DNA from: a virus
IMG/VR virus record: IMGVR_UViG_3300025424_000012
Location: 1 to 56,242 of that record
Strand: one strand, 5' to 3'
Length of the DNA: 56,242 bases
The notes below the pieces were generated by a model that saw only the letters and a program-made list of their open reading frames with translations, did no database searches and had not been told where the DNA came from. How positions within the stretch are numbered: position 1 is the stretch's first letter; each line of letters begins with the position of its first letter. Shown piece after piece: positions 1 to 56,242 of this stretch. Both the position numbers and the translations under genes were made by a program.

Positions 1-37
1 TCGTGCCGGAGTCGGCAGCGCAGTCCTGAAATAGCCG
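1..37. other. Left chromosomal flank
   Basis: These bases lie outside the left attachment repeat and should be host DNA. The piece is too short to hold a gene. Confidence 0.7.
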
Positions 38-94
38 TGGTGCCCGGGGCCGGAATCGAACCGGCACGCCTTGCGGCGGGGGATTTTGAGTCCC
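38..94. repeat. attL: attL core: duplicated 3' end of tRNA-Leu
   Basis: A 57-bp stretch identical to 55596-55652. It matches the 3' 57 nt of the tRNA-Leu gene at the right end, from the anticodon stem through CCA. The match breaks at position 37 (g versus a) and 95 (a versus c), which fixes the repeat limits. The displaced 3' fragment is here and the whole gene is at the other end, so this is the chromosomal tRNA end pushed away by integration. The integrase gene lies close to this end. Confidence 0.93.
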
Positions 95-193
95 ACGGCG
101 AAACAAGCACTGGCGCGGGTTTCCGGGCGATTATTGGCGCATCGGATTGGCTGCAAGGGGTTTGAATCTCCCTCTAATCAGCGCCGGATGCGC

Positions 194-448
194 CTATGGC
201 TTGGTTTCCACAAAGCTGCTCAACTTGCGTAACCACTTTAGAGAATCGTCATTGGCCTTGATGGCGCGCCACACGCGTCCGTTTTCGTGCATGGAGCCTA
301 TTTCAACTTCAATTCTTCTCATCCCCATTGCCGGCCCCCAGGGCTCTACAGTGTCGTACGCTGGAATTGTCAAACGGTCTTCTTTTGGCATGGAAATGTT
401 GAGGTGGCCCATCAGCTTGCCGGTGTCGTGCCAGCGAATTTCAATCAT
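194..448 (-). CDS. Hypothetical protein downstream of integrase
   Basis: Encodes 84 residues. I do not recognise a family. The start overlaps the integrase stop by four bases (ATGA), as throughout this operon, which supports real translation by coupling. The protein is mixed in character with no membrane segment or cysteine motif. It is the last gene of the leftward operon before attL. A role in integration or excision is possible from position only. Confidence 0.6.
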   Translation of the reverse strand: MIEIRWHDTGKLMGHLNISMPKEDRLTIPAYDTVEPWGPAMGMRRIEVEIGSMHENGRVWRAIKANDDSLKWLRKLSSFVETKP

Positions 449-1452
449 CGTACAGCCTTCAGTTTCACCGGCTTGGTCCGGTAGTGGGTATCCGTCAGTT
501 TCGTCGTGCTGTGTTGCAGCAGGGCAGAGGCTGCGGCCAGGTCATCGGCCAGGTTCGCGGCGCGCTTGCGCATGTCGCGGTTGTACATCGCCAGGATTTG
601 ATCTGCCAGATGGGGATTGGCCTTCGCGGCCTTGGCCCGAGCATCGTCCCAGCGGTCGGTAAGCATGCGCTCGGACACCTGCCGGCCGGTATCGGTAGTC
701 AGGAACATGACGCTGTACGCCTTCATGGCAAGCCTGCGCTCCAACAGGGCCGACAGTACGGGGCTTTGGGATACCTCGAATTCGGCCCATTTTGCCGTCT
801 TCCCAGCCTTGAATCGCATTACCCCTGCCACGGGTAGCCGGATGGTGCGAACGTCGCTTACACGCATGCCGGTGGCCGTAGCCAGATCCATGCTGTCGCG
901 CAGGATTCTGTCAGCCTGGGCGTAGACGGCGGCAAACAATTCGTCGGTGACTTCGACCACCCTGGGCTGCTCCTTGTTCTTCCAGTCCTTCACGCCAGCA
1001 GCGGGCCAGGGCAGGGCGGTCATGCCCCAAAGCCTGGCCTTGCTCCAGACAATGGACAGCACCGACATTTCCCGGTTGCCCTGCGTCTTGGCGCTGCGCT
1101 TGTCCAAGTAGGCCCGCAACAGGGGCAGCGTGATCTCGTGCCAAGCCATGCCGCCGCACCAAGCTTCGACCTGGGCCAGTTGCTTTGCGTAGCTGCGCCT
1201 GGTCTCCGGGTTTTCGTACTTGGGCAGCTCGCGCTCGCGCCAGCGCTCGATAGCCTCGCGCACGGTGCCCACGGTCAGGGGCTGATGGTTGTGCAGCTTG
1301 TCCCACTGGGCGATGGCCTGGGCGTAGTCCCGGCCCAGCCGTACATCGGGCTTCCCCGTGCCGCGCATGTCATAGACGTAGTACACCCAGCGCTGACCGT
1401 TGGCGCCCTTGTAGACCTTCGTGCGAAGGCGGGGATACTTCGACCTTTTCAT
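445..1452 (-). CDS. int: Tyrosine recombinase (prophage integrase)
   Basis: Encodes 335 residues. It should catalyse integration and excision at the tRNA-Leu attachment site. The N-terminal half (about 60-125) fits a core-binding SAM-like domain. The catalytic half shows the conserved residues: R197 in ATGMRVSD, R295 in NRDMRKR, H314 in LLQH and the nucleophile Y324 in TDTHYR. The usual HxxR box reads RDMR, a known type of variation. It lies about 350 bp from attL, at the far end of the leftward early operon, and its start overlaps the DUF4224 gene stop by ATGA. This layout resembles lambda int under PL. Confidence 0.95.
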   Translation of the reverse strand: MKRSKYPRLRTKVYKGANGQRWVYYVYDMRGTGKPDVRLGRDYAQAIAQWDKLHNHQPLTVGTVREAIERWRERELPKYENPETRRSYAKQLAQVEAWCGGMAWHEITLPLLRAYLDKRSAKTQGNREMSVLSIVWSKARLWGMTALPWPAAGVKDWKNKEQPRVVEVTDELFAAVYAQADRILRDSMDLATATGMRVSDVRTIRLPVAGVMRFKAGKTAKWAEFEVSQSPVLSALLERRLAMKAYSVMFLTTDTGRQVSERMLTDRWDDARAKAAKANPHLADQILAMYNRDMRKRAANLADDLAAASALLQHSTTKLTDTHYRTKPVKLKAVR

Positions 1453-1661
1453 TTGACGCTGGCCCAGTTCGGGCCTTTGGATATTACGGCCTGTTCACCT
1501 TCAAGCCAAGCCCTGACCTGCACGCGCGACACGATCACGCGCTTTCCGTCCGGGCGGTGCGGTACTCCTTTGCCAACAAGCCACTCGATCTGCGCCGCTG
1601 CTCGGGCAAACCCGGTCAGTTGGTGCAGTTCGGCGGGGCTTAGGAATTCGGATTCAGGCAT
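1449..1661 (-). CDS. DUF4224-like small DNA-binding protein, possible excisionase
   Basis: Encodes 70 residues. The opening FLSPAELHQLTGFARAAAQ followed by IEWLVGKGVPHRPDGKRVIV is typical of DUF4224 proteins, winged-helix-like proteins usually found directly before phage integrases. It overlaps int by ATGA. Position and size suggest a directionality factor (excisionase) that binds attachment-site arms. That role is inferred and not shown by the sequence. RBS and translational coupling are normal for the operon. Confidence 0.75.
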   Translation of the reverse strand: MPESEFLSPAELHQLTGFARAAAQIEWLVGKGVPHRPDGKRVIVSRVQVRAWLEGEQAVISKGPNWASVK

Positions 1662-1667
1662 GACGGG

Positions 1668-2258
1668 TCACTTCATAGCCTCCAGTGCCCCGGCTTCTTT
1701 ATGTTTCTCAACCCATGCATCAAGGGATCGTTTGACATAGGCCGCAACATGCTTCTCGCGTTCGTAAAGAGATACGTGGGTTGTATCTACACCGGCATCC
1801 CGCGCTACTGCCGCCTGGGTCATACCAAACGCATTGCGCAAAGTCAACAGCGTTTGAGTCTTGGAAAACTCAGGATGCTCCGTGTGCATATGGTTCATCA
1901 GGTTGGTAAAAGTGCGGTTGCAGCATGGGCACACACCATTCATCACGCGAACGCGCATCTTTTGGTGCGCTTTAGCAATTTGCTGGCGCTCGGCTTCTGC
2001 TGTGTTTGCCCTGGCTTGGGCAGACTCAAGTATTTGCCGCTGGCGCTCCAGCATTTGTCGTTGGCTTTCTAGTTCCTTCTTAAGTTTTTCTTTTTCGCTT
2101 GGCCCAGTGTAGTGTTGTGCATGGCCTGACGGACAATAGAAACTTAGGTGATCTTCTATTCGACGATCCCGAAGTTCAATTGGCATGGCAAATTTAATGT
2201 GGCACTTGCAACACGTTTCAATTTCAAACCAAGTGTTATCTGCAAAATGTGATCCCAT
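1668..2258 (-). CDS. Zinc-finger, coiled-coil and helix-turn-helix regulator-like protein
   Basis: Encodes 196 residues with three visible parts. An N-terminal metal site has CCKC and a later CPSGH (about 16-46). A Glu/Gln/Arg-rich coiled coil spans about 55-100. Next come a C2H2-like finger (CPCCNRTF then HMHTEH) and a C-terminal helix-turn-helix (about 135-175, MTQAAVARDAGVDTTHVSLYE) of the XRE kind. It probably binds DNA. I do not recognise the whole architecture as a named family. GC is lower than in the neighbours, which hints at recent acquisition. Confidence 0.7.
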   Translation of the reverse strand: MGSHFADNTWFEIETCCKCHIKFAMPIELRDRRIEDHLSFYCPSGHAQHYTGPSEKEKLKKELESQRQMLERQRQILESAQARANTAEAERQQIAKAHQKMRVRVMNGVCPCCNRTFTNLMNHMHTEHPEFSKTQTLLTLRNAFGMTQAAVARDAGVDTTHVSLYEREKHVAAYVKRSLDAWVEKHKEAGALEAMK

Positions 2259-2260
2259 GA

Positions 2261-2353
2261 TTAAATCCCCGCCTTTTTCAAATACCCCTTCGGGTCGGAT
2301 GCGATTACGCAGGCCAGGTTTTCAGGCAGTGCGTTGTATTCGTCTTTGGTCAC
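2261..2353 (-). CDS. 30-residue small protein
   Basis: A GTG start overlaps the stop of the upstream gene (GTGA). An AAGGAG ribosome site sits 7 bases before it, and the stop lies 2 bases before the next start. The product begins VTKDEYNALPENLACVIASD and ends KGYLKKAGI. Its fit to the unbroken chain of overlapping starts and stops is the main evidence that it is real. No function is recognised. Confidence 0.6.
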   Translation of the reverse strand: MTKDEYNALPENLACVIASDPKGYLKKAGI

Positions 2354-2655
2354 TTTGATTGCTCCTTAATGGCTGCTCGTGCAGCGTCAATGTCAACTGG
2401 CGCGCCGCGTTCGTTCGTAATCGGCCAGCGAATACTTCCGATTTGCCGATGGTCTTCAAGTCTGCTTTTCAACTGTGCGACCTCGGCCTCAAGCTGTGCA
2501 ACCCGCTCCTGCTGGTGGATGGCGGCTGCTCGGTAGCCAGCCCACCTGTCTGCAATTGACGGAAAAACGTATTCGCCATTCGTTGATTTTTTGCGACAGA
2601 AACCAAGGCCGACATCAGCCTCAAACTCAGCGCGAAGTGTTTCAAGGTCGGTCAT
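2350..2655 (-). CDS. Hypothetical phage protein with coiled coil
   Basis: Encodes 101 residues. I chose the ATG at 2655 over an upstream ATG at 2688 because AAGG precedes it by about 7 bases and it overlaps the preceding stop by ATGA. The product starts MTDLETLRAEFEADVG and carries a short heptad stretch (about 45-70, QQERVAQLEAEVAQLKSRL). Proteins with this N-terminus are common small early phage genes of unknown role. The 25-residue ORF at 2863-2940 has a similar start (LTDLRAEFE), so the two may be related. Confidence 0.65.
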   Translation of the reverse strand: MTDLETLRAEFEADVGLGFCRKKSTNGEYVFPSIADRWAGYRAAAIHQQERVAQLEAEVAQLKSRLEDHRQIGSIRWPITNERGAPVDIDAARAAIKEQSK

Positions 2656-2866
2656 GGTGTGGCCTTTCGTGCATCTGCCAAATCGCATAGAGGGTCAATA
2701 ACGTCTGGGCCAAGGCTCAGCCAATCATTTGCCGGAACCTCGTACACGTAGCCAGCCGGGTGCCCTGCGCGATCAGCAGACCGTTTATGTGTCTGCCCAC
2801 AAACAAAGCCCGCTCTGTCCGGCAGTGAATGCGGTAATATCCCGTAGGTAGTTGCTCTGCTGTCAT
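2652..2866 (-). pseudogene. Probable frameshifted small phage gene
   Basis: The chain of overlapping genes predicts a start at 2866 (ATGA overlap with 2863-2940, AGGAG 10 bases upstream) and a stop at 2652 (ATGA overlap with the next gene). The 215-base span is not a multiple of three. The first frame reads well from MTAEQLPTGYYRIHC to about HINGLLIAQG, then ends at 2717. The second frame reads well from PAGYVYEVPANDWLSLG to the stop. One extra base near 2750-2770, or a -1 shift, would join them. I see no classic slippery heptamer. A 49-residue product from the first frame alone is the alternative. Confidence 0.5.
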
Positions 2867-2940
2867 GGTGTAAGCACTCCTGTTCCGTTGCCGCCGTCTG
2901 TAATCCACCGCTCAAACTCAGCGCGAAGGTCGGTCAACAT
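2863..2940 (-). CDS. 25-residue small ORF
   Basis: Runs from an ATG that overlaps the DUF6527 gene stop (ATGTTGA) to a TGA that overlaps the next start (ATGA). The product starts MLTDLRAEFERWITDGG, resembling the N-terminus of the 2350-2655 product. It may be the shortened remains of a longer relative kept for translational coupling. The evidence is position and overlaps only. Confidence 0.45.
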   Translation of the reverse strand: MLTDLRAEFERWITDGGNGTGVLTP

Positions 2941-3179
2941 GGCACAAACCTCCCATCAGTCAAATAGCCATGCCAACCGCAGCAACGCTGCCCAAGCGAC
3001 GGAGTTAGCGACGGCGCTGTCTCGGACCCGTTCCAGGCCCAACCATTCACAGGGTCAATAGGCACCCAGCAATCCCCGCCGCAGCCGGGGCAGTCAAACG
3101 CGACGCCGACAGCAACCCCATCGGGGTAATGGCGAATGTGCCAGCCGTGCGGCCTTGGCTCTTTTTCTTGGTCGGTCAT
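2934..3179 (-). CDS. DUF6527-like zinc-binding protein (early copy)
   Basis: Encodes 81 residues. The ATG at 3179 is chosen for GGAG about 9 bases upstream and the ATGA overlap with 3176-4003. Visible features are an FDCPGCGGDCW metal motif, WAWNGSETAPSLTPS in the centre and a closing CGWHGYLTDGRF. This pattern (cysteine pair, W-x-WNG, P-S-L-T-P-S, C-x-x-x-x-x-x-DG) fits DUF6527. The function is unknown. A diverged relative lies in the lysis region at 53035-53424. Confidence 0.7.
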   Translation of the reverse strand: MTDQEKEPRPHGWHIRHYPDGVAVGVAFDCPGCGGDCWVPIDPVNGWAWNGSETAPSLTPSLGQRCCGWHGYLTDGRFVPC

Positions 3180-4003
3180 GGCTTGCTGCTCCCCTGGTCG
3201 GCTAGCTGTGCTGGCGGCTCCGGTGCTGCCTGTGGCGGCGTGTACTTTGGGTCGATCAACATCTCGGAAACCCAACGCTGCACGTTTTCTTCGCTGACCT
3301 CTTGCCCTTCGCAATGGTCGATCAAATACGCTGGCAGGTTGGCCCATTCAATCCGCTTTCTGATGACAGGCTCGCCCATCAATGTAGGCCCCTCAATCTC
3401 AGACCTGAGCGCTGCCGATAGGTGCCGCACAGTTTCTTCGGCTTCCAATGCGCGGGCTTTCCAGTCGTTAGCGCCCTGCGCTTTCCTGACTGCTTGAGTT
3501 TCCAGATAGCGCTTCTGCCAACCCACAGCAAAATCATTCCACTCGGGCGGCTCCGGTGCTGCCTGTGCTGTGTGCGGGTAGAGATCAGGGTAAAGCAGAG
3601 CGGCCCGGACTTTCATGTGATTGATAGCGCCACCGTCCGTGCGGTAGGTGTCAGGGTCAAGGCCCCACTTCTTCAAAAGCTCGTCCGCTTCATTCAGCTC
3701 AGCATCGGCAGGATTGAGGGCTTCTATGGCTCGGGCGAAAGCTCGCAACCGGCTCATATTCGGGCTGCTGAAACCATCTGGAAAGCGCAAGGCGATAGCC
3801 TCATCAATCTCTGCATCCGTCAGCCGAGGCACGCTGGCTAGGGCTGCGTCCCATGCTTGGCGCATCAACTGGCGGACAAGGCTTTCTTGGTAGGCCCTTT
3901 CCATCGATGTGGTGTATGGCCCCATCGCTGCCGTTGCATTGGGCGCAGGGTTCATCCGCAAGCCAGTTTCTGGCAGCGGTATCAGGTCTGCTGGGTGGCT
4001 CAT
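3176..4003 (-). CDS. Hypothetical early phage protein
   Basis: Encodes 275 residues, soluble and rich in Ala, Glu and Pro. The middle (about 55-85) reads RLTDAEIDEAIALRFP, a motif seen in many small early phage proteins. The Pro-rich linkers AAPEPPEWNDF (about 145) and QAAPEPPAQL (about 260) look like repeats of one module boundary. This suggests assembly from fused small phage domains. Overlaps on both sides are ATGA. No enzyme motif is seen. Confidence 0.6.
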   Translation of the reverse strand: MSHPADLIPLPETGLRMNPAPNATAAMGPYTTSMERAYQESLVRQLMRQAWDAALASVPRLTDAEIDEAIALRFPDGFSSPNMSRLRAFARAIEALNPADAELNEADELLKKWGLDPDTYRTDGGAINHMKVRAALLYPDLYPHTAQAAPEPPEWNDFAVGWQKRYLETQAVRKAQGANDWKARALEAEETVRHLSAALRSEIEGPTLMGEPVIRKRIEWANLPAYLIDHCEGQEVSEENVQRWVSEMLIDPKYTPPQAAPEPPAQLADQGSSKP

Positions 4004-4242
4004 TGGTTCCTCGCTTTCAGCATTTCATCTGCGGCCGCGTATGCGGCTATTGCGGCGTAATTGCCAATCCATTCTTCTGGGAAGTTTGGTGAGGCAATAA
4101 ATGCCGCAAAAGCATGCGCCGCAAAGTAGTCCCTGAGAGACATACCTTGCTGGATGCCATAAACCTCAGCAGTCACCCATTCGCCGCTTGCGGTCTGAAT
4201 AACTTGAGGGGGAAACGCTGGCCCTCCGGTTTTGTCTGTCAT
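4000..4242 (-). CDS. Small phage protein of the GMSLRDYFAA type
   Basis: Encodes 80 residues from the ATG at 4242, which has GGAGGA 4-5 bases upstream. It carries GGPAFPPQ near the N-terminus and the hallmark GMSLRDYFAAHAFAAFI in the middle. It then has Ala-rich helices ending in ADEMLKARNQ. This is a very common early phage protein family with no established function that I know of. It sits in the ATGA-coupled chain. Confidence 0.75.
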   Translation of the reverse strand: MTDKTGGPAFPPQVIQTASGEWVTAEVYGIQQGMSLRDYFAAHAFAAFIASPNFPEEWIGNYAAIAAYAAADEMLKARNQ

Positions 4243-4340
4243 GCTGTCCTCCAGTAAGTTGCTGCCGGGCCATCCGGCTGGGTTGGTTTGTGTGCGCGAT
4301 AGCGCTTTCCGTTGACGATGGGGAAGGGCCAGCAGGTCAT
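4239..4340 (-). CDS. 33-residue small protein
   Basis: Starts at an ATG that overlaps the upstream gene's stop (ATGA at 4340-4337) and ends with an ATGA overlap onto the next gene. The product begins MTCWPFPIVNGKRYRAHKP and ends TYWRTA. A longer in-frame version exists upstream to 4427, but the coupled start is preferred. It is basic and aromatic, with no recognised family. Confidence 0.5.
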   Translation of the reverse strand: MTCWPFPIVNGKRYRAHKPTQPDGPAATYWRTA

Positions 4341-4591
4341 GACGTGGCCCCAAAAATTGATGCCATCAAAATCCGAATCAGCCCGTACCTCGAATGCTCG
4401 CGTTTTTCCTGCTCGCGCCGTACCCACTTTTTGAATAAGCGGTGCGACAGCGTTCCCTTCAATCGAATAAGTTTCCGGTCACACTTTCTCGCGCATGAAC
4501 TGCAAACCATTTTGAATGCTCCGGTTTGCAAGTGTGGAACCACTGTCTCAAGGCTCGTAGCGGATTTGCCGCAGAGGTCACAGGCCATCAC
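4337..4591 (-). CDS. Small zinc-finger protein
   Basis: Encodes 84 residues. CDLCGKS near the N-terminus and CSSCARKC about 25 residues later form a four-cysteine treble-clef-like site, followed by a basic helical tail (KKWVRREQEKREHSRYG). This looks like a nucleic-acid or protein-binding zinc finger. It is coupled to both neighbours by four-base overlaps. The function is unknown. Confidence 0.6.
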   Translation of the reverse strand: MMACDLCGKSATSLETVVPHLQTGAFKMVCSSCARKCDRKLIRLKGTLSHRLFKKWVRREQEKREHSRYGLIRILMASIFGATS

Positions 4592-5583
4592 GCACCCCCT
4601 TTCTCTGTTGCGGCAATGGCAGCGTCAATTTCTGCCATCGCTTCGTGGTCGGCTTCGCTTACTCCTGTGGGGTAGGCGTCTTGATACCAAGCAAGGCCAT
4701 TGCGCGCCAATTTCAGCGCCTCCAGCAGTTGCGCATTGACCGCCGCATGCGGGGATGTGCAAGCGTTGCCATGTACAAGGTCGCGCACTTCGCCAGCTAA
4801 CTCGCGGAGCGTGTTGTAGTAATCTTCTTTTGCCTCGCTGCGGAACTCCCAAGTTCCGGTGTCTGGATCTTGTCTAGAGTAGTCGGTAGCAAAGTCATCA
4901 GCTTTCTTGTCCAGCATGGCTGCCGCAGCATTTACGCCATTGGTAAATTCGTCCACCGCCTCCCCTGCCGCTGCTTGCGCCGACCCCGTAGCCAAGACTG
5001 AATCCGGCCCACACGTTGCCACCTGCGCCGCATCAATCGGGTCATACGACTGCGTAAAGGCTGGCGGGTTCGGGTCGCCTTCAATCTGTTTCCTTGGCGC
5101 TGCCGCTGCTTGCTGTACTGGGGGTGCTGGTAGTGGCATCCAGTGGGTCGGGTTTGGAATCATCCCGCCGCCACAATCAAGCCAGTCGTCAAAACCATCG
5201 TGTTCTTGCTGGTCAACGTAAACGCCGGCAACGTCTCTTTTTTCTCGGACGTATGGTTCTTCATGCTCCCACCATCCCTGCGCCACCGTTGCGCCGTTTG
5301 TCAAGATGATGTGCGTCCCATCCCTCGGCGCACTCTCAATCGGCCTCCACTGCGGCTGCCCTTCCAGGGCTTCGAGTGCGTCTGCGGCTTTGTTCAAGCA
5401 ATGACCAGCTTCGCAGCCGGTACTGATGCGCGCGCCCTTCCAGGACGACCCAATTTCAAACGCTTTCTTAAACCCAAGCCACAGATCGCAAAAGCCAATG
5501 CCGTAGGCATCGCCGCAGCGCCAGTTTTCAGAGCCGGGGAATGCGGCCTGAAAGCGTTGATGGATTGATTCAGGTGTAATCAT
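4588..5583 (-). CDS. DUF551-containing early phage protein
   Basis: Encodes 331 residues. The segment WRPIESAPRDGTHIILTNG (about 80-98), a variable stretch, then PNPTHWMPLPAPP (about 143-155) is the DUF551 pattern. The N-terminal 70 residues and the helical C-terminal 150 residues are separate modules. The latter has KEDYYNTLRELAGEVRDLV and an ending typical of small phage proteins. It looks like a fusion of common early-phage modules. The molecular role is unknown. Confidence 0.7.
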   Translation of the reverse strand: MITPESIHQRFQAAFPGSENWRCGDAYGIGFCDLWLGFKKAFEIGSSWKGARISTGCEAGHCLNKAADALEALEGQPQWRPIESAPRDGTHIILTNGATVAQGWWEHEEPYVREKRDVAGVYVDQQEHDGFDDWLDCGGGMIPNPTHWMPLPAPPVQQAAAAPRKQIEGDPNPPAFTQSYDPIDAAQVATCGPDSVLATGSAQAAAGEAVDEFTNGVNAAAAMLDKKADDFATDYSRQDPDTGTWEFRSEAKEDYYNTLRELAGEVRDLVHGNACTSPHAAVNAQLLEALKLARNGLAWYQDAYPTGVSEADHEAMAEIDAAIAATEKGGA

Positions 5584-6203
5584 TTAATCCTCCTAAATTC
5601 AACAACCCAAACCCAAGGGTTTGCATCCCATGAACCGGCGCCGTTGATGGATTCCCATAGCTCTGCATACTCAAATCGAGCAAAGTCGTTAGGAGCCCAA
5701 TTGCGCGGATGTTTCCCTGAAAACTGGCTCGGACTAACTTTGCCCGTGATGCGCAATAGCGGGGTGCCAGAATGGCTGCACGGGATGCGGACGCCCTCAG
5801 CAAACGCATCGGCCCCGCTGATGTCCTGCAGGCGCTCGACGCGCACGCCGGGAATCTCCAGCGTGATGCGGCTGGCCCAGCGTGGCATGAATATGCCGGG
5901 GCGCAGCTTGCCAGCATTGAAGTGGGGCAGAGAACCGGCACCGTCTGCTTGGTAAACAATCGGCGAGCCGACTGGAATTTCACGGGGCGGCGTCAGTTCG
6001 TAGGCCAGCGACGAGCGCCACGCCTCCCGCACCCAAAGCTGATCGCCGGGCTGACCGTAGGGGCACTTTGTTTGTCCCGGCACATAGGCCACACGCACGC
6101 CCGGTGGCGGCTGATCGCGCCATGCCCGCCGCGTATGCGTCTTGCTGTCATCCAGCAAAGCCCGCACCATCGGGCCGTTGTAAAGAATGGGCCGGGACTT
6201 CAT
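5580..6203 (-). CDS. ASCH-like phage protein
   Basis: Encodes 207 residues from the ATG at 6203, preceded by AAGGA about 8 bases upstream and overlapping the methyltransferase stop by ATGA. The start MKSRPILYNGPMVRALLDD followed by SKTHTRRA is the usual opening of phage ASCH-superfamily proteins (K-T-x-T-R-R motif). GDQLWVREAW and WVWVVEFRRI are further family marks. ASCH proteins are thought to bind RNA or modified bases. Its place right after a DNA methyltransferase gene fits a role around modified nucleic acid, but that is inference. Confidence 0.7.
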   Translation of the reverse strand: MKSRPILYNGPMVRALLDDSKTHTRRAWRDQPPPGVRVAYVPGQTKCPYGQPGDQLWVREAWRSSLAYELTPPREIPVGSPIVYQADGAGSLPHFNAGKLRPGIFMPRWASRITLEIPGVRVERLQDISGADAFAEGVRIPCSHSGTPLLRITGKVSPSQFSGKHPRNWAPNDFARFEYAELWESINGAGSWDANPWVWVVEFRRIK

Positions 6204-8080
6204 GCTGCCATCCTTTCCGCAAACTGCTCGCTGTAATTGGCAGCCACATAGGCGCGGGCCATCGGGGGACACACAGAATTTCCGACCATACGCACTTGGG
6301 CAGTTTTGGTCAGCGCGCGCCCGTCTCCGCCTCGCTCAATCTGGTACGTATCTGGAAAACCTTGTGCCCGGTAGAGCTCGCGTGGCGTGAGCATGCGCAG
6401 GCCAATGTCCACAATCGCGTAGTCCTGGCCCTTGATAGTGACCAAGCCAAAGCGGTCCTTGGTCGTGATGGTGTGCAGCGGCTCTCGTAGCTGCGGGTCT
6501 TGGTCGGTGCCGTAGTATTTCACCAAGAAGGCGCGGACCTCGGCATGGTGGGTGCCCTGGGCACTGATGGTTGCCAGGGGTGAGTCTGTGGGCTGGCCCA
6601 CGTTGTCGCCGCGCAGCTTGATAAGGTTGCTGGTGACAACTGCAGCCGGCATGCCGTTGGCGGTAACCGTGTTGAGCGGTTGCGCAACATCCCGGATGCC
6701 ATGGCTGAATCGCTTGGTGCCATCTTTGCCTTCGCCGTGGCCCATGTGCACCAGATGCGCCGCCACCATCGCGTGCCGGTTCTCGGTCACGGTTGTTTTC
6801 AGCGGTGCCGTGGCCGGGCTGTGGCCACCCTGGCTGCTCTGGTTGTCGATGGTGACCATGTGGGCAGTGATCAGCCCGTGCCGGTTCTCGGTGGTCTGTG
6901 TCTTGACAGGATCGCGCACGTCGCTGGCGCGCACATCAGATGGCCTCTTGTCCGAGTGGTAGTGCACCAATGCGGCAGTCACCAAGCTGTTGTGATCCAC
7001 GCTTGTGACGGTTGCCAGCGGGTCAGCCATGTCACTTCCCACCACGCCGCCGTAGTGCTTGGCAATGAACGCCGTTACCAGGGCATGCTTTTCCGTGCCA
7101 ACCAGGGTGCCAATGGGCTTTTCCAATCCGGGCACGCGCGGTGCCTGGCCTTGGCGCTCTCCGTAGCCGGTCTGGATAAGCGTCGGTACAACCAGGGCGC
7201 GGTGATTCTCGACCGTAACCGTGCCAAATGGCTTTGTCGTTGGCGCTGGCTTGCCTGCATAGATGGGCCCACCTTGGCCCACGATAAACGGATCGGCCGC
7301 ATCGACCACATACCGCATGATGCCCTTGGCAATGCGCCTGCATGTGGCCTCGGCCAATGGCTTTGAGCGCTCAAAAATACTCGGGGCCGGGATGCTCCAG
7401 TCGATGCATTCCGCAGCCGTGCGCCACGGCTTCAGCTTCTTTTGTTTGACCGGCAGGCTGGCCGGCGCGCCGTGGGTCTGCTCGGGAAACACGATGGGCA
7501 AGCCGTCGCAGCGGGCCACCAGAAACAGACGTTTGCGAATGGTCGGGGTTCCGAAGTCGCTTGCCCGGTCTTCACGAAAATCGACCTTGTAGCCCAAGTT
7601 TTCCAGTGATTTTTTCCAGCGCTGAAAGGTGCGTCCTTTGCGCTGCGGGCATGGCCGGTCATCTGCACCCAGCGGGCCCCAGGTCTGGAATTCTTCGACG
7701 TTCTCCAGAAAGATGACGCGCGGCCGCACCAGCTTGGCCCACTTGACCACGACCCAAGCCAGCCCGCGAATCTTCTTGCTGACCGGCTTGCCGCCCTTGG
7801 CCTTACTGAAATGCTTGCAGTCCGGTGATGCCCAAAGCATCCCCACAGGCCTGCCTTCGACCACGGTAACGGGGTCAACTTCAAACACGTCCGAGACGTA
7901 ATGCAGGGTCTGGGGATGGTTGGCTTGATGAAGCGCCACGGCCTCGGGGTCATGGTTGATGGCAATGTCGACATGGCGGCCAATGGCCTGCTCGATTCCG
8001 GTTGAAGCGCCGCCACCGCCCGCGAACAGGTCAATTACGAGCTCATGGGCCAGGGGCAGGATGTACTGTGGTTTAAGCAT
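6200..8080 (-). CDS. C5-cytosine DNA methyltransferase with repeated target-recognition region
   Basis: Encodes 626 residues from the ATG at 8080 (GGAG 5 bases upstream). It methylates cytosine in DNA. Motif I is DLFAGGGGAS (17-26), the catalytic cysteine is C88 in ASPDCKHFSKAKGG, ENVEEF (126-131) is motif VI, RKRLFLVARC (182-191) is motif VIII and GNSVCPPMA (600-608) is motif X. The catalytic loop reads SPDC instead of the usual PPC. Between 283 and 560 lie about eight repeats of the form PLxTVT-xxxRHxLVTAxLV. The gene overlaps the reverse-transcriptase stop by 8 bases. It probably protects phage DNA from host restriction, possibly at several sites. Confidence 0.9.
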   Translation of the reverse strand: MLKPQYILPLAHELVIDLFAGGGGASTGIEQAIGRHVDIAINHDPEAVALHQANHPQTLHYVSDVFEVDPVTVVEGRPVGMLWASPDCKHFSKAKGGKPVSKKIRGLAWVVVKWAKLVRPRVIFLENVEEFQTWGPLGADDRPCPQRKGRTFQRWKKSLENLGYKVDFREDRASDFGTPTIRKRLFLVARCDGLPIVFPEQTHGAPASLPVKQKKLKPWRTAAECIDWSIPAPSIFERSKPLAEATCRRIAKGIMRYVVDAADPFIVGQGGPIYAGKPAPTTKPFGTVTVENHRALVVPTLIQTGYGERQGQAPRVPGLEKPIGTLVGTEKHALVTAFIAKHYGGVVGSDMADPLATVTSVDHNSLVTAALVHYHSDKRPSDVRASDVRDPVKTQTTENRHGLITAHMVTIDNQSSQGGHSPATAPLKTTVTENRHAMVAAHLVHMGHGEGKDGTKRFSHGIRDVAQPLNTVTANGMPAAVVTSNLIKLRGDNVGQPTDSPLATISAQGTHHAEVRAFLVKYYGTDQDPQLREPLHTITTKDRFGLVTIKGQDYAIVDIGLRMLTPRELYRAQGFPDTYQIERGGDGRALTKTAQVRMVGNSVCPPMARAYVAANYSEQFAERMAA

Positions 8081-9452
8081 TGGTTCTCCGAAAACTCTTG
8101 GTGAAGTGAAAATCAACGGCATGACCGCGCTGGCGCATGGCCTGAGCAAGCCTCGCGCGGTCGTTGTGGCTGTGGCTGGATTGGCGAAGAAGCCCGAAAT
8201 AGCTGTTCCCGGCCTCAAAAGTGTCGTCATCACCCAAGGTGTGAATCCGGGATATAGCGCTGTTGACCGTCCGAGCTCTTGTGGTCCGCCGCCATGGCTT
8301 GACCACAAAACCAACGAAGTCCACGCCACGTTCCACCGGCTGGATGATGGTTTTTCGGTCATTCAGACGCGCACCAAGCCGCTCGGGCAAGAACTCCCGG
8401 ATCCTGCGGTGTGCATCGCCGAGCCACGCCGACGACTCATGCAGGATCACAAAATCATCGACATACCGGACGTAATGTCGCGCGCCGATCTGGTGCTTGC
8501 AAAATTGGTCCAAGGCGTCCAGGTGGACATTGGCGAAGAATTGCGAGCTCAGGTTGCCAATGGGTAACCCGGTATTGGCCGGCGAGCAAAGCAGCCTCTT
8601 GTGGGCTGGCACGCGGCCCATGAGCGCAGGATCGCCGCGGTATTGATACGACTGGCGCGGGTCATGGAACAAGATGGTCCTGGCCAACTCCAACCAGAAG
8701 GGTTCGTGCACTTTGGCCGCGAGCTGGGCAAACAGAATGTGCTTGTCGATCGCCACAAAGAAATTGGCAAGATCGAGTTTCAGATACCACGCAGGCCGGG
8801 CCCAGTTCTGGGTGATGGACCGGATACCGCTTTCCAAGCGTTTGGCGGCGTACAGCGTGCCCCTGCCGGGTATGCAAGCGCTGCTGCCGGCCACAAAGCC
8901 AGCATGGAAGCGCGGGGCTATCTGGTTGTACAGACGGTGATGAACAATCCGATCACGAAATTCGGCAGCCCAGACCTCGCGGTGCTTTGGCCTGGTGATG
9001 ACAAAGCAGATGGATGGACCTGGGCGGTATTGGCCGGAAGAAAGCTCTTCGAACAGCTCGCACAGGTTGCGCTCCAGGGCTTGCTCGAAAGCAAGTGCAC
9101 TGGAAGTGTTGCGCTTAGTCTGGCGGCAGTCCAAATAGGCCTGCAATAGCTGATCGAATGAGACTGACGATGAATCTGCTGACGGCGCGAGCCAGGGCCT
9201 CGTAGGACTTGTTGTTGTTGTTCTGGTTGCCGTTGTTGAAGTTCTGATTCCAGGCGTTGTTCTCGGAGTACTGCGTCGATTCGCGCCATCCACGTCGCCA
9301 CGCCGAAGGCCTGAGCCGATCAGTTTGGAAACTGCACCGGACCGGGTCTGCGCTTGGGCAGCGGTATCCGTGATGTGCATGTCCGTGGCCTTGTGAGCCA
9401 GGGGCGCGACCAGATTCAAATTTCGCACGGGCATGATGACCTTGACCGTCAT
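8073..9452 (-). CDS. DGR reverse transcriptase
   Basis: Encodes 459 residues from the ATG at 9452 (ATGA overlap with avd). It copies the template RNA into cDNA with errors at adenines. Family marks are RPKHREVWAAEFRDRIVHH (154-172), KLDLANFF (225-232), LPIGNLSSQFFANVHLDALD (296-315) and the catalytic YVDD (330-333). The (L/Q)P-x-G-N-x-x-S-Q form is typical of DGR enzymes. Core homology begins near residue 98 (SFDQLLQAYLDC). Residues about 60-93 are the TR read in another frame, giving a Thr/Arg/Pro-rich stretch. I see no good start codon after the TR; an ATG at 9434 with AAGG before it is an alternative start. Confidence 0.93.
   Translation of the reverse strand: MTVKVIMPVRNLNLVAPLAHKATDMHITDTAAQAQTRSGAVSKLIGSGLRRGDVDGANRRSTPRTTPGIRTSTTATRTTTTSPTRPWLAPSADSSSVSFDQLLQAYLDCRQTKRNTSSALAFEQALERNLCELFEELSSGQYRPGPSICFVITRPKHREVWAAEFRDRIVHHRLYNQIAPRFHAGFVAGSSACIPGRGTLYAAKRLESGIRSITQNWARPAWYLKLDLANFFVAIDKHILFAQLAAKVHEPFWLELARTILFHDPRQSYQYRGDPALMGRVPAHKRLLCSPANTGLPIGNLSSQFFANVHLDALDQFCKHQIGARHYVRYVDDFVILHESSAWLGDAHRRIREFLPERLGARLNDRKTIIQPVERGVDFVGFVVKPWRRTTRARTVNSAISRIHTLGDDDTFEAGNSYFGLLRQSSHSHNDRARLAQAMRQRGHAVDFHFTKSFRRTNA
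9173..9276 (-). repeat. TR: DGR template repeat (TR)
   Basis: A 104-bp donor repeat, read on the minus strand. It matches 9853-9956 over 104 positions and 10403-10500 over its upstream 98. The variable part holds 11 AAY codons (AAC-AAC, AAT, AAC, AAC-AAC, AAC and four AAC), so in the VR frame it encodes Asn at all 11 diversified positions. The last about 40 bases (KSYEALARAV in the VR frame) are conserved and should act as the initiation-of-homology end. It lies between avd and the reverse-transcriptase core, inside the latter's 5' reading frame. Confidence 0.95.
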
Positions 9453-9811
9453 GCTGCAGGCGACAAACGAGCCGATTTAAGCCAGCCGCCGGCTTGCTTG
9501 CCAATGCTCTCGGTAAGCTGGATTGCTCCAGCCCAGAGCTTGGGCGACACAAAGCGCTTGTCATGGCTCAGGCGAAGCAACAGGGTTACGACTTCAAGGC
9601 GCTCGACCAACGCGATGATGTGCGGAGCCCTGCCCATACCCCGCGCCGCATTGGCGCGCCCGATCAGGACAAGGATTTCCACGCATTCCGTGTGAATCTT
9701 GCTGCCCAAGCTGGCCTTGAAGGCGCGCGGCATGTTCTGCTGCACGTCAGCTGCCAGACTCAAAAGGTCATAGCCCTGTTTGTAAATCGGGAGTTGGGTA
9801 TGGAGTGCCAT
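9449..9811 (-). CDS. avd: Avd-like DGR accessory protein
   Basis: Encodes 120 residues, basic and helical. The composition and the sequence IYKQGYDLLSLAADVQQN, KIHTECVEILVLIGRANAA and ALVERLEVVTLLLRLSHD fit the four-helix-bundle Avd family. Avd assembles as a ring that binds the reverse transcriptase and template RNA. Size and position (target, avd, TR, RT) match known DGRs such as that of Bordetella phage BPP-1. No strong Shine-Dalgarno sequence is visible before the ATG at 9811, so translation may depend on the upstream target gene, whose stop is 31 bases away. Confidence 0.85.
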   Translation of the reverse strand: MALHTQLPIYKQGYDLLSLAADVQQNMPRAFKASLGSKIHTECVEILVLIGRANAARGMGRAPHIIALVERLEVVTLLLRLSHDKRFVSPKLWAGAIQLTESIGKQAGGWLKSARLSPAA

Positions 9812-9842
9812 GGCTTAAATCAAATTCAAAAGGACTGAAGGC

Positions 9843-10346
9843 TTAAAGCGGAAATCTGCTGACGGCGCGAGCCAGGGCCTCGTAGGACTTGCGGCGGTCG
9901 TCCTGGGTGCCGTCGGTGAAGTCCTGACTCCAGGCGCTGCCCTCGGAGCACTGCGTACCCGTCCAATGCCACTCGCTCGTATCCAGCTTGTCCTGCAGAT
10001 TTGCGTAAAGAAGCGCTGATTCAAACCGCGTTGGCAGGCGGGCACCGTTGCCCAAAGATTCGGCCCACTTGACGGCAGCAGCCCACGCCTGCTTTTTTTC
10101 GGGTACAGCATTGAGCAGCACCAGGTGGCCGTCCGGCTCGCCATCCAGACCACGGGAAAGACCGGCATACACGCCATCCAAACCGGGCCACGGCTCGCCG
10201 ATCTTGGGGAACACGCCGACCTCGGGCGCGGTTCCAGCCGGCGGCTCATCGTCCGGAATGGACTTGACCATCAGACCTTCGATAAAGGCCTTGACGATGG
10301 CTGACGGGCCGTCTTGAATGTGAATGTTCACGGTGTTGATACGCAT
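9843..10346 (-). CDS. DGR target protein 1, DUF1566-like with variable C-terminus
   Basis: Encodes 167 residues from the ATG at 10346 (GGAG 7 bases upstream). The C-terminal half (LPTRFESALLYANL then EWHWTGTQCSEGSAW) fits a DUF1566/C-type-lectin-like fold, the usual DGR display scaffold. The VR covers about residues 131-165. The eleven template Asn positions are G136, S137, S140, D142, T144, D145, T147, D149, D150, R151 and R152, and Y133 is changed to Cys. The N-terminal 50 residues are a separate small domain (MRINTVNIHIQDG). There is no signal peptide. The binding target is unknown. Confidence 0.9.
   Translation of the reverse strand: MRINTVNIHIQDGPSAIVKAFIEGLMVKSIPDDEPPAGTAPEVGVFPKIGEPWPGLDGVYAGLSRGLDGEPDGHLVLLNAVPEKKQAWAAAVKWAESLGNGARLPTRFESALLYANLQDKLDTSEWHWTGTQCSEGSAWSQDFTDGTQDDRRKSYEALARAVSRFPL
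9853..9956 (-). repeat. VR1: DGR variable repeat 1 (VR1)
   Basis: Aligned base by base to the TR over 104 positions with no gaps, VR1 differs at 15 positions and every one is a template adenine on the coding strand. The 3' end of the repeat runs nearly to the stop codon of target 1. Changes are mostly A to G, with four A to C and no A to T. Confidence 0.95.
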
Positions 10347-10380
10347 GGTTTGCTCCAGTTGAAATAAAGGATTAAAGGGC

Positions 10381-11001
10381 TCAAGCACTGAGTTGAATCA
10401 GCCTGACGGCGCGAGCCAGGGCCTCGTAGGACTTGAGGCTGTAGCCCTGGTAGCCGTGGCCGAAGAACTGATACCAGGCGTAGCCCTCGGAGTACTGCGT
10501 GCTTGACCAATACCAGCGCTGCTCGAAAGCCTCCGGGCCATCTTCACGGAAAACATCTGCCGTGGTCTGGATCGGGCTTTGCTCGGTGTATGGATAGCCG
10601 GCAGGGATGCTGCTGGGGTTGTCGCCGTCGCGGAAGCTGGCGGAGTTTTCATCCGTGCCAGGCTTCAGGTTGCGGTAGGCCAGCTCGAGCACGTCGCGGG
10701 CAGGAATGCACCAATCCTTGTGGCCATTGATTTCCAGCCCCAGGGCCCACTTTGCCAGCGGGCTGCCGGCTTCGGCCATGGCAACGGTGTTGTCCATGCT
10801 GTGAAAGCAGCTGGCGGCGTTGGGTACGTCGGTATAGCTGGGCAGCCAAATGGATTTCTTCTCGCCCAAAGCCTTGGGCGCCCAGACAATGGCGAACTTC
10901 TTCGTGCCCCCGTGGCTGTTGATGGTGCCGCCGTAGAACCCACCTTCAAAGGCGGTAGCGAATTGGGCTGGGACGAGGATGGATGGTTTGTTTTGGTTCA
11001 T
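10381..11001 (-). CDS. DGR target protein 2, DUF1566-like with variable C-terminus
   Basis: Encodes 206 residues, GGAG 6 bases before the ATG at 11001. It shows the DUF1566/C-type-lectin pattern: DWCIPARDVLELAYRNLKP (about 96-114), YPYTEQSPIQTTADVF (136-151) and WYWSSTQYSEGYAW (163-176). The VR spans about residues 168-200. Diversified positions are 173, 174, 177, 179, 181, 182, 184 and 186-189, now enriched in Tyr, Gly and Phe, as is common in selected binding surfaces. There is no signal peptide or membrane segment. It is the first gene of the DGR cluster; what it binds is unknown. Confidence 0.92.
   Translation of the reverse strand: MNQNKPSILVPAQFATAFEGGFYGGTINSHGGTKKFAIVWAPKALGEKKSIWLPSYTDVPNAASCFHSMDNTVAMAEAGSPLAKWALGLEINGHKDWCIPARDVLELAYRNLKPGTDENSASFRDGDNPSSIPAGYPYTEQSPIQTTADVFREDGPEAFEQRWYWSSTQYSEGYAWYQFFGHGYQGYSLKSYEALARAVRLIQLSA
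10403..10500 (-). repeat. VR2: DGR variable repeat 2 (VR2)
   Basis: A 98-bp ungapped match to TR positions 9179-9276 with 16 differences, all at template adenines, and including changes to G, C and T on the coding strand. The right limit (ACGCAG on the coding strand) is the same as in TR and VR1. The left limit is 6 bases shorter than the TR/VR1 match. Confidence 0.95.
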
Positions 11002-11044
11002 GGTGATCTCCAGTTAAAAAAGCGATGGTTGGGAAAAGGATTGG

Positions 11045-11866
11045 TCAGGCCGTTGCCGGCTCTGTGCTGCGGTCAAACAATGGCCGCTGATCCGGCTCGC
11101 CCTTGGTCATGTCATCGGGTATGGCCAGAAGCTCGTCGTTCTGCTCGATGATCACGGTCACAAAACCGCCGGCCACGTCCGCCAGGCTGTGGGCTTCGCT
11201 GTTGGCCATGAGCTTGAGGGTGGCCTTGACTTCGGCTTCGCCTTTGAAATTGACTTTTTCAACCTGGGCGCGGAACTCGATCCGGCCGTGGTGGGCAATG
11301 ATGCGAATCGCCTTCTGTGCGGCGCGGCGAACATCGTCAGCCAATCCAGTCAGCACGCGCTCTTGCTCGCCTTCGCTGAGTTGGGACCATGGCACAGCCA
11401 GATCCATGAAGCGCAGCTTTGCGGCGCGCATCAAGTCGCCAACCATGAAAATTTCCGCATGGCCTTCGGTTCCAAATGCCGTGCTTGGAGCCTTGAGGAA
11501 CAGTGCGAGCACATCGTCGCCAATCTGATCGTCCTGGTTGCTCAGTTCCACGATGGCGGCAAGTTGAAATTCGTCGTCAGGTTTCTTTGGTTCCCAACCT
11601 TCCGCTATGGCGTCTTTGCGAAAAGACTTAATGATTTTTTTGGCAGCAGCGGATGTGTCGTCCGACAGGCGCACCCAGGCAAAGGAATGACCGGCAGCGG
11701 CGAGACGGGCTTCCAGGGCCTCGATCTCATCCTTTTCCATCACGCCGGACGTGTGGATTGGAAGTGCAGCGGCTGCGCCAAAGCCGGAGGCAACATTGGT
11801 GCCGACGAATTTCAAAGCCTCGGGGCTCAGGTCGACGAGCAAAGGCGTAACGGTTTCAGTGTTCAC
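11045..11866 (-). CDS. Hypothetical early phage protein
   Basis: Encodes 273 residues. It is soluble, with a possible coiled segment around EKDEIEALEARLAAAG (about 44-58). A conserved-looking C-terminal block reads RIIAHHGRIEF, AEVKATLKL and AGGFVTVIIEQNDELLAIPD. I do not recognise a named domain. It lies between the recombination genes and the DGR and ends STEPATA. Early expression is expected from the leftward promoter. Confidence 0.6.
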   Translation of the reverse strand: MNTETVTPLLVDLSPEALKFVGTNVASGFGAAAALPIHTSGVMEKDEIEALEARLAAAGHSFAWVRLSDDTSAAAKKIIKSFRKDAIAEGWEPKKPDDEFQLAAIVELSNQDDQIGDDVLALFLKAPSTAFGTEGHAEIFMVGDLMRAAKLRFMDLAVPWSQLSEGEQERVLTGLADDVRRAAQKAIRIIAHHGRIEFRAQVEKVNFKGEAEVKATLKLMANSEAHSLADVAGGFVTVIIEQNDELLAIPDDMTKGEPDQRPLFDRSTEPATA

Positions 11867-11895
11867 GGGAATGGTCCTTTAGGGTTGGGGGTGAC

Positions 11896-12183
11896 TTAAG
11901 CGGTTGCCGGCTCGGCGGCAAACTTTTCAAACGGCAGCGTCTTGATGTGCTTGCCGAAATAACTGCCAATGGACTCGGCGGTTTTGAAGGCTTCGAACAC
12001 CTCGGCAGACACGTCCGGGTAGTGATAGATCGCTCCGGTGCCCCGCGTGAAAGTCACGGCCAGGGTTTTGCTGTCGGCTGCGTAGCCAATGGCCGCGATC
12101 TGGTTTGAAACCACGGGCTGCAGCTCGATCTGCGGGCGCGGACGGTCTGAAAATGCTTGTGGTTCGGGAAACTTCTTTTCCAT
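11896..12183 (-). CDS. KTSC domain protein
   Basis: Encodes 95 residues. SNQIAAIGYAADSKTLAVTF, then GAIYHYPDVSAEVFEAF and SIGSYFGKHIK, is the KTSC domain pattern (about 26-84). This small beta-rich domain is found alone or fused in bacteria and phages and has been linked to nucleic-acid-related proteins, but its function is not settled. It is located beside the YqaJ exonuclease gene. Confidence 0.8.
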   Translation of the reverse strand: MEKKFPEPQAFSDRPRPQIELQPVVSNQIAAIGYAADSKTLAVTFTRGTGAIYHYPDVSAEVFEAFKTAESIGSYFGKHIKTLPFEKFAAEPATA

Positions 12184-12210
12184 GGTTGTTGCTTCAGTTG
12201 GTTGAAAAAA

Positions 12211-13923
12211 TTAGGCGGCTTGCTTGGCCTGGACGCCTTCGACGTGCTTGACGATCGCGGCGCAGATCAGGGTGAAATCAGACTCGCGGTAAAGCTTCGC
12301 GGCCTTGTCGGTTGCGACGTGGGTAAAGCCCAGCGCAGCCAGGTTGTCGGCGCTCAGGGAAAGCGGCGCCAAACGGGCATTGATGTCGCCGAGCTTGATG
12401 CGCTTGCCGGTATCAACTGGCGCGCGAGCAGGCATGGCGATCACGTTGGCTGCGGGTGTAGGTGCGGCAACCGGCGCGGCGGGCGCTGGGGCCTGTTCTG
12501 GCGCGGGTGCTGCGGCCTTTGCTGCGGCTTGCTCTGCCTCCAGCTTCTCGCGTGCTTCACGCTCCGCCTTGGCTTGTTCCTCTGCCCGGATGGCCGCGCG
12601 CTCGGCTTCCAGACGACTCTGCTCGGCTGCCTGGTGCTCGGCAATCCGAGACTTGACCAGGGCCTGTAGGTCGTCCGTGGCTTTCAGGACAATGACCGCG
12701 GCGTCCGGAAAAAGGGCGCGGTAGTCGGCGGCGTTGTCGCGCAAGTACTGCAGATTGAGGTCGATGCGGTCTGCAATGGCGCCGGCTTCAATCTTGGCGC
12801 GGGCCAGTTCGTCGGAAACCTTGCTTTCCATGCTGGCCAGGGATTTCAAGCCCTTGACCACGCCGCCGAAGTCGGTAGCGATGGTTGGCATGTAGGGCTT
12901 GCCAAGCCGGGTATTCATGGCGTCGATGTGCGCCTTGAATTTGGTTGCTCCAGCGTTGACGATTTCGAGCTTGCGGCGGTCCTTTTCGGCCTTGAGAATG
13001 TCCTCGGCGAGCTTGACGTTCTGCTGTAGCAAAGAGTCCAGCATGTCCTTGGTCTTCTTGGCCTGGTCAACCGGCTGCACCTGGGCCAGCATCTGCGCCT
13101 CTGCCGCCTTGAGGGCTTCGCGGGCCTTTTTCATGGCCCTGATCTGCTCGTCAAGGTCGGCAAAGTCTTGATCGGATTCGGGCTTGCGGATCAGCTTGTT
13201 TTCCAGAAAGTCGCGTAGGCGCTGCTCAAACACCTTGAAGTTGTCCTGCAGGGCGATCTGGCCGGATACCTGCACTACGGGAGCGGGTAGCGCCTCTACT
13301 GCCTCGGCGACGACTTTCTCGGTCTTGATTTCGCTGGGCACGTATTCGGCCAAATCCTTCTCGAACTGCTCCCAGCCGGCCACGATCTGGGCGCGCAGGG
13401 CAAGGTCTGGCTCATACCAGCAATGCCCTTCCGCAAGCAGCGCCCCGTCCTCCCAATGGGATGCCATGAACAGCACGCGCTCGCAGCCTGACACCATGGC
13501 CTGATGCTCCATCTGAACCCGGTACATCAGCGGCAAGTCAGCGCCCGTGCGACCTTTAACCAGGGCGAAGCGCAATTCGGCGTTAAGGCTCTTGTGTTCA
13601 AACGCGATGTGTTCCACCATCGTCAGGCCGTCGAAGCTGGCGCTGTATTTGCCCTCGGAGCCGGTGACCGGGAAAAGGTCTTCGCCGATGATCTTTTCGG
13701 CCAGCGGTCGGGCCAGGGCTTCAAAGCGGTGACCGGCATCGAACCGGCGCTGGGTTTCCGGATCGACCTCTGGCGCAATGCCGGTGTGCAGGCGGTGCAT
13801 CAGCTGGGTGCGCGTTTCGTGCGGGCTGCAGCCCATCATGGCCGGGGCATCGCTGGCGTTGAAGTGCTGGGCGCGGTGGGCCAGCCATTCCGGCGAGCCC
13901 TGGATAAGGGAATGGGTTTTCAT
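12211..13923 (-). CDS. YqaJ-type viral recombinase / exonuclease with coiled-coil extension
   Basis: Encodes 570 residues. The N-terminal ~200 residues match YqaJ/lambda-exonuclease-like nucleases: GSPEWLAHRAQHFNASDAPA (9-28), FDAGHRFEALARPLAE, the catalytic Asp in SASFDGL and the E-x-K in AFEHKSLN. It should resect dsDNA ends for phage recombination. The region 260-490 is a long helical coiled coil ending in an Ala/Pro/Glu-rich linker. A C-terminal module of about 75 residues follows. The extension is longer than in plain YqaJ proteins. It pairs with the downstream-facing partner at 13927-15030. Confidence 0.85.
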   Translation of the reverse strand: MKTHSLIQGSPEWLAHRAQHFNASDAPAMMGCSPHETRTQLMHRLHTGIAPEVDPETQRRFDAGHRFEALARPLAEKIIGEDLFPVTGSEGKYSASFDGLTMVEHIAFEHKSLNAELRFALVKGRTGADLPLMYRVQMEHQAMVSGCERVLFMASHWEDGALLAEGHCWYEPDLALRAQIVAGWEQFEKDLAEYVPSEIKTEKVVAEAVEALPAPVVQVSGQIALQDNFKVFEQRLRDFLENKLIRKPESDQDFADLDEQIRAMKKAREALKAAEAQMLAQVQPVDQAKKTKDMLDSLLQQNVKLAEDILKAEKDRRKLEIVNAGATKFKAHIDAMNTRLGKPYMPTIATDFGGVVKGLKSLASMESKVSDELARAKIEAGAIADRIDLNLQYLRDNAADYRALFPDAAVIVLKATDDLQALVKSRIAEHQAAEQSRLEAERAAIRAEEQAKAEREAREKLEAEQAAAKAAAPAPEQAPAPAAPVAAPTPAANVIAMPARAPVDTGKRIKLGDINARLAPLSLSADNLAALGFTHVATDKAAKLYRESDFTLICAAIVKHVEGVQAKQAA

Positions 13924-13926
13924 GGC

Positions 13927-15030
13927 TTACTCCTGAATCTCGGTTGAACGGCGCTCGTAAATGGCCTTGAGCTCTTCGCGTTGCGTGCCATCGGCAACGG
14001 AATTGATCAGGCTCCCGGCTTCGGCCAGCTTGTCCAGGGTGTCGGCCTTGTTCAATTTGTCGGCCACCTGGGGATAGGTGAAGATCACTTCGCCGTCTGC
14101 TGTTGCTTTGGCCGGCGCGGCACCCTTGATGGCGGCTTGCTGGGCCTCGGTCAGTTGGTGCTTGCTGGATGCCATGGCGATGATCTGGTCGGCAGTCTTC
14201 TTGCCGTCAGCAATGGCCTTGTGCCAGGTCGGCAATGCCTTGTCGAACTGCTCTTGCGGGTAGGTCGTTTGCTGGGCCTGGGCGGCTTTGGGGGCTTCAC
14301 CGTCAACCGCAAAGGCCTGCTCTGGCGTGGTGTCGCCGTCCTTGATTGCCGTCAGCATGCCGCGTAGCAGGAGCAGATGCTCAAGGGAAATATCCTCGGC
14401 ACCGGCAATTCCCAGCTTGGCAAATACCTGATCGTTGCTCACGCCGTATTTCAGAAATGCGCCCAGCGCATCGGCGCGGCGATTCGCCAGCGTCTTCACG
14501 TCACCCATAGCCGTCTGGCGGGCAGAGTCGTACATGTCGGCCCAAAAGGCTTTCGGAATGCCCTTGAGGATGGCATTGCGCAGGGCGATTGAGCATGCCG
14601 CGTTGGCCGTGACCGCGATCATGTCGGCACCGAAACGCTTGCCGGCCTTGTTGGTGATCCGGCGCTGCACTTCGTAGGTAATGGCGACGTTGCGCTGCAG
14701 GTCGTGGAACACGCCTTGCGCGGTCACAAAATCGCCAGCATCCGAAACGACGCGGGCACCGGCCCGGCCATTGCCCCATGCACTGGCGACAACCTCGGCG
14801 AAGCGTGCGCTGGGTCCTTCGATGGTTTTGCCGTCACGCGGCAGGGCGTAGATACATTCGCCGGCCACCTTTTCATTCAGCGTGACCATCTGCAGGACTT
14901 CATTGCGGAACTGCACGATGGAGCGCGGGTATTTGTGCGCCGTGGCAATCTGCATGTCGATTTCGCCCTTGTTGAGTAGGGCCAGGGTGCCGCTGTCGGC
15001 GGTGATGATTTCGGCTTCTTCGTTGTTCAT
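13927..15030 (-). CDS. Putative recombination (single-strand annealing) protein
   Basis: Encodes 367 residues. Its place directly upstream of the YqaJ nuclease (3-bp gap) fits the partner slot normally filled by RecT/Red-beta-like annealing proteins. Visible blocks are GECIYALPRDGKTIEGPSAR (about 58-77), an AVTANAACSIALRNAILKGI helix (about 138-157) and a Lys/Ala-rich C-terminal tail (270-367). The early part is compatible with an annealing-protein core, but I cannot name the family with certainty. A nuclease-annealase pair would support recombination-dependent replication. Confidence 0.6.
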   Translation of the reverse strand: MNNEEAEIITADSGTLALLNKGEIDMQIATAHKYPRSIVQFRNEVLQMVTLNEKVAGECIYALPRDGKTIEGPSARFAEVVASAWGNGRAGARVVSDAGDFVTAQGVFHDLQRNVAITYEVQRRITNKAGKRFGADMIAVTANAACSIALRNAILKGIPKAFWADMYDSARQTAMGDVKTLANRRADALGAFLKYGVSNDQVFAKLGIAGAEDISLEHLLLLRGMLTAIKDGDTTPEQAFAVDGEAPKAAQAQQTTYPQEQFDKALPTWHKAIADGKKTADQIIAMASSKHQLTEAQQAAIKGAAPAKATADGEVIFTYPQVADKLNKADTLDKLAEAGSLINSVADGTQREELKAIYERRSTEIQE

Positions 15031-15039
15031 GGTGTGCTT

Positions 15040-15231
15040 TCAGTGTTTGGATGCGAGATAAAGGGTCAGGAAAAAGAAAGCCAGAAAGGCGACAACAGAC
15101 CCGATGTACTTGGGTCGGATGCGGTCAATCCATGCGTATTGGTCGTCTGCGGCTTCGCGCACGGGGTCAGACTTGGGCATACCCGCGCGGATCTGGCGGC
15201 TGCGGTAGAGGATGTGGCTGTCGTCGGTCAT
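15040..15231 (-). CDS. Small single-pass membrane protein
   Basis: Encodes 63 residues from the ATG at 15231, with GGAGG 6 bases upstream. The N-terminal 40 residues are polar, followed by a hydrophobic segment SVVAFLAFFFLTLYLA near the C-terminus. This is a C-tail-anchored inner-membrane protein. The role is unknown; early membrane proteins in phages sometimes affect superinfection, but nothing here shows it. Confidence 0.6.
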   Translation of the reverse strand: MTDDSHILYRSRQIRAGMPKSDPVREAADDQYAWIDRIRPKYIGSVVAFLAFFFLTLYLASKH

Positions 15232-15232
15232 T

Positions 15233-16225
15233 TCATGCCTCCGGAAAACCGTCATGGGTGCGGCCATCGAGCAAACGGCCTGCGGCCTTCTTGCCGATGC
15301 GATATAGGTCTGGTTCGTTATCTGCGTGCCCGTCAATGACGCTCAAGTCTTCCTTCTGCAACAACCATTGGTTGTTGAACCATGTGGCCGCTTCGACAGT
15401 GCCGCGTTTGGCAGTGACGTTTACGCCCGGAGTCCACTCTCCCCACTGCTTGAACAGGAAGGGTACGCCAGCAGCCTCACACTGATCGCGCAGACTGCGA
15501 GCCCAATCGGGGTGCATGGGGCGAGCGCCGGGGCCGGATTCACCGCCGACAATGACCCAATCAACCGCATATTGCCGGTCCGTGCTTCCACCACTCTTGT
15601 TTGCGAGAAACCCAGTGAGCACGTTGTCGCAATACGTCCAGTCGCCGTCATAGCTTGAACGCATCACTTGCGTCAAATTCACCGGACCCAACAGCGGCTC
15701 CATGCTCAGGAACCGTTTTGCAGCGGGAACCGCCAGCAGTTTCGGAATGTCCCTGTCGGCTTCGGTCTGGTTCACGATGGTGGCACCCAGCCACAGGTTT
15801 CCAGGTGGAGTCCACCCGTTGGCGCGGTCTAGGAGCGTGCCGTACATCATCGCGTTAGCGTTGCCTATCCGCTTCGTTAGCAGCAACCAGTCAAGGTTCG
15901 GTGTGGCCTCAATCAAGTTAAACAGGTCCGCGCGCCACTGTGGATCTACCTCGTTGTCGAAGACATCGGCCAGTGACGCGCAGAACACCCGCTGCCGGCG
16001 GCCGTGCTGCGCCTGGAAGGCTTCGTGCGCCCGATTCCACTTCTCGGGCTCGCTCCATGTCTTGGTGCGGTGGCGTGCCTGGCCGGGGCCCCACTGGATG
16101 CCAAGCGCGCGGCTGGCCGTGTTGACGGCCGCATAGCAGTTGTCGCAGCCCGGGCTGACCTGGGTGCAGCCGATCCACGGGTTGAAGGTGTGGTCGGCCC
16201 ATTCAATTTTTGTGTTCTCGCTCAT
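15233..16225 (-). CDS. DUF5131 (phage Gp37/Gp68) protein
   Basis: Encodes 330 residues. The opening TKIEWADHTFNPWIGCTQVS followed by PGCDNCYA gives the family's three-cysteine cluster (about 20-31). VFCASLADVFDNEV, DWLLLTKRI, WLGATIVNQ, LSMEPLLGP and VIVGGESGPGARPMHPDW are further family blocks in order. The C-x(n)-C-x-x-C arrangement and the barrel-like order of blocks recall radical-SAM enzymes, but the function of DUF5131 is not established. It is coupled to the upstream gene by ATGA. Confidence 0.85.
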   Translation of the reverse strand: MSENTKIEWADHTFNPWIGCTQVSPGCDNCYAAVNTASRALGIQWGPGQARHRTKTWSEPEKWNRAHEAFQAQHGRRQRVFCASLADVFDNEVDPQWRADLFNLIEATPNLDWLLLTKRIGNANAMMYGTLLDRANGWTPPGNLWLGATIVNQTEADRDIPKLLAVPAAKRFLSMEPLLGPVNLTQVMRSSYDGDWTYCDNVLTGFLANKSGGSTDRQYAVDWVIVGGESGPGARPMHPDWARSLRDQCEAAGVPFLFKQWGEWTPGVNVTAKRGTVEAATWFNNQWLLQKEDLSVIDGHADNEPDLYRIGKKAAGRLLDGRTHDGFPEA

Positions 16226-16443
16226 TTGCGATACCCCTTTGGAATGCAGACCGGCTCACCATTGGCGGCATGAACCAGATGCGCCTCGCCGTAGGTTTCC
16301 CGGCAGTGCTTGGCAGCGGCCAGGTCACGATCCAGCGGCCTGACAGGCTCAGGCTCACGGAATCGGACATCAAGGTTGCAGCTGGCCGCAATGGCGAGTG
16401 CGGCAGCGCAGGCATAGAGCCAGGTGAAGAGCGGGCGGGTCAC
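16222..16443 (-). CDS. Small exported or membrane-anchored protein
   Basis: Encodes 73 residues from a GTG at 16443 that overlaps the upstream stop (GTGA). The N-terminus TRPLFTWLYACAAALAIAAS is a hydrophobic signal or anchor segment. A cysteine follows (AIAASCNL), but it is a poor lipobox. The mature part has two more cysteines (KHCRETYG, EPVCIPKGY). The end overlaps the DUF5131 start by ATGA. It probably acts in the periplasm or at the inner membrane. Confidence 0.55.
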   Translation of the reverse strand: MTRPLFTWLYACAAALAIAASCNLDVRFREPEPVRPLDRDLAAAKHCRETYGEAHLVHAANGEPVCIPKGYRK

Positions 16444-16826
16444 GCTTGCCTCGCTTTCACCGCGTCGACCACGGCTTTGCACTGGGCCACATCGAACATG
16501 CCGATGTGGGCCTGCTTGCGGGGGATGCCCAAGGATTGCGCCAGCCACTTGTAGGCTTCAACCCGGCGCATGGAGCCATCGCGCCAAAGCGGGTCGAAGA
16601 CGGAATGCGCGCGGTTTTTAGCCCTGCGCAGTTCGGCATTGGCCAGCCGGCCAAGGGGAACCACGGTGCCCGGGTGGCAGCCCACATAGGCATTGCAGGG
16701 CGCGCAGGAGTAGAACTTCTTTTCGTGCAGGTCCGGGCGGTGCGGGTAAATCACATCGCCGGACACAAGGACGGAAGGCCCGGAGCAGTAGGGGCAGGCA
16801 GGGGCGGGGCTGTGCTGTGCGCTCAT
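16440..16826 (-). CDS. DUF3268-like zinc-finger protein
   Basis: Encodes 128 residues from the ATG at 16826, which overlaps the first operon gene by ATGA. CPYCSGPSVLV and, about 25 residues on, YSCAPCNAYVGCHPGT form the zinc-binding site. PLGRLANAELRRAKNRAHSVFDPLW and AYKWLAQSLGI complete the DUF3268 pattern. The function is unknown; zinc-dependent nucleic-acid binding is plausible. Confidence 0.8.
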   Translation of the reverse strand: MSAQHSPAPACPYCSGPSVLVSGDVIYPHRPDLHEKKFYSCAPCNAYVGCHPGTVVPLGRLANAELRRAKNRAHSVFDPLWRDGSMRRVEAYKWLAQSLGIPRKQAHIGMFDVAQCKAVVDAVKARQA

Positions 16827-17158
16827 ACGCCCTCCACATGCTGAGTAGTAGCCCGACCAAAGCACTCCACCTCGGCCCTGCGCTGAATCGTGGTTTCACG
16901 ATATTGAGCAAAGATGCGCCCGACCTTGTGAACATCGCCACGTTGCAGGGCTTGGAGAATTGCCGCGCCGTACTCGCTGGAACATTCCGCGAGGTCGTCA
17001 GCGTCAAACCCTGCGGCTGCGCGGACTTTGGCCGTGTCCCATTCAGTCTCTAAAACCTCGACGCCGTAGAACTTGTCCAGTTCGGCATCGGTAACAGGAC
17101 GGTCCCAAGAGCTTGCAAACACTGCTGCGTCTGCGCGTTGGACTGTGGTTAGTTGCAT
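16823..17158 (-). CDS. First gene of the leftward early operon, hypothetical
   Basis: Encodes 111 residues, acidic and helical (PVTDAELDKFYGVEVLETEW, then KVRAAAGFDADDLAECSSEY). No domain is recognised. The predicted leftward transcript starts near 17284, leaving an untranslated leader of about 125 bases. In lambda the equivalent slot holds N, but this protein is acidic with no Arg-rich RNA-binding start, so I do not call it an antiterminator. Confidence 0.6.
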   Translation of the reverse strand: MQLTTVQRADAAVFASSWDRPVTDAELDKFYGVEVLETEWDTAKVRAAAGFDADDLAECSSEYGAAILQALQRGDVHKVGRIFAQYRETTIQRRAEVECFGRATTQHVEGV

Positions 17159-17290
17159 GTGTTGCTCTCCGGTTAGTTAATCGCCCACTCACTGCGGAAC
17201 ACTGTTCCTAAAGCGCCCTCTGCGTCCTGTCGGGCTTACTGGCTTCGTATCGCTTGCCAGCTCTTGTCGTTTTGTGATGCGATGGGATAG

Positions 17291-17332
17291 ACTCTAAGGC
17301 ATATTTGCCTGTATGTCAAGGCATAGATGCCT
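17291..17332 (-). promoter_or_regulatory. Leftward early promoter (PL-like) with two operators
   Basis: On the minus strand, TTGACA (17319-17314), a 17-base spacer and TAGAGT (17296-17291) form a promoter. Two 14-bp inverted repeats AGGCA-N4-TGCCT lie at 17297-17310 (filling the spacer) and 17319-17332 (over the -35). Their centres are 22 bp apart, so two dimers would sit on the same face of the helix. This drives the operon starting at 17158 and should be shut by the prophage repressor. Confidence 0.88.
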
Positions 17333-17372
17333 ACAAAATGGCAAATTTTTTTGAGTGGGGGTTGACCCCTGC

Positions 17373-17678
17373 TCAGTTTTTGGCTTCTTTTAGCAACTGC
17401 TGTAGCCGTGCGTACAGGTCGCGTTCGGGTGCGCTCTGCTGGATGACCGGAGGGTTTGAAGGGTCAAGGCCAGGAATCAAAATCTGCCACGCGTTTAACC
17501 CAAAAGCATGCGCCAGCGCGTCGATTTGCTTGAGCGTCGGGCTGTTGGATATGTTCAATATCCGGCCCACACTTTTCTGGTCAATCTTGGCGGCTTTGCC
17601 CACGGCAGCTTGCGTGCCTAGCCCCGCGTTGTTGCGCATCAGGTTACGCAGGTTCTCTGACAGCACTTTGTGGACCAT
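17373..17678 (-). CDS. XRE-type prophage repressor (CI-like)
   Basis: Encodes 101 residues. A helix-turn-helix of the lambda-repressor/XRE type occupies about 8-65 (LSENLRNLMRNN, TQAAVGKAAKIDQKSVGRIL, LKQIDALAHAFGL). The short C-terminal tail (QQSAPERDLYARLQQLLKEA) may help dimerise. There is no LexA/S24 peptidase domain, so RecA-triggered self-cleavage is not expected and induction must work another way. It sits between the two operator pairs, facing left, as in lambdoid switches. An ATG at 17678 is chosen; the Shine-Dalgarno sequence is weak. Confidence 0.8.
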   Translation of the reverse strand: MVHKVLSENLRNLMRNNAGLGTQAAVGKAAKIDQKSVGRILNISNSPTLKQIDALAHAFGLNAWQILIPGLDPSNPPVIQQSAPERDLYARLQQLLKEAKN

Positions 17679-17701
17679 GCTCAATTGTTTTCCAGAACCC
17701 T

Positions 17702-17743
17702 AGGCATTTGTGCCTTGACAATGAGGCAAATCTGCCTTAGAGT
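17702..17743 (+). promoter_or_regulatory. Rightward early promoter (PR-like) with two operators
   Basis: TTGACA (17715-17720), a 17-base spacer and TAGAGT (17738-17743). Operators AGGCA-N4-TGCCT lie at 17702-17715 and 17724-17737, with 22 bp between centres, exactly as at the leftward promoter. The 29-bp core differs from the leftward one at only a few bases. The expected transcription start is about the A of the next gene's ATG (17750). The repressor gene's own promoter must overlap this region on the other strand. Confidence 0.9.
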
Positions 17744-17749
17744 TTGGGT

Positions 17750-17950
17750 ATGGAACAAATCAACATGCTCGATTTGGTGGTCGCAGAGCTTGAGGCCAGG
17801 GTCGGCGATTTGCGCAAAGTCGCAACTGATACAGGCATCCCCTACGACACCATCCTTCGCGTAAAGAACCGCGAAAACGACCCGGCATTTAGTCGCGTTG
17901 CCACTCTCTATGAGTACCTCTTTCCGGTCAACGCCACTGACGCCGCTTGA
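17750..17950 (+). CDS. Cro-like helix-turn-helix protein
   Basis: Encodes 66 residues. VGDLRKVATDTGIPYDTILRVKNR (about 18-41) is a helix-turn-helix, and the whole protein is Cro-sized. It is the first gene after the rightward promoter, divergent from the repressor, and should bind the AGGCA-N4-TGCCT operators to favour lytic growth. There is no Shine-Dalgarno sequence and the predicted mRNA starts at or beside the ATG, so it may be translated from a leaderless message. A TTG at 17744 is an alternative start. Confidence 0.75.
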   Translation: MEQINMLDLVVAELEARVGDLRKVATDTGIPYDTILRVKNRENDPAFSRVATLYEYLFPVNATDAA

Positions 17951-18249
17951 GCCATGCCTCCTGTCACACCACGCCCAAATACCCAGCGCGCAGGTTCCCG
18001 GCCTGCATCCGCACCCCTTGTCTCCCCAATGCCTACATACCCCAGGTTCCTCCTCCCTGAACTGGGTGGCATTGGTTTCCCCGCTGGCCTTCGGGCTGGT
18101 GGGGCTTTCTATTCCGCGCATCCAGTCGGGGAGCGCATCGGCAACGTGAGTCCATGGGTTTGTTTTCATGGACTGAATGCTCCTTTTTTTGTCCAGAAAA
18201 AGCATTGCGAACCGTTGCGAAAGATTCGCAATGGTCAGGAAGGTAGCCC
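17951..18249. other. Stretch between cro-like and CII-like genes, no secure gene
   Basis: About 300 bases. A plus-strand frame from 17954 (102 codons, Pro-rich, ending inside the next gene) has no ribosome site and unnatural composition. A minus-strand frame from 18169 begins plausibly (MKTNPWTHVADALPDW, later CRHWGDKGCGC) but then runs antisense through the cro-like gene and promoter. I cannot support either as a gene; the minus one is the better candidate. Confidence 0.4.
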
Positions 18250-18624
18250 ATGGATTCGCTGAATCAAGCCCTCATTGACTGCGTACGCGCTGCGGGCGGC
18301 TCGAAGGTCGTCGGGCCTGCACTGTGGCCCGAAAAGATGGCAGACGCAGCCCAGCGCCTATTGCTTGACTGCCTGAATGAAGACAGACCGGCGCACCTCA
18401 CGCCCGAGCAGATGGCTTTTGTGTTCTCCATGGCAAAGCAGCGCGGCTTTCATGGCGGCATTGGGTATCTGCTGTCTTCGCTGGGCTATGCGCCAACGGT
18501 GCCGCTTGAGCCCAAGGACGAGGCCGGCGAACTAATGCGGCAAGTGATTGAGGGCCAGCGATCACTGTCAGAAAAGATTGACCGGCTGAACAAGCTGCAA
18601 CCGAGTTTGAGGGCTGTTGCATAG
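18250..18624 (+). CDS. CII-like phage regulatory protein
   Basis: Encodes 124 residues. The pattern LIDCVRAAGGSKVVGPALWP, then AQRLLLDCLNEDRPAHLTPE and FVFSMAKQRGFHGGIGYLL, resembles phage CII-type (CP76-like) DNA-binding regulators, with a helical C-terminal tail that may oligomerise. It is the second gene of the rightward operon, in the cII position, and would act on lysogeny promoters. The AAGG of CAGGAAGGTAGCCC gives a ribosome site. A terminator-like hairpin follows. Confidence 0.65.
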   Translation: MDSLNQALIDCVRAAGGSKVVGPALWPEKMADAAQRLLLDCLNEDRPAHLTPEQMAFVFSMAKQRGFHGGIGYLLSSLGYAPTVPLEPKDEAGELMRQVIEGQRSLSEKIDRLNKLQPSLRAVA

Positions 18625-18639
18625 CCCACAAAGCGAAAA

Positions 18640-18665
18640 CCCCGCAGGACAAGTGCGGGGCTTCT
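18640..18665 (+). terminator. Hairpin terminator between CII-like and helicase genes
   Basis: CCCCGC (18640-18645), a 9-base loop, GCGGGG (18655-18660), then a short CTTCT tail. The weak U-tract suggests partial read-through, like a tR1-type terminator that meters expression of replication genes. Confidence 0.6.
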
Positions 18666-18697
18666 AAACATCAACCAACTTAAACAGGAAATTGGAA

Positions 18698-21358
18698 ATG
18701 TCTGGCTCAAGTTTAGACGATTACGAGAAATTTCTCAAGGCCAAGGTCAAGATGGCCGATACCTTGGGATTTGAGATTGAGGATTTGGACGTGAATCCGC
18801 TTCTCAAGCCACACCAGCGGGCAATGGTCCGCTGGATGGTCCGCATGGGCCGCGCGGCATGCTTTGCGGCTTTCGGCCTGGGCAAGTCGGTAATCCAGCT
18901 GGAGACGGTGCGGATCATCTTGGCCAAGGTCGGAGGCCGGGCCATTATCGTGGCACCGCTTTCCGTGCGGCATGAGTTTGCCCGCGATGCCGCCATGCTG
19001 GGCATCAAGACCAAGTTCATCCGCCGCATCGAAGAGTGCGAGCCCGGCATTGATGTCTACCTCACCAACTACGAGAGCGTGAGAGACGGAAAGTTAGACC
19101 CGCGGCAATTCAACGTAGCCAGCCTTGACGAGGCTTCATGCCTGCGGGGATTTGGGGGCACCAAGACATTTCGTGAATTCATGGCCGTGTTTGCTGGCGA
19201 CCGCAAAACCATGAATGACCGCATCTACACCGATGGCGTGAAGTATCGGTTTGTCGCCACGGCAACACCGAGCCCGAACGAATACATCGAATTGCTGGCC
19301 TATTCGGCATTCCTGGGCGTCATGGATGTTGGCCAGGCAAAGACACGCTTTTTCAAGCGCGATTCCACCAAGGCCGACACACTGACCATTCACCCGCACA
19401 AGATTAAAGAATTTTGGATGTGGGTTGCGTCCTGGGGCTTGTTTGTGCAGAGGCCCTCTGATCTGGGGTTTTCAGACGAAGGCTATGCACTGCCCGAAAT
19501 GGATATTCGCTGGCACGAAATACCAGGTGACCATGCCGACGCCGGTACCGACTTTCGGGGTCAACATCTTCTCATCAAAGAACAGGCTGTTGGCCTGTCG
19601 GAAGTCGCCAAGGAAAAGCGCGAAAGCTTGCCGCAGCGGATTGCGAAGCTGCTGGAAATTCGCGCCGAGGATCCTCTGTCGTCTCGCATTATTTGGCACG
19701 ACCTTGAAGCCGAGCGCTACGCCATTGAAAAGGCCATTCCCACGGTCATGAGCGTTTATGGCTCTCAAGACGAAGACTTGAAGGCGGACCGAATCATTGG
19801 GTTTTCTGATGGCGAGTTTCAAGAGCTTGCCGGCAAGCCTTCCATGCTGGGCTCAGGGTGCAATTTTCAGCGGCATTGCTCATGGGCTGTATTCCTGGGA
19901 ATCGGCTTCAAGTTCAACGACTTTATCCAAGCCGTTCACCGCATCTACCGATTCCTGCAGACCAATCAAGTCCGCATTGATTTGATCTACACGGAGCAGG
20001 AGCGCGAGGTGCGCCGCATCCTCGAAACCAAGTGGGAACAACACAAAACGACGGTAGACGAAATGACAAAAATCATTAAAGAGTTTGGCCTGAGCAATGC
20101 CGCCATGGAAGAGTCGCTGCAGCGTGCCATGGGCGTCGAGCGGATCGAGGTTGCCGGCAACAGTTTCCGGGTTGCGCATAACGACTGCATCAAGGAAACA
20201 CGCCTGATGGAAGAGAGCAGCGTGGACATGATCCTGACCAGCGTTCCGTTTTCAACGCAGTACGAATATTCGCCGAACTACGCGGACCTGGGCCACACCG
20301 ACAACAACGCTCACTTTTTCGAGCAAATGGATTTCCTGACGCCCGAACTGATGCGGGTATTGAAGCCTGGCCGCGTGGCCGCTATCCACGTCAAGGACCG
20401 GATCGTGCCCGGTGGCCTGACGGGCCTTGGCTACCAGACTGTCTACCCGTTCCACATGAAATGCACGGAGCATTACACCCGGCACGGCTTTGGCTACATG
20501 GGAATGATTACCGTGGTCACAGACGTGGTGCGCGAGAACAACCAGACCTATCGGCTTGGCTGGACCGAGGTATGCAAGGACGGCTCAAAAATCAGCGTTG
20601 GCATGCCTGAGTACATCTTGCTGTTCCGCAAGGCTCCCACAGACACCTCGAATGCCTATGCCGATGAGCCGGTCACGAAAAGCAAGCCCGACTGTCTGGA
20701 CGAGCATGGCAACGTGGTCCCGTTCAAGCGCGGGGAAAAGGAGATTCCCGGTACCGGCTACAGCCGCGCACGCTGGCAGACAGACGCGCACGGATTTTGG
20801 CGCAGCAACGGCAACCGTTACCTGACGCCTGACGAGCTCGAAACGCTCAGCCATGCGCAGATATTTCGCTGGTTCCGCGACTTCCACATTCACAACATCT
20901 ATGACTATGAACACCACGTCAAGATTGCCGAGACGCTGACCCAACAAGGCAGGCTGCCCAGCGGTTTCATGCTTTTGCAGCCGCCTTCCCATATTCCTGA
21001 CGTGTGGACAGACGTGGCGCGCATGCGGACGCTGAACATGCTCCAGCAGCGCAAAGGGCAGGAGCAGCATCTTTGCCCGATGCAATGGGATATTGCCGAC
21101 CGCCTGATTGAGCGATTTACCAACAAGGGTGAAACGGTATACGACCCATTTGGCGGGATCATGACGGTGCCCTATCGGGCCATTCTCAAGGGTCGAAAAG
21201 GTGTGGCGGCCGAGTTGTCGCCACGGTACTTTTTTGATGGCGTTCACTACCTGCAGGCCGCAGAGCGCGAGCTTGAAATGCCGTCACTGTTTGACACGCT
21301 GCCCGTACCGGAAGAGGCGCAGGAAAGCGATTTGCCGCAAGAACTGGAGGCCGCATGA
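18698..21358 (+). CDS. SF2 helicase fused to an N4/N6 DNA methyltransferase
   Basis: Encodes 886 residues from the ATG at 18698 (AGGA 8 bases upstream). The N-terminal half is a superfamily-2 helicase/ATPase: FGLGKS (59-64, Walker A), LDEAS (143-147), TATPSP (188-193) and QAVHRIYRF (411-419, motif VI). The C-terminal half is a Rossmann methyltransferase with TSVPF (514-518) in the place of the D-P-P-Y loop, and DPFGGI near 816 in the place of F-x-G-x-G. It may couple DNA remodelling to adenine or N4-cytosine methylation during replication. The altered TSVPF loop leaves activity open. It is ATGA-coupled to the next gene. Confidence 0.85.
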   Translation: MSGSSLDDYEKFLKAKVKMADTLGFEIEDLDVNPLLKPHQRAMVRWMVRMGRAACFAAFGLGKSVIQLETVRIILAKVGGRAIIVAPLSVRHEFARDAAMLGIKTKFIRRIEECEPGIDVYLTNYESVRDGKLDPRQFNVASLDEASCLRGFGGTKTFREFMAVFAGDRKTMNDRIYTDGVKYRFVATATPSPNEYIELLAYSAFLGVMDVGQAKTRFFKRDSTKADTLTIHPHKIKEFWMWVASWGLFVQRPSDLGFSDEGYALPEMDIRWHEIPGDHADAGTDFRGQHLLIKEQAVGLSEVAKEKRESLPQRIAKLLEIRAEDPLSSRIIWHDLEAERYAIEKAIPTVMSVYGSQDEDLKADRIIGFSDGEFQELAGKPSMLGSGCNFQRHCSWAVFLGIGFKFNDFIQAVHRIYRFLQTNQVRIDLIYTEQEREVRRILETKWEQHKTTVDEMTKIIKEFGLSNAAMEESLQRAMGVERIEVAGNSFRVAHNDCIKETRLMEESSVDMILTSVPFSTQYEYSPNYADLGHTDNNAHFFEQMDFLTPELMRVLKPGRVAAIHVKDRIVPGGLTGLGYQTVYPFHMKCTEHYTRHGFGYMGMITVVTDVVRENNQTYRLGWTEVCKDGSKISVGMPEYILLFRKAPTDTSNAYADEPVTKSKPDCLDEHGNVVPFKRGEKEIPGTGYSRARWQTDAHGFWRSNGNRYLTPDELETLSHAQIFRWFRDFHIHNIYDYEHHVKIAETLTQQGRLPSGFMLLQPPSHIPDVWTDVARMRTLNMLQQRKGQEQHLCPMQWDIADRLIERFTNKGETVYDPFGGIMTVPYRAILKGRKGVAAELSPRYFFDGVHYLQAAERELEMPSLFDTLPVPEEAQESDLPQELEAA

Positions 21359-21645
21359 CCCGCTGCTACATCGCCGGCCCGATGACCGGAAAACCCGACC
21401 TGAATTTTCCGGCATTTGAAGCCGCCGCGCGCCATCTGCGGCGCAATGGCCATGACGTGGTGAATCCGGCAGAAATCAACCCGGACCACAAGATGCCCTG
21501 GGCCGAGTGCATGCGCCGCGACATTGCCGCCTTGGTCACTTGTGAGGCCATCTACCTTCTTCCCGGCTGGCGTGAAAGCAAGGGCGCGACCCTTGAGCAC
21601 CACATTGCCGAGCGACTTGGACTACGAATTCTGGAGGCCGCATGA
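21355..21645 (+). CDS. DUF4406 protein (nucleoside deoxyribosyltransferase-like)
   Basis: Encodes 96 residues. CYIAGPMTGKPDLNFPAFEA at the start, VVNPAEINPDHKMPWAECMRRD in the middle and YLLPGWRESKGATLE near the end are the DUF4406 pattern. The fold is related to nucleoside 2-deoxyribosyltransferases, and these phage proteins may act on nucleotides or DNA precursors. Start and stop overlap the neighbours by ATGA. Confidence 0.85.
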   Translation: MTRCYIAGPMTGKPDLNFPAFEAAARHLRRNGHDVVNPAEINPDHKMPWAECMRRDIAALVTCEAIYLLPGWRESKGATLEHHIAERLGLRILEAA

Positions 21646-21932
21646 AAACTGCCGTCACGCAAACCAGCCTGCACAGCTACGACGCCCTGAAAGCATCCGG
21701 TTTCAAGGGCCAACATGCCGCGATCTGCTCACGCATGGAGCGCGGCAAGGTTTACAGCCGGCGCCAGGTCGCCAAGGTCTGCGGCCTCGAAACCTCGACC
21801 GTTGCCGCACGAGTCAACGACCTGGTGAAGTTTGGCCAGGTAGTCGAGGTCGGGACCATCAAATGCCCGATCACCGGTAAACACGTCGGGGCCATCAAGC
21901 TCGCTGACGCCCAAGGGGAGCTGCTGCAATGA
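21642..21932 (+). CDS. Winged-helix DNA-binding protein
   Basis: Encodes 96 residues. SYDALKASGFKGQHAAICSR and then RRQVAKVCGLETSTVAARVNDLVKFGQV read as a winged helix-turn-helix, followed by a beta-rich end (GTIKCPITGKHVGAIKL). It probably binds DNA, perhaps near the replication origin, as it is in the replication cluster. Both ends overlap neighbours by four bases. Confidence 0.65.
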   Translation: MKTAVTQTSLHSYDALKASGFKGQHAAICSRMERGKVYSRRQVAKVCGLETSTVAARVNDLVKFGQVVEVGTIKCPITGKHVGAIKLADAQGELLQ

Positions 21933-22486
21933 GAAAACCATACGCCACACAGCCGGGCACGATCCCGCATCGCGCGGTCGAAGCGCTTAAGGCGCTGGGC
22001 CCGGGCGCCGAATTGAGCAATGCCGAGCTGGCCGATCAGCTCGACGTCAACCCTTTCTCGCTGATTCCATGCTTGGCTATTCCGCGAAAGCGCGGAGCGT
22101 TGAAAGCACGTCGAGACGAGACCCGCCACGGCTGGCCCGTCATGTGGAGCATTGGCAATGGCATTCCTGAGCCCGTTGCGCAGGATCCAGAAGATGGTGC
22201 GGCAGAGGACGATCCGCCCAAGCCCAAGATCGTGGCCAGCGACGTCGCGCAGCGCGTCCAGACATCCGCTTTTCCCGGCCTGACTGCAGCGACAGTCAAT
22301 ATTCCCGAGTCTATTGCTACAAATAACGTAGCTATCGAAGTCCAAAAGACAAGGGCTCCCGGATATTTTTACTGCGGCCTCGACCTGCAGGGCAATCTGA
22401 TCATCACCGACGGCGAAGAGGAAATCCGCTTCAGCGCCGTCAAGGCCGAACTCATTGGCCGTGTGCTGGGAGCGCCCAGGGGATGA
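21929..22486 (+). CDS. Hypothetical protein with N-terminal helix-turn-helix
   Basis: Encodes 185 residues. PHRAVEALKALGPGAELSNA and ELADQLDVNPFSLIPCL suggest an N-terminal winged helix (about 12-60). A linker and a small C-terminal domain (GYFYCGLDLQGNLIITDG) follow. A Comamonadaceae-style short palindrome sits inside the linker coding region at 22311-22335. The role is probably DNA-binding in replication; the family is not recognised. Confidence 0.6.
   Translation: MRKPYATQPGTIPHRAVEALKALGPGAELSNAELADQLDVNPFSLIPCLAIPRKRGALKARRDETRHGWPVMWSIGNGIPEPVAQDPEDGAAEDDPPKPKIVASDVAQRVQTSAFPGLTAATVNIPESIATNNVAIEVQKTRAPGYFYCGLDLQGNLIITDGEEEIRFSAVKAELIGRVLGAPRG
22311..22335. repeat. Short dispersed palindrome inside a coding region
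   Basis: CTATTGCTACAAATAACGTAGCTAT has inverted arms GCTAC/GTAGC. It shares CTATTGCTAC and a TAGCT arm with the copy in the right flank (55563-55590). I recall similar small repeats as frequent in Comamonadaceae genomes. Here it is read in frame as a linker. Confidence 0.5.
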
Positions 22487-23367
22487 ATCCTGCAGCACCC
22501 TACCCAGCAGATGCGCGCGCCAAGGGCTGGCGGTTTGAGCTTGACTACGAGCGCATTGGGCAATCTGGCACATGGGCGCTGGCCGCCCAGCCCGGAAAGG
22601 AATCGTGCCGCCCGCTATTGCTCATGCAGTGGCTGGTGGCTTGGACGCAAGAGCCCTGCGGGACGCTACCGAACGACGAAGAGGTCATTTCTGCCCTGAT
22701 CGGCGTGGGGCCGAAGGTGTGGGCCAAGCATCGCGCCATTCTGATGCGCGGCTGGTGGCTTGCTGACGATGGCCTGTTGTATCACCCAACCATCACCAAG
22801 CGGGTGCTTGAAATGCTTGAGTATCGACGCAAGACCGCAGAGCGAGTGGCGAAGCACAAAGCAGAGAAGCGAGAGCAACAGATCGGTAACGTGTTACCAA
22901 CAGTACCGATAACAGTTAAGAACGACACCGGAACCGGAACCGGAACCAGTATTTCTAAAGAAGAGAGAGAGTGGGTTAACTCAGCGTCGGCCCGCGCTTT
23001 GTCGAAACAGGCAGCCGAAGCCATGGCCAAGGCCGGGAACGTCGAGGCTGTCGCCACCAATCCCCAGCTGCTCCACCTACTTTTTTTGGGAATGACGGTT
23101 GGGGAATTGGAGACCGCTGCCGCCGAATCGCGGGGCAAGTCAAATGCCTTCACCTACGCGATGGCCAGGGCTATCGGCAAGCGCGAGGATGCGGCGCGGA
23201 TTGGTACTCTGCCGCCTCTCAAAACCGCCAGCGCTGACCCCGATTCCCGGTCCGCTGTCGAGGCCGAAGCCAAGGCCAAAGGCATCAAGCCGTGGGACGA
23301 AATCAGCGAGCAATGGCCGGCATACAAGGCCCGGGTGCGTGCCGCCAAAGCGATGGAGGCCGCATGA
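22483..23367 (+). CDS. DUF1376-like replication-associated protein
   Basis: Encodes 294 residues. GTLPNDEEVISALIGVGPKVWAKHR and WWLADDGLLYHPTITKRVLE fit DUF1376, a winged-helix domain often found in phage replication initiator proteins. A short Gly-Thr microrepeat (from ACCGGA repeats near 22927-22946) separates it from a helical C-terminal half. The C-terminus KPWDEISEQWPAYKARVRAA is helical. It may start replication or load a helicase. It overlaps both neighbours by ATGA. Confidence 0.7.
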   Translation: MNPAAPYPADARAKGWRFELDYERIGQSGTWALAAQPGKESCRPLLLMQWLVAWTQEPCGTLPNDEEVISALIGVGPKVWAKHRAILMRGWWLADDGLLYHPTITKRVLEMLEYRRKTAERVAKHKAEKREQQIGNVLPTVPITVKNDTGTGTGTSISKEEREWVNSASARALSKQAAEAMAKAGNVEAVATNPQLLHLLFLGMTVGELETAAAESRGKSNAFTYAMARAIGKREDAARIGTLPPLKTASADPDSRSAVEAEAKAKGIKPWDEISEQWPAYKARVRAAKAMEAA

Positions 23368-23852
23368 TTCCGCTTCCCGACATTTCGGCAGACTGGCTTC
23401 TCGGCCGGGTGCGCGACAACGGCGAAGGTTGCTTGGTGTGGGTGGGTTACAGCCAAAATGGCGATCCGAAAGCGAACTTTGGCCCCGGGCCTGTGAACGT
23501 CCGCCGAGCGATCTGGAAGGCCATGACGGGCGCCGATCCGAGGCCCGGGTACATCGTCAGGTGTTGCTGTGAAACCTTCAACTGCGTCGAGCCGGCGCAC
23601 GTCGTCCAGCTGCCGGCCAGCTATCGGAACAAAGGCCGCAAGCAAACCATTCAACAAAGAGCTGCCACAGCTGCGGCGCTTCGTGCCAAGTCGAAAATCA
23701 AGGACGAAATCGAGGCCATCCGGTCATTGGAACGAACCCAGCGGCAAGAGGCCGAGCGGCTTGGGATTTCTCAAGCCATGGTGAGCCGGATCCGCTTGGG
23801 CAAAAACTGGGCCCCGATGACGACTCCCTTTTCCGGACTGGGGGCGCGGTGA
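23364..23852 (+). CDS. HNH-like protein with C-terminal helix-turn-helix
   Basis: Encodes 162 residues from the ATG at 23364 (ATGA overlap). CLVWVGYSQNGDP, RRAIWKAMTG and CCCETFNCVEPAHVVQLP follow the order of HNH/NUMOD-associated nucleases (C-W-x-W, R-x-x-W, C-x-N-x-x-C-V-x-P-x-H), although the first His is not obvious. The C-terminus EAERLGISQAMVSRIRLGKNW is a helix-turn-helix. It may be a DNA-binding nuclease or a decayed one kept for DNA binding. Confidence 0.6.
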   Translation: MIPLPDISADWLLGRVRDNGEGCLVWVGYSQNGDPKANFGPGPVNVRRAIWKAMTGADPRPGYIVRCCCETFNCVEPAHVVQLPASYRNKGRKQTIQQRAATAAALRAKSKIKDEIEAIRSLERTQRQEAERLGISQAMVSRIRLGKNWAPMTTPFSGLGAR

Positions 23853-23932
23853 GCCAAGCCATGGACCGGGTGCAGGCCGGCATAGAAGCCTCTGCCGCTC
23901 GCCATCTTAGGGAAATGCGGAGGGGTGCATGA
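23849..23932 (+). CDS. 27-residue small ORF
   Basis: A GTG start overlaps the previous stop (GTGA) and the stop overlaps the next start (ATGA), so it exactly bridges the two genes. The product starts VSQAMDRVQAGIEASAARHL. It may mainly serve translational coupling. No function is recognised. Confidence 0.5.
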   Translation: MSQAMDRVQAGIEASAARHLREMRRGA

Positions 23933-24366
23933 TCGTCGAATCAATCCTGAAAGTGAAGCGCCCGATTGCCCCGAACTGGCAACGCGCTGCATGGTGGCAA
24001 TGCCCGCCGCAATTGGCCGCGCTGGGTTATCCGGTTGAAGCGTGGGAGCATCGCAAATCGGGGCTATTTGTTCTGTCCGCGATTGAGGTTGCCCGCGACC
24101 GGGGCCAGCCTGACCTTGGTCCCGAGTATCACCTGAGCGTAAGCCTGAGCGGCCAACGATGCTCATTGGCTGATGCGCTATTTGCGCTCGCCGCTTTTGG
24201 GCTGGAGGATGCCAAAGAGGACAACCATGTTCCCAATGGCCGCGTTCGCAATTTCTGGCGTCCGGTTGCCGACCATTTGAGCGGCTACGAATGCCCATGC
24301 GTCGATGATGAGCCGGCGATTCGTGAAGACAAGGGTGATTTTGTTTGGCGGGGGCTTACGTCATGA
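23929..24366 (+). CDS. Hypothetical early phage protein
   Basis: Encodes 145 residues with GGAGG 7 bases before the ATG. It is soluble, with a Trp/Cys-containing N-terminus (NWQRAAWWQCPPQLAALGYP) and GPEYHLSVSLSGQRCSLADA in the centre. No domain is recognised. It lies in the replication cluster and overlaps the next gene by ATGA. Confidence 0.6.
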   Translation: MIVESILKVKRPIAPNWQRAAWWQCPPQLAALGYPVEAWEHRKSGLFVLSAIEVARDRGQPDLGPEYHLSVSLSGQRCSLADALFALAAFGLEDAKEDNHVPNGRVRNFWRPVADHLSGYECPCVDDEPAIREDKGDFVWRGLTS

Positions 24367-24902
24367 CAACCACCAGCCCCATCCTGGTCTGCCCAGTCAT
24401 CCCGCTGCGCCATCTTCCCGACTGCGAGCGCGACGTGATCCGCCGCTTTGTCTCCGAGCATGTCCGGGGCATGGATGCCGCCAATCACCGCCGCTGGATG
24501 CGCCTGTGGGGGCAGATATTCAAAGCAGAGGCCGGCGAAGGTTTCCAGTTCTACCGCCTCGAAGAGCGCAGCGGGCCATTCCACCGGCGCCACCGAGTCA
24601 TTTTGGAGAAGTTGTTTCACGCGCAGGAGCGTTTTAGGCTGTTGGAGCCAATGCACGATTGGATAAAAGTCCGGTGTTATTTCGTCACATGGGGCGAGGG
24701 CTCACGCGGCCAACCCATGCCGGTGCCACGGTCAACCAACTTTGACGAATGCCCGGAGGCGGACATGCGCGAACTGCACACCCGCATGGTTGACTTGCTG
24801 CACGAACCAACGGCGCAGCGCTATCTGTTCCCCAAAGTCAAGGCCAGCCAGCGGCAGGGGATGGTAGATGCCGTCCTGGCGGACGAGCAGGAGGCCGCAT
24901 GA
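24363..24902 (+). CDS. Conserved-looking hypothetical phage protein
   Basis: Encodes 179 residues from the coupled ATG at 24363. The core has HRRWMRLWGQIFKAEAGEGF, RSGPFHRRHRVILEKLFHAQ, WIKVRCYFVTWG and MPVPRSTNFDECPEADM. The tone resembles small phage proteins annotated near NinB or DUF1367, but I cannot assign it. It is basic at the N-terminus with no metal site. Confidence 0.6.
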   Translation: MTTTSPILVCPVIPLRHLPDCERDVIRRFVSEHVRGMDAANHRRWMRLWGQIFKAEAGEGFQFYRLEERSGPFHRRHRVILEKLFHAQERFRLLEPMHDWIKVRCYFVTWGEGSRGQPMPVPRSTNFDECPEADMRELHTRMVDLLHEPTAQRYLFPKVKASQRQGMVDAVLADEQEAA

Positions 24903-25069
24903 CCCCAGACACCCCCAATACCCAAGCACCGCCAAAAGAGGCTATTGCCATTGTGATCGACGAAAACGAACTGTACGCGCCGACTACTGGCCCGCAGTCT
25001 GGCACCTGGCTATTTGCGATGCACGTCGAGGTGATTGATTTTTACGCCGAACCCGTCACGGCCCATTGA
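24899..25069 (+). CDS. 56-residue hypothetical protein
   Basis: Starts with an ATGA overlap onto the previous gene. The N-terminus is Pro/Thr-rich (TPDTPNTQAPPKEAIAIVID) and the rest is acidic and beta-like (WLFAMHVEVIDFYAEPV). Coupling and codon use support it. The function is unknown. Confidence 0.55.
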   Translation: MTPDTPNTQAPPKEAIAIVIDENELYAPTTGPQSGTWLFAMHVEVIDFYAEPVTAH

Positions 25070-25088
25070 CTGGAAATAGGAGCACACC

Positions 25089-25334
25089 ATGGAACTGAAC
25101 CCGCAACGCGAATTGACCTTTGGCGAAAAAGCTGTAGGTCTGACCTTCAACCCCGGCAACAACCCGGAAGTGGACGCATGCAAGCGCATCTTTGCCGCAG
25201 CCATCGACCAGATGCATGAACTGCGCGGGGCGCTCTCAAGCGGCCCCGGGCAGGCGCGCCACGCCAGCATTGCCATCACCCAGATCGAGGACGCACAGAT
25301 GCGCGCGGTCAAGGCGATTACCTGGAAGGACTAA
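25089..25334 (+). CDS. acb2: Acb2/Tad1-hairpin-like anti-CBASS protein
   Basis: Encodes 81 residues, AGGAG 8 bases before the ATG. The pattern LTFGEKAVGLTFNPGNNPEV, AAIDQMHELRG, ASIAITQIEDAQMRAVKAIT fits the small helical-hairpin Acb2 family. Acb2 oligomers soak up cyclic di- and tri-nucleotide signals and so blunt host CBASS (and in some cases Thoeris) immunity. Early expression in the rightward operon suits such a job. The assignment rests on remembered family sequence and should be tested by profile search. Confidence 0.75.
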   Translation: MELNPQRELTFGEKAVGLTFNPGNNPEVDACKRIFAAAIDQMHELRGALSSGPGQARHASIAITQIEDAQMRAVKAITWKD

Positions 25335-25337
25335 GCC

Positions 25338-25619
25338 ATGAGCCACCACGGGCAAACACCACCGCACATTCAGCGTCAACTCAGCGATTCCATGCGTCAA
25401 GTCTTTGGCGAATTTCCAAACGGGAAACTCAACGATGACGACGCCGGGGCATTGGCATTCAGCGTCAGCACGGAAGCTGGCCGCGTTGTGGTGCGTTTCC
25501 CCAAGCCTGTCGCATGGATGGGTATGACAGGGGACGAAGCGATGGAACTGGCCCAGTTGCTTTTGAAGCATGCCAGGTCGGCGGGAATCACCAGCCCATT
25601 GATTATTCAACTGGGGTAG
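25338..25619 (+). CDS. Hypothetical protein next to acb2-like gene
   Basis: Encodes 93 residues. HIQRQLSDSMRQVFGEFPNG, GALAFSVSTEAGRVVVRFPK and TGDEAMELAQLLLKHARSAG suggest a small alpha/beta domain. It lies 3 bp after the acb2-like gene and is probably co-translated. I do not recognise it. An accessory or counter-defence role is possible from position only. Confidence 0.55.
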   Translation: MSHHGQTPPHIQRQLSDSMRQVFGEFPNGKLNDDDAGALAFSVSTEAGRVVVRFPKPVAWMGMTGDEAMELAQLLLKHARSAGITSPLIIQLG

Positions 25620-25621
25620 CC

Positions 25622-25816
25622 ATGCTCAAGCGCTCAGGCTTCACCCGTAAGCAGCCCGGCAACAAGCGGCCCAGCGTTATCAAGGAATTGCGCAGCACCA
25701 AGGGATTGAAAGTCAAGCCCATGAGCGACTACCTCGAAGCCGTGATTGCTGAAGCCGTCACCGACTTTGGCGTGATGTTCTCGGTCAGCCGGTGGGAGCA
25801 ATACCGTGCAGAGTAA
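25622..25816 (+). CDS. Small basic hypothetical protein
   Basis: Encodes 64 residues. The N-terminus is very basic (MLKRSGFTRKQPGNKRPSVI), as in many small phage proteins that precede Ref/HNH-like genes. The C-terminus is helical. It overlaps the next gene's GTG start by 11 bases. It probably binds nucleic acid. Confidence 0.55.
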   Translation: MLKRSGFTRKQPGNKRPSVIKELRSTKGLKVKPMSDYLEAVIAEAVTDFGVMFSVSRWEQYRAE

Positions 25817-26072
25817 AAACAAGCCGGCCATGACCAAGGCAGAGCGCGCCCACGTTGCCCGGCTTGCCCAGATGGAATGCGTGGTGTGCGGCGAGCATGG
25901 GCCCAGCCAGGTGCACGAATTCGAGCAGGGGCAATGGTTTACCAGCGTTCCCCTATGCGCGCCATGTCACACCGGCCCCCAGGGCTGGCACGGCACCCGG
26001 TTTCGCTGGGCCCGGCTCAAGATGGACATGCTCAAGGCGATCAACGAGACGCTGAAAAGGCTGGCGGCGTGA
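25806..26072 (+). CDS. HNH/Ref-like zinc nuclease-type protein
   Basis: Encodes 88 residues from a GTG at 25806 (GGGAG 7 bases upstream). An ATG at 25830 is the alternative start. ECVVCGEHG, a VHEFEQG segment and SVPLCAPCHTGPQGWHGTRF give the C-x-x-C, His and C-x-x-C-H pattern of a compact HNH/treble-clef nuclease, resembling the C-terminal part of phage Ref-type proteins. A role in recombination or DNA processing is likely, with RusA two genes on. Confidence 0.65.
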   Translation: MQSKNKPAMTKAERAHVARLAQMECVVCGEHGPSQVHEFEQGQWFTSVPLCAPCHTGPQGWHGTRFRWARLKMDMLKAINETLKRLAA

Positions 26073-26275
26073 ACTGCATGACATGTACCCACGCCACCAC
26101 GAAAAGCCCAACAGGCGGCACATCCGTTCATCGGCAATCCATGTGGCGCCTTGGATTCGTCGGCTTCCGGCTGGACCGCGAAGAGGGAAAAACCTACAGC
26201 GCGACGGCCGAGCGCGAATGCGCCAAGTGGCAGCAGGCCACCCCAGAAGATCTTCGACTCAGGAGCCCACGATGA
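26069..26275 (+). CDS. Small cysteine-rich protein
   Basis: Encodes 68 residues from a GTG that overlaps the previous stop (GTGA). CMTCTHA at the N-terminus and a cysteine in RECAKWQQA form a possible C-x-x-C..C metal site. Small proteins of this look are common upstream of rusA in phages. The function is unknown. Confidence 0.6.
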   Translation: MNCMTCTHATTKSPTGGTSVHRQSMWRLGFVGFRLDREEGKTYSATAERECAKWQQATPEDLRLRSPR

Positions 26276-26688
26276 TCCAGTTCACCATTCCCGGAGAGCC
26301 TGTTGCAAAAGGGCGCGCGCGCTCATTTGTCCGCGGCGGCCATGTTGCCCACTACACCCCGGAAAAAACGGCCCGGTATGAGAACCTGGTAAAGCTGGCC
26401 GCCCAACAAGCCATGGACGGCCTGCCACCGGCCGACGGAGCCATCACGCTGACCGTGCGGGCTTACTTCGGCATTCCGGCCAGTTGGTCGAAGAAGCGCC
26501 AAGCAGCCGCCCTGGCCGGAGTCGAGCACCACACCAAGCGGCCGGATCTGGACAACGTGGTGAAAGCGATCAAGGACGGCATGAACGGCGTGGCCTGGCG
26601 CGACGACTGCCAAGTGGTCCAGCTTAAGGACTGCCGCAAAACCTATGGAGAGACGCCACGGGTCGAAGTCATTGCATCGCGGGTCTGA
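26272..26688 (+). CDS. rusA: RusA-type Holliday junction resolvase
   Basis: Encodes 138 residues, AGGAG 7 bases before the ATG at 26272. QFTIPGEPVAKGRARSFVRG at the start and RPDLDNVVKAIKDGMN (90-105) with WRDDCQVV give the acidic catalytic residues D92, D94 and D111/D112 of RusA. It cuts four-way junctions formed in phage recombination or before packaging. It sits near the end of the rightward early operon, the usual lambdoid location. Confidence 0.93.
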   Translation: MIQFTIPGEPVAKGRARSFVRGGHVAHYTPEKTARYENLVKLAAQQAMDGLPPADGAITLTVRAYFGIPASWSKKRQAAALAGVEHHTKRPDLDNVVKAIKDGMNGVAWRDDCQVVQLKDCRKTYGETPRVEVIASRV

Positions 26689-26690
26689 CC

Positions 26691-26903
26691 ATGGTGCTCG
26701 ACTCCTACATGTACGGCGACCCAGAAACGGTCCTGATCCGCAAGCAAGAAGAGGCCGCCCGCAAACAGACCGCCTGCGGGCAATGTATCCACCACAAACA
26801 GATGGAGTTCCAGGGCGAAAACTGGCACTTCTGCGAGTTCAAAAGGCGCACCTATGGGACGCGCTGCGAGCTCTACACCACGGAGAAAAAATGCAGACCG
26901 TAG
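26691..26903 (+). CDS. Small zinc-binding protein
   Basis: Encodes 70 residues. ACGQCIHHKQMEF, WHFCEFKRR and TRCELYTTEKKC supply cysteines in a C-x-x-C..C..C pattern, probably one zinc site. It follows rusA by 2 bp and overlaps the next gene by 13 bp. The function is unknown. Confidence 0.6.
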   Translation: MVLDSYMYGDPETVLIRKQEEAARKQTACGQCIHHKQMEFQGENWHFCEFKRRTYGTRCELYTTEKKCRP

Positions 26904-27157
26904 AAAAAACCTTGACTGTCGGAGTCGGCTACGGCGTGCGCGCCAAGGTGCGCCGAATGTCGCGGCGCCAGATAAAAAAAGCTCTGTCGCGCAGGTTGCG
27001 GGTATTGCTTGGTGCCCCGCTCAACAACGAGACGGCAGACAAGGCGCGTGCGATACGCGATGCCTTTTTGTACGCCCCATTCAATTACCGCCTGACCATC
27101 AAAGTGCCGGCCAGCGCGCCAGATTTCACGATGCCTTTTGAGTGGCAGGAATACTGA
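26891..27157 (+). CDS. Hypothetical basic protein
   Basis: Encodes 88 residues with GGAG 6 bases before the ATG at 26891. The N-terminal half is beta-like (KTLTVGVGYGVRAKVRRMSR) and strongly basic, followed by KKALSRRLRVLLGAPLNN. It may bind nucleic acid. It is the last gene before a hairpin at 27165-27196. Confidence 0.55.
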   Translation: MQTVEKTLTVGVGYGVRAKVRRMSRRQIKKALSRRLRVLLGAPLNNETADKARAIRDAFLYAPFNYRLTIKVPASAPDFTMPFEWQEY

Positions 27158-27164
27158 AATGAAA

Positions 27165-27196
27165 AAGGCCCCGACGTCGCCAAACGCCGGAGCCTT
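27165..27196 (-). terminator. Hairpin, stronger as a minus-strand terminator
   Basis: AAGGCCCCG (27165-27173) pairs with CGGAGCCTT (27188-27196) with one mismatch. Read on the minus strand it is followed by a run of Ts (27166-27162). On the plus strand there is no U-tract. It could stop leftward transcripts entering from the late leader region. Confidence 0.45.
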
Positions 27197-27247
27197 CCGA
27201 GAGAACCAAAGGAACTGAAGCGCCTTCATTCTACCGGAGCCCGACCC

Positions 27248-27949
27248 ATGATCGCAACAACTGAAAAGCCGGATACGCAAGAGCAGTACCAGACTGCCGT
27301 CAACACGTCGAACCTCCGAATCGAGGTGGACCGCCCAAACCGGGGCGACATCATCCTGGCCGCCGGCATGAGCAAGTCACGGCTGGGCGCATCCCTGCTG
27401 AGGCTCTACACGGAATGGGACAGCAGCGAAAAGCTGCCCAAACTGACCAAAAAGGCAATCGAGACCCTGGCGGCCACCATGCCGACCAAGGCCGGCAAGC
27501 CCAACCACGCCAAAGCGGCCGAGACCGCCGCGAACTGGCACATGCACGAAATGAAGCTGCTGATGGGCAAGCTCAAGACGCTCCCCGAGGTCCGGGCGGC
27601 CGTGGTGTGGCAGGCCACCGTCTGGGGCATTTCCGAGCCGGAACAGGTCACCGCCTCGGCTTTGCTCTGGTGGCTGGCCCCTACCTGCCAGACCTGTCAC
27701 GGAGTCGGATGGCTATTCAAGGAAAGCCAGCCGGCGCAGATCTGCACCAAATGCCGGGGCTCGACGCGGGGCGGCATCCCGTGCGGCGAAGCTGGCCGGA
27801 AAGTGGTGAATCACCTGGACGATTGCGTGAATGTCGCGCGCCAGTCCATTCATGGCAGGCTGAGGGCATTTTCCAGGGCTGGCGCAAAAAAAGATTGCAC
27901 AACCACAAAAAATGTGGATAATGCCGCCAAGGATGGCACGGCCTGCTGA
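27248..27949 (+). CDS. Zinc-finger protein in the antiterminator Q position
   Basis: Encodes 233 residues. The N-terminal 140 residues are helical. The C-terminal part has CQTCHGVGW and CTKCRGSTRGGIPCGEAGR (about 151-186), a DnaJ-like C-x-x-C-x-G-x-G zinc site. Q-type late antiterminators of the phage 82/21 kind carry a zinc finger of this sort. The gene is the last of the early operon, followed by a terminator and long leader before the late genes, which is the genetic position of Q. The function is inferred, not proven. Confidence 0.6.
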   Translation: MIATTEKPDTQEQYQTAVNTSNLRIEVDRPNRGDIILAAGMSKSRLGASLLRLYTEWDSSEKLPKLTKKAIETLAATMPTKAGKPNHAKAAETAANWHMHEMKLLMGKLKTLPEVRAAVVWQATVWGISEPEQVTASALLWWLAPTCQTCHGVGWLFKESQPAQICTKCRGSTRGGIPCGEAGRKVVNHLDDCVNVARQSIHGRLRAFSRAGAKKDCTTTKNVDNAAKDGTAC

Positions 27950-28039
27950 GTCCGTCGCCCCTGAAAAGCCTAACGTCTGCGGGAGTCAGTCTCACCGCCG
28001 AAGCTGTTTCAGGGGGATGCTTTCCCCGGAAATTCTTTA

Positions 28040-28066
28040 AGGGCTCGCAGATCGCGGGCCTTTTCG
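28040..28066 (+). terminator. Terminator in the late leader
   Basis: AGGGCTCGC, a 5-base loop and GCGGGCCTT, then TTTCGCTTT. A terminator here, just after the Q-position gene and before the late genes, is what a Q-dependent late leader would show. Confidence 0.6.
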
Positions 28067-28395
28067 CTTTAACGCATGGTGATTGCCAGAGTCTGCAAAT
28101 GCTCTGGAGTACGGGCTACATGCAGGACGGCCCCGAAACTGCAAACAGTCACCAGCCGTTAGCGCGAGTGCTCAGGGGACTGGAAGCGACCAAAGCGAGG
28201 AATCGCCCACGGTAAAAAGGTTTCGGCCTTCTGAAAAACCGAGAAACAGGCAACCCACCGGCAAACGACGTGCGCATAACCTGCCGGGCGCACGCGGTGA
28301 TCGGACCCGCAAGCACGCTGAAAATGCCAGAGATCAGCACTGGCCGCGCTAGAAGATAAATTACCCAAGGCCGCCGCAGTGCGGGCTTTATTCAT

Positions 28396-28650
28396 TCAGC
28401 CGTCAACCTTTGATGGCCCCCAAGTTTCGGCGGAAACGCCGGTCAGACCGACCCCGTAGTACCTTGCTTGAAGCCTCGGTGCTGCCGTGAGGCCACGGCA
28501 CCCCGGGAACCGCTGACCGCCCCGTTCCCGGCATGTCCGGGCATTGCAGACGGCCGCCGAATTCAACCCGCAGACCAGGTGCGCAATTCCTGCTGACAGC
28601 GGCCGCCAGGCCACGCAATCCGCGCACCCCTGTAGCCCATCGCCGCTCAT
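28396..28650 (-). CDS. Possible minus-strand cysteine-rich small protein
   Basis: An open frame of 84 codons from an ATG at 28650. MSGDGLQGCADCVAWRPLSA, a later HLVCGLNSAAVCNARTCRE and FPGCRGL resemble small phage proteins with a C-x-x-C..W..C..C pattern. It points against the late genes. No convincing ribosome site is seen. It could be a separately expressed moron or an accident of high GC. Confidence 0.25.
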   Translation of the reverse strand: MSGDGLQGCADCVAWRPLSAGIAHLVCGLNSAAVCNARTCRERGGQRFPGCRGLTAAPRLQARYYGVGLTGVSAETWGPSKVDG

Positions 28651-28761
28651 CAAGTGGGTATGTAACAGCGGCACCCCAGCACGTTCAAAGGCCATCGCTA
28701 AAGCTCCCTTTGCAAAGCGGTAGCGCGGGGCTGGGCAACCGAATCTCCCAAGGAATCCACT

Positions 28762-28938
28762 ATGAACGCATCCCAAAGCGGCGCCGGGACAGCCCTTGCC
28801 GCCTTCTGCGCCCTGTTCAACAGCGGGAGCCTGGTATTCCTGAGTGGGGCCATGCCGGCGTCAACCACATCAGCGGCGTCCCCGGCCTCCCAATGGCTGG
28901 TAACGGACCCCAAAGACAACTTCACGGCCAAAGCATGA
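28762..28938 (+). CDS. 58-residue first late-region protein
   Basis: AAGGA lies 7 bases before the ATG and the stop overlaps the next start (ATGA). The product starts MNASQSGAGTALAAFCALFN, followed by SGSLVFLSGAMPAS. It is small, hydrophobic in the middle, with a polar end. It resembles short structural proteins encoded near phage head genes, but I do not recognise a family. Confidence 0.6.
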   Translation: MNASQSGAGTALAAFCALFNSGSLVFLSGAMPASTTSAASPASQWLVTDPKDNFTAKA

Positions 28939-29258
28939 GCGGTGCAATCCTCCTACCGTCAACCGTCGCCCCGGGCGCCCTGGGAGTCATCACCCTTGAC
29001 TTCTCGGACAACCTGGCGGCTGGCGAATCCCTGACGGGCATCAGTTCGAGCGCGGTCAAACTCACGGCGGGCCTGGATGCCACCCCGGCCGCGCTGATCA
29101 CCAGCGCCCCGGTGGTTTCCAGCAATGGGTATCAGGTCAGCTTTGGCGTGACCGGCAGGAGCGACCAGGCGGATTACGAGGTAACCATTGTCTGCGCCAC
29201 CAGCAACAGCCTGAAAAGCTTGCCAATGGCGGTGACGATTCAGGTAAGGGCGCTGTGA
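28935..29258 (+). CDS. Hypothetical beta-rich late protein
   Basis: Encodes 107 residues from the coupled ATG at 28935. LPSTVAPGALGVITLDFSDN and QADYEVTIVCATSNSLKSL suggest an Ig-like beta sandwich such as occurs in decoration or fibre-type proteins. It lies just upstream of the terminase genes. The role is unknown. Confidence 0.6.
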   Translation: MSGAILLPSTVAPGALGVITLDFSDNLAAGESLTGISSSAVKLTAGLDATPAALITSAPVVSSNGYQVSFGVTGRSDQADYEVTIVCATSNSLKSLPMAVTIQVRAL

Positions 29259-29259
29259 T

Positions 29260-29742
29260 ATGGCCGCCAAAGCACTAGACAAAGCCAAGGCCGACGCGAT
29301 CCTAATCGACTGGCGGTTGGGTCAATTAAGCCAGCAGCAGATTGCCGAAAAACACGATGTCAGCAAAGGCGTCGTAAACAAAATTTGCAAAGGCGTGGAA
29401 CAGGACGCCGCAAGTAACGTGACCGCCGGAATCCAGTATTGGCGCGGGTTAAAAGGTCATGATGACCGCATGGTGACCGCAATTGAGAACGAGGTCACGA
29501 TCCAATCCAAGCGGTTGGACCTGTTGGCAGAGTTGGCCATGGATAACGTAAAGCAAGCCATGGAAGCCAAATGCAACGGGCAAGCCGATTTCCGACATCG
29601 GGCCATGACAATCAATGCCGCCAAGGAAAATCTTGTCGGCAAAACACCGACCGTAGCCGTGCAAGTAAACCAGGGCGGGTCTGGATTCTCGAGCGTCGAA
29701 CAGTTCAAGGAAGCCGGCGCCGAGCTTTTGCAAAAAATCTGA
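29260..29742 (+). CDS. terS: Terminase small subunit (putative)
   Basis: Encodes 160 residues. The N-terminal helix-turn-helix (DWRLGQLSQQQIAEKHDVSK, then GVVNKICKGVE) fits DNA recognition at the packaging site. A helical middle (NEVTIQSKRLDLLAELAMDN) for oligomerisation follows. It lies immediately before the large terminase, with a 1-bp gap. Sequence divergence is high, as usual for small subunits, so the call rests on context and the helix-turn-helix. Confidence 0.75.
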   Translation: MAAKALDKAKADAILIDWRLGQLSQQQIAEKHDVSKGVVNKICKGVEQDAASNVTAGIQYWRGLKGHDDRMVTAIENEVTIQSKRLDLLAELAMDNVKQAMEAKCNGQADFRHRAMTINAAKENLVGKTPTVAVQVNQGGSGFSSVEQFKEAGAELLQKI

Positions 29743-29743
29743 C

Positions 29744-31144
29744 GTGCTCAGTCAATCGGATATTGAGGCGGCGGCAGTCCTGGCGCAAAACAGGCAGCTC
29801 AGCCTGTACAACTTTAGCCGGGCGATTTTTCTGGGGCGCAGGGGATACCGCTGGCAGCAGGCCCCGCACCATGTCAAGATTTGCGATGCGCTGGAAAGGG
29901 TTTTTCGGGGCGAGTGCAAGCGGCTGATCATCAACATCCCGCCCAGGTATTCCAAAACCGAGTTGGTGAAGTGCTTCATTGCATGGACGCTCGGACAGGC
30001 GCCGGACAGCGAGTACATCTACACGTCCTATTCCGGGCGGCTGGCTGCAGCGTCATCATGGGACATCCGGGAGATGGTGCAGACCCCGCTGTATCAGCGA
30101 ATTTACCCCGGTGTGGCGCTCAGGAACGACAGCCAGGCAAAAGACGAATGGCGGACCGAGGCCGGCGGGATCATGTATTCCGTTGGTGCCGGTGGCACGA
30201 TTACGGGATACGGAGCCGGCAAACACAGGGGGGGCTTTGGGGGTTGCCTGCTGATCGATGATCCGCACAAGGCCGACGAAGCGCGGTCTGACGTGATGCG
30301 CCAGAACGTGATCGAGTGGTTTCAAAACACATTCGAAAGCCGCAAAAACTCGCCAGACACACCGATCATTTTGGTGATGCAGCGGCTGCACGAAGACGAT
30401 CTGGCCGGCTTTTTGTTGGATGGCGGTAACGGCGAAGAGTGGGAACACCTCTGCCTTTCTGTCATTCAAGACGACGGCACGGCCCTCTGGCCTGAAAAAC
30501 ACAATCTGGAAACTTTGGAGCGCATGGAGCAGGCCGCTCCGTACATGTTTGCCGGTCAGTACCGGCAGCGGCCAGCACCACCGGAAGGCGGTTTGTTCAA
30601 GCCTGAAAAGCTCAAGATTGCCGAATTTATGCCGCAGGGCCTCACGATGGCCAGGGGTTGGGATTTGGCGGCCACCGAAGAAGCGCAGGGGAAAAAGCCA
30701 GATTGGACCGCTGGTGCCTTGGTGGGCCGCGACGACCTGGGCCAAATCTACATTTGCCATATCAGCCGATTCCGCGGGAGTCCGCTGGCGGTCGAGCAGG
30801 CGCTGCTGACCACGGCGGCGATGGATGGCTATGAGGTGCCAATCAGCGGGCCACAGGATCCAGGGCAGGCCGGCAAGGCCCAGGCATTCGGGTTTATCCA
30901 AAAGCTCGCCGGATATGACGTGGAATTCACGCCGGAAACCGGGAGCAAGGCAACGCGGGCAGCGCCGCTGGCCGCTCAGGTGGAAGCCGGAAACGTCTTT
31001 ATGGTTCGCGGTGAATGGAATCAGGCCTTTGTCGATGAGTTGAGGATGTTCCCCAATGGATCATTCGACGATCAGGTAGACGCCTGCAGCCGGGCATTCC
31101 ATAGGCTTTTAACGGCCAAGCGCTGGTCCTTCGGGTCGGTATAG
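29744..31144 (+). CDS. terL: Terminase large subunit
   Basis: Encodes 466 residues from a GTG at 29744. The N-terminal ATPase has PPRYSKTE (66-73, the variant Walker A of many terminases) and CLLIDDPHK (168-176, Walker B). The C-terminal nuclease has RGWDLAAT, with further acidic residues in DDQVDACSRAFHRL near the end. It powers DNA packaging into the head and cuts concatemers. Length and order are normal for the family. Confidence 0.93.
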   Translation: MLSQSDIEAAAVLAQNRQLSLYNFSRAIFLGRRGYRWQQAPHHVKICDALERVFRGECKRLIINIPPRYSKTELVKCFIAWTLGQAPDSEYIYTSYSGRLAAASSWDIREMVQTPLYQRIYPGVALRNDSQAKDEWRTEAGGIMYSVGAGGTITGYGAGKHRGGFGGCLLIDDPHKADEARSDVMRQNVIEWFQNTFESRKNSPDTPIILVMQRLHEDDLAGFLLDGGNGEEWEHLCLSVIQDDGTALWPEKHNLETLERMEQAAPYMFAGQYRQRPAPPEGGLFKPEKLKIAEFMPQGLTMARGWDLAATEEAQGKKPDWTAGALVGRDDLGQIYICHISRFRGSPLAVEQALLTTAAMDGYEVPISGPQDPGQAGKAQAFGFIQKLAGYDVEFTPETGSKATRAAPLAAQVEAGNVFMVRGEWNQAFVDELRMFPNGSFDDQVDACSRAFHRLLTAKRWSFGSV

Positions 31145-31150
31145 GAAACT

Positions 31151-32533
31151 ATGAGCAAAAAACCGACATTCACAGCACGATTGGGCGAGTGGGCTGGCGA
31201 CAGGATTGCCAGCGCCATCTGGGCTGGCCGCTTGCGCAAGAACCCGGCGCGCGATACCGTGCCCTATGCCAAGCTGATGAGCATTGGCGGCCAGCGCTAC
31301 ACGCGCGACCGGCCCATGATCAAACCGACGCCCAGCAACCTGCGCCGGTTTAGCCGGACCGTGTACGCGCGCCGGGCCATCAACTACGTAAAAAACTCCG
31401 TGGTCGGGCTGCGCTGGGAAGTCGTGGCAAAACCAGAGGTCACCGAATCGGCCGAGATCAAGCGGCAAATCGAGACGGTAAAAAAGTGCTTGGAAAAGCC
31501 CAACACCGACGATTCTTTCCGCTCCATGATGGAGCAGGTATCCGAAGACATTCTGGTGTGTGGTGCCGGCGCGATTGAGCAGGAGGTTGGGGCCCATGAG
31601 TTGCGCCCGCTCTGGCTGTGGCCGGTTGACGCGCTTTCCATCGAAATCTACGCGGCGTGGTCTGGCGACAAGAGCGAGCCACGCTACTCCCAAACCATGG
31701 GTTACGGCAACGTGGGCGGCACGCGCGGCATCACGCTGACCAATGACCAGCTGATCTACATCAAAAAAGACCCGAGCACAGACAATCCCTTTGGCCTTGG
31801 CAGTCTGGAAATTGCCTTTAGCTCCATCAACCGCCTGCTTTCCACGGCTGACTATGCGGGTAACGTGGCCGGCAACAGCCAGCCGGCCAACATTCTGCAG
31901 TTCCCCGGCATGGATGCCACGACCCTGGATAAATTCCGGGAGTACTGGCGCAACGAGGTCGAAGGCCAGGGCCAGACGCCCATGGTGGGCGGCGACAAAG
32001 ACGTCAACGTGCTGGCGCTGCGCGGTGCCAGCGACGACGCCCTGTACCTCAAGTATCAGGAATTCCTGATTCGGGAAATTGCGACGGCATTTGAAATCAG
32101 CCCGAGCAATCTCGGCATCGAGGCCGACGTCAACCGCAGCACCGCAGAGGTCTCGGTAGACAAGGATTGGCAGGCCGCCATCATCCCGCTGGCGACCAAC
32201 ATTGCCAGTTACATCAACCGCGAAGCCATTGAAGGCCGGCTGGGCTTTTCTCAGATCGAATTCAAGTGGCTTGGCATTGACCGCGACGACGAAGAGCTGC
32301 TGTCCAAGATTCACGGCGCGTACTACGAAATGAACGCGCTGACGCCGAACGAAATACGCGAAAAACTGGGCCGCGAGCCCTCGAAATCTCAGTGGGCTGA
32401 TTTGAATGCAGCCGATGTAGAGATCGCCAAACTCGCCGCGCGCGGGCTTGCGACCGACCTTGATACCAACATCAAGAACAAGCCGCAAAAAGGCGCAGCC
32501 AAACCAACCAAACAACCGAAAGTTGAGGATTAA
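31151..32533 (+). CDS. Portal protein
   Basis: Encodes 460 residues. Family marks include RRFSRTVYARRAINYVKNSV (about 57-76), ILVCGAGAIEQEV, RPLWLWPVDALSIEI, NPFGLGSLEIAFSSINRLL and AFEISPSNLGIEADVN. It forms the dodecameric ring through which DNA enters and leaves and to which the tail attaches. The position right after the large terminase is standard. Confidence 0.9.
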   Translation: MSKKPTFTARLGEWAGDRIASAIWAGRLRKNPARDTVPYAKLMSIGGQRYTRDRPMIKPTPSNLRRFSRTVYARRAINYVKNSVVGLRWEVVAKPEVTESAEIKRQIETVKKCLEKPNTDDSFRSMMEQVSEDILVCGAGAIEQEVGAHELRPLWLWPVDALSIEIYAAWSGDKSEPRYSQTMGYGNVGGTRGITLTNDQLIYIKKDPSTDNPFGLGSLEIAFSSINRLLSTADYAGNVAGNSQPANILQFPGMDATTLDKFREYWRNEVEGQGQTPMVGGDKDVNVLALRGASDDALYLKYQEFLIREIATAFEISPSNLGIEADVNRSTAEVSVDKDWQAAIIPLATNIASYINREAIEGRLGFSQIEFKWLGIDRDDEELLSKIHGAYYEMNALTPNEIREKLGREPSKSQWADLNAADVEIAKLAARGLATDLDTNIKNKPQKGAAKPTKQPKVED

Positions 32534-32535
32534 TC

Positions 32536-32838
32536 ATGAAATTTGCTCACGCCATCGCCGTTCCCAGCGGCGCAGTCCAAGCCAATCAAGGCCAAGTGCT
32601 GATCGGCAGCATTCCCGGTGTTGCCAATGCCGCGGGCGGCGGTGCAGGCGCTGCCGTGGTCACCGCAGTGTCGGTGCCCGGTCTGCCGGCCAGCTATTCC
32701 GTCCTGGTCAACCCCGGGCAAGACGCTACCGCTTTTGTCAGCGGCAAAACCTCCACCGGCTTCAATGTGACGCTCACGCCGCGCCTTGCCGCCAACACCC
32801 TGGCGGCCGGCACGTTCGACGTCGTGATCGTCGCCTGA
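32536..32838 (+). CDS. Small head protein, decoration-like
   Basis: Encodes 100 residues, Ala/Gly/Val/Thr-rich and beta-like (AVVTAVSVPGLPASYSVLVN, then NVTLTPRLAANTLAAGTFDV). It is the first of four small genes between portal and protease. The composition fits capsid decoration or stabilising proteins. No family is recognised. Confidence 0.65.
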   Translation: MKFAHAIAVPSGAVQANQGQVLIGSIPGVANAAGGGAGAAVVTAVSVPGLPASYSVLVNPGQDATAFVSGKTSTGFNVTLTPRLAANTLAAGTFDVVIVA

Positions 32839-32873
32839 TCAAAGTTCAACCACCACCCGCATAGGAGCCCATC

Positions 32874-33089
32874 ATGGCACTCATTACCCCCTTGAAAGCG
32901 CTGACCATCCTCGCCAGCGAGCAATCGACCGTCATCGCCGCCGTTGGCTCGGAAGACGCCACCGGCATGCTGAGCGCTGTTGTCACCAGCTTGCAAGAAG
33001 TGCAGATCCAGTTGACCCGCTTGGCAGCGTACCTGCCGGCTGGCACGAATCTGACGGCCATCAACACCGCGTTGACCACGATTGCCTGA
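32874..33089 (+). CDS. Small helical head-region protein
   Basis: Encodes 71 residues, AGGAG 7 bases before the ATG. It is helical and Leu/Thr-rich (ALTILASEQSTVIAAVGSED, VVTSLQEVQIQLTRLAAYL). Its helix pattern resembles the next gene's product, so both may be related. It is probably a minor virion or assembly protein. Confidence 0.6.
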   Translation: MALITPLKALTILASEQSTVIAAVGSEDATGMLSAVVTSLQEVQIQLTRLAAYLPAGTNLTAINTALTTIA

Positions 33090-33091
33090 TC

Positions 33092-33310
33092 ATGGCAGCA
33101 GCAGTCAACGCAACCGCCGCCCGCGTCACGCTCGAGCAGCTGATCGCCAAGCAGCCAACGCCGGCCAACTTTGCGCAACAGTACCGCTTGGCGGCCCTGG
33201 AAATCAAGTTGGGCGAGCTCAAGCAGCTGGTGACCCAGATCAACTCTGCCGGCGGCATCACCAACTCGACCGTGGCCACTGACCTGGCTACGCTGACGAG
33301 CCTGCTGTAG
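33092..33310 (+). CDS. Small helical head-region protein
   Basis: Encodes 72 residues. TLEQLIAKQPTPANFAQQYR and ALEIKLGELKQLVTQINSAG are amphipathic helices. It is packed 2 bp after the previous gene and 2 bp before the next. The ending (TNSTVATDLATLTSLL) echoes that of the preceding product (TNLTAINTALTTIA), suggesting duplication. Confidence 0.6.
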   Translation: MAAAVNATAARVTLEQLIAKQPTPANFAQQYRLAALEIKLGELKQLVTQINSAGGITNSTVATDLATLTSLL

Positions 33311-33312
33311 CC

Positions 33313-33543
33313 GTGGCAAAGCCGTCCAAGGAAACCGCCAAGGAATTGGCGCAGCCGGTCTCGTTTGTCGCCACGGTATCGGCTGCAGCCCGTGCGGCCG
33401 CCGTGGCGCGCAACTACGAACTTGAGGGCCAGCTTGTGCGTTGCGAAACGCTGGCTGGCAACCTCAAGGCGTTTATTGCCACGATGGGCGAAGTGCCGGC
33501 CAACGTTTCCGAAGCATTCAAGGCGCTGGAAGCCGTTTTGTAA
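33313..33543 (+). CDS. Small helical head-region protein
   Basis: Encodes 76 residues from a GTG. KETAKELAQPVSFVATVSAA and ELEGQLVRCETLAGNLKAFI are helical. It is the last of the four small genes before the protease. The function is unknown; minor head or assembly protein by position. Confidence 0.55.
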   Translation: MAKPSKETAKELAQPVSFVATVSAAARAAAVARNYELEGQLVRCETLAGNLKAFIATMGEVPANVSEAFKALEAVL

Positions 33544-33552
33544 AGCACTCCC

Positions 33553-34944
33553 ATGTCCCTGACCAAAGACCAGCGCGCCGCGCTCGCCGAGACGGATTTC
33601 GCCGTGCCTGGCAAGCGCAAGCTGCCAATCCACGACGCCACGCACGTCCGGCTCGCCCGCGAGACCGTGCTACGCACCAAAGACCTGACCGCTGAAGAGC
33701 GGACAGAGGCGACGTGCCGGATTTTGGCCAGGGCAGAAGAGCTGGGTGTGGATACGTCCTCTTGGCAGTCCGATTCCATCGTCTCATTCGAGTGCATGGC
33801 AATCGAAATGCCGAAATGGGACGGCCACCCCAACCGCATGCCGTTTTCCGGCGTGCTGACCAGGGTCGATGAACCCAGCGACATTGCGCCCCACGGCTCC
33901 AAAGGCCACCGGGTCTACATGTCGAAAGAAGTCGCGGAACGCGCTCTGCCCAGCCTGTTGGGCATGGGTGTGGATTACGAGCCCGGCTTTCAGGGTCACG
34001 ACCCCCAAAAGAAGATCGGGATCATCACTGCCGCCGTGATTGAAGGCAGCGCGATCAAGGTCGAAGGTTTTTTCTACGCAAAAGACTTCCCAGAGGAGTG
34101 CGAGCAGATACAGGCTGAAAAGGACGCGCTTGGCTTCAGTATTGAAGTAGACGCCCGCATCCAGGACCGTACTGCCGACCTGTGGGTTATCGAAAACTGC
34201 GTGTTCACTGGCGCTGCCGTTCTTTACAAGGACCTGGCGGCATACACCTCCACCTCTCTGGCCGCATCGGCCGACAAGGAAATTGACATGACCCCCGAAG
34301 AACTCAAGGCCTTTTTGGCTGCACAACTTGGCCCCATCGCCGAAAGCGTCAAAGCGCTGTCGACCGAAGTCGCCAGCATCAAGGCCGCCGCATCCCTGGC
34401 TGGCCCCATCATTGACCAGGTGAAGCCTCACGTCGACGCCGTGAACGCGTGCGCCGACGTAATGGCTGCTGCCGGTGTGGGCAACGACCCCAGCAATGGC
34501 CACGTCGTTCATCTGCGCCACATGGCAGCCCACATGGCCGCCGAGGCTGTTTCTGGCCGTGTGCCCAAGGTCTACCGCGATCACGACTTTTTGGAGGACG
34601 CCCGCGTGCGCGCTTCCGCCGACAAGTCCGGCAACGAGGAAACCAATGACGCCCTGGCCAAGGTCACGGCATCGCTGGAAAGCCTGAGCACGCAAGTCAC
34701 CGACTTGAAGGCCAAGGCATTTACCGACGCACCGGCACCGGCCCGCAAGACGCTCGACGCTGGCGTGCAGACCATCCTGGCAAAAGCTGGTTTGGCAGAT
34801 GCCGTGAACGACGGCAAGAAACTGACCATGACCCAAGTCGACGCGGCCCTCGAAGCCGCCGGCGTCAAGGGTGCCCAGCAGCGCATCGCCGCAAAGCTCA
34901 AGTTGCGCGACGCCGGAATGATGGAAGCTGGCCAAGCCAACTGA
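33553..34944 (+). CDS. Prohead maturation protease with scaffold domain
   Basis: Encodes 463 residues. The first about 60 residues (LTKDQRAALAETDFAVPGKR, then KLPIHDATHVRLA) are a DUF6582-like module. Residues about 75-240 look like a prohead protease domain (ECMAIEMPKWDGHPNRMPFS, IITAAVIEGSAIKVEGFFY, KDALGFSIEVDARI, FTGAAVLYKDLAAY). The rest is a helical Ala/Lys-rich scaffold region. Protease-scaffold fusions are known in myoviruses and lambda-like phages. A strong internal start before the scaffold part is noted separately. A terminator follows. Confidence 0.8.
   Translation: MSLTKDQRAALAETDFAVPGKRKLPIHDATHVRLARETVLRTKDLTAEERTEATCRILARAEELGVDTSSWQSDSIVSFECMAIEMPKWDGHPNRMPFSGVLTRVDEPSDIAPHGSKGHRVYMSKEVAERALPSLLGMGVDYEPGFQGHDPQKKIGIITAAVIEGSAIKVEGFFYAKDFPEECEQIQAEKDALGFSIEVDARIQDRTADLWVIENCVFTGAAVLYKDLAAYTSTSLAASADKEIDMTPEELKAFLAAQLGPIAESVKALSTEVASIKAAASLAGPIIDQVKPHVDAVNACADVMAAAGVGNDPSNGHVVHLRHMAAHMAAEAVSGRVPKVYRDHDFLEDARVRASADKSGNEETNDALAKVTASLESLSTQVTDLKAKAFTDAPAPARKTLDAGVQTILAKAGLADAVNDGKKLTMTQVDAALEAAGVKGAQQRIAAKLKLRDAGMMEAGQAN
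34288..34944 (+). CDS. Probable nested scaffold protein from an internal start
   Basis: The in-frame ATG at 34288 (MTPEELKAFLAAQLGP) has AAGGA 7 bases upstream and falls exactly between the protease domain and the helical scaffold region. This is the arrangement of lambda C/Nu3. The 218-residue product would be scaffold only. Supported by ribosome site and domain boundary, not by direct evidence. Confidence 0.55.
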   Translation: MTPEELKAFLAAQLGPIAESVKALSTEVASIKAAASLAGPIIDQVKPHVDAVNACADVMAAAGVGNDPSNGHVVHLRHMAAHMAAEAVSGRVPKVYRDHDFLEDARVRASADKSGNEETNDALAKVTASLESLSTQVTDLKAKAFTDAPAPARKTLDAGVQTILAKAGLADAVNDGKKLTMTQVDAALEAAGVKGAQQRIAAKLKLRDAGMMEAGQAN

Positions 34945-34965
34945 TCCAGACCAGAAACAACGTCA

Positions 34966-34988
34966 ACCGCCCATGAGGCGGTTTTTTT
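34966..34988 (+). terminator. Intrinsic terminator before the capsid gene
   Basis: ACCGCC, a 5-base loop and GGCGGT, followed by a run of Ts. It may set the ratio of capsid to upstream head proteins. Confidence 0.85.
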
Positions 34989-35017
34989 ACGTCCTCATTT
35001 TTTAGGAGCCTACTCAA

Positions 35018-36013
35018 ATGGCCGCAGATACCAAAAACATCTCTTTGAGCGCAGCCGCCGACTACCTCGGCACTGGCGCCATCGAAGTTCCCGAGTTCGA
35101 AAAAGAAATCACGGACCTGGTTCGTCGCACCAGCGTTGCGCTTCAGCGCATCCCGCAAGTGCCGGCCACCGGCCACCCGCACCGCTACTTCGAACAGACC
35201 GCCATTGCAACCGGCGCCAGCGTTGACCCGCGCAACCTGACGGCAACCGCAACCGGCCCGACCCGCCTCGAGCGTCCCGCCTTCATCAAGGCGACGATTG
35301 CCCAAAGCAACATCAGCCAGTTCGACAAGGACGTGACCGAGCAGCAAGGCCAATTCGCCAGCGTGATCGCCAAGGACGTCGATGACGTCATCAGCGGTGT
35401 GGAAATCGCACGCGCCGGCATGGTCTGGGCCGGCACCGACACCAGCATGTCGGCACCCACGACCCTGCAATGGATGGGCGGTCTGTCGCAGATCACCCAG
35501 CAATTCACGGTCACGACCGGCTCCAGCATCATCGACGGCCTCAAATCCGCCGTTGCCTCCATGGTTGCCAATCAGAACAACGTGGTCCGCCCGACCGCCA
35601 TCTACCTCAACCCCCTGCTGGCCGACTTCATCGACCAGGAAGCCAAGGCTGCCCGCATCAGCCTGGATTCGGTGGAGGTTGTGGCCGGCGTCACCGTCTC
35701 GGCAATTTCCACGCAAGTGGGCAAGTTGCCGCTGATTGGCGACCCGTTCGTGCCCACCACGGCAGCGGCTACCGCGCAATACGGTTTCAGCGCCACTCCC
35801 ACCGGCATCAAGGGCTACTACGCCGTGATCGTGATGGAAAGCGAGATCGAAATCCCCGTGATTTCCGGCCCCAGCTTCAACCCGAACCCACGTCTGTTCC
35901 AGCTCGGCCTGGTTGGAAACCTGTCCGGCCAGTTCGTGGGCGTGAAGTTCGACACCATCATCTTCAAGGGCGCCGGTTACGCCCATGCAGTGGTGCAAGT
36001 CCAGCACGCCTAA
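35018..36013 (+). CDS. Major capsid protein
   Basis: Encodes 331 residues, AGGAG 8 bases before the ATG. It fits the HK97 capsid fold by length, position and pattern: EVPEFEKEITDLVRRTSVAL near the N-terminus, an ATIAQSNISQFDKDVTEQQG E-loop-like region and a beta-rich C-terminus (GYYAVIVMESEIEIPVISGP). The gene is framed by two strong terminators, consistent with high, separately tuned expression. Sequence identity to a particular phage cannot be judged here. Confidence 0.85.
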   Translation: MAADTKNISLSAAADYLGTGAIEVPEFEKEITDLVRRTSVALQRIPQVPATGHPHRYFEQTAIATGASVDPRNLTATATGPTRLERPAFIKATIAQSNISQFDKDVTEQQGQFASVIAKDVDDVISGVEIARAGMVWAGTDTSMSAPTTLQWMGGLSQITQQFTVTTGSSIIDGLKSAVASMVANQNNVVRPTAIYLNPLLADFIDQEAKAARISLDSVEVVAGVTVSAISTQVGKLPLIGDPFVPTTAAATAQYGFSATPTGIKGYYAVIVMESEIEIPVISGPSFNPNPRLFQLGLVGNLSGQFVGVKFDTIIFKGAGYAHAVVQVQHA

Positions 36014-36034
36014 CCAGGCAAGTTGTCGGATTGA

Positions 36035-36061
36035 AGCCCATCCATCCGGGTGGGCTTTTTT
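36035..36061 (+). terminator. Intrinsic terminator after the capsid gene
   Basis: AGCCCA, a 10-base loop and TGGGCT, then a T-run. Confidence 0.85.
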
Positions 36062-36075
36062 ACGCCCATTTCACT

Positions 36076-36306
36076 ATGAAAATCTACCAACCAGACGCAC
36101 CCAATGGCCGGCGCACCGTGTTTGTGCAGCCCGGCAACGAGTATCCAAACAGCGACTGGATCGACGAGCAAGGCAAGGCGCGCATGCTTTCCGTGGTGTT
36201 CACCATGGGGCAGGCGGACGTGCCTGACAACCTGGCCAATTACATGGTCGACAAACAGCTCGCCAGCTTCAGCCCGATCATCCTACCCCCCGGAGTCACA
36301 GCATGA
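36076..36306 (+). CDS. Hypothetical head/connector-region protein
   Basis: Encodes 76 residues. KIYQPDAPNGRRTVFVQPGN and DEQGKARMLSVVFTMGQADV are beta-like, then NLANYMVDKQLASFS. This small type occurs after capsid genes in several phages and may be a structural or head-completion factor. The stop overlaps the next start by ATGA. Confidence 0.6.
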   Translation: MKIYQPDAPNGRRTVFVQPGNEYPNSDWIDEQGKARMLSVVFTMGQADVPDNLANYMVDKQLASFSPIILPPGVTA

Positions 36307-36599
36307 GCGTTGCAGCCAATCCCATCCTTGCGCCCCAAACCGGCGCGGGCGCTTCATCTGTCGTCAACCGCTCGGTGGCAGACGGGGCCTTTACCGTAGT
36401 GGCTGGCGGCCTGGGTGCCAGTGAGACCGTGACCGCGCAGATCATGGACGCATCCGGCAACTGGCAGACAGTGCCTGCGGCCATTGCCCCCGTTCTCAAC
36501 AACACCACGGCGGCGCTGACTCTGACCGCGCCCGGCATCTACCGTTTCAGCAAAACCGCCACGGCATCCGCTGTTGGCATCGTCCTGTACAGCTACTAA
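36303..36599 (+). CDS. Small beta-rich virion protein
   Basis: Encodes 98 residues, rich in Ala, Thr, Val and Gly (SVVNRSVADGAFTVVAGGLG, then ALTLTAPGIYRFSKTATASA). It looks like a beta-sandwich decoration or fibre protein. The position between capsid and connector genes fits a head accessory role. Confidence 0.6.
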   Translation: MSVAANPILAPQTGAGASSVVNRSVADGAFTVVAGGLGASETVTAQIMDASGNWQTVPAAIAPVLNNTTAALTLTAPGIYRFSKTATASAVGIVLYSY

Positions 36600-36605
36600 A
36601 AACCA

Positions 36606-37532
36606 ATGCCCAGCGCATACCTTCAGGGCGGCGATCCCGGTGTCTATGGCGTGCAGAGCGCTACCACGCCTCAGATTTTGCAGGCCTCGACGATGATCGA
36701 CGCCTACCTGAATCGCCCGGCTGGCTTGCTGTACGCGGCGGACGCCACTGGCCAGCCGTGTTTCATGACGGCGCTCAATCCCACGCTGACACTGACGGCG
36801 ACGGCATCATTTGCGCCTGGCTCGTCGGTAGTGGTTCCGGTCTCCGGGCCAACGGCGGCGCTGTCGGTGGGCGATTGCGTTGTTTTGGACCGGGCCAATG
36901 CCGCGCTGTGCGAGGCCGTGCAAGTCATGGCCATTGGATCCGGGAGTCTGACTCTGGGTAGCACGGCCGTAGGCGGCAGCGGGGTTGCCAACACTCACGC
37001 CAGTGGCTGCACGATTGACCTGGGCGTGATGATCACGGAAAAACGCTACCTGCCGAAAAGCCGCAGCGAGGTCATGCTGAGCGCCACGCCGGTTGCCCGC
37101 ATTGTCGGCGGCACCGGGCGCTATGGATACGGACGGCGCGGCGACGCATCCGGCTATGACATGGACACATTCAACCTTCTGGCCAGCCTGAACAAATTCG
37201 GCGGGCCTCCAGCATGGGAAATCTGGCCAGCAAATACGGCGGCAGGAATTGACGCCGCCACCGGCCAGCTCTGGGTCCCGGCCGGCGTGATGCTGGCTTA
37301 CTACACGGAAGTGATCGTGCGGTATGTCGGAGGGTATCAATACAGCAATTTGCCGCCAGCCATCAAACAGGCCACGGCAAATCTGATTCAGGCCATCGGC
37401 AACGTGACCCAGATGGGCAACATGAAATCCATGAAGGCAGGCGATACCGCGGTTCAACGCTTTGCCGCGACCTTGATAGATGACGACACCAAGGCCATGC
37501 TGGCGCCGTACCGCGCCCGGGCGTTCGCCTGA
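36606..37532 (+). CDS. Head-tail connector (adaptor) protein
   Basis: Encodes 308 residues. TPQILQASTMIDAYLNRPAG at the N-terminus and a C-terminal helical part (NLPPAIKQATANLIQAIGNV, AMLAPYRARAFA) flank an inserted beta-rich region. Helical adaptor proteins of the gp6/gp15 kind have such ends. The order capsid, adaptor, stopper, tail completion supports it. The central insert makes it longer than usual. Confidence 0.65.
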   Translation: MPSAYLQGGDPGVYGVQSATTPQILQASTMIDAYLNRPAGLLYAADATGQPCFMTALNPTLTLTATASFAPGSSVVVPVSGPTAALSVGDCVVLDRANAALCEAVQVMAIGSGSLTLGSTAVGGSGVANTHASGCTIDLGVMITEKRYLPKSRSEVMLSATPVARIVGGTGRYGYGRRGDASGYDMDTFNLLASLNKFGGPPAWEIWPANTAAGIDAATGQLWVPAGVMLAYYTEVIVRYVGGYQYSNLPPAIKQATANLIQAIGNVTQMGNMKSMKAGDTAVQRFAATLIDDDTKAMLAPYRARAFA

Positions 37533-37879
37533 TGTCGTTCATGTATCCGCGCACGCTGACCGTGACCCGGCCAGTGCTGTCTACCGCTGTCGGTGCTCAG
37601 GGCTATGGCGGCGTGACTTCGGCGGCCGAAACAACCGTGGCGACCGGCATACCGGCATCGATTCAGTACTACAAGCGCAATGACTCTGGCGAGCTCTCGC
37701 TACCGGCCAATGCGGGGAAAAGCCTCTGGCGCGTCATGGTGCCGCCGGCATCGGCCGCGTTGGGCCTGTTCCAGACGCGCGACATTCTCACCGACGACCT
37801 GGGCCAGCGCTACCAGGTGGCCGTGCCGTACTGGAATTCCATGGGGCATGCCCTCATCGCTGAGCGCCTGGAGGCGTAA
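37532..37879 (+). CDS. Head-tail joining (stopper-like) protein
   Basis: Encodes 115 residues. MYPRTLTVTRPVLSTA near the N-terminus, SLWRVMVPPASAALGLFQTR and DILTDDLGQRYQVAVPYWNS fit a small beta-barrel head-tail joining protein. Position between adaptor and tail-terminator-type genes. One-base overlaps join it to both neighbours. Confidence 0.7.
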   Translation: MSFMYPRTLTVTRPVLSTAVGAQGYGGVTSAAETTVATGIPASIQYYKRNDSGELSLPANAGKSLWRVMVPPASAALGLFQTRDILTDDLGQRYQVAVPYWNSMGHALIAERLEA

Positions 37880-38718
37880 TGGCCGATCAGACTGACGTAG
37901 AAACCAGCCTTGTCAATTTGCTGGTCGGCGTTGCCTATCCCAATGGGACGTCTCAGGCGCCAGGCCAAGGCTATCCGGTATTGGCAATGCCGGGCTGGCC
38001 GACACCAGAGACCGTAGACGCAACAATGGCTACGGGAAAAATCTGTTGCTGGGTTTATTCGAGGCCAGAGGTGCGCGAAACCACACGGTTTCCCTACCAA
38101 TGGCAGACGCAAGGCATCACGCCGGCCACCATCACGGCGACGGTATCCGGGAACACGGTGACCATAGGCGGCGCAATGCCCAGCCCGTTTTCTGCGCACA
38201 ACGTCTTTGTGCTGATGGGCGGCCAAGCCTTTGGGTATGCCGTTCAAGCCTCCGACACGCTGAGCACCATCGCGGCCGCGCTGGCCAGCCAGATCAACGC
38301 GGTCTACGCGGGCACGTCAAGCGCGGGGCCAGTACTTACCGTCGGCAAGGGCCCGCTGCCCATAGCCCGGGTCGGTACGGTAGGCCAGAGCGTGCTGGAA
38401 ATCGGGCGCTTTGAGCAGCAATTCCAGATCTGCATTGCCGCCAGCACGCCGGCTGCGCGTACCGCGCTTTCGGCGGCCGTCATGCCGGTGCTGATGGCGA
38501 CGAGCTGGCTGACCATGCCAGACGGCACGGCAGCGCGGTTGCGCGTGAAGTCTCCGGTAGACGTTGACAGCAGCCAGAAAGTAGCGGTTTACCGCAGAGA
38601 CATCCGGGTGGCCGTGGAGTATGCGGTGACCCAGACCCAAAGCACGGCAACGGTTGAGGCTGTGCCGACTACGTTCACCGGCACCTATGCAAGTGCCATT
38701 CCTTCCAGGAGTTTCTAA
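37879..38718 (+). CDS. Tail terminator / neck-type protein
   Basis: Encodes 279 residues. VETSLVNLLVGVAYPNGTSQ opens the protein, a beta-rich insert spans about 85-165, and EIGRFEQQFQICIAASTPAA with RVKSPVDVDSSQKVAVYRRD follows. Position before the sheath gene suggests the tail completion or terminator role. No direct family match is claimed. Confidence 0.6.
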   Translation: MADQTDVETSLVNLLVGVAYPNGTSQAPGQGYPVLAMPGWPTPETVDATMATGKICCWVYSRPEVRETTRFPYQWQTQGITPATITATVSGNTVTIGGAMPSPFSAHNVFVLMGGQAFGYAVQASDTLSTIAAALASQINAVYAGTSSAGPVLTVGKGPLPIARVGTVGQSVLEIGRFEQQFQICIAASTPAARTALSAAVMPVLMATSWLTMPDGTAARLRVKSPVDVDSSQKVAVYRRDIRVAVEYAVTQTQSTATVEAVPTTFTGTYASAIPSRSF

Positions 38719-38720
38719 CC

Positions 38721-38894
38721 ATGTCCCCCTATGCCTTGACCGTGATTCACGACTTCGAAAGCTACAAGCGCGGCGATCAGATCACCGACGACGACGAGAT
38801 CGCCCGCGTGAGTGCTGGCGAGAACGCGCACCACTGCCACAAGGTGGCCATGCCGCCGGCTCCCGCGCCCGTGGCAAAGAAATCCGCCGAATAA
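38721..38894 (+). CDS. 57-residue acidic protein
   Basis: AGGAG precedes the ATG by 9 bases. ALTVIHDFESYKRGDQITDD is followed by DEIARVSAGENAHHCHKVAM and a Pro/Ala/Lys tail. Similar short proteins sit before tail sheath genes in myophages. The role is unknown. Confidence 0.65.
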   Translation: MSPYALTVIHDFESYKRGDQITDDDEIARVSAGENAHHCHKVAMPPAPAPVAKKSAE

Positions 38895-38916
38895 ATCAGC
38901 CTTCCGATTCAACCAG

Positions 38917-38941
38917 AGCCGCCCACTGAGGCGGCTTTTTC
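38917..38941 (+). terminator. Intrinsic terminator before the sheath gene
   Basis: AGCCGCC, a 6-base loop and GGCGGCT, then TTTTT. Confidence 0.85.
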
Positions 38942-38956
38942 TTTGGGAAATCCATC

Positions 38957-40969
38957 ATGCCTCTCTACCAAGTAGGTTCGCTCAACACCGCAGCCCTGAC
39001 GGCGCCCGGGGAATACGTCCAGATCGTGCCGCCGACCACCCGCTACATCAATGGCGTGCCAACCAACATTCTGGGCATTGTGGGCCTGGGCTCTTGGGGC
39101 CCGGTCAACAGCGCCTACCTGATCGGCTCCCCGCAAGATCAGGGGAACTACTTGGGCAACCCTGTGGTTCGCAGCTTTGACTTGTCCACCGCTGTGTCTG
39201 TCGCCCTGCAGCTGGGTCAAGCCAACATCCGTGCCGTGCGCGTCACCGATGGCACCGATACCGCGGCGACCGCCAACCTGCTGGACGTGACGCCCGTTAC
39301 CGGCGCCGTGCTGACCGCCTACTACACCGGCATCGTCGGCAACACGCTGACGGCCGTGATCGGCTCTGGCACCGTCAAAAACAGCTACAAGCTGACCATT
39401 GCGCGGCCCGGCTACACCAGCGAGGCCTTCGACAACATCCTGGCCGGCGTGAGCGGCGGAACCGTGACGGCTGGCACCGGCTACACGTCAACCCCTGCCG
39501 TGACGATTTCTGCACCCCAGACTTCTGGCGGCGTGCAGGCGACTGGCTCGGTCTCGCTGAAAGTCATTTCTGCCAACGTGACCGGCGGCGGCGCTTCGGG
39601 CGGTACCGGCTACGTGACCAACGACACGGTGACGCTACCCAACGGCGTGATTCTGACCGTGACGGCATCGGCTGGCGTGATCACCGCCCTGGCTGTGACC
39701 AACGCGGGCGGCCTGAGCGGCGCGGCACCCACCAATCCCTCGGCTCCCACGTCGACCTCCGGCGCAGGCATCGGCGCCCTGATCAATCTGGTCTGGGGCC
39801 TTGGCACTTTCACCGTGACCAATCCCGGCAGCGGCTACACCAGCGCAACGGCCACCCTGACCGGTGGCGGCGGCACCTCTGGCGCGATTACCGTCAGCAC
39901 CTCGATCTGGCTCAACCTGGTCAATGCCGTGAACAACGGCAACAGCGTCACCCGCGGGCCTTCGCAGCTATGCGTAGCTTCGGTCGGCGCACTGGCGGCC
40001 ACGACCCCGAACACCACGACCACCTTTACCCTGTCTGGCGGCACGGATGGCGCATCTGGCGCCGGCAGTTCTACCCTGATAGGCACTGACGGCAATACCC
40101 GCACCGGCATGTACGCGCTGCGCGGCACCGGCATTCAGACGCTCAACCTGGTCGACCACGTTGATTCCACCGCATGGGGCACGATTGCCGGCTATGGCCA
40201 GCAGGAGGGCATCTTCGTAGGCTCGCAAGCCTCTCCCGGCGCGTCCTACAGCACCACCAGCGGCCTGTTGAACTCTGCTGGAGCCGATTCCCCTTGGCTC
40301 AAAATCTGCGTGGGCGATTGGGTCTACTGGAATGACCAGGTGAACGGCGTCCAGCGCCTGCTGTCCCCGGTTACTTTCTGGGCACCGCTTCGCGCATCGC
40401 TGGCCCCCTACATGACCACGCTTAACAAGCCGGTCTTGAACCTGATCGGCACTCAGCGCGCCGTGCAAAAGCTGCCCTACAGCAATGCCGAACTCGGCGC
40501 GGCTGCCGTGGCCCGGCTGGATTACATCGCCAACCCGTCGGCTGGCGGAAACTACTTCAGCTTCCAGACCGACCGCAACGCCAGCAGCGACCCGACCCGC
40601 AACGGCGAGAACTACACGACGATGACCAACTTCATCGCCTTGACCCTGGCCAGCGCGTTCGGTTTCTGCATCGGCTTGCCCCAGACGCCATCGCTGCGCA
40701 CACAGGTCCAAAACACCATCCAGTCGTTCCTGATGAACCTCTGGAAGCCGGGCAGCGGGCCTTCGATGATCGGCGACGTCAACAACCCGAACACCGTCCC
40801 TTTCTCGGTACAGATCAACGCCAACAACAACCCGAGCAGCCAAGTGGCGCTGGGCTACATGAGCTGCTACGTCAAGGTCACGTATCTGTCCATCGTGCGC
40901 TACTTCATCGTGTCGCTGGAAGGCGGCCAATCGGTGTCGGTGACCGTCAGCCCGAATCCTTCGTTCTAA
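38957..40969 (+). CDS. Tail sheath protein
   Basis: Encodes 670 residues. VGSLNTAALTAPGEYVQIVP at the N-terminus and NILGIVGLGSWGPVNSAYLI are sheath marks. A large Gly/Thr/Val-rich beta insert (about 165-310) adds extra surface. The C-terminal part (RLLSPVTFWAPLRASLAPYM, NLWKPGSGPSM, SMCYVK-like and YFIVSLEGGQSVSVTV) is the conserved sheath core. It forms the contractile sheath around the tube and identifies the phage as a myovirus. It is followed by a terminator and the tube gene, as expected. Confidence 0.88.
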   Translation: MPLYQVGSLNTAALTAPGEYVQIVPPTTRYINGVPTNILGIVGLGSWGPVNSAYLIGSPQDQGNYLGNPVVRSFDLSTAVSVALQLGQANIRAVRVTDGTDTAATANLLDVTPVTGAVLTAYYTGIVGNTLTAVIGSGTVKNSYKLTIARPGYTSEAFDNILAGVSGGTVTAGTGYTSTPAVTISAPQTSGGVQATGSVSLKVISANVTGGGASGGTGYVTNDTVTLPNGVILTVTASAGVITALAVTNAGGLSGAAPTNPSAPTSTSGAGIGALINLVWGLGTFTVTNPGSGYTSATATLTGGGGTSGAITVSTSIWLNLVNAVNNGNSVTRGPSQLCVASVGALAATTPNTTTTFTLSGGTDGASGAGSSTLIGTDGNTRTGMYALRGTGIQTLNLVDHVDSTAWGTIAGYGQQEGIFVGSQASPGASYSTTSGLLNSAGADSPWLKICVGDWVYWNDQVNGVQRLLSPVTFWAPLRASLAPYMTTLNKPVLNLIGTQRAVQKLPYSNAELGAAAVARLDYIANPSAGGNYFSFQTDRNASSDPTRNGENYTTMTNFIALTLASAFGFCIGLPQTPSLRTQVQNTIQSFLMNLWKPGSGPSMIGDVNNPNTVPFSVQINANNNPSSQVALGYMSCYVKVTYLSIVRYFIVSLEGGQSVSVTVSPNPSF

Positions 40970-40990
40970 ACCCCGCGTCAAACCCATAGG

Positions 40991-41013
40991 GCCCGCCATG
41001 CGCGGGCTCTTTT
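40991..41013 (+). terminator. Intrinsic terminator between sheath and tube
   Basis: GCCCGC, loop CATGC, GCGGGC, then TCTTTT. One of four late-region hairpins built on the same stem. Confidence 0.75.
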
Positions 41014-41028
41014 CTTTCAGGAGTTCCC

Positions 41029-41463
41029 ATGGCAGGCACCAACCAATTCAACATCGGGCGCGACGCGCAGTTGACCATCAACGGCAGCGCGGGCCCGATG
41101 ACTTTCAACATCATCACGGAATTCGACGCCAAGCCCCAATACAAGAGCTTGGAATCGGACGCCATCGACGGCACCCAGCGCTTCCGCGATCTGCCCATGG
41201 GCCATTCCGGTTCGTTTTCGCTGGACCGCGCTGACTCGAGCGTGACCGACTACTTCGCCGGGCAAGAAGCCAACTTCTTTGCTGGCCTGCTGCCAGACCA
41301 AGTGACCATCACCCAGACGATCACCGAAGCGTCTGGTGCCGTGACCCAGTATCAGTACACGGGCGTGGCGCTCCAACTTGAGGACGCCGGCAACTGGAAA
41401 GGCCTGGAAAAGATCACCCAGAAGATCAACTGGCGCGCGACCCGCATGCTCAAAGTGAGCTGA
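41029..41463 (+). CDS. Tail tube protein
   Basis: Encodes 144 residues, AGGAG 7 bases before the ATG. DAQLTINGSAGPMTFNIITE, HSGSFSLDRADSSVTDYFAG and GVALQLEDAGNWKGLEKITQ fit myophage tube proteins. Position after the sheath is standard. It polymerises into the inner tube. Confidence 0.85.
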   Translation: MAGTNQFNIGRDAQLTINGSAGPMTFNIITEFDAKPQYKSLESDAIDGTQRFRDLPMGHSGSFSLDRADSSVTDYFAGQEANFFAGLLPDQVTITQTITEASGAVTQYQYTGVALQLEDAGNWKGLEKITQKINWRATRMLKVS

Positions 41464-41499
41464 TCCGGTCAAGCCAAAAACTAAAAACATGGAGCAAAA

Positions 41500-41889
41500 A
41501 TGGCAACAGTGAAGATGAACCAATCTGGCGCGGCTCAGTCCGCCTCCCCATCGACAGCCGTCATTGCGGCAGCGGTAAGCGAAAACACAATTCACGACGC
41601 GCGAGGCCGCGCTATCGTGCTTGGCAAGCCGGGGCCTTTGGAGCAATACAGGCTAGTGGAGGCGGCTGGAGAATCGGCAGGAAACAGCACCTACATGTCG
41701 ATGATTTTGCCGCTGATCTACGTCAAGAGCATTGAGGGCGCAATCGTCCCAAATATCCACAAAAAAGCGCACATTGAAGCGCTTATTCAGCGCTTGGATG
41801 ATGATGGCATCAACGCCGTTATGAAAGCCGTAAGCGAACTGTACGGATCGCAAGACCCGGAAGCTGACAAGGCCACCTTAAAAAACTAG
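41500..41889 (+). CDS. Tail assembly chaperone, short (G-type) form
   Basis: Encodes 129 residues, GGAG before the ATG. Middle LGKPGPLEQYRLVEAAGESA and MILPLIYVKSIEGAIV are typical of myophage tail assembly chaperones. The 0-frame ends at TAG 41887-41889 straight after the slippery A-AAA-AAC. Base composition from here to 44682 is less GC-rich than the flanks. Confidence 0.8.
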   Translation: MATVKMNQSGAAQSASPSTAVIAAAVSENTIHDARGRAIVLGKPGPLEQYRLVEAAGESAGNSTYMSMILPLIYVKSIEGAIVPNIHKKAHIEALIQRLDDDGINAVMKAVSELYGSQDPEADKATLKN

Positions 41890-42059
41890 CCACGGCCACG
41901 CCTGTAAAAGAATGCCTTTGGCTTGTAAAGAATGGCGTTCCATTTGACGTGGCCTTTCAGCTAGACGATTTGATGCGCGCGGCTTGGTGCATCATTTTTT
42001 CCGAAATGGAAGGTGCAAAGTTTGACTGGTCTTCGATGCAGTACGAAAGGCCGAGCTGA
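41500..42059 (+). CDS. Tail assembly chaperone, -1 frameshift (GT-type) product
   Basis: At 41880-41886 the heptamer A-AAA-AAC lies in the correct frame for -1 slippage, one codon before the stop. After slipping, translation continues ...KKLATATPVKECLWLV and then PFDVAFQLDDLMRAAWCIIF to TGA 42057-42059. The extension of about 57 residues has good codon use and no other start. It matches the conserved G/GT chaperone arrangement between tube and tape-measure genes of tailed phages. The long form recruits the tape measure during tail assembly. Confidence 0.85.
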
Positions 42060-42061
42060 TT

Positions 42062-42568
42062 ATGGAATTTACCCGACTTGGGCATTTTGCGGCTCACCTT
42101 TTGTCGCTTGAGGTCAAAGCCACCGTCGCGGCGCATCACGGTCTTAAGCAGGCGGCAATGCTGGTGGAAAAAACCGCCAAAGACGAATTTGGAACATTGC
42201 AGCCGGAAGCCGGCGATTTCCCGACTTGGGCGGAGCTAAAACCTGAGACTATTGACGACAAAGTGCGCCAGGGATACGAAGTCAATTCCGACGGTAGCCC
42301 GTTGGTGCGGACCCATGATCTGCAGAACTCAATTTCTCATGAAGTCAGCGGGTTCGATGCCATAGTTGGTTCTGATTCAGACGTCATGGTTTATCAAGAA
42401 CTGGGCACAGAAAAAATACCTCCGCGCCCTGTTCTTGGCCCTGCCGCAGTAAACACCGAAAAAAAGGTTGGCGCGATTCTTGGACACGCTATCGGCAGAT
42501 CGCTTGCGGGCTTGTCGATGATTGAGTATGGCGGCGAAGGGCTTTTCAGCAAGCTTGAATCAAAGTAG
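42062..42568 (+). CDS. HK97 gp10-like / virion morphogenesis protein
   Basis: Encodes 168 residues. AAHHGLKQAAMLVEKTAKDE, PTWAELKPETIDDKVRQGYE, PLVRTHDLQNSISHEV and YQELGTEKIPPRPVLGPAAV is the pattern of phage virion morphogenesis proteins (minor tail/tail completion). It starts 2 bases after the frameshift extension. It lies in the lower-GC block. Confidence 0.75.
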   Translation: MEFTRLGHFAAHLLSLEVKATVAAHHGLKQAAMLVEKTAKDEFGTLQPEAGDFPTWAELKPETIDDKVRQGYEVNSDGSPLVRTHDLQNSISHEVSGFDAIVGSDSDVMVYQELGTEKIPPRPVLGPAAVNTEKKVGAILGHAIGRSLAGLSMIEYGGEGLFSKLESK

Positions 42569-42790
42569 CTACATCAGGCAGTAGGCCAGCACGCCAACCG
42601 CAAAAAGCATCAGCAAGCCAATTGCCAAGAGCGCCAGCGACATCACCAATAGCTGGAATCGAGCCAGCATCGGCATCTTGTACTTGAACCCAAAAACAGG
42701 CAGGCGCGGAGACATCTGCGTGATCCTTGGGTACTGTACCGCAGCGAAATGATCGGCCGCCCAAACGTGTAATTTATTGCGCAGAGTCAT
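42569..42790 (-). CDS. Possible minus-strand small membrane protein
   Basis: Encodes 73 residues on the strand opposite to all late genes. It ends right after the previous gene's stop. The C-terminus LLVMSLALLAIGLLMLFAVG continuing VLAYCLM is a strong membrane segment, after a basic, aromatic N-terminus. The 240-bp gap between two tail genes has no forward frame of its own. This could be a moron such as a superinfection-exclusion factor expressed in the lysogen. No clear promoter is seen. Confidence 0.45.
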   Translation of the reverse strand: MTLRNKLHVWAADHFAAVQYPRITQMSPRLPVFGFKYKMPMLARFQLLVMSLALLAIGLLMLFAVGVLAYCLM

Positions 42791-42807
42791 GGAAAGCCAC
42801 CAATCCT

Positions 42808-44682
42808 ATGTTTGAAGCTTACAAAATCGGCATCAAGCTGAGTTTAATTGATCACGTCAGTCGTGGTCTGGTTTCGATGTCGCGCGGCTTCATGAAGAGT
42901 GAGGCTGACGCCGCAAGGCTCGAATCTCGTATTTTGAGCATTCAGAAAACCGCTCTTAAGAGCGGGGCAATGCTCGGGGTTGGCGTTGGCATGTTTGCCA
43001 TGCTGGAAGGCCCATACAAAGAAGCAAAAAAGCTTGCCCAGGCTCAGGCAGATTTCAGCACAATGAACCTGTCTGCGGCTGACAATGCGGCTGCCTTTGC
43101 ACAGGCGGCAACGTTGTCTCACAAAGTTTTGGGAAGCACGATTACCCAGAACGTCAAAAACATTCAAGATCTGCATACGGCGTTTGGTGACCTTCACCAC
43201 GCACTGGAAACTTCCGAGCTTTTTACAAAAATGTCGATTGTTGGCCGTGTTGCCAATGGCGGCAAAGACGTTGATGGCCTCATCATGTCCGCCGCAAAAG
43301 CCCTTGAGCATCGCGGTGGAAAGGTTGTGAACAGCACCCCGGAATTTGAATCTGAAGCCAACATGATGACCCAAGTCATGTTGGGTACAAAAATGCGAGT
43401 TTCGCCCAGGGATTACCTGACGGCGTCTGGCACCGGGAAAATGGCCTATCAGCTATTTGACAAGGAATACCTGTACGGGGTGTTTGCCGGGTTAATGTCT
43501 TTCATGGGTGGGAATAAAGCTGGCACTTCGGCTATGACGGCGTTTAGCTCGCTGATCGGTGGCCATATGGACAGCAAAGGCAAAGGATTCCTGTCGGAAA
43601 TTGGCCTTTGGACTGAAGGGGTAAGCCCTAAGCGACTCAAGATGATGCGCGAAGCCACCAAAGGCCTGAGCAAAGAGGAGATGAAAGAGTTTGGATTTCT
43701 GATGCCAACTACTGGCGGATTGTCTGATGTGAATTCGGAGCTTTACGCTCACAGGCCGGACATATTCATTTCGACAGTTTTGGTGCCGGCAATCAAGCGG
43801 CGGTTTGGCATGGACCTCAGCGATGATCAGTTGGCATTGCTTGTGGCAAAAAACTTCAACCGTGCGACTGGAGACTTCATTGGCAATCAAATCACGATGG
43901 CGCCAAAGCTTAACAAAGACGCCGGGATATTTCGAAAGACAGCGACGATTGGAGAAGGTCTTGCCTCCTACATGAAATCTCCGGCTGGAGCTGAAATTGC
44001 AGCCAGTGCCGCATGGGAGAATTTTTTAGCCATGTTCGGGACGGTATACCTTCCGGCCATAACGAGCGGCATGCTAAAACTTGCCGGCGTCCTTGATAGT
44101 TTTTCCGGCTTTGTCGAACGAAACCCCACTTTGGTCAAGGGTCTGGTTGGGGTATTCGCCGCAATTGCGGGGCTTGCAGTGGTCGGCGGAACGCTTGGCC
44201 TTATCTCTGCCGCATTCTCTGGGATTGGCGTGGCCATGACGTTTTTTGGTGGGGGCGTGGTCATGACTACCATCGCGGCCGCTTTTACGACGATCGGGGC
44301 CGTCATTGGGCCTGTCGTGGTTGGCATTGGCGCTCTGGCCGCCCTGTTCTATGGGTTGAGCAAAATTCCAGCAGTTGGACGCCCTGAAAGCCACAATTCA
44401 CTTGAAGATTTTTACGCCGGCAGAGGGAATCAGTCTAGTCGCTACTATGGACTCAATTCAAAAGGCGGCGCTGGGCGTGGTTTTGTAAATCCCGATTTTG
44501 TTCGACCGGCGGCAAGTGATGCCGAATCAACGCGCCCCGTGCAATTGGTGCTTCGAGATGGCGGCAGAGTGCTGGCAGACGTTGTTTCAAGTCAACAGGC
44601 CAGGGGCGTCATGAATAACGCTTCCGCTGGTGGATATGAACTTGGCCTTCATCAGCCCGGCATGAATCTGAGGACAAATTGA
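42808..44682 (+). CDS. Tail tape measure protein
   Basis: Encodes 624 residues from the ATG at 42808. The N-terminus is helical (ARLESRILSIQKTALKSG). Hydrophobic segments around 420-540 include GLVGVFAAIAGLAVVGGTLG and IGVAMTFFGGGVVMTTIAAA. The C-terminus PVQLVLRDGGRVLADVVSSQ is typical for tape measures. It sets tail length and may help DNA cross the inner membrane. At 624 residues it predicts a fairly short tail. GC is lower than in the flanking late genes. Confidence 0.85.
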   Translation: MFEAYKIGIKLSLIDHVSRGLVSMSRGFMKSEADAARLESRILSIQKTALKSGAMLGVGVGMFAMLEGPYKEAKKLAQAQADFSTMNLSAADNAAAFAQAATLSHKVLGSTITQNVKNIQDLHTAFGDLHHALETSELFTKMSIVGRVANGGKDVDGLIMSAAKALEHRGGKVVNSTPEFESEANMMTQVMLGTKMRVSPRDYLTASGTGKMAYQLFDKEYLYGVFAGLMSFMGGNKAGTSAMTAFSSLIGGHMDSKGKGFLSEIGLWTEGVSPKRLKMMREATKGLSKEEMKEFGFLMPTTGGLSDVNSELYAHRPDIFISTVLVPAIKRRFGMDLSDDQLALLVAKNFNRATGDFIGNQITMAPKLNKDAGIFRKTATIGEGLASYMKSPAGAEIAASAAWENFLAMFGTVYLPAITSGMLKLAGVLDSFSGFVERNPTLVKGLVGVFAAIAGLAVVGGTLGLISAAFSGIGVAMTFFGGGVVMTTIAAAFTTIGAVIGPVVVGIGALAALFYGLSKIPAVGRPESHNSLEDFYAGRGNQSSRYYGLNSKGGAGRGFVNPDFVRPAASDAESTRPVQLVLRDGGRVLADVVSSQQARGVMNNASAGGYELGLHQPGMNLRTN

Positions 44683-45617
44683 TGTCGCTGACACTCGGCA
44701 CCTTCGTGTTCCAAGATTTCGAGATTCCGGAACACATCGCCTTTGGCGGCGAGCAGCGCCTGGCAGTAAAAAAGCTGGTCGGCGGCGCGCGGGTAATCGA
44801 CGCCATGGGCTACGACCCGCACCCGGTTTCATGGAGCGGCGTGTTCTTTGGCCCGCAGGCCATGGCGCGCGCGCAGACCCTCAAGGCCATGGCAATTGCC
44901 GGGCAGGCCTGGGGCTTGACGTGGGACCAGAACAGCTACCAGGTGGTGATCCAGGCCTTTGAGCCTGATTTCCGCAAGGCGTACCACATCCCCTACACCA
45001 TCAACTGCGAGGTGGTGACGGACAACTTCGGCACATCCTCGGCCACGGCTGCCGGCCTGAATGACTCGATCACGGCGGACGCCGGTACCGCATTGGGCAT
45101 CTGCACCGCTCTGGGCAATTCGCCCCTGACTTCGAGCATGAGCACGCTCAGCAGCGCCATTTCGGCAGTATCGAATTTTGCCAATGCTGCCAACAGCACC
45201 ATTGCCGGGGTTTTGGGCCCGCTGCAGGCCGTGCAGACCCAAACCAGCACCCTGATTGCCCAGACCGAAAAGACGCTGGCCAATGTGGCGACGGTGGGCG
45301 GAATGCTGCCCAACAACCCGATTGCCAAAACCGTGGCGCAGATCAGCGCCTACACGTCGGCAGCGCAAAGCCAGCCCATGCTGGTGCAGCTCAGCGGCGT
45401 GCTGGGGCGCATCGGCGTGAATCTTGGCCAAGTCAATTCCAGCGTCCGAACGGTCACGGTGCCCGGCGGCAACCTCTACGACATCGCGGCCAAGCAATAC
45501 GGCGATGCCAGCGCCTGGAAAGTGATCTCCCAAGCCAATCCCGTCCTAAACGGCGACCCGCAATTGAGCGGCATCACTACCCTCGTGATTCCGCCCTACA
45601 ACAGCAGCGTAGTGTGA
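44682..45617 (+). CDS. Tail/baseplate protein with C-terminal LysM-like domain
   Basis: Encodes 312 residues from the ATG at 44682, one base overlapping the previous stop. The N-terminal part (FVFQDFEIPEHIAFGGEQRL, VKKLVGGARVIDAMGYDPHP) fits DNA-circulation/gpU-like baseplate proteins. The C-terminus (VPGGNLYDIAAKQYGDASAW, then KVISQANPVLNG) is a LysM-like fold. It probably links tube and baseplate hub. Confidence 0.75.
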   Translation: MSLTLGTFVFQDFEIPEHIAFGGEQRLAVKKLVGGARVIDAMGYDPHPVSWSGVFFGPQAMARAQTLKAMAIAGQAWGLTWDQNSYQVVIQAFEPDFRKAYHIPYTINCEVVTDNFGTSSATAAGLNDSITADAGTALGICTALGNSPLTSSMSTLSSAISAVSNFANAANSTIAGVLGPLQAVQTQTSTLIAQTEKTLANVATVGGMLPNNPIAKTVAQISAYTSAAQSQPMLVQLSGVLGRIGVNLGQVNSSVRTVTVPGGNLYDIAAKQYGDASAWKVISQANPVLNGDPQLSGITTLVIPPYNSSVV

Positions 45618-46780
45618 GAAGCAATCCAGACATTGGCGGGACCGCCCGCGCGCCACGCGCCATCGTCATGGTGGGCCCATCTCAGGGCGCCATGGTGAAG
45701 ATGCCGTACCTGACATGCGATGTGAGCAACAACAACATGTCGAGCGCCGACACGTTCCATGTCGCGCTGCCAATATCCACGTTGCCGGCCGGGTATGACG
45801 CCAATTGGTTTTCGAGCCAGCAGGACATGTACGTGCAGGTCTACATGGGCATGCCGCCCAACCCGGCGCCTGGCCAGTTCACCACGGCGGACCTGACAAG
45901 CTACATTTTTGGGCAAGTTGACAGTATCGAGTTTGACCCGGCGAACCAGCTGATCATGCTCAGCGGGCGGGATCTGACGCGGGTCTTCATTGACACGAAA
46001 TCGACCCAGAAATATCAGAACCTGACGAGCTCGCAAATTGCCACCGAGCTAGCGACCGCGCACGGCCTGACGCCGCAAGTCACGGCAACAAAGACTCAGG
46101 TCGGCAAGTATTACGACCTAGACCATGTGCAACTCACCGACGAGCGCACCGAATGGGACTTGTTGCTCTACCTGGCCGGTGTCGAAGATTTCATCGTCTA
46201 CGTGCGCAACCAGACGCTGTATTTTGGGCCCCGGCCTGCCGATGTAGTCGGAAGCAACCCGCAAAGCCTCTACGTGATCAAGTGGCAAAAACCATTTGTC
46301 ACCAATGCCGGATCGTCGGCTTCACCGGTTGCCAATGTCCAGAGCCTGCAATTCAGCCGGGCGCTCACGGTTTCGCGCGGCGTGCAGGTCGTGATCCGGT
46401 CATGGAATCAGAAACAGGCCAAGGGCTTTACCGCTTCATACCCAAGCGGCGGCAAGAGCATCCAGGTCGGGAAAGCGACGCCTTTCGGCGGCGCTCAGGT
46501 CTACGTGCGGACCTTTCCCAATTTGACCCAAGACCAGGCGCAAAAAAAGGCCCAGTCTTTGTATGCGGCCATCGTTGCCCATGAAATGAAATTGAAAGCC
46601 GAATTGCCCGGCGACACCATCCTCGACACCACGTCGGTGATTCAGGTCACCGGGACCGGCACGGCATACGACCAGATCTACTACCCTGACAGCATCAGCC
46701 GGTACATGCATTGGGATGGGGGCTTTTCCATGACGGTATCGGCCAAGAACTTTGCGTCCGACTCACAGGCGACACTATGA
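45614..46780 (+). CDS. Baseplate hub protein (gpD-like)
   Basis: Encodes 388 residues from a GTG that overlaps the previous stop. TSYIFGQVDSIEFDPANQLI, MLSGRDLTRVFIDTKSTQ and TEWDLLLYLAGVEDFIVYVR fit late-control-D-type hub proteins. It should form the trimeric hub that connects tube and spike. Order D then V matches other myophages. Confidence 0.8.
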   Translation: MRSNPDIGGTARAPRAIVMVGPSQGAMVKMPYLTCDVSNNNMSSADTFHVALPISTLPAGYDANWFSSQQDMYVQVYMGMPPNPAPGQFTTADLTSYIFGQVDSIEFDPANQLIMLSGRDLTRVFIDTKSTQKYQNLTSSQIATELATAHGLTPQVTATKTQVGKYYDLDHVQLTDERTEWDLLLYLAGVEDFIVYVRNQTLYFGPRPADVVGSNPQSLYVIKWQKPFVTNAGSSASPVANVQSLQFSRALTVSRGVQVVIRSWNQKQAKGFTASYPSGGKSIQVGKATPFGGAQVYVRTFPNLTQDQAQKKAQSLYAAIVAHEMKLKAELPGDTILDTTSVIQVTGTGTAYDQIYYPDSISRYMHWDGGFSMTVSAKNFASDSQATL

Positions 46781-47373
46781 ACGGACATGCAGAACTCGCC
46801 GAAGCGATGAAGCGCCAGGGCGCTGCACCGTTTAACGCTTTTTCGTTCCCGCGGCACGCCAAGGTCAGCAGCTACAACCCCAAGACGTATGCCGTCAAGG
46901 TCATGCTGCAGCCGGAAAACGTGGAATCCAACTGGATGCCACTTGGCACTGAAGCCGTGGGCAGCAGCTGGGGCATCGCAGTAGGCCCGCAGATCGGCGA
47001 CATGGTGGTAGTGGTGTTCCCAGAAGGGGACTTCAATTCCGGCGTGGTCATGGCCCGGCTGTATTCGACCCAGCAGCTGCCGCCCGTGGTCAACAGCGGA
47101 GAAATGGTTATCCAGCACAGTAGCGGATCATTTCTCAAGTTCAATGCGGACGGCTCCATCACGCTGAATGGCGCTGGCAACCTCAACATCACGGCACCAG
47201 CCGTCAACATCACCGGGCCGGTAAACGTCACGGGGCCTATCACTGCCACCGGGACCATTCAAGCGCCTACTGTGGTGGGAACGACCAACGTCACTTTCGG
47301 CGGCAAATCGGGCATTGCCCACACGCACGGCGGCGTCCAGACCGGCGCAGGAAATACAGGGGCTCCAAATTAA
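46777..47373 (+). CDS. Baseplate spike protein (gpV-like)
   Basis: Encodes 198 residues from the coupled ATG at 46777. The N-terminal OB-like domain (about 20-110) has YNPKTYAVKVMLQPENVESN and GIAVGPQIGDMVVVVFPEGD. A repeat-rich beta-helix with NITAPAVNITGPVNVTGPIT follows. The end AHTHGGVQTGAGNTGAP carries the H-x-H that binds a metal at the tip of P2 V-type spikes. It pierces the outer membrane. Confidence 0.88.
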   Translation: MNGHAELAEAMKRQGAAPFNAFSFPRHAKVSSYNPKTYAVKVMLQPENVESNWMPLGTEAVGSSWGIAVGPQIGDMVVVVFPEGDFNSGVVMARLYSTQQLPPVVNSGEMVIQHSSGSFLKFNADGSITLNGAGNLNITAPAVNITGPVNVTGPITATGTIQAPTVVGTTNVTFGGKSGIAHTHGGVQTGAGNTGAPN

Positions 47374-47775
47374 ATGCAAGACCTCTACCATTTCTGGGGC
47401 GGCGACTTGGCGGTATCGGCCAACGGCGATCTGCTGGTCACGGACCCAACGACGACGGGCGAGCAGCGCGTGCTGCGCCGCCTCTTGACCAATCCGACGC
47501 TCAACGACGCCAACGGCCAACCCCAGGCGAGCGCCGACTACACCTTTGCCCCCAGCTATGGCGCAGGCCTTCCGCGTGCCGTGGGCATGCCGGTAAACAT
47601 CGCGGCCAGCACAGCCTTGATCGCCAGCCAGATGGCGCAAGAAGCCGCGGTAAGCCAGACCCCGGCGCCAGTGATCCAGATCACGCCGATCCAGTCGGGC
47701 GTGAACGCTTTCATCATGTACAACGACGCCGCCAGCAAGCTGCCCGTGGTGCTCAACTTTGACGTGACGCAATAA
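47374..47775 (+). CDS. Baseplate wedge protein (gpW/gp25/GP46-like)
   Basis: Encodes 133 residues starting directly after the previous stop. GGDLAVSANGDLLVTDPTTT, GEQRVLRRLLTNP and GAGLPRAVGMPVN fit phage gp25/GP46-type wedge proteins. It sits just before baseplate J, as is usual. It initiates sheath assembly on the baseplate. Confidence 0.8.
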   Translation: MQDLYHFWGGDLAVSANGDLLVTDPTTTGEQRVLRRLLTNPTLNDANGQPQASADYTFAPSYGAGLPRAVGMPVNIAASTALIASQMAQEAAVSQTPAPVIQITPIQSGVNAFIMYNDAASKLPVVLNFDVTQ

Positions 47776-47777
47776 AA

Positions 47778-48935
47778 ATGGCCAACCTGCAAACCCAGTC
47801 TTTTGCGACCATCGTCACCAACTTTGCCAGCGCGGTGCAGGGCGCGGCGTCTGCGCTGCTCAATTTCAGCACTGGCTCGGTGCTCAAAGCCATTGGGCAA
47901 GCCACGGCAGGCGTGGCGCTCTGGCTGCAGGGCCTGATCATGACCCTGCTTGCCGTGACGCGGCTTTCCACGTCCAGCGGGACGGATGTGGATTCGTTCC
48001 TGGCCGACTTTGGTTTTGCCCGGCTGCCCGCTGTGGCCGCTACTGGAGTGGTGACATTTTCCCGGTTCACCAACACCAACCAGGCGGTAATCCCGGTGGG
48101 CTCCTTGGTGCAGTCAAGCGACGGCACTCAGCAATTCATCATCAAGGCTGACACCACGAACGCGGCCTACAGCGCCACGGTGATTTCCGGCGGCGGATTC
48201 ATCATCCCGGCCGGCACTACCAGCATCACGGCGACGGCAACCAGCATCACGGCGGGCCCCAGCGGCTATCCTGACGCGACAGGCAACGTGGCGGCCAACA
48301 CCATCACGGCCTTGGTGCAGCCCATCCAGTATGTGGACACCGTGAACAACGCGGCCGCGCTGACCAATGGTGCAAACCCGGAAAGCGATTCCGCCGTCCG
48401 GGCGCGGTTTGTACTCTGGATTAACTCGCTGGCAGAAGGCACCGTCGCGGCCATTCAGACCGCCATTGCGGGTGTTCAATCCGGCCTGGCCTACCTGGTG
48501 ATCGAAAACACACAATACAACGGCACCACGCAGCAAGGCTATTTCACGGTCATCATCGACGACGGCACTGGATACCCGTCTTCGCAGCTGCAGACCAACG
48601 TCGGCAACGCCATCAACGCGATCCGGCCCTTGGGCTCGACCTACAGCGTGCATGCTCCTGTCGTGGTCAGCGCATCGGTGGCAATGACGATTTCCACGGC
48701 AAGCGGATACCTGCACTCGGCGGTCACGGCCATTGTCCAAGCCGCGATCCAGTCCTACATCAACACGCTGGGCATCGGCGCTACTCTAAGCTACACCAAG
48801 CTGGCCCAGGTTGCCTACGACGCATCGCCGGGCGTGACGGCCGTTACCACTGGCTACACGGTCAACAGCGGCACGGCAGACGTTGCCGTGACCAACCTGC
48901 AAGTAATCAAGGCCTCAACCGTGACGGTGAGCTGA
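47778..48935 (+). CDS. Baseplate J-like protein
   Basis: Encodes 385 residues. TGSVLKAIGQATAGVALWLQ, STSSGTDVDSFLADFGFARL, ATGVVTFSRFTNTNQAVIPV and GANPESDSAVRARFVLWINS are hallmarks of J-like wedge proteins. The C-terminal part (YTKLAQVAYDASPGVTAVTT) is conserved too. It forms the baseplate wedge arms. Confidence 0.92.
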   Translation: MANLQTQSFATIVTNFASAVQGAASALLNFSTGSVLKAIGQATAGVALWLQGLIMTLLAVTRLSTSSGTDVDSFLADFGFARLPAVAATGVVTFSRFTNTNQAVIPVGSLVQSSDGTQQFIIKADTTNAAYSATVISGGGFIIPAGTTSITATATSITAGPSGYPDATGNVAANTITALVQPIQYVDTVNNAAALTNGANPESDSAVRARFVLWINSLAEGTVAAIQTAIAGVQSGLAYLVIENTQYNGTTQQGYFTVIIDDGTGYPSSQLQTNVGNAINAIRPLGSTYSVHAPVVVSASVAMTISTASGYLHSAVTAIVQAAIQSYINTLGIGATLSYTKLAQVAYDASPGVTAVTTGYTVNSGTADVAVTNLQVIKASTVTVS

Positions 48936-48936
48936 T

Positions 48937-49617
48937 ATGGCCACAGGCGACCAAAACGACATTTTCGGCAGGCTCAACAGCCTGCTGCCCAGCCGCTGGT
49001 TTGTCGGCAGCACGCCGATCAAAGACGCCGTAATGACGGGCATCGCGGCGGTGTTCGCGCAGACCTACGGGCTGTACGCCTATACCAAGCTGCAAACCCG
49101 CATTTCGACACTGACAGACGGCTGGATCGACACCGCAGCAGCGGACTATTTCGGCACCGGGCTGACGCGCAATCTCGGGGAATCAGATGCTGCCTACTTG
49201 GCGCGCGTGAAAGCCAATTTGCTGGCCCCGCGCACCGCGCGCCCGGCAATGGTTACCGTGCTGACTCGGCTGACAGGCCGGGTGCCGACGATCTGGGAGC
49301 CAAACAACCCGGCGGACATGGGTGCCATGAACGCGCCAAAGTCACCGGGGTATTGCGGCGTGGCCCGGTTTGGATCAATGGCGGTACCGTTTAACGCATT
49401 GATTCTGGCGTTTCGGCCAATGGTCACCGGCCAGGTCTCGGCAGGCGCGGCATTCAGCAACGCGCCCAAGCTGTCCGCCATGAACACCCCGCTTTCCCAG
49501 GGCTACACCGGATCGCTCGGCTCGCAGTCTTCAAGCGCGACGGATGCTGCCATTTACGCGGCGGTCAACGCCACCAGGCCGGCCGCTTCCGTGGTGGGCG
49601 TCTCGATCAGCAACTAG
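48937..49617 (+). CDS. Baseplate/tail protein I-like
   Basis: Encodes 226 residues. NDIFGRLNSLLPSRWFVGST, DGWIDTAAADYFGTGLTRNL and ESDAAYLARVKANLLAPRTA look like the gpI/DUF2313-type protein that follows baseplate J. It probably connects the wedge to the fibre encoded next. The C-terminal half is beta-rich. A terminator follows. Confidence 0.7.
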   Translation: MATGDQNDIFGRLNSLLPSRWFVGSTPIKDAVMTGIAAVFAQTYGLYAYTKLQTRISTLTDGWIDTAAADYFGTGLTRNLGESDAAYLARVKANLLAPRTARPAMVTVLTRLTGRVPTIWEPNNPADMGAMNAPKSPGYCGVARFGSMAVPFNALILAFRPMVTGQVSAGAAFSNAPKLSAMNTPLSQGYTGSLGSQSSSATDAAIYAAVNATRPAASVVGVSISN

Positions 49618-49639
49618 ACCAACACTTTCAGCAAACCCA

Positions 49640-49662
49640 GCCCGCCGCGTGCGGGCTTTTTT
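49640..49662 (+). terminator. Intrinsic terminator before the fibre gene
   Basis: GCCCGC, loop CGCGT, GCGGGC, then six Ts. The 17-base hairpin is identical to that at 53445-53461. Confidence 0.88.
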
Positions 49663-49678
49663 CATTGGAGACCAATAC

Positions 49679-51427
49679 ATGGATCGCGTCGAAACCTACG
49701 TCGGACAGTCAATCTACGAGTGGTATTTCAGCAAGCAGGCCCAGAACGACATGGTGGGCCTTGGCCGCCTTTCCGCCGCGCTCATGGGCACCGCTGGAAT
49801 GGTCAATGGCTTGGGCTGCACCCAGACCACGGTCGCCTCCATGCAGGTTTCCATCGGTCAGGGTGAGCTCTACCAGCTGGCCAGCCTCGAAGCAACGGTT
49901 TGCGGCACGCTGCCCGTGAACACCACGGACCAAGTTCTCAAGCAAGGCATCCTGCTGGGCTCGGCCGCCCCGTACAACCTTCCGGCCAGCAGCACCTTTG
50001 CCACGCCTGGCAGCTCGGGCCAGTCCATCAATTACTTGATTGAGGCCCAATATCAGGATCAGGACGTCAGCGTCGACCCGACCACTGGCGCTACACCGGT
50101 CACGCTGAATTTCTACAACTCGTCCAATCCTTCGACGCCTTGGAGCGGCCCCAACAACACGGGCGCCAGCAGCAACACTTTCCGCAAAGGTGTCATTGCT
50201 TGGCAAGTTAAGGCCGGAACTGCGGCCACCACCGGCACACAGACCACGCCATCGCCGGATTCCGGCTGGATCGGGCTGTACGTGGTCACGGTGGCCTATG
50301 GTGCTTCCAGCATCACAAACAGCAACATTGCCGTTTACCCTGGCGCGCCTTTCATTGCCAGCGGCGGCGTGATTGCTGGCGGCCTGCAAGGCAACGGCTT
50401 TGTTATTTCGACCGCTGGCGGCACGTCTGACGCCTTGACCGGCAGCTACTCGCCCGGAATTACCGCTGTGACCAATGGCATGAGCTTGTTGCTGCGCGCC
50501 GGAGCGGCGAATGCAACGACCACGCCCACCTTTACGCCGAACAGCGGCGTCATTGGCGCTGTGACCATCGTCAAAGGCAGCGGCACGCCATTGAATCCCG
50601 GCGACATTGCAGGTGCCGGGCATTGGATCGAACTCCAATACGACTCAAGCCTCGCAAAATGGGTGTTGCTCAACCCGGCCACTGGGGCCGCACCGGCAAG
50701 CTCTGCGCCTGTCGGCTCTGTGCGCAACTTGAAGATGTCCATTGCGGCTGCAAGCGCTACCGCAACGCTGACCGCTGACGAAATCATCGTTGAAGCGGCC
50801 CTTGGCGGAGCATCCTACAAACTTGCCAGTTTCAACAAGACGATCAACCTTGCCACCACGGGCGCGGGCGGCATGGACACCGGCACGGCGCCTGTCTCTG
50901 GGTATGTCGCGGTCTACGCCTTTTACAACCCGGCCACTGGATCGTCCGCGCTGGTGGGATACAACGCCACCTCCGCTGTCGCGCCAAACATTTACGGCGG
51001 TGCCAATGCGCCCAGCGGCTACACCGCCAGCGCCTTAATTTCCGTTTGGCCAACCAATGCCAGCAGCCAGTTTGTAGCCGGGCTCCAGCGTGACCGAAAG
51101 GTGTCAATTGGTGGCGTCACCGTATTGACTTCTGGATCGAATCAAGCGTCGTATGCATCGCTGTCGATTTCTGTTGCAGCGCCCAAAAACGCGCTGGCCG
51201 TAAGCGGTTGTATCAATGTGACATCCACGTCTTCTACTTTCTGCACTGGCGCGGTGACGCCGGACGGAACAAGCGACATTCAACAAATTGCAGCCAGCAA
51301 CGTGGTTCAAATACTAGCGCCATTTCGCGATTTGCCAATTTTGACCGCTCAAACGCTGTATTACGCGGCTTTTGTCAACGCCGGTACTCCGTCGATTTCC
51401 GTTGTTGTATCTGGCTACACCTTTTAA
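49679..51427 (+). CDS. Tail fibre / receptor-binding protein
   Basis: Encodes 582 residues from the ATG at 49679 (GGAG 8 bases upstream). The N-terminus (YVGQSIYEWYFSKQAQNDMV) should attach to the baseplate. The rest is Ser/Thr/Gly/Ala-rich beta structure, including INLATTGAGGMDTGTAPVSG. It probably binds the host surface. It has no VR-like segment and no similarity to the DGR repeat, so DGR diversification does not act here. The last about 100 codons are slightly less GC-rich than the rest, which hints at module exchange at the tip. Confidence 0.8.
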   Translation: MDRVETYVGQSIYEWYFSKQAQNDMVGLGRLSAALMGTAGMVNGLGCTQTTVASMQVSIGQGELYQLASLEATVCGTLPVNTTDQVLKQGILLGSAAPYNLPASSTFATPGSSGQSINYLIEAQYQDQDVSVDPTTGATPVTLNFYNSSNPSTPWSGPNNTGASSNTFRKGVIAWQVKAGTAATTGTQTTPSPDSGWIGLYVVTVAYGASSITNSNIAVYPGAPFIASGGVIAGGLQGNGFVISTAGGTSDALTGSYSPGITAVTNGMSLLLRAGAANATTTPTFTPNSGVIGAVTIVKGSGTPLNPGDIAGAGHWIELQYDSSLAKWVLLNPATGAAPASSAPVGSVRNLKMSIAAASATATLTADEIIVEAALGGASYKLASFNKTINLATTGAGGMDTGTAPVSGYVAVYAFYNPATGSSALVGYNATSAVAPNIYGGANAPSGYTASALISVWPTNASSQFVAGLQRDRKVSIGGVTVLTSGSNQASYASLSISVAAPKNALAVSGCINVTSTSSTFCTGAVTPDGTSDIQQIAASNVVQILAPFRDLPILTAQTLYYAAFVNAGTPSISVVVSGYTF

Positions 51428-51436
51428 GGGCCATCC

Positions 51437-51910
51437 ATGACCACAGTATTTGTCCAGTTCTCTGATTCCAGCCAGACCAAAGTGCAGACCGTTTTTGGCT
51501 GCGCTCAAGACCCTGCCGCATGGCCCAACCAGGCCACCATCGCAGACACCGACCCGCGCTACTTGGCCTTCATCAATCCCGCTGGCACGCCTGCCGCCAT
51601 CAAAGCCGCAGCTGTGGCCGCGCTCTTCGCCTCCTACCAGGCGGCATGCGCGGCCAACGTGAGCTTTACCAGCGCGGGCGGCGTCACCAAGACTTACCAG
51701 GCCGACCAACAGAGCGTATTCAACCTGCAGGCCTCCCTGCTGGGCTGCCAGAAGGCTCAGGCCACACCGCCGGGCTTTTTCTGGGTTGCCGCCGACAACA
51801 CCCAGGTGCCGTTCACCTTTGCCGACCTGCAAGGACTGGCCCAAGCCATCTTTGAACAAAGCGCGGTTGCATTCGCTTCGTATCAAACCGCCAAAGCCGC
51901 TCTCGGTTGA
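51437..51910 (+). CDS. Tail fibre assembly-like protein (DUF4376-like)
   Basis: Encodes 157 residues. TTVFVQFSDSSQTKVQTVFG opens the protein. The C-terminal part (WVAADNTQVPFTFADLQGLA, then QAIFEQSAVAFASYQTAKAA) fits DUF4376, often found in fibre chaperones or fibre-associated proteins. Its position right after the fibre gene supports that. Confidence 0.7.
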   Translation: MTTVFVQFSDSSQTKVQTVFGCAQDPAAWPNQATIADTDPRYLAFINPAGTPAAIKAAAVAALFASYQAACAANVSFTSAGGVTKTYQADQQSVFNLQASLLGCQKAQATPPGFFWVAADNTQVPFTFADLQGLAQAIFEQSAVAFASYQTAKAALG

Positions 51911-51931
51911 CGGGTCGGCACCCGGAGACAT

Positions 51932-51955
51932 GCCCGCCGCGCGCGGGCGTTTTTT
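51932..51955 (+). terminator. Intrinsic terminator before the lysis genes
   Basis: GCCCGC, loop CGCGC, GCGGGC, then G and a T-run. Confidence 0.85.
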
Positions 51956-51979
51956 CGTCCAAAAACTACAGGATCAAAG

Positions 51980-52363
51980 ATGCCGCCACCAGAAGACAGG
52001 CTAGCCGCCCTCGAAAGCAAGTTCGACGATTTCCAAGCGACTGCCACCCACCGATTCGACGAGGGCAAGGAACGCATGGACCGCTTCGAGCGCATGCTCA
52101 CCGCCAACAGCGAGATGGTGCGCGAGAACACCCTGCTGACTCGCAGCATCAGCGACAACACGGCAGGCTTCGTGGCTTTCCAAAACGACCTGATCGACGG
52201 CACGCGGTTTCTCTGCCGGTGCGCGCGCGGAGTGTCGTGGTTGCTCAAGACGGTCAAGGAAAACGTGCTCACGTTGATCCTGGTTGCCGTGATCGTGTCC
52301 TGGGCCCTGCATCTGCCGATTCCCGACTCCCTGATGAAACTGATCAAGCTGATTGCGGCTTGA
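51980..52363 (+). CDS. Coiled-coil membrane protein, holin-region
   Basis: Encodes 127 residues. A coiled coil (about 5-65; LAALESKFDDFQATATHRFD, RMDRFERMLTANSEMV) is followed by one membrane segment VLTLILVAVIVSWALHLPI near 95-113. Its place before the endolysin suggests a holin, holin partner or spanin-like role. The type (one membrane pass at the C-terminus) does not fit canonical class I or II holins. Confidence 0.6.
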   Translation: MPPPEDRLAALESKFDDFQATATHRFDEGKERMDRFERMLTANSEMVRENTLLTRSISDNTAGFVAFQNDLIDGTRFLCRCARGVSWLLKTVKENVLTLILVAVIVSWALHLPIPDSLMKLIKLIAA

Positions 52364-52376
52364 GAAAGGCCTCCCC

Positions 52377-52835
52377 ATGAAACAGCAGTTGACGCAACAG
52401 CTCGAGCAAGACGAGGGCACCAGCGCGACGGTCTACCAGGACCAATTCGGATTTTGGACGCTGGGCACCGGCCGCTTGGTTGACAAACGCAAGCCCGGCG
52501 CCGGCCTGCGCCAGGTCGAGATCGACTTCATGCTGCAAAACGACATTGATGACCGCATCAACGCCGTCGGCAAAGCGCTCCCGTGGTTTCAGAACCTTGA
52601 CGATGCCCGCCAAGGCGTGCTGCTCAACATGGCTTTCCAGCTGGGCACCGATGGCCTGCTGGCCTTCCACACCACGCTGGGCCATGTCCAGGCCGGGAAC
52701 TACGCCCAAGCCGCTGCCGACATGCTGCAAAGCCCCTGGGCAAGCCAGACGCCGGGGCGCGCCAAGCGCCTGTCCACCCAGATGGAAACCGGCATCTGGC
52801 AGTACGCCAACCCGACCACTGAGGTGGATTCGTGA
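52377..52835 (+). CDS. Endolysin, T4-lysozyme type
   Basis: Encodes 152 residues from the ATG at 52377. E13 in LEQDEGTS, D22 in YQDQFG and T28 in FWTLGTGRL are the Glu-Asp-Thr triad of T4-type lysozymes, though the usual GxGH reads GTGR. It cuts peptidoglycan glycan strands. There is no signal or SAR segment, so it needs a holin to reach the wall. LNMAFQLGTDGLLAF and SPWASQTPGRAKRLSTQM are family blocks. Confidence 0.88.
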   Translation: MKQQLTQQLEQDEGTSATVYQDQFGFWTLGTGRLVDKRKPGAGLRQVEIDFMLQNDIDDRINAVGKALPWFQNLDDARQGVLLNMAFQLGTDGLLAFHTTLGHVQAGNYAQAAADMLQSPWASQTPGRAKRLSTQMETGIWQYANPTTEVDS

Positions 52836-53038
52836 TCAAGGCCGCCGCCCTGGTACTGACTGCGGCGCTTTCAGCGCCTGCCGACACTGACCGCCTCAAG
52901 ATCATCCTTGTGGCCCCGGGTAGCCGATTCCAGTGCACCAGCCCGAACGGCTGCGTGGTCATGGATGCCAACACCCTCCCGAAGGTGATCAAGGCCGCGC
53001 GCGACCGCGGGCAAAGCGATTGCGAAAAGGCAATATGA
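52832..53038 (+). CDS. Small exported protein of the lysis cassette
   Basis: Encodes 68 residues from a GTG that overlaps the endolysin stop (GTGA). The N-terminus IKAAALVLTAALSAPADTDR is a signal peptide with a likely cut after APA. The mature part has three cysteines. It could assist lysis in the periplasm. It is not recognised as a known spanin. Its stop overlaps the next start. Confidence 0.55.
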   Translation: MIKAAALVLTAALSAPADTDRLKIILVAPGSRFQCTSPNGCVVMDANTLPKVIKAARDRGQSDCEKAI

Positions 53039-53424
53039 GCCGATTGTCCAGAAAGCTGCGCAAGTGGGCCCACCCCGCCAGCGGGCAGGAGGGCCTGAGC
53101 TACTGGTGTCAGGGTTGCGTGTCGATGCATTCGATCCGCACCAAAGGCGCGGGCGCGTGGACATGGAACGGCGACGTTGAAAAGCCTGTTTTTGGGCCGT
53201 CTGTTCTTACCACCTATGAGGCCGTGCCGGACGCTGAGCCCGGTTTTGAGGAATGGCGCACAAAACGCACCTGCCATACCTTTGTCGGCTGCAACGGCGC
53301 CCAGCCCGGCGAAGTGATTTTCCTGGGCGACTGCACCCACCCGCTGGCCGGCACCGTCCAACCGTTTCCCGACCTGCCGGACTACATGCAGGACCAGGGC
53401 GAAGACACCAGCCACTCGATTTAA
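53035..53424 (+). CDS. DUF6527-like zinc-binding protein (late copy)
   Basis: Encodes 129 residues. YWCQGCVSMHSI (metal motif), AWTWNGDVEKPVFGPSVLTT, RTCHTFVGCNGAQPGEVIFL and GDCTHPLAGTVQPFPDLP give the full DUF6527 pattern, more complete than in the early copy at 2934-3179. The family often sits in phage lysis regions. The function is unknown. A terminator follows. Confidence 0.75.
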   Translation: MSRLSRKLRKWAHPASGQEGLSYWCQGCVSMHSIRTKGAGAWTWNGDVEKPVFGPSVLTTYEAVPDAEPGFEEWRTKRTCHTFVGCNGAQPGEVIFLGDCTHPLAGTVQPFPDLPDYMQDQGEDTSHSI

Positions 53425-53444
53425 CCAATCCTCCACTCCATTGG

Positions 53445-53467
53445 GCCCGCCGCGTGCGGGCTTTTTT
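53445..53467 (+). terminator. Intrinsic terminator inside the lysis region
   Basis: GCCCGC, loop CGCGT, GCGGGC, then TTTTTT. The next gene's ATG follows one base after the T-run. The same 17-base hairpin occurs at 49640-49656. Confidence 0.88.
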
Positions 53468-53974
53468 ATGCCCGTAACCGAAACCCACGAAGAAAAAGAA
53501 ACCCTGTCGGTAAGCGTCTTGCTGCCCGGCCATGAAACCAGGGGATCTGCATCTGCCCTGTTCACGCGCACCAAAAAAGAATTGGCTGCCCGCGACGGAA
53601 ATCGCTGCTGGATTTCTGGCGAAACACCGGAAGAGGCCGGGCCACTGGAAGCGCATCACTTCCCCTTGGAATGGTCGACCGCCATGGCCATTGACTTTGC
53701 CAGGGTGCGCGCCGATTGCGAGGCCGGTGAATTCGGCTTGACCCAAGGCCAGCGCGACGCCGCCAAAGCATTCGATTGGTCAACCTTTGACCCGGCTGAC
53801 CCATATTCCTTCGTTGACAACATGCTTGTCAACGGCGTGCTGCTGGCCAAGCGATTCCACACGGCCAAAGACAGCGGCATTCACACCCTGCCGCACCCCC
53901 TGTGGATTTTTCAAAGGTACGCCCGCGAAGGCTACAAGTTTTCGGACGTGGAAATTATCCACCACGAACAGTAG
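53468..53974 (+). CDS. HNH-like protein in the lysis region
   Basis: Encodes 168 residues. RDGNRCWISGETPEEAGPLE with EAHHFPLEW supplies a cysteine and paired histidines, and KRFHTAKDSGIHTLPHPLWI with VEIIHHEQ gives further histidines. The arrangement recalls a diverged HNH/treble-clef protein common in phages. Only one of the usual zinc cysteines is clear. The ATG at 53468 directly follows a terminator T-run with no ribosome site, so the true start could lie downstream. Confidence 0.6.
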   Translation: MPVTETHEEKETLSVSVLLPGHETRGSASALFTRTKKELAARDGNRCWISGETPEEAGPLEAHHFPLEWSTAMAIDFARVRADCEAGEFGLTQGQRDAAKAFDWSTFDPADPYSFVDNMLVNGVLLAKRFHTAKDSGIHTLPHPLWIFQRYAREGYKFSDVEIIHHEQ

Positions 53975-53979
53975 CCCGA

Positions 53980-54126
53980 ATGATCGCCGCCCTGCTGATT
54001 GCTATCGCATTGGTAGCGAGCACTCCGCACAAAAGCTGTCACTACAGCGCTTTTCCCGAATTCGACACCAGCGGCCCAAGCCCGGTGATCGACGGCATTT
54101 CTGCCAAAACAACCTGCACTTTTTGA
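53980..54126 (+). CDS. 48-residue exported small protein
   Basis: The N-terminus IAALLIAIALVASTPHKS is a signal peptide or short anchor. The remainder has two cysteines (KSCHYSAFPEF, AKTTCTF). It starts 5 bp after the previous stop. Possibly a lysis accessory; not recognised. Confidence 0.5.
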   Translation: MIAALLIAIALVASTPHKSCHYSAFPEFDTSGPSPVIDGISAKTTCTF

Positions 54127-54136
54127 AGGACCAACC

Positions 54137-54361
54137 ATGCCTCGCAACACCCTGCTTTTGCTCTGCTCCCTGATCGCCGTGATTGTCGGCCTGCTGGTGA
54201 GCTATTTCCCGCCCGCCCAAAACGCGGTGTCGATCTGGAGCCTGGTTTCCATGGCCGTGGGCTACGGCATCCGGGATCTGTTTGCCGCCGACGCGCCTGC
54301 AGCCTCCACCCCAGACCTGCAGCCAGCGGCGGCTCCTGCAGCTCCGACCGCAACCCAATAA
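54137..54361 (+). CDS. Holin-like small membrane protein
   Basis: Encodes 74 residues. LLLLCSLIAVIVGLLVSYF (5-23) is one membrane segment and AVSIWSLVSMAVGYGIRDLF a second weaker one, followed by an Ala/Pro tail. Size and topology fit a small holin. It has AAGGA 9 bases before the ATG. Together with 51980-52363 it is a candidate holin of this phage. Confidence 0.6.
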   Translation: MPRNTLLLLCSLIAVIVGLLVSYFPPAQNAVSIWSLVSMAVGYGIRDLFAADAPAASTPDLQPAAAPAAPTATQ

Positions 54362-54407
54362 CGGGAAGCGGGCGCCCGATTTCGCCCGCAAAAACTTGGA
54401 GATTCAG

Positions 54408-54779
54408 ATGAAGAAGTTCTTTTTGTTCCTTGCCGCCGCTGTCCTGGCGCTGGCTTTCGCCGCGTGCACCACGACCGGAGCGCCCAACGCCACCCAGGTG
54501 CAAGCCATCCAGCAAGCCTGCGCCATCGATGCCGGCGTGCGGCCCAGCGTGACCGTGCTGCTGTCCATTCCCGGCCTGGCCACCGTCCAGGAGGTTGCGG
54601 CCGTTGCCGCCGCTCGAGCGGTGATTGACCCCATTTGCGCCAATCCCGCGGGCTCCGCGCAGGCCAACAGCCTGGCAGTGCTGAGTTCCGCGACCGGTCA
54701 GGTGACGTCGATTCTGATCCAGTTGCAGGCCCGAAAAGCTGGCTCAGTACCGGCACCGGTCGCCGCCGCGTCTTCGTGA
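54408..54779 (+). CDS. Lipoprotein, possible outer-membrane spanin
   Basis: Encodes 123 residues, GGAG 7 bases before the ATG. KKFFLFLAAAVLALAFAACT is a lipoprotein signal with the cysteine at about 20. The mature part is Ala/Val-rich and helical (VAAVAAARAVIDPICANPAG). A lipoprotein in the lysis cassette could be an o-spanin, but it is longer and less Pro-rich than typical Rz1. The matching i-spanin is not obvious. Confidence 0.6.
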   Translation: MKKFFLFLAAAVLALAFAACTTTGAPNATQVQAIQQACAIDAGVRPSVTVLLSIPGLATVQEVAAVAAARAVIDPICANPAGSAQANSLAVLSSATGQVTSILIQLQARKAGSVPAPVAAASS

Positions 54780-55390
54780 TCACCGTCCTGCAGTCGGCCC
54801 AGCTCGCCAGCGCAACCTATGCTGGCGTGCCTGCGGATTGGGATCGCCTGATCCAGACCGGGGATTTTGTTGGCGGCCTCAAAACCATCGACGGCGCCCA
54901 GGTCCTGGCCATCCGGGGCAGCCTGACCGCTGCCGACTGGATGCACGATGCCGAGGCCTGGCCGGAATGGGACCGGGAAATTGGCTTTGTCCACGCCGGC
55001 TTTCTGGCGGACGTAGACGACGCCCTGGCCCAGATCGAGCCGCTGCTGACCGGTCCGCTGACCATCCAAGGCCACAGCCTTGGCGGCGCGCGCGCCCGGA
55101 TCGTGGCGGCCAAGCTGCTGGTGCGCGGCAAAGCAGTCGCCCGGGTGTGCACATTCGGCAGCCCGAAGCCGGGTTTCGCCAACGTCGCGCGGATTCTGCA
55201 GAAGAGCGGCTGCGAGCATGTTAGCTATCGCAACCGCAACGACCCGGTGCCGCTGGTGCCGGGCATCCTGCCCGATTGGGTCCATCCCGAGCCGTGGATC
55301 GCCATGAACGAAGCGCCGGGCGGCGACGTGCTGGAAGCTCTGCGCGACCACAGCATGGATCTGTACATGCGCGGGGCTGCAAAGGTGTAG
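54776..55390 (+). CDS. Phage lipase (class 3 / alpha-beta hydrolase)
   Basis: Encodes 204 residues from a GTG at 54776 that overlaps the lipoprotein stop. QGHSLGGARARIVAAKLLVR carries the nucleophile elbow G-H-S-L-G-G with the catalytic Ser. NRNDPVPLVPGIL supplies the Asp and ALRDHSMDLYM the His, so the whole triad is present in order. FGSPKPG and VLAIRGSLTAADWMHDAEAW are further lipase class 3 blocks. It lacks a signal peptide. It may hydrolyse membrane lipids to finish lysis, or act in the host during lysogeny. It is the last phage gene and a terminator follows. Confidence 0.85.
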   Translation: MITVLQSAQLASATYAGVPADWDRLIQTGDFVGGLKTIDGAQVLAIRGSLTAADWMHDAEAWPEWDREIGFVHAGFLADVDDALAQIEPLLTGPLTIQGHSLGGARARIVAAKLLVRGKAVARVCTFGSPKPGFANVARILQKSGCEHVSYRNRNDPVPLVPGILPDWVHPEPWIAMNEAPGGDVLEALRDHSMDLYMRGAAKV

Positions 55391-55477
55391 CCCCGAACTT
55401 GCCAACCTGCCCCAAATCGCAAACTGACCAAAATGCTTGACTGATTTCCAGTTGTCTCCAGTTGCGAAAGCAACCTT

Positions 55478-55517
55478 GCCCCGCTTCCGGCCTTACCGCT
55501 GGGAGCGGGGCTTTTTT
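55478..55517 (+). terminator. Strong terminator at the end of the late operon
   Basis: GCCCCGCT (55478-55485) pairs with AGCGGGGC (55504-55511), followed by six Ts. It ends late transcription before the attachment site and protects host genes from read-through. Confidence 0.88.
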
Positions 55518-55562
55518 GCGTTTGGGCGTGGTGAGTGCGCCAACGGTGCGCCTAGCGATGCG

Positions 55563-55590
55563 CCTATTGCTACAGCTTTGATAGCTGTAA
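55563..55590. repeat. Short dispersed palindrome at the right edge
   Basis: CCTATTGCTACAGCTTTGATAGCTGTAA has arms TACAGCT/AGCTGTA. It shares its first half with 22311-22320. It lies just inside attR, so it belongs to the prophage side. Confidence 0.55.
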
Positions 55591-55595
55591 CCCTA

Positions 55596-55652
55596 TGGTG
55601 CCCGGGGCCGGAATCGAACCGGCACGCCTTGCGGCGGGGGATTTTGAGTCCC
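55596..55652. repeat. attR: attR core inside tRNA-Leu
   Basis: 57 bp identical to attL (38-94). It supplies the 3' part of the tRNA gene, from the anticodon stem to CCA, so the host tRNA is rebuilt after integration. These bases therefore come from the phage. Confidence 0.93.
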
Positions 55653-55680
55653 CTGCGTCTACCAATTTCACCACCCGGGC
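55596..55680 (-). tRNA. tRNA-Leu (anticodon CAA)
   Basis: 85 nt on the minus strand. The acceptor stem GCCCGGG/CCCGGGC, anticodon loop CTCAAAA with anticodon CAA, a long variable arm, the T-loop GGTTCGAATCC and an encoded CCA are all present. It decodes UUG. It is the prophage integration site and remains whole. Confidence 0.95.
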
Positions 55681-55721
55681 GGCTTGCGCTGTAAGACCGA
55701 AATTATGGCACAGTGTGGTGC

Positions 55722-56242
55722 ATGAATTACCCAAGCATTGAAGACGCCATAGGCAAAACGCCGCTTGCCGCTCTGCAGCGGATCGGCTCAAGGGAAAACG
55801 CCGCGCGCGGCAATGTGATCCTTGGCAAGCTCGAGGGCAACAATCCCGCAGGTTCCGTCAAGGACAGGCCTGCGTTGTCGATGATCCGGCGCGCGCAGGA
55901 GCGCGGCGAGATCAAGCCCGGTGACACCCTGATTGAAGCTACCTCGGGCAATACCGGAATTGCACTGGCCATGGCTGCTGCCATTAAGGGCTACCGCATG
56001 GTGCTCATCATGCCCGAGGACCTGTCGATTGAGCGAGCGCAAACCATGAAGGCCTTCGGCGCCGAACTCATCCTCACGCCCAAGAGCGGGGGCATGGAAT
56101 ACGCGCGCGATCTGGCGGAACAGATGCAGGACGAGGGCAAGGGGCGGATGCTCGACCAGTTCGCCAATGCCGACAACCCGCGCATCCACTACGAGACCAC
56201 CGGCCCCGAAATCTGGGCCGATACGGCAGGCCGGGTCACGCA
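55722..56242 (+). CDS. cysM: Cysteine synthase B (CysM), 5' part
   Basis: Host gene cut by the window end after 173 codons. SIEDAIGKTPLAALQRI at the start, GNNPAGSVKDRPAL with the PLP-binding K47 and EATSGNTGIALAMAAAIKGY are classic O-acetylserine sulfhydrylase motifs. The CysM type is indicated by IMPEDLSIERAQTMKAFGAE. It makes cysteine from O-acetylserine and sulfide or thiosulfate in the cytoplasm. It is the first chromosomal gene right of attR, divergent from the tRNA. Confidence 0.93.
   Translation, partial: MNYPSIEDAIGKTPLAALQRIGSRENAARGNVILGKLEGNNPAGSVKDRPALSMIRRAQERGEIKPGDTLIEATSGNTGIALAMAAAIKGYRMVLIMPEDLSIERAQTMKAFGAELILTPKSGGMEYARDLAEQMQDEGKGRMLDQFANADNPRIHYETTGPEIWADTAGRVT

Follow-up and report, generated by a model that had tools for sequence, protein, structure and literature searches.

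The mechanism of DGRs is known mainly from phage BPP-1 (AY029185), in which the template is held from its 3' side. The BPP-1 cassette has the gene order mtd-avd-TR-brt and a single target, the tail protein Mtd, which is encoded in the tail module. The template repeat (TR) follows directly after avd, a 144-nt structured spacer (Phage_DGR, RF03022) is located 3' of the TR, and a hairpin stands after the variable repeat (VR). The primer for cDNA synthesis is an adenine in this spacer (PMC12875486). In the BalMu-1 DGR, an RT-14 RNA is located 3' of the TR. As in the locus described here, one TR serves several VRs in multi-VR DGRs (PMC6642488, PMC3521204), multiple VRs having been recorded in 28.6% of 948 DGRs (PMC6642488), and in the two-target phage DGRs nd4 and nd12, the targets of which differ from ours in being tentaclins (PMC10743442). 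TR/VR alignments from all clades overwhelmingly have at least 75% of their mismatches at A (PMC8144416). Overlap between the TR and the RT gene defines structural group 3 (PMC3521204).

Two further sets of phages are close to our locus in different respects. In Pseudoalteromonas phages ACA1 and ACA2 and in VHML-like DGRs the TR forms an N-terminal extension of the RT, as it appears to do here, and in the ACA phages this extension is translated (PMC10612066); unlike in our locus, the TR starts within about 10 nt after avd, a gap of about 142 nt lies between the TR and the RT, and RT-15 is lacking. Burkholderia phage Magia, Pseudomonas phage Cruim01 and Shewanella phage vB_Sb_QDWS carry DGRs of the same family as ours, with RTs that are 58% to 62% identical, 2 to 3 VRs, and lectin targets that lie close to the integrase, in the early region, and away from their own tail genes. 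Magia and Cruim01 differ in having a third target 7 to 9 kb away. Cruim01 has been annotated with RT-15, and the annotators of Magia suspected DGR targets.

We analysed a stretch of viral DNA of 56,242 nucleotides (IMG/VR record IMGVR_UViG_3300025424_000012, positions 1 to 56,242), which we refer to as the window. Judged from its sequence, it very probably represents a temperate phage with a two-target DGR in its early operon, the clamped template RNA of which would organise the start of cDNA synthesis.

A DGR cassette with 2 lectin-fold target genes

The record represents an intact prophage of a contractile-tailed phage. A 57-bp direct repeat was identified at positions 38-94 and 55596-55652, the right copy lying inside a tRNA-Leu gene, and the integrase is encoded at 445-1452. 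Genes for the terminase, portal, tail sheath, tape measure, baseplate and tail fibre are located on the plus strand. The DGR is located on the minus strand in the early operon, with a RecE-like exonuclease gene upstream and a cytosine methylase gene downstream. No VR was identified in the tail fibre gene (49544-51427). Since the DGR is located in the early operon, away from the tail genes, its 2 targets are probably not tail fibres, which raises the question of what the phage diversifies early in infection.

In the order of transcription, the cassette consists of VP2, VP1, avd, the RT-15 RNA, the TR, and the RT gene, which ends at 8073; all features are on the minus strand. The VP2 gene (10381-11001) encodes a protein of 206 amino acids with a single C-type-lectin domain, probably of the Lcl_C kind. 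Its match to PF07603 was weak, at 28.1 bits compared to a Pfam gathering cut-off of 34.9, and its AlphaFold2 model (pLDDT 86) had its best PDB match to 8q4e, with a Z score of 13.3 over 124 residues. The VP1 gene (9843-10346) encodes 167 amino acids with a C-type-lectin domain in the C-terminal two thirds, and the AlphaFold2 model (pLDDT 84) likewise matched 8q4e best, with a Z score of 14.3 over 115 residues. The 8q4e structure is the C-terminal domain of Legionella Lcl, which has a C-type-lectin fold, and both targets thus combine this fold with a VR at the C-terminus. The avd gene (9449-9811), for the accessory variability determinant of 120 amino acids, matched PF22296 and phrog_3206. The RT open reading frame (8073-9452), in which the conserved RT begins at about 9170, matched PF00078 and phrog_1423 (E 1.8e-109), and the best solved relative in the profile search was the BPP-1 DGR RT, 8ub7 (E 4e-50). 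The cassette is a complete DGR with 2 small C-type-lectin target genes, Avd, TR and RT, and as a DGR it is ordinary. It has in common with BPP-1 the adenine-specific transfer from TR to VR, Avd, a DGR RT, and a lectin-fold target with the VR at the 3' end of the gene, and differs in having 2 targets, located in the early operon.

The TR (9173-9276) was aligned without gaps, on the coding strand, with VR1 (9853-9956), which forms the 3' end of VP1, and with VR2 (10403-10500), which forms the 3' end of VP2. The original prediction, made from the letters alone, was that 15 and 16 differences, 31 in total, all fall on template adenines, and realignment gave the same counts. All 15 mismatches in VR1 were at template A (11 A>G, 4 A>C), as were all 16 mismatches between VR2 and TR positions 9179-9276 (7 A>G, 7 A>T, 2 A>C), in agreement with the predicted 2 outcomes in VR1 and 3 in VR2. 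There were no mismatches at template C, G or T in either alignment, and the hypergeometric probability that all fall on A by chance is 7e-9 for VR1 and 1e-9 for VR2. The limits of VR2 were correct, in that extending the alignment to the last 6 TR bases brought in mismatches at bases other than A. The 11 AAY codons of the TR, predicted to be altered in both VRs, were found to be so (11/11 in each), and the only other altered codon was TAC>TGC in VR1. The final block (AAGTCCTACGAGGCC...GTCAG), described beforehand as unchanged, was the same in the TR and the VRs. As 11 NNY codons each allow 15 amino acids and no stop, the proposed repertoire of 15 to the 11th power combinations is also correct. 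No additional TR copy was present anywhere in the record beyond the TR, VR1 and VR2.

The alignments show, as far as sequence can, a single TR copied with adenine errors into the 3' ends of 2 adjacent lectin-fold genes. Such adenine-only differences are the textbook DGR signature and were already known. The RT-15 RNA, the clamp helix, the RT reading frame through the TR and the early-operon setting did not form part of the original prediction.

A helix between the RT-15 domain and the end of the TR

The RT-15 RNA (RF03018) was identified at 9274-9465 on the minus strand, ending at the start of the TR, with a score of 172.1 bits against an Rfam gathering cut-off of 82 and a match to the full model (positions 1-192). 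It was present and ended at the TR in all of the 13 relatives that were scanned first, and also in the distant locus L230. Rfam names this entry only as an RNA associated with RTs. Our literature search, outside which the original account of the RT-n motifs falls, returned no link between RT-15 and DGRs; the source of these motifs is reportedly a 2017 paper. In our locus, a DGR template RNA has RT-15 as its 5' domain. The AAUCUG that is conserved in RT-15 and unpaired in the Rfam model has a partner beyond that model, on the other side of the TR.

This partner is the complementary CAGAUU at the 3' boundary of the TR. In the window, the 5' strand of the predicted clamp helix (TTGAATCTG, 9411-9419) and its 3' strand (CAGATTCAT, 9170-9178) contain 8 uninterrupted pairs between TGAATCTG (9418-9411) and CAGATTCA (9178-9171). 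To compare 106 loci, each strand was anchored independently on adjacent conserved bases. Pair 7 was formed in 101 of the 106 loci, against 44.6 ± 4.5 when the 3' strands were shuffled, and was realised by 5 types of pairs (U-A 37, G-C 36, C-G 20, A-U 4, U-G 4); pairs 2, 5, 8 and 9 were also formed more often than in the shuffles. Mean pairing was 0.87 in register and at most 0.46 when the strands were slid relative to each other. Among 3500 column pairs, pairs 7 and 8 ranked first and second. Mapping onto the RT tree gave about 24 two-sided compensatory changes over pairs 2, 5, 7, 8 and 9, with 10 compensatory changes and 2 breaks at pair 7. Furthermore, after simple alignment of 34 loci by MAFFT, 91.2% of the clamp cells were paired, a level reached in none of 500 shuffles, the covariation was 0.363 compared to 0.112 ± 0.018, and RNAalifold predicted the helix unprompted. 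Pair 6 is not formed in about half of the loci, and its adenine is kept in 98 of the 106 loci although its partner is free.

The 3' strand of the clamp also coincides with the end of the repeat. Over 200 VRs, TR/VR identity was about 0.96 up to the first base of the clamp and mostly below 0.35 from the eighth. The homology ends inside the strand, and the clamp thereby marks the end of the TR. These comparisons show a template RNA in which a structured 5' domain, RT-15, precedes the TR and pairs across it with the 3' boundary of the TR, closing the TR into a loop that ends almost directly at the RT coding sequence.

A helix of other sequence was found in a distant group of Bacteroidetes-type DGRs, exemplified by Bacteroides phages F2 and F4. 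In the DGRs of these two phages, the RT is about 34% identical, the leader is 128 nt long, and 31 nt separate the TR from the RT. Of 45 loci in the group, 24 were predicted to form at least 8 contiguous pairs between the leader and the 3' junction of the TR (1.7 expected) and 11 at least 9 (0.4 expected), these loci being mutually related and the counts hence not independent. The leader strands were mostly located 60 to 86 nt before the TR, and the clamp sequences differed (TTTCCGTAA, ATCTGTAAA, TTATCTGTAAA, GTTATCTG, TTTCCATT). There was no Rfam match to RT-15 in these loci, and the clamp was present nonetheless. In the BPP-1, VHML-like, phiARM81mr and BalMu-1 DGRs, a simple single-sequence search gave no complementarity above shuffles.

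BPP-1 and the other DGRs tested have the opposite layout, with a spacer 3' of the TR. As far as the literature searched shows, a clamp-closed, leader-first DGR template RNA has not been described before.

The RT reading frame and a proposed role of the clamp

The reading frame of the RT is maintained across the TR. The window has no ATG or GTG between the TR and the RT core, and the sole candidate start after the TR is a poor TTG at 9146, 6 bases before the RT core motif, so that the RT there has no plausible start after the TR. In-frame starts are located upstream of the TR at ATG 9452, ATG 9380 and GTG 9293, the first of which overlaps the avd stop codon (ATGA), and the frame is open from there through the TR. 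Among the 106 loci, a usable start was identified after the TR in 22, inside the TR in 59, and only before the TR in 25, including the window. The distance from a motif preceding the TR (GACGTAGATAGC) to the RT core had 13 different lengths, all divisible by 3 (103/103). The distance from the clamp to the core, with 11 values and 101 of 103 loci in one phase, is the cleaner evidence for the frame, since the length of the TR is partly held to multiples of 3 by the target genes. Upstream of the motif the frame was variable (85:9:9), and the leader had no codon periodicity, so that most members probably start the RT close to or inside the TR. An ordinary coding function of the leader was rejected, as third-position substitutions were not in excess, and translation upstream of the motif is not supported.

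We infer a role for the clamp in starting cDNA synthesis, as the position of its 3' strand at the end of TR/VR homology points to cDNA initiation. The RT-Avd complex would recognise the RT-15 domain, and the clamp would bring the 3' end of the TR, where cDNA synthesis must start, beside this domain, acting from the 5' side as the 3' spacer does in BPP-1. A cDNA with random bases opposite template A would then replace the VR. Translation of the RT would begin inside or ahead of the TR, making the same RNA both message and template. The 2 small lectin proteins are putative variable binding proteins, which the phage may produce early during infection or in the lysogenic state.

A broader reading, which we put forward tentatively and hold to be somewhat short of an even chance, is that there are 2 architectures of DGR template RNA. 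In the RT-15 and Bacteroidetes-type groups, the 5' domain would clamp the 3' boundary of the TR and replace the 3' spacer of BPP-1 as a platform, and possibly as a 2'-OH primer, for mutagenic cDNA, the adenine of pair 6 being the candidate primer. Translation of the RT through its own template would couple the supply of RT to the use of the template. Found in a large family, the mirror-image layout and the covarying clamp offer a second, independent model of how a DGR picks its cDNA start and simple design rules for transferring a DGR to another host, and they account for an Rfam RNA that takes its name only from its association with RTs.

The passage of the RT frame through the TR, with starts in or before it in many loci, is also what would be expected if the pairing between leader and TR regulated RT translation, by hiding or exposing the path through the TR, or protected the ends of the RNA, rather than organising the cDNA template. 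We consider this unlikely, given that a clamp is also found in the Bacteroidetes-type group, whose RT protein seems to start only after the TR, and that the 3' strand of the clamp lies just where TR/VR homology ends.

Less probable still, and in our view quite doubtful, is an ordinary DGR of the BPP-1 type, with which our locus shares the gene order (target, avd, TR, RT) and the chemistry of change, in which RT-15 and the clamp would be incidental and the true RT-binding spacer would be located 3' of the TR, within the RT coding sequence. In the window, the RT core begins 3 nt past the TR, and RT-15, 5' of the TR, was the only template RNA family matched, a structured 3' spacer of the Phage_DGR kind being absent. 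In the family, 35 to 62 nt separate the clamp from the RT core motif, compared to 144 nt between the TR and brt in BPP-1, and the conserved RNA and its covariation are located 5' of and across the TR. Across the family, synonymous divergence did not drop at the 5' end of the RT gene, which argues against a spacer hidden there. The hairpin that follows the VR in BPP-1 also has no counterpart: stem lengths behind 200 family VRs, as a test for a hairpin or cruciform, were the same as in shuffles, and there were only 4-bp stems behind the VRs of the window, whereas the same test recovered the 8-bp stem of BPP-1.

Current activity of the family

A scan of IMG/VR with an RT alignment confirmed at least 565 relatives of the RT, and relatives sharing the layout came from IMG/VR, from isolated phages, and from genomes of Pseudomonas and Rhodoferax. 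Of the 1863 TR/VR mismatches counted in 80 further loci, 1803 were at template A, and 2 VRs were usual.

Nearly identical cassettes were compared. Loci L037 and L046 had no differences in 1982 flanking bases, 1074 RT bases and 107 TR bases, and yet their VRs differed at 33 of 62 template-A sites, spread across both VRs, and at only 2 of 149 other VR sites. The pairs L036/L037 and L039/L042 behaved in the same manner, with 27 to 33 of the 62 template-A sites differing in both VRs over the 3 pairs. The pairs L030/L031, L028/L048 and L043/L047 were identical throughout. Differences at about half of the template-A sites between otherwise identical cassettes indicate that the family diversifies today. 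They also bear out the original prediction that the changes in the window reflect mutagenic retrohoming and not ordinary drift, as does the presence of a DGR-type RT, Avd and lectin targets.

In the population of the window, no recent diversification at template A was seen among 3 near-identical contigs from other metagenomes, the VRs of which were the same as those of the window save one G>T at a template G. This would fit a decayed cassette whose VRs are static relics of past diversification, a reading that we hold to be improbable because identical VRs also fit a single clone sampled repeatedly, because the RT, Avd, RT-15, the clamp and both target frames are intact in the window, and because close family members are active.

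Prophage ends and early genes

A perfect 57-bp direct repeat was identified at positions 38-94 and 55596-55652, the right copy of which is contained within a tRNA-Leu gene (55596-55680), and a gene for an integrase is located at 445-1452. Together, these features mark the attachment sites of an intact prophage. The early operon contained a gene on the minus strand (15233-16225) with a strong match to DUF5131 (E 1.6e-88).

Cassette identity among closely related contigs

The entire DGR cassette was 100% identical, across 2892 bp, to that of IMGVR_UViG_3300025353_000276, whereas the identity upstream of the cassette was only 96% to 98%, and this contig lacked the gene located at 11045-11866 in the window. 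Judging from these sequence comparisons, the cassette looks to have been recently transferred between related phages. The sole difference among the near-identical contigs was a G to T substitution in VR2 (Q169H), at position 1027 of contig L004, corresponding to 10495 in the window; it sits on a template G and is not a retrohoming change.

The clamp and related loci

The base on the 5' strand of clamp pair 6 (at about 9416) was an adenine in 98 of the 106 loci, while the partner base was free; this adenine is a candidate functional base. RNAalifold also predicted a short conserved helix within the TR, adjoining the clamp, in which ACGG pairs with CCGU (columns 286-289 and 340-343 of alignment A5), although it may merely reflect coding conservation.

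The Bacteroidetes-type DGRs (L145, L150, L151, and L156-L228) were also arranged leader-first and had a clamp, the sequence of which was different, and no Rfam family matched the leaders scanned in this group. Phages Magia and Cruim01 carried third VRs (L052, 6039-6130; L053, 5019-5124), located 7 to 9 kb from the TR. Downstream of the RT gene in the Pseudomonas-type relative L029, at a distance of about 2.1 kb, lay a Proteo-phage-1 RNA (RF03044; 9189-9267).

Follow-up and report, generated by a model that had tools for sequence, protein, structure and literature searches.

A diversity-generating retroelement whose template probably also codes for the reverse transcriptase in a second frame, with the start codon placed inside the structured RNA RT-15

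The comparative evidence supports a diversity-generating retroelement (DGR) in which the template (TR) codes for the reverse transcriptase (RT) in a second reading frame and in which the RT start codon is located inside a structured RNA. The window, by which is meant the whole stretch of 56,242 nucleotides that was analysed (IMG/VR record IMGVR_UViG_3300025424_000012), would contain a single mRNA segment that serves as the RT-15 fold, as the homing template and as the 5' coding part of the RT gene, with translation restarting at an ATGA overlap in coupling to avd. The probability of this combined reading is estimated at roughly 0.85.

The minus-strand cassette is, judged by its sequence, a diversity-generating retroelement composed of two targets, avd, RT-15, TR and RT (Table 1). 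The TR and VR2 have 15 mismatches over 104 bp and the TR and VR1 have 16 over 98 bp, and all of them (15/15 and 16/16) are found at TR adenines. A DGR-type RT lies next to the TR, and Avd is present. Residues 76-448 of the RT match PHROG 1423 Reverse transcriptase, and the alignment with the best solved relative, the BPP-1 bRT chain 8ub7_A, begins at RT residue 98 (E 1.3e-41). The avd product also matches the NCBIfam Avd model, with a score under the cut-off of that model. VR2 equals the TR up to 9173, while the TR and VR1 differ at 10 of 11 bases, positions other than A included, where their homology ends on the 3' side (10392-10402 against 9178-9168), so the two targets differ in the endpoint of their TR homology. 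The methylase ORF has its ATG (8080-8078) in overlap with the 3'-terminal codons of the RT gene; a DNA cytosine methylase is also found downstream of the RT in Shewanella phage vB_Sb_QDWS.

Table 1. Coordinates of the DGR and of the adjoining methylase ORF in the window
Feature	Position	Strand	Remarks
C-5 cytosine DNA methylase ORF	6200..8080	-	PF00145, E 1.8e-33
RT CDS	8073..9452	-	459 codons, ATG 9452, TAA 8075-8073; RVT_1
TR	9173..9276	-	104 bp
N-terminal extension of RT, residues 1-94	9173..9452	-	predicted disordered
RT-15 structured RNA (RF03018)	9274..9465	-	covers avd 3' end and RT start, adjoins TR
P1, first stem-loop of RT-15	9431..9454	-	5' arm holds RT start codon and avd stop
avd	9449..9811	-	bAvd Pfam PF22296 above gathering score; PHROG 3206
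RT start codon	9450..9452	-	ATGA overlap with avd stop 9451-9449
VR2	9853..9956	-	inside target gene 9843-10388
VR1	10403..10500	-	inside target gene 10381-11001, weak Lcl_C match

The preliminary description of this DNA had proposed that the RT frame runs from the ATG at 9452, in ATGA overlap with avd, through the TR to the RT core, and this was borne out by the open reading frame. In keeping with that description, no ATG or GTG is present between the TR and the core, and the AAC codons of the TR become ACA or ACG (Thr) in the RT frame. The sole in-frame alternative start is a TTG at residue 103, within the first RT helix. The frame crosses RT-15 as well, an element absent from that description; RT-15 encodes residues 1-58 and the TR residues 59-94. 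In the TR the RT frame is one base after the target frame. No strong Shine-Dalgarno sequence precedes the ATG at 9452. A single open TR sequence proves nothing, because TR codons avoid stops and all three frames can look open.

Relatives were gathered by RT homology, by an RT-15 DNA word and by RNA family. The window's clade in the RT tree is monophyletic with 46 tips (support 0.914), and 44 sequences were analysed, L008 and L174 being unscored there. Between the start codon and the core the RT frame had no stops in any of the 44, while the other two frames contained 165 and 71 stops and were open in 0 and 5 of the sequences, respectively. The ATGA was retained in 43 of the 44. L008 has an open frame with a variant motif. 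L174 has a lone nonsense codon in the TR part of the RT frame, a change of TGG to TAG relative to L191, and constitutes a natural test of the need for an upstream start. Over all tips, which include both phages and prophages, the frame is intact in 45 of 46, L174 being the exception.

The start-to-core length in the clade takes 12 values, with at least 19 length changes on the tree, all of them multiples of 3. As the ATG was itself located by the frame, this count is circular if taken alone, and anchors independent of the frame were used instead. With these anchors the leader length in the open group was found to change at least 11 times and the TR-to-core length in the whole family at least 13 times, always by multiples of 3; had lengths changed at random, the probability would be about (1/3)^11 and (1/3)^13, respectively. 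The absence of stops from 45 of the 46 clade members, a check that the preliminary description had proposed, together with length changes in multiples of 3, makes translation of the RT from 9452 through the TR the most likely interpretation of these sequences.

In many members a GTG or TTG is present where the first RT helix begins, and the deposited annotation of QDWS begins within the RT core. The RT might on these grounds start at the end of the TR or beyond it, with an internal or non-ATG codon, and base composition together with conservation of the RNA would then account for the open frame upstream; in the BPP-1 clade the RT does have its own ATG, and the upstream frame is in many cases open although it is not needed. 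Such a start would truncate the first RT helix, and 10 of the 46 members of the window's clade have no ATG, GTG or TTG within 30 nt of the start of the core. Length changes that occur in frame only also speak against it, as does the Pseudomonas-phage clade treated below, which shows the outcome without the constraint, and a start of this kind is considered very unlikely.

A start at the second ATG within RT-15 (9380-9378, MHITDT in the window) would still lead through the TR. It has an AAGG 8 nt upstream, and in L012 it is in frame and the frame is open. Burkholderia phage Magia is annotated with this start in its deposited record, and its frame is closed at points further upstream. In several members of the window's clade, however, K, R, I or T stands in place of this Met, and the first Met with its ATGA is the one kept in 43 of 44; the second ATG is thus an unlikely start for the RT.

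The RT-15 match (9465-9274) covers the full length of the model with 172.1 bits against a gathering threshold of 82. The RT-n motifs reportedly originate from work by Weinberg in 2017. In the alignment of the window's clade 92% of the cells in the Rfam pairs were paired, and 37 of the 56 pairs had changed on both sides. The corresponding values were at most 38% and at most 17 pairs when partners were slid, while shuffling gave a mean of 82% and no more than 27 pairs. The covariation indicates that RT-15 is selected as RNA in the same sequences that keep the frame. The RT AUG occupies RT-15 positions 14-16 and lies wholly within P1, alongside the avd stop; among 41 relatives, its three positions form pairs in 35, 41 and 41. 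When the avd-TR segment of the window was folded globally, the structure was no more stable than those of shuffled sequences (z = +1.39), and this was not counted as evidence. Conserved words in the RT frame, for example NLVAPL, would fit with RT-15 being a conserved coding sequence that is here taken for an RNA. This is extremely improbable, since the pairs covary within the clade of the window and since the Pseudomonas-phage clade retains RT-15 although its leader codes in no frame.

The Pseudomonas-phage sister clade (L012-L097) retains RT-15 without the RT leader frame. Its leader length has changed at least 15 times, with all residues modulo 3 represented, and the leader contains stops in every frame. 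Of the 77 members, 68 have stops in the leader frame and 54 have them in the 5' part of the TR, whereas both counts are 0 of 46 in the window's clade. In all 63 upstream-closed members the TR contains an ATG ATG in the RT frame, the only universal start, and the RT of this clade apparently starts there and not upstream. No Shine-Dalgarno sequence is evident at the ATG ATG. Because this clade has RT-15 without the frame, conservation of RT-15 does not alone hold the frame open, and the comparison points to upstream translation as the likely cause of the open frame in the window's clade.

A held-out set was obtained by running the RT-15 model on 399 genomes of the order and 399 genomes of the family of one host genome. 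This gave 15 loci with an RT, 14 of them besides the already known L017 genome, and a wider search at class level gave nothing beyond the genome already known. The TR phase was the same in 14 of the 15 loci found by RNA. Phase was lost only in L279, where an alternative start exists in the form of its own ATG just before the core. In Haboob-type phages (L015 and L016) an ATG likewise lies just before the core, yet the phase is retained.

Substitution was flat over the three codon positions in the leader (0.215/0.214/0.245) and in the TR (0.189/0.206/0.190), while the linker and core together had the usual excess at the third position (0.173/0.198/0.379). The flat pattern means that the leader and the TR carry no signal of protein-level conservation. 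With AlphaFold2 run on 41 family members, residues 1-93 had a pLDDT under 50 (blocks 26-32), and the RT was folded from about residue 99, mostly with a pLDDT above 90. The preliminary description had suggested that the template RNA doubles as coding sequence and that both roles are thereby constrained. This agrees with the frame and its lack of stops; it does not visibly extend to the peptide, given the flat codon-position substitution and the predicted disorder. It thus appears that the frame is selected and the encoded peptide is not. On the simplest interpretation the tail is tolerated rather than used; it is probably disordered and has no sequence-specific role. In the TR a dual constraint from the RNA and the target could hide selection at the protein level.

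In the proposed mechanism the segment would fold into RT-15 as RNA, would as TR be copied into the target genes by reverse transcription with errors at adenines, and would encode RT residues 1-94 as mRNA. The anatomy of the overlap suggests that ribosomes ending avd would melt P1 of RT-15 and begin anew at the AUG that overlaps the avd stop; the restarted ribosomes would then traverse RT-15 and the TR into the RT. As there is no other good start ahead of the RT core, selection would keep the frame open. It is conceivable, if rather doubtful, that RT-15 also acts as a switch. Ribosomes leaving avd would then melt P1 so that RT is made, and bound Avd-RT would keep RT-15 folded, which would stop RT synthesis and turn the transcript from mRNA into template. 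A single RNA molecule would in that case choose between encoding the enzyme and being the substrate of the enzyme.

If the main reading is correct, a DGR template is read in two frames, one for the target protein and one for the RT, beside a structured RNA, which raises the question of how one transcript can be both translated and reverse-transcribed. RT starts annotated downstream in the RT-15 DGR family would probably be wrong, and constructs for RT expression or for editing of the TR in this family would have to respect the second reading frame. The spacer-based model of BPP-1 may not transfer to the family.

The element resembles the DGR of Bordetella phage BPP-1 (mtd-avd-TR-brt) in the order of target, avd, TR and RT on one strand, in the adenine-specific differences between TR and VR, in the presence of Avd and in an RT homologous to bRT. 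It differs from BPP-1 in lacking a separate RT start downstream of the TR and in having the structured RNA RT-15 upstream of the TR. A spacer of 144 nt separates the TR from the brt ATG in BPP-1, while in the window the first bRT-aligned residue follows the TR after only about 12 nt. The spacer (Sp) of BPP-1 recruits bRT-Avd and primes the cDNA (PMC12875486). A non-coding spacer of the BPP-1 type, of about 140 nt, is absent here, with the TR ending at 9173 and the RT core beginning at about 9161. A search by synonymous diversity for an Sp hidden within the RT gene revealed no stretch of clear suppression in the window's clade, where the diversity at the 5' end of the gene is close to the gene average. 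With no room for a spacer and ordinary synonymous diversity at the 5' end, the spacer role may fall to RT-15 or to an undetected element. In the Pseudomonas-phage clade the RT gene has scattered dips in synonymous diversity, which may reflect mosaic ancestry.

The BPP-1 clade (L204, which is NC_005357, and L205-L271) was scored at all 45 loci with a scorable TR-to-ATG distance, since a count restricted to open loci would be circular. At 30 of the 45 the brt frame stays open upstream of the annotated ATG, across Sp and TR, and at many loci it is also open through avd in another frame, over 600-900 nt. The phase of the target frame agrees with that of the RT-15 family at 30 of the 45 tabulated loci. 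At least 7 of 19 length changes over the 45 loci alter the residue modulo 3, and M1 is conserved. As the length changes are not strictly in threes, the open frame in this clade may be a by-product, and no firm claim is extended to it.

In Rfam RT-15 is typed as gene/sRNA; here it contains the start codon of the RT and is apparently coding in one clade. A search of part of the key literature gave no paper in which translation through the TR is examined or debated, and an earlier mention of the overlap is possible. Overlap of the TR with the RT ORF was recorded in 2012 as an annotation class, DiGReF group 3 (BMC Genomics, PMC3521204), and the window has the same arrangement, with the TR inside the 5' end of the RT ORF. 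The DiGReF group was described without a test of frame conservation and without an RNA element, and its authors took the TR and RT RNAs as separate (PMC3521204). The overlap of TR and RT ORF was thus already known, while the evidence for selection on the frame and the overlap with a structured RNA appear to be new.
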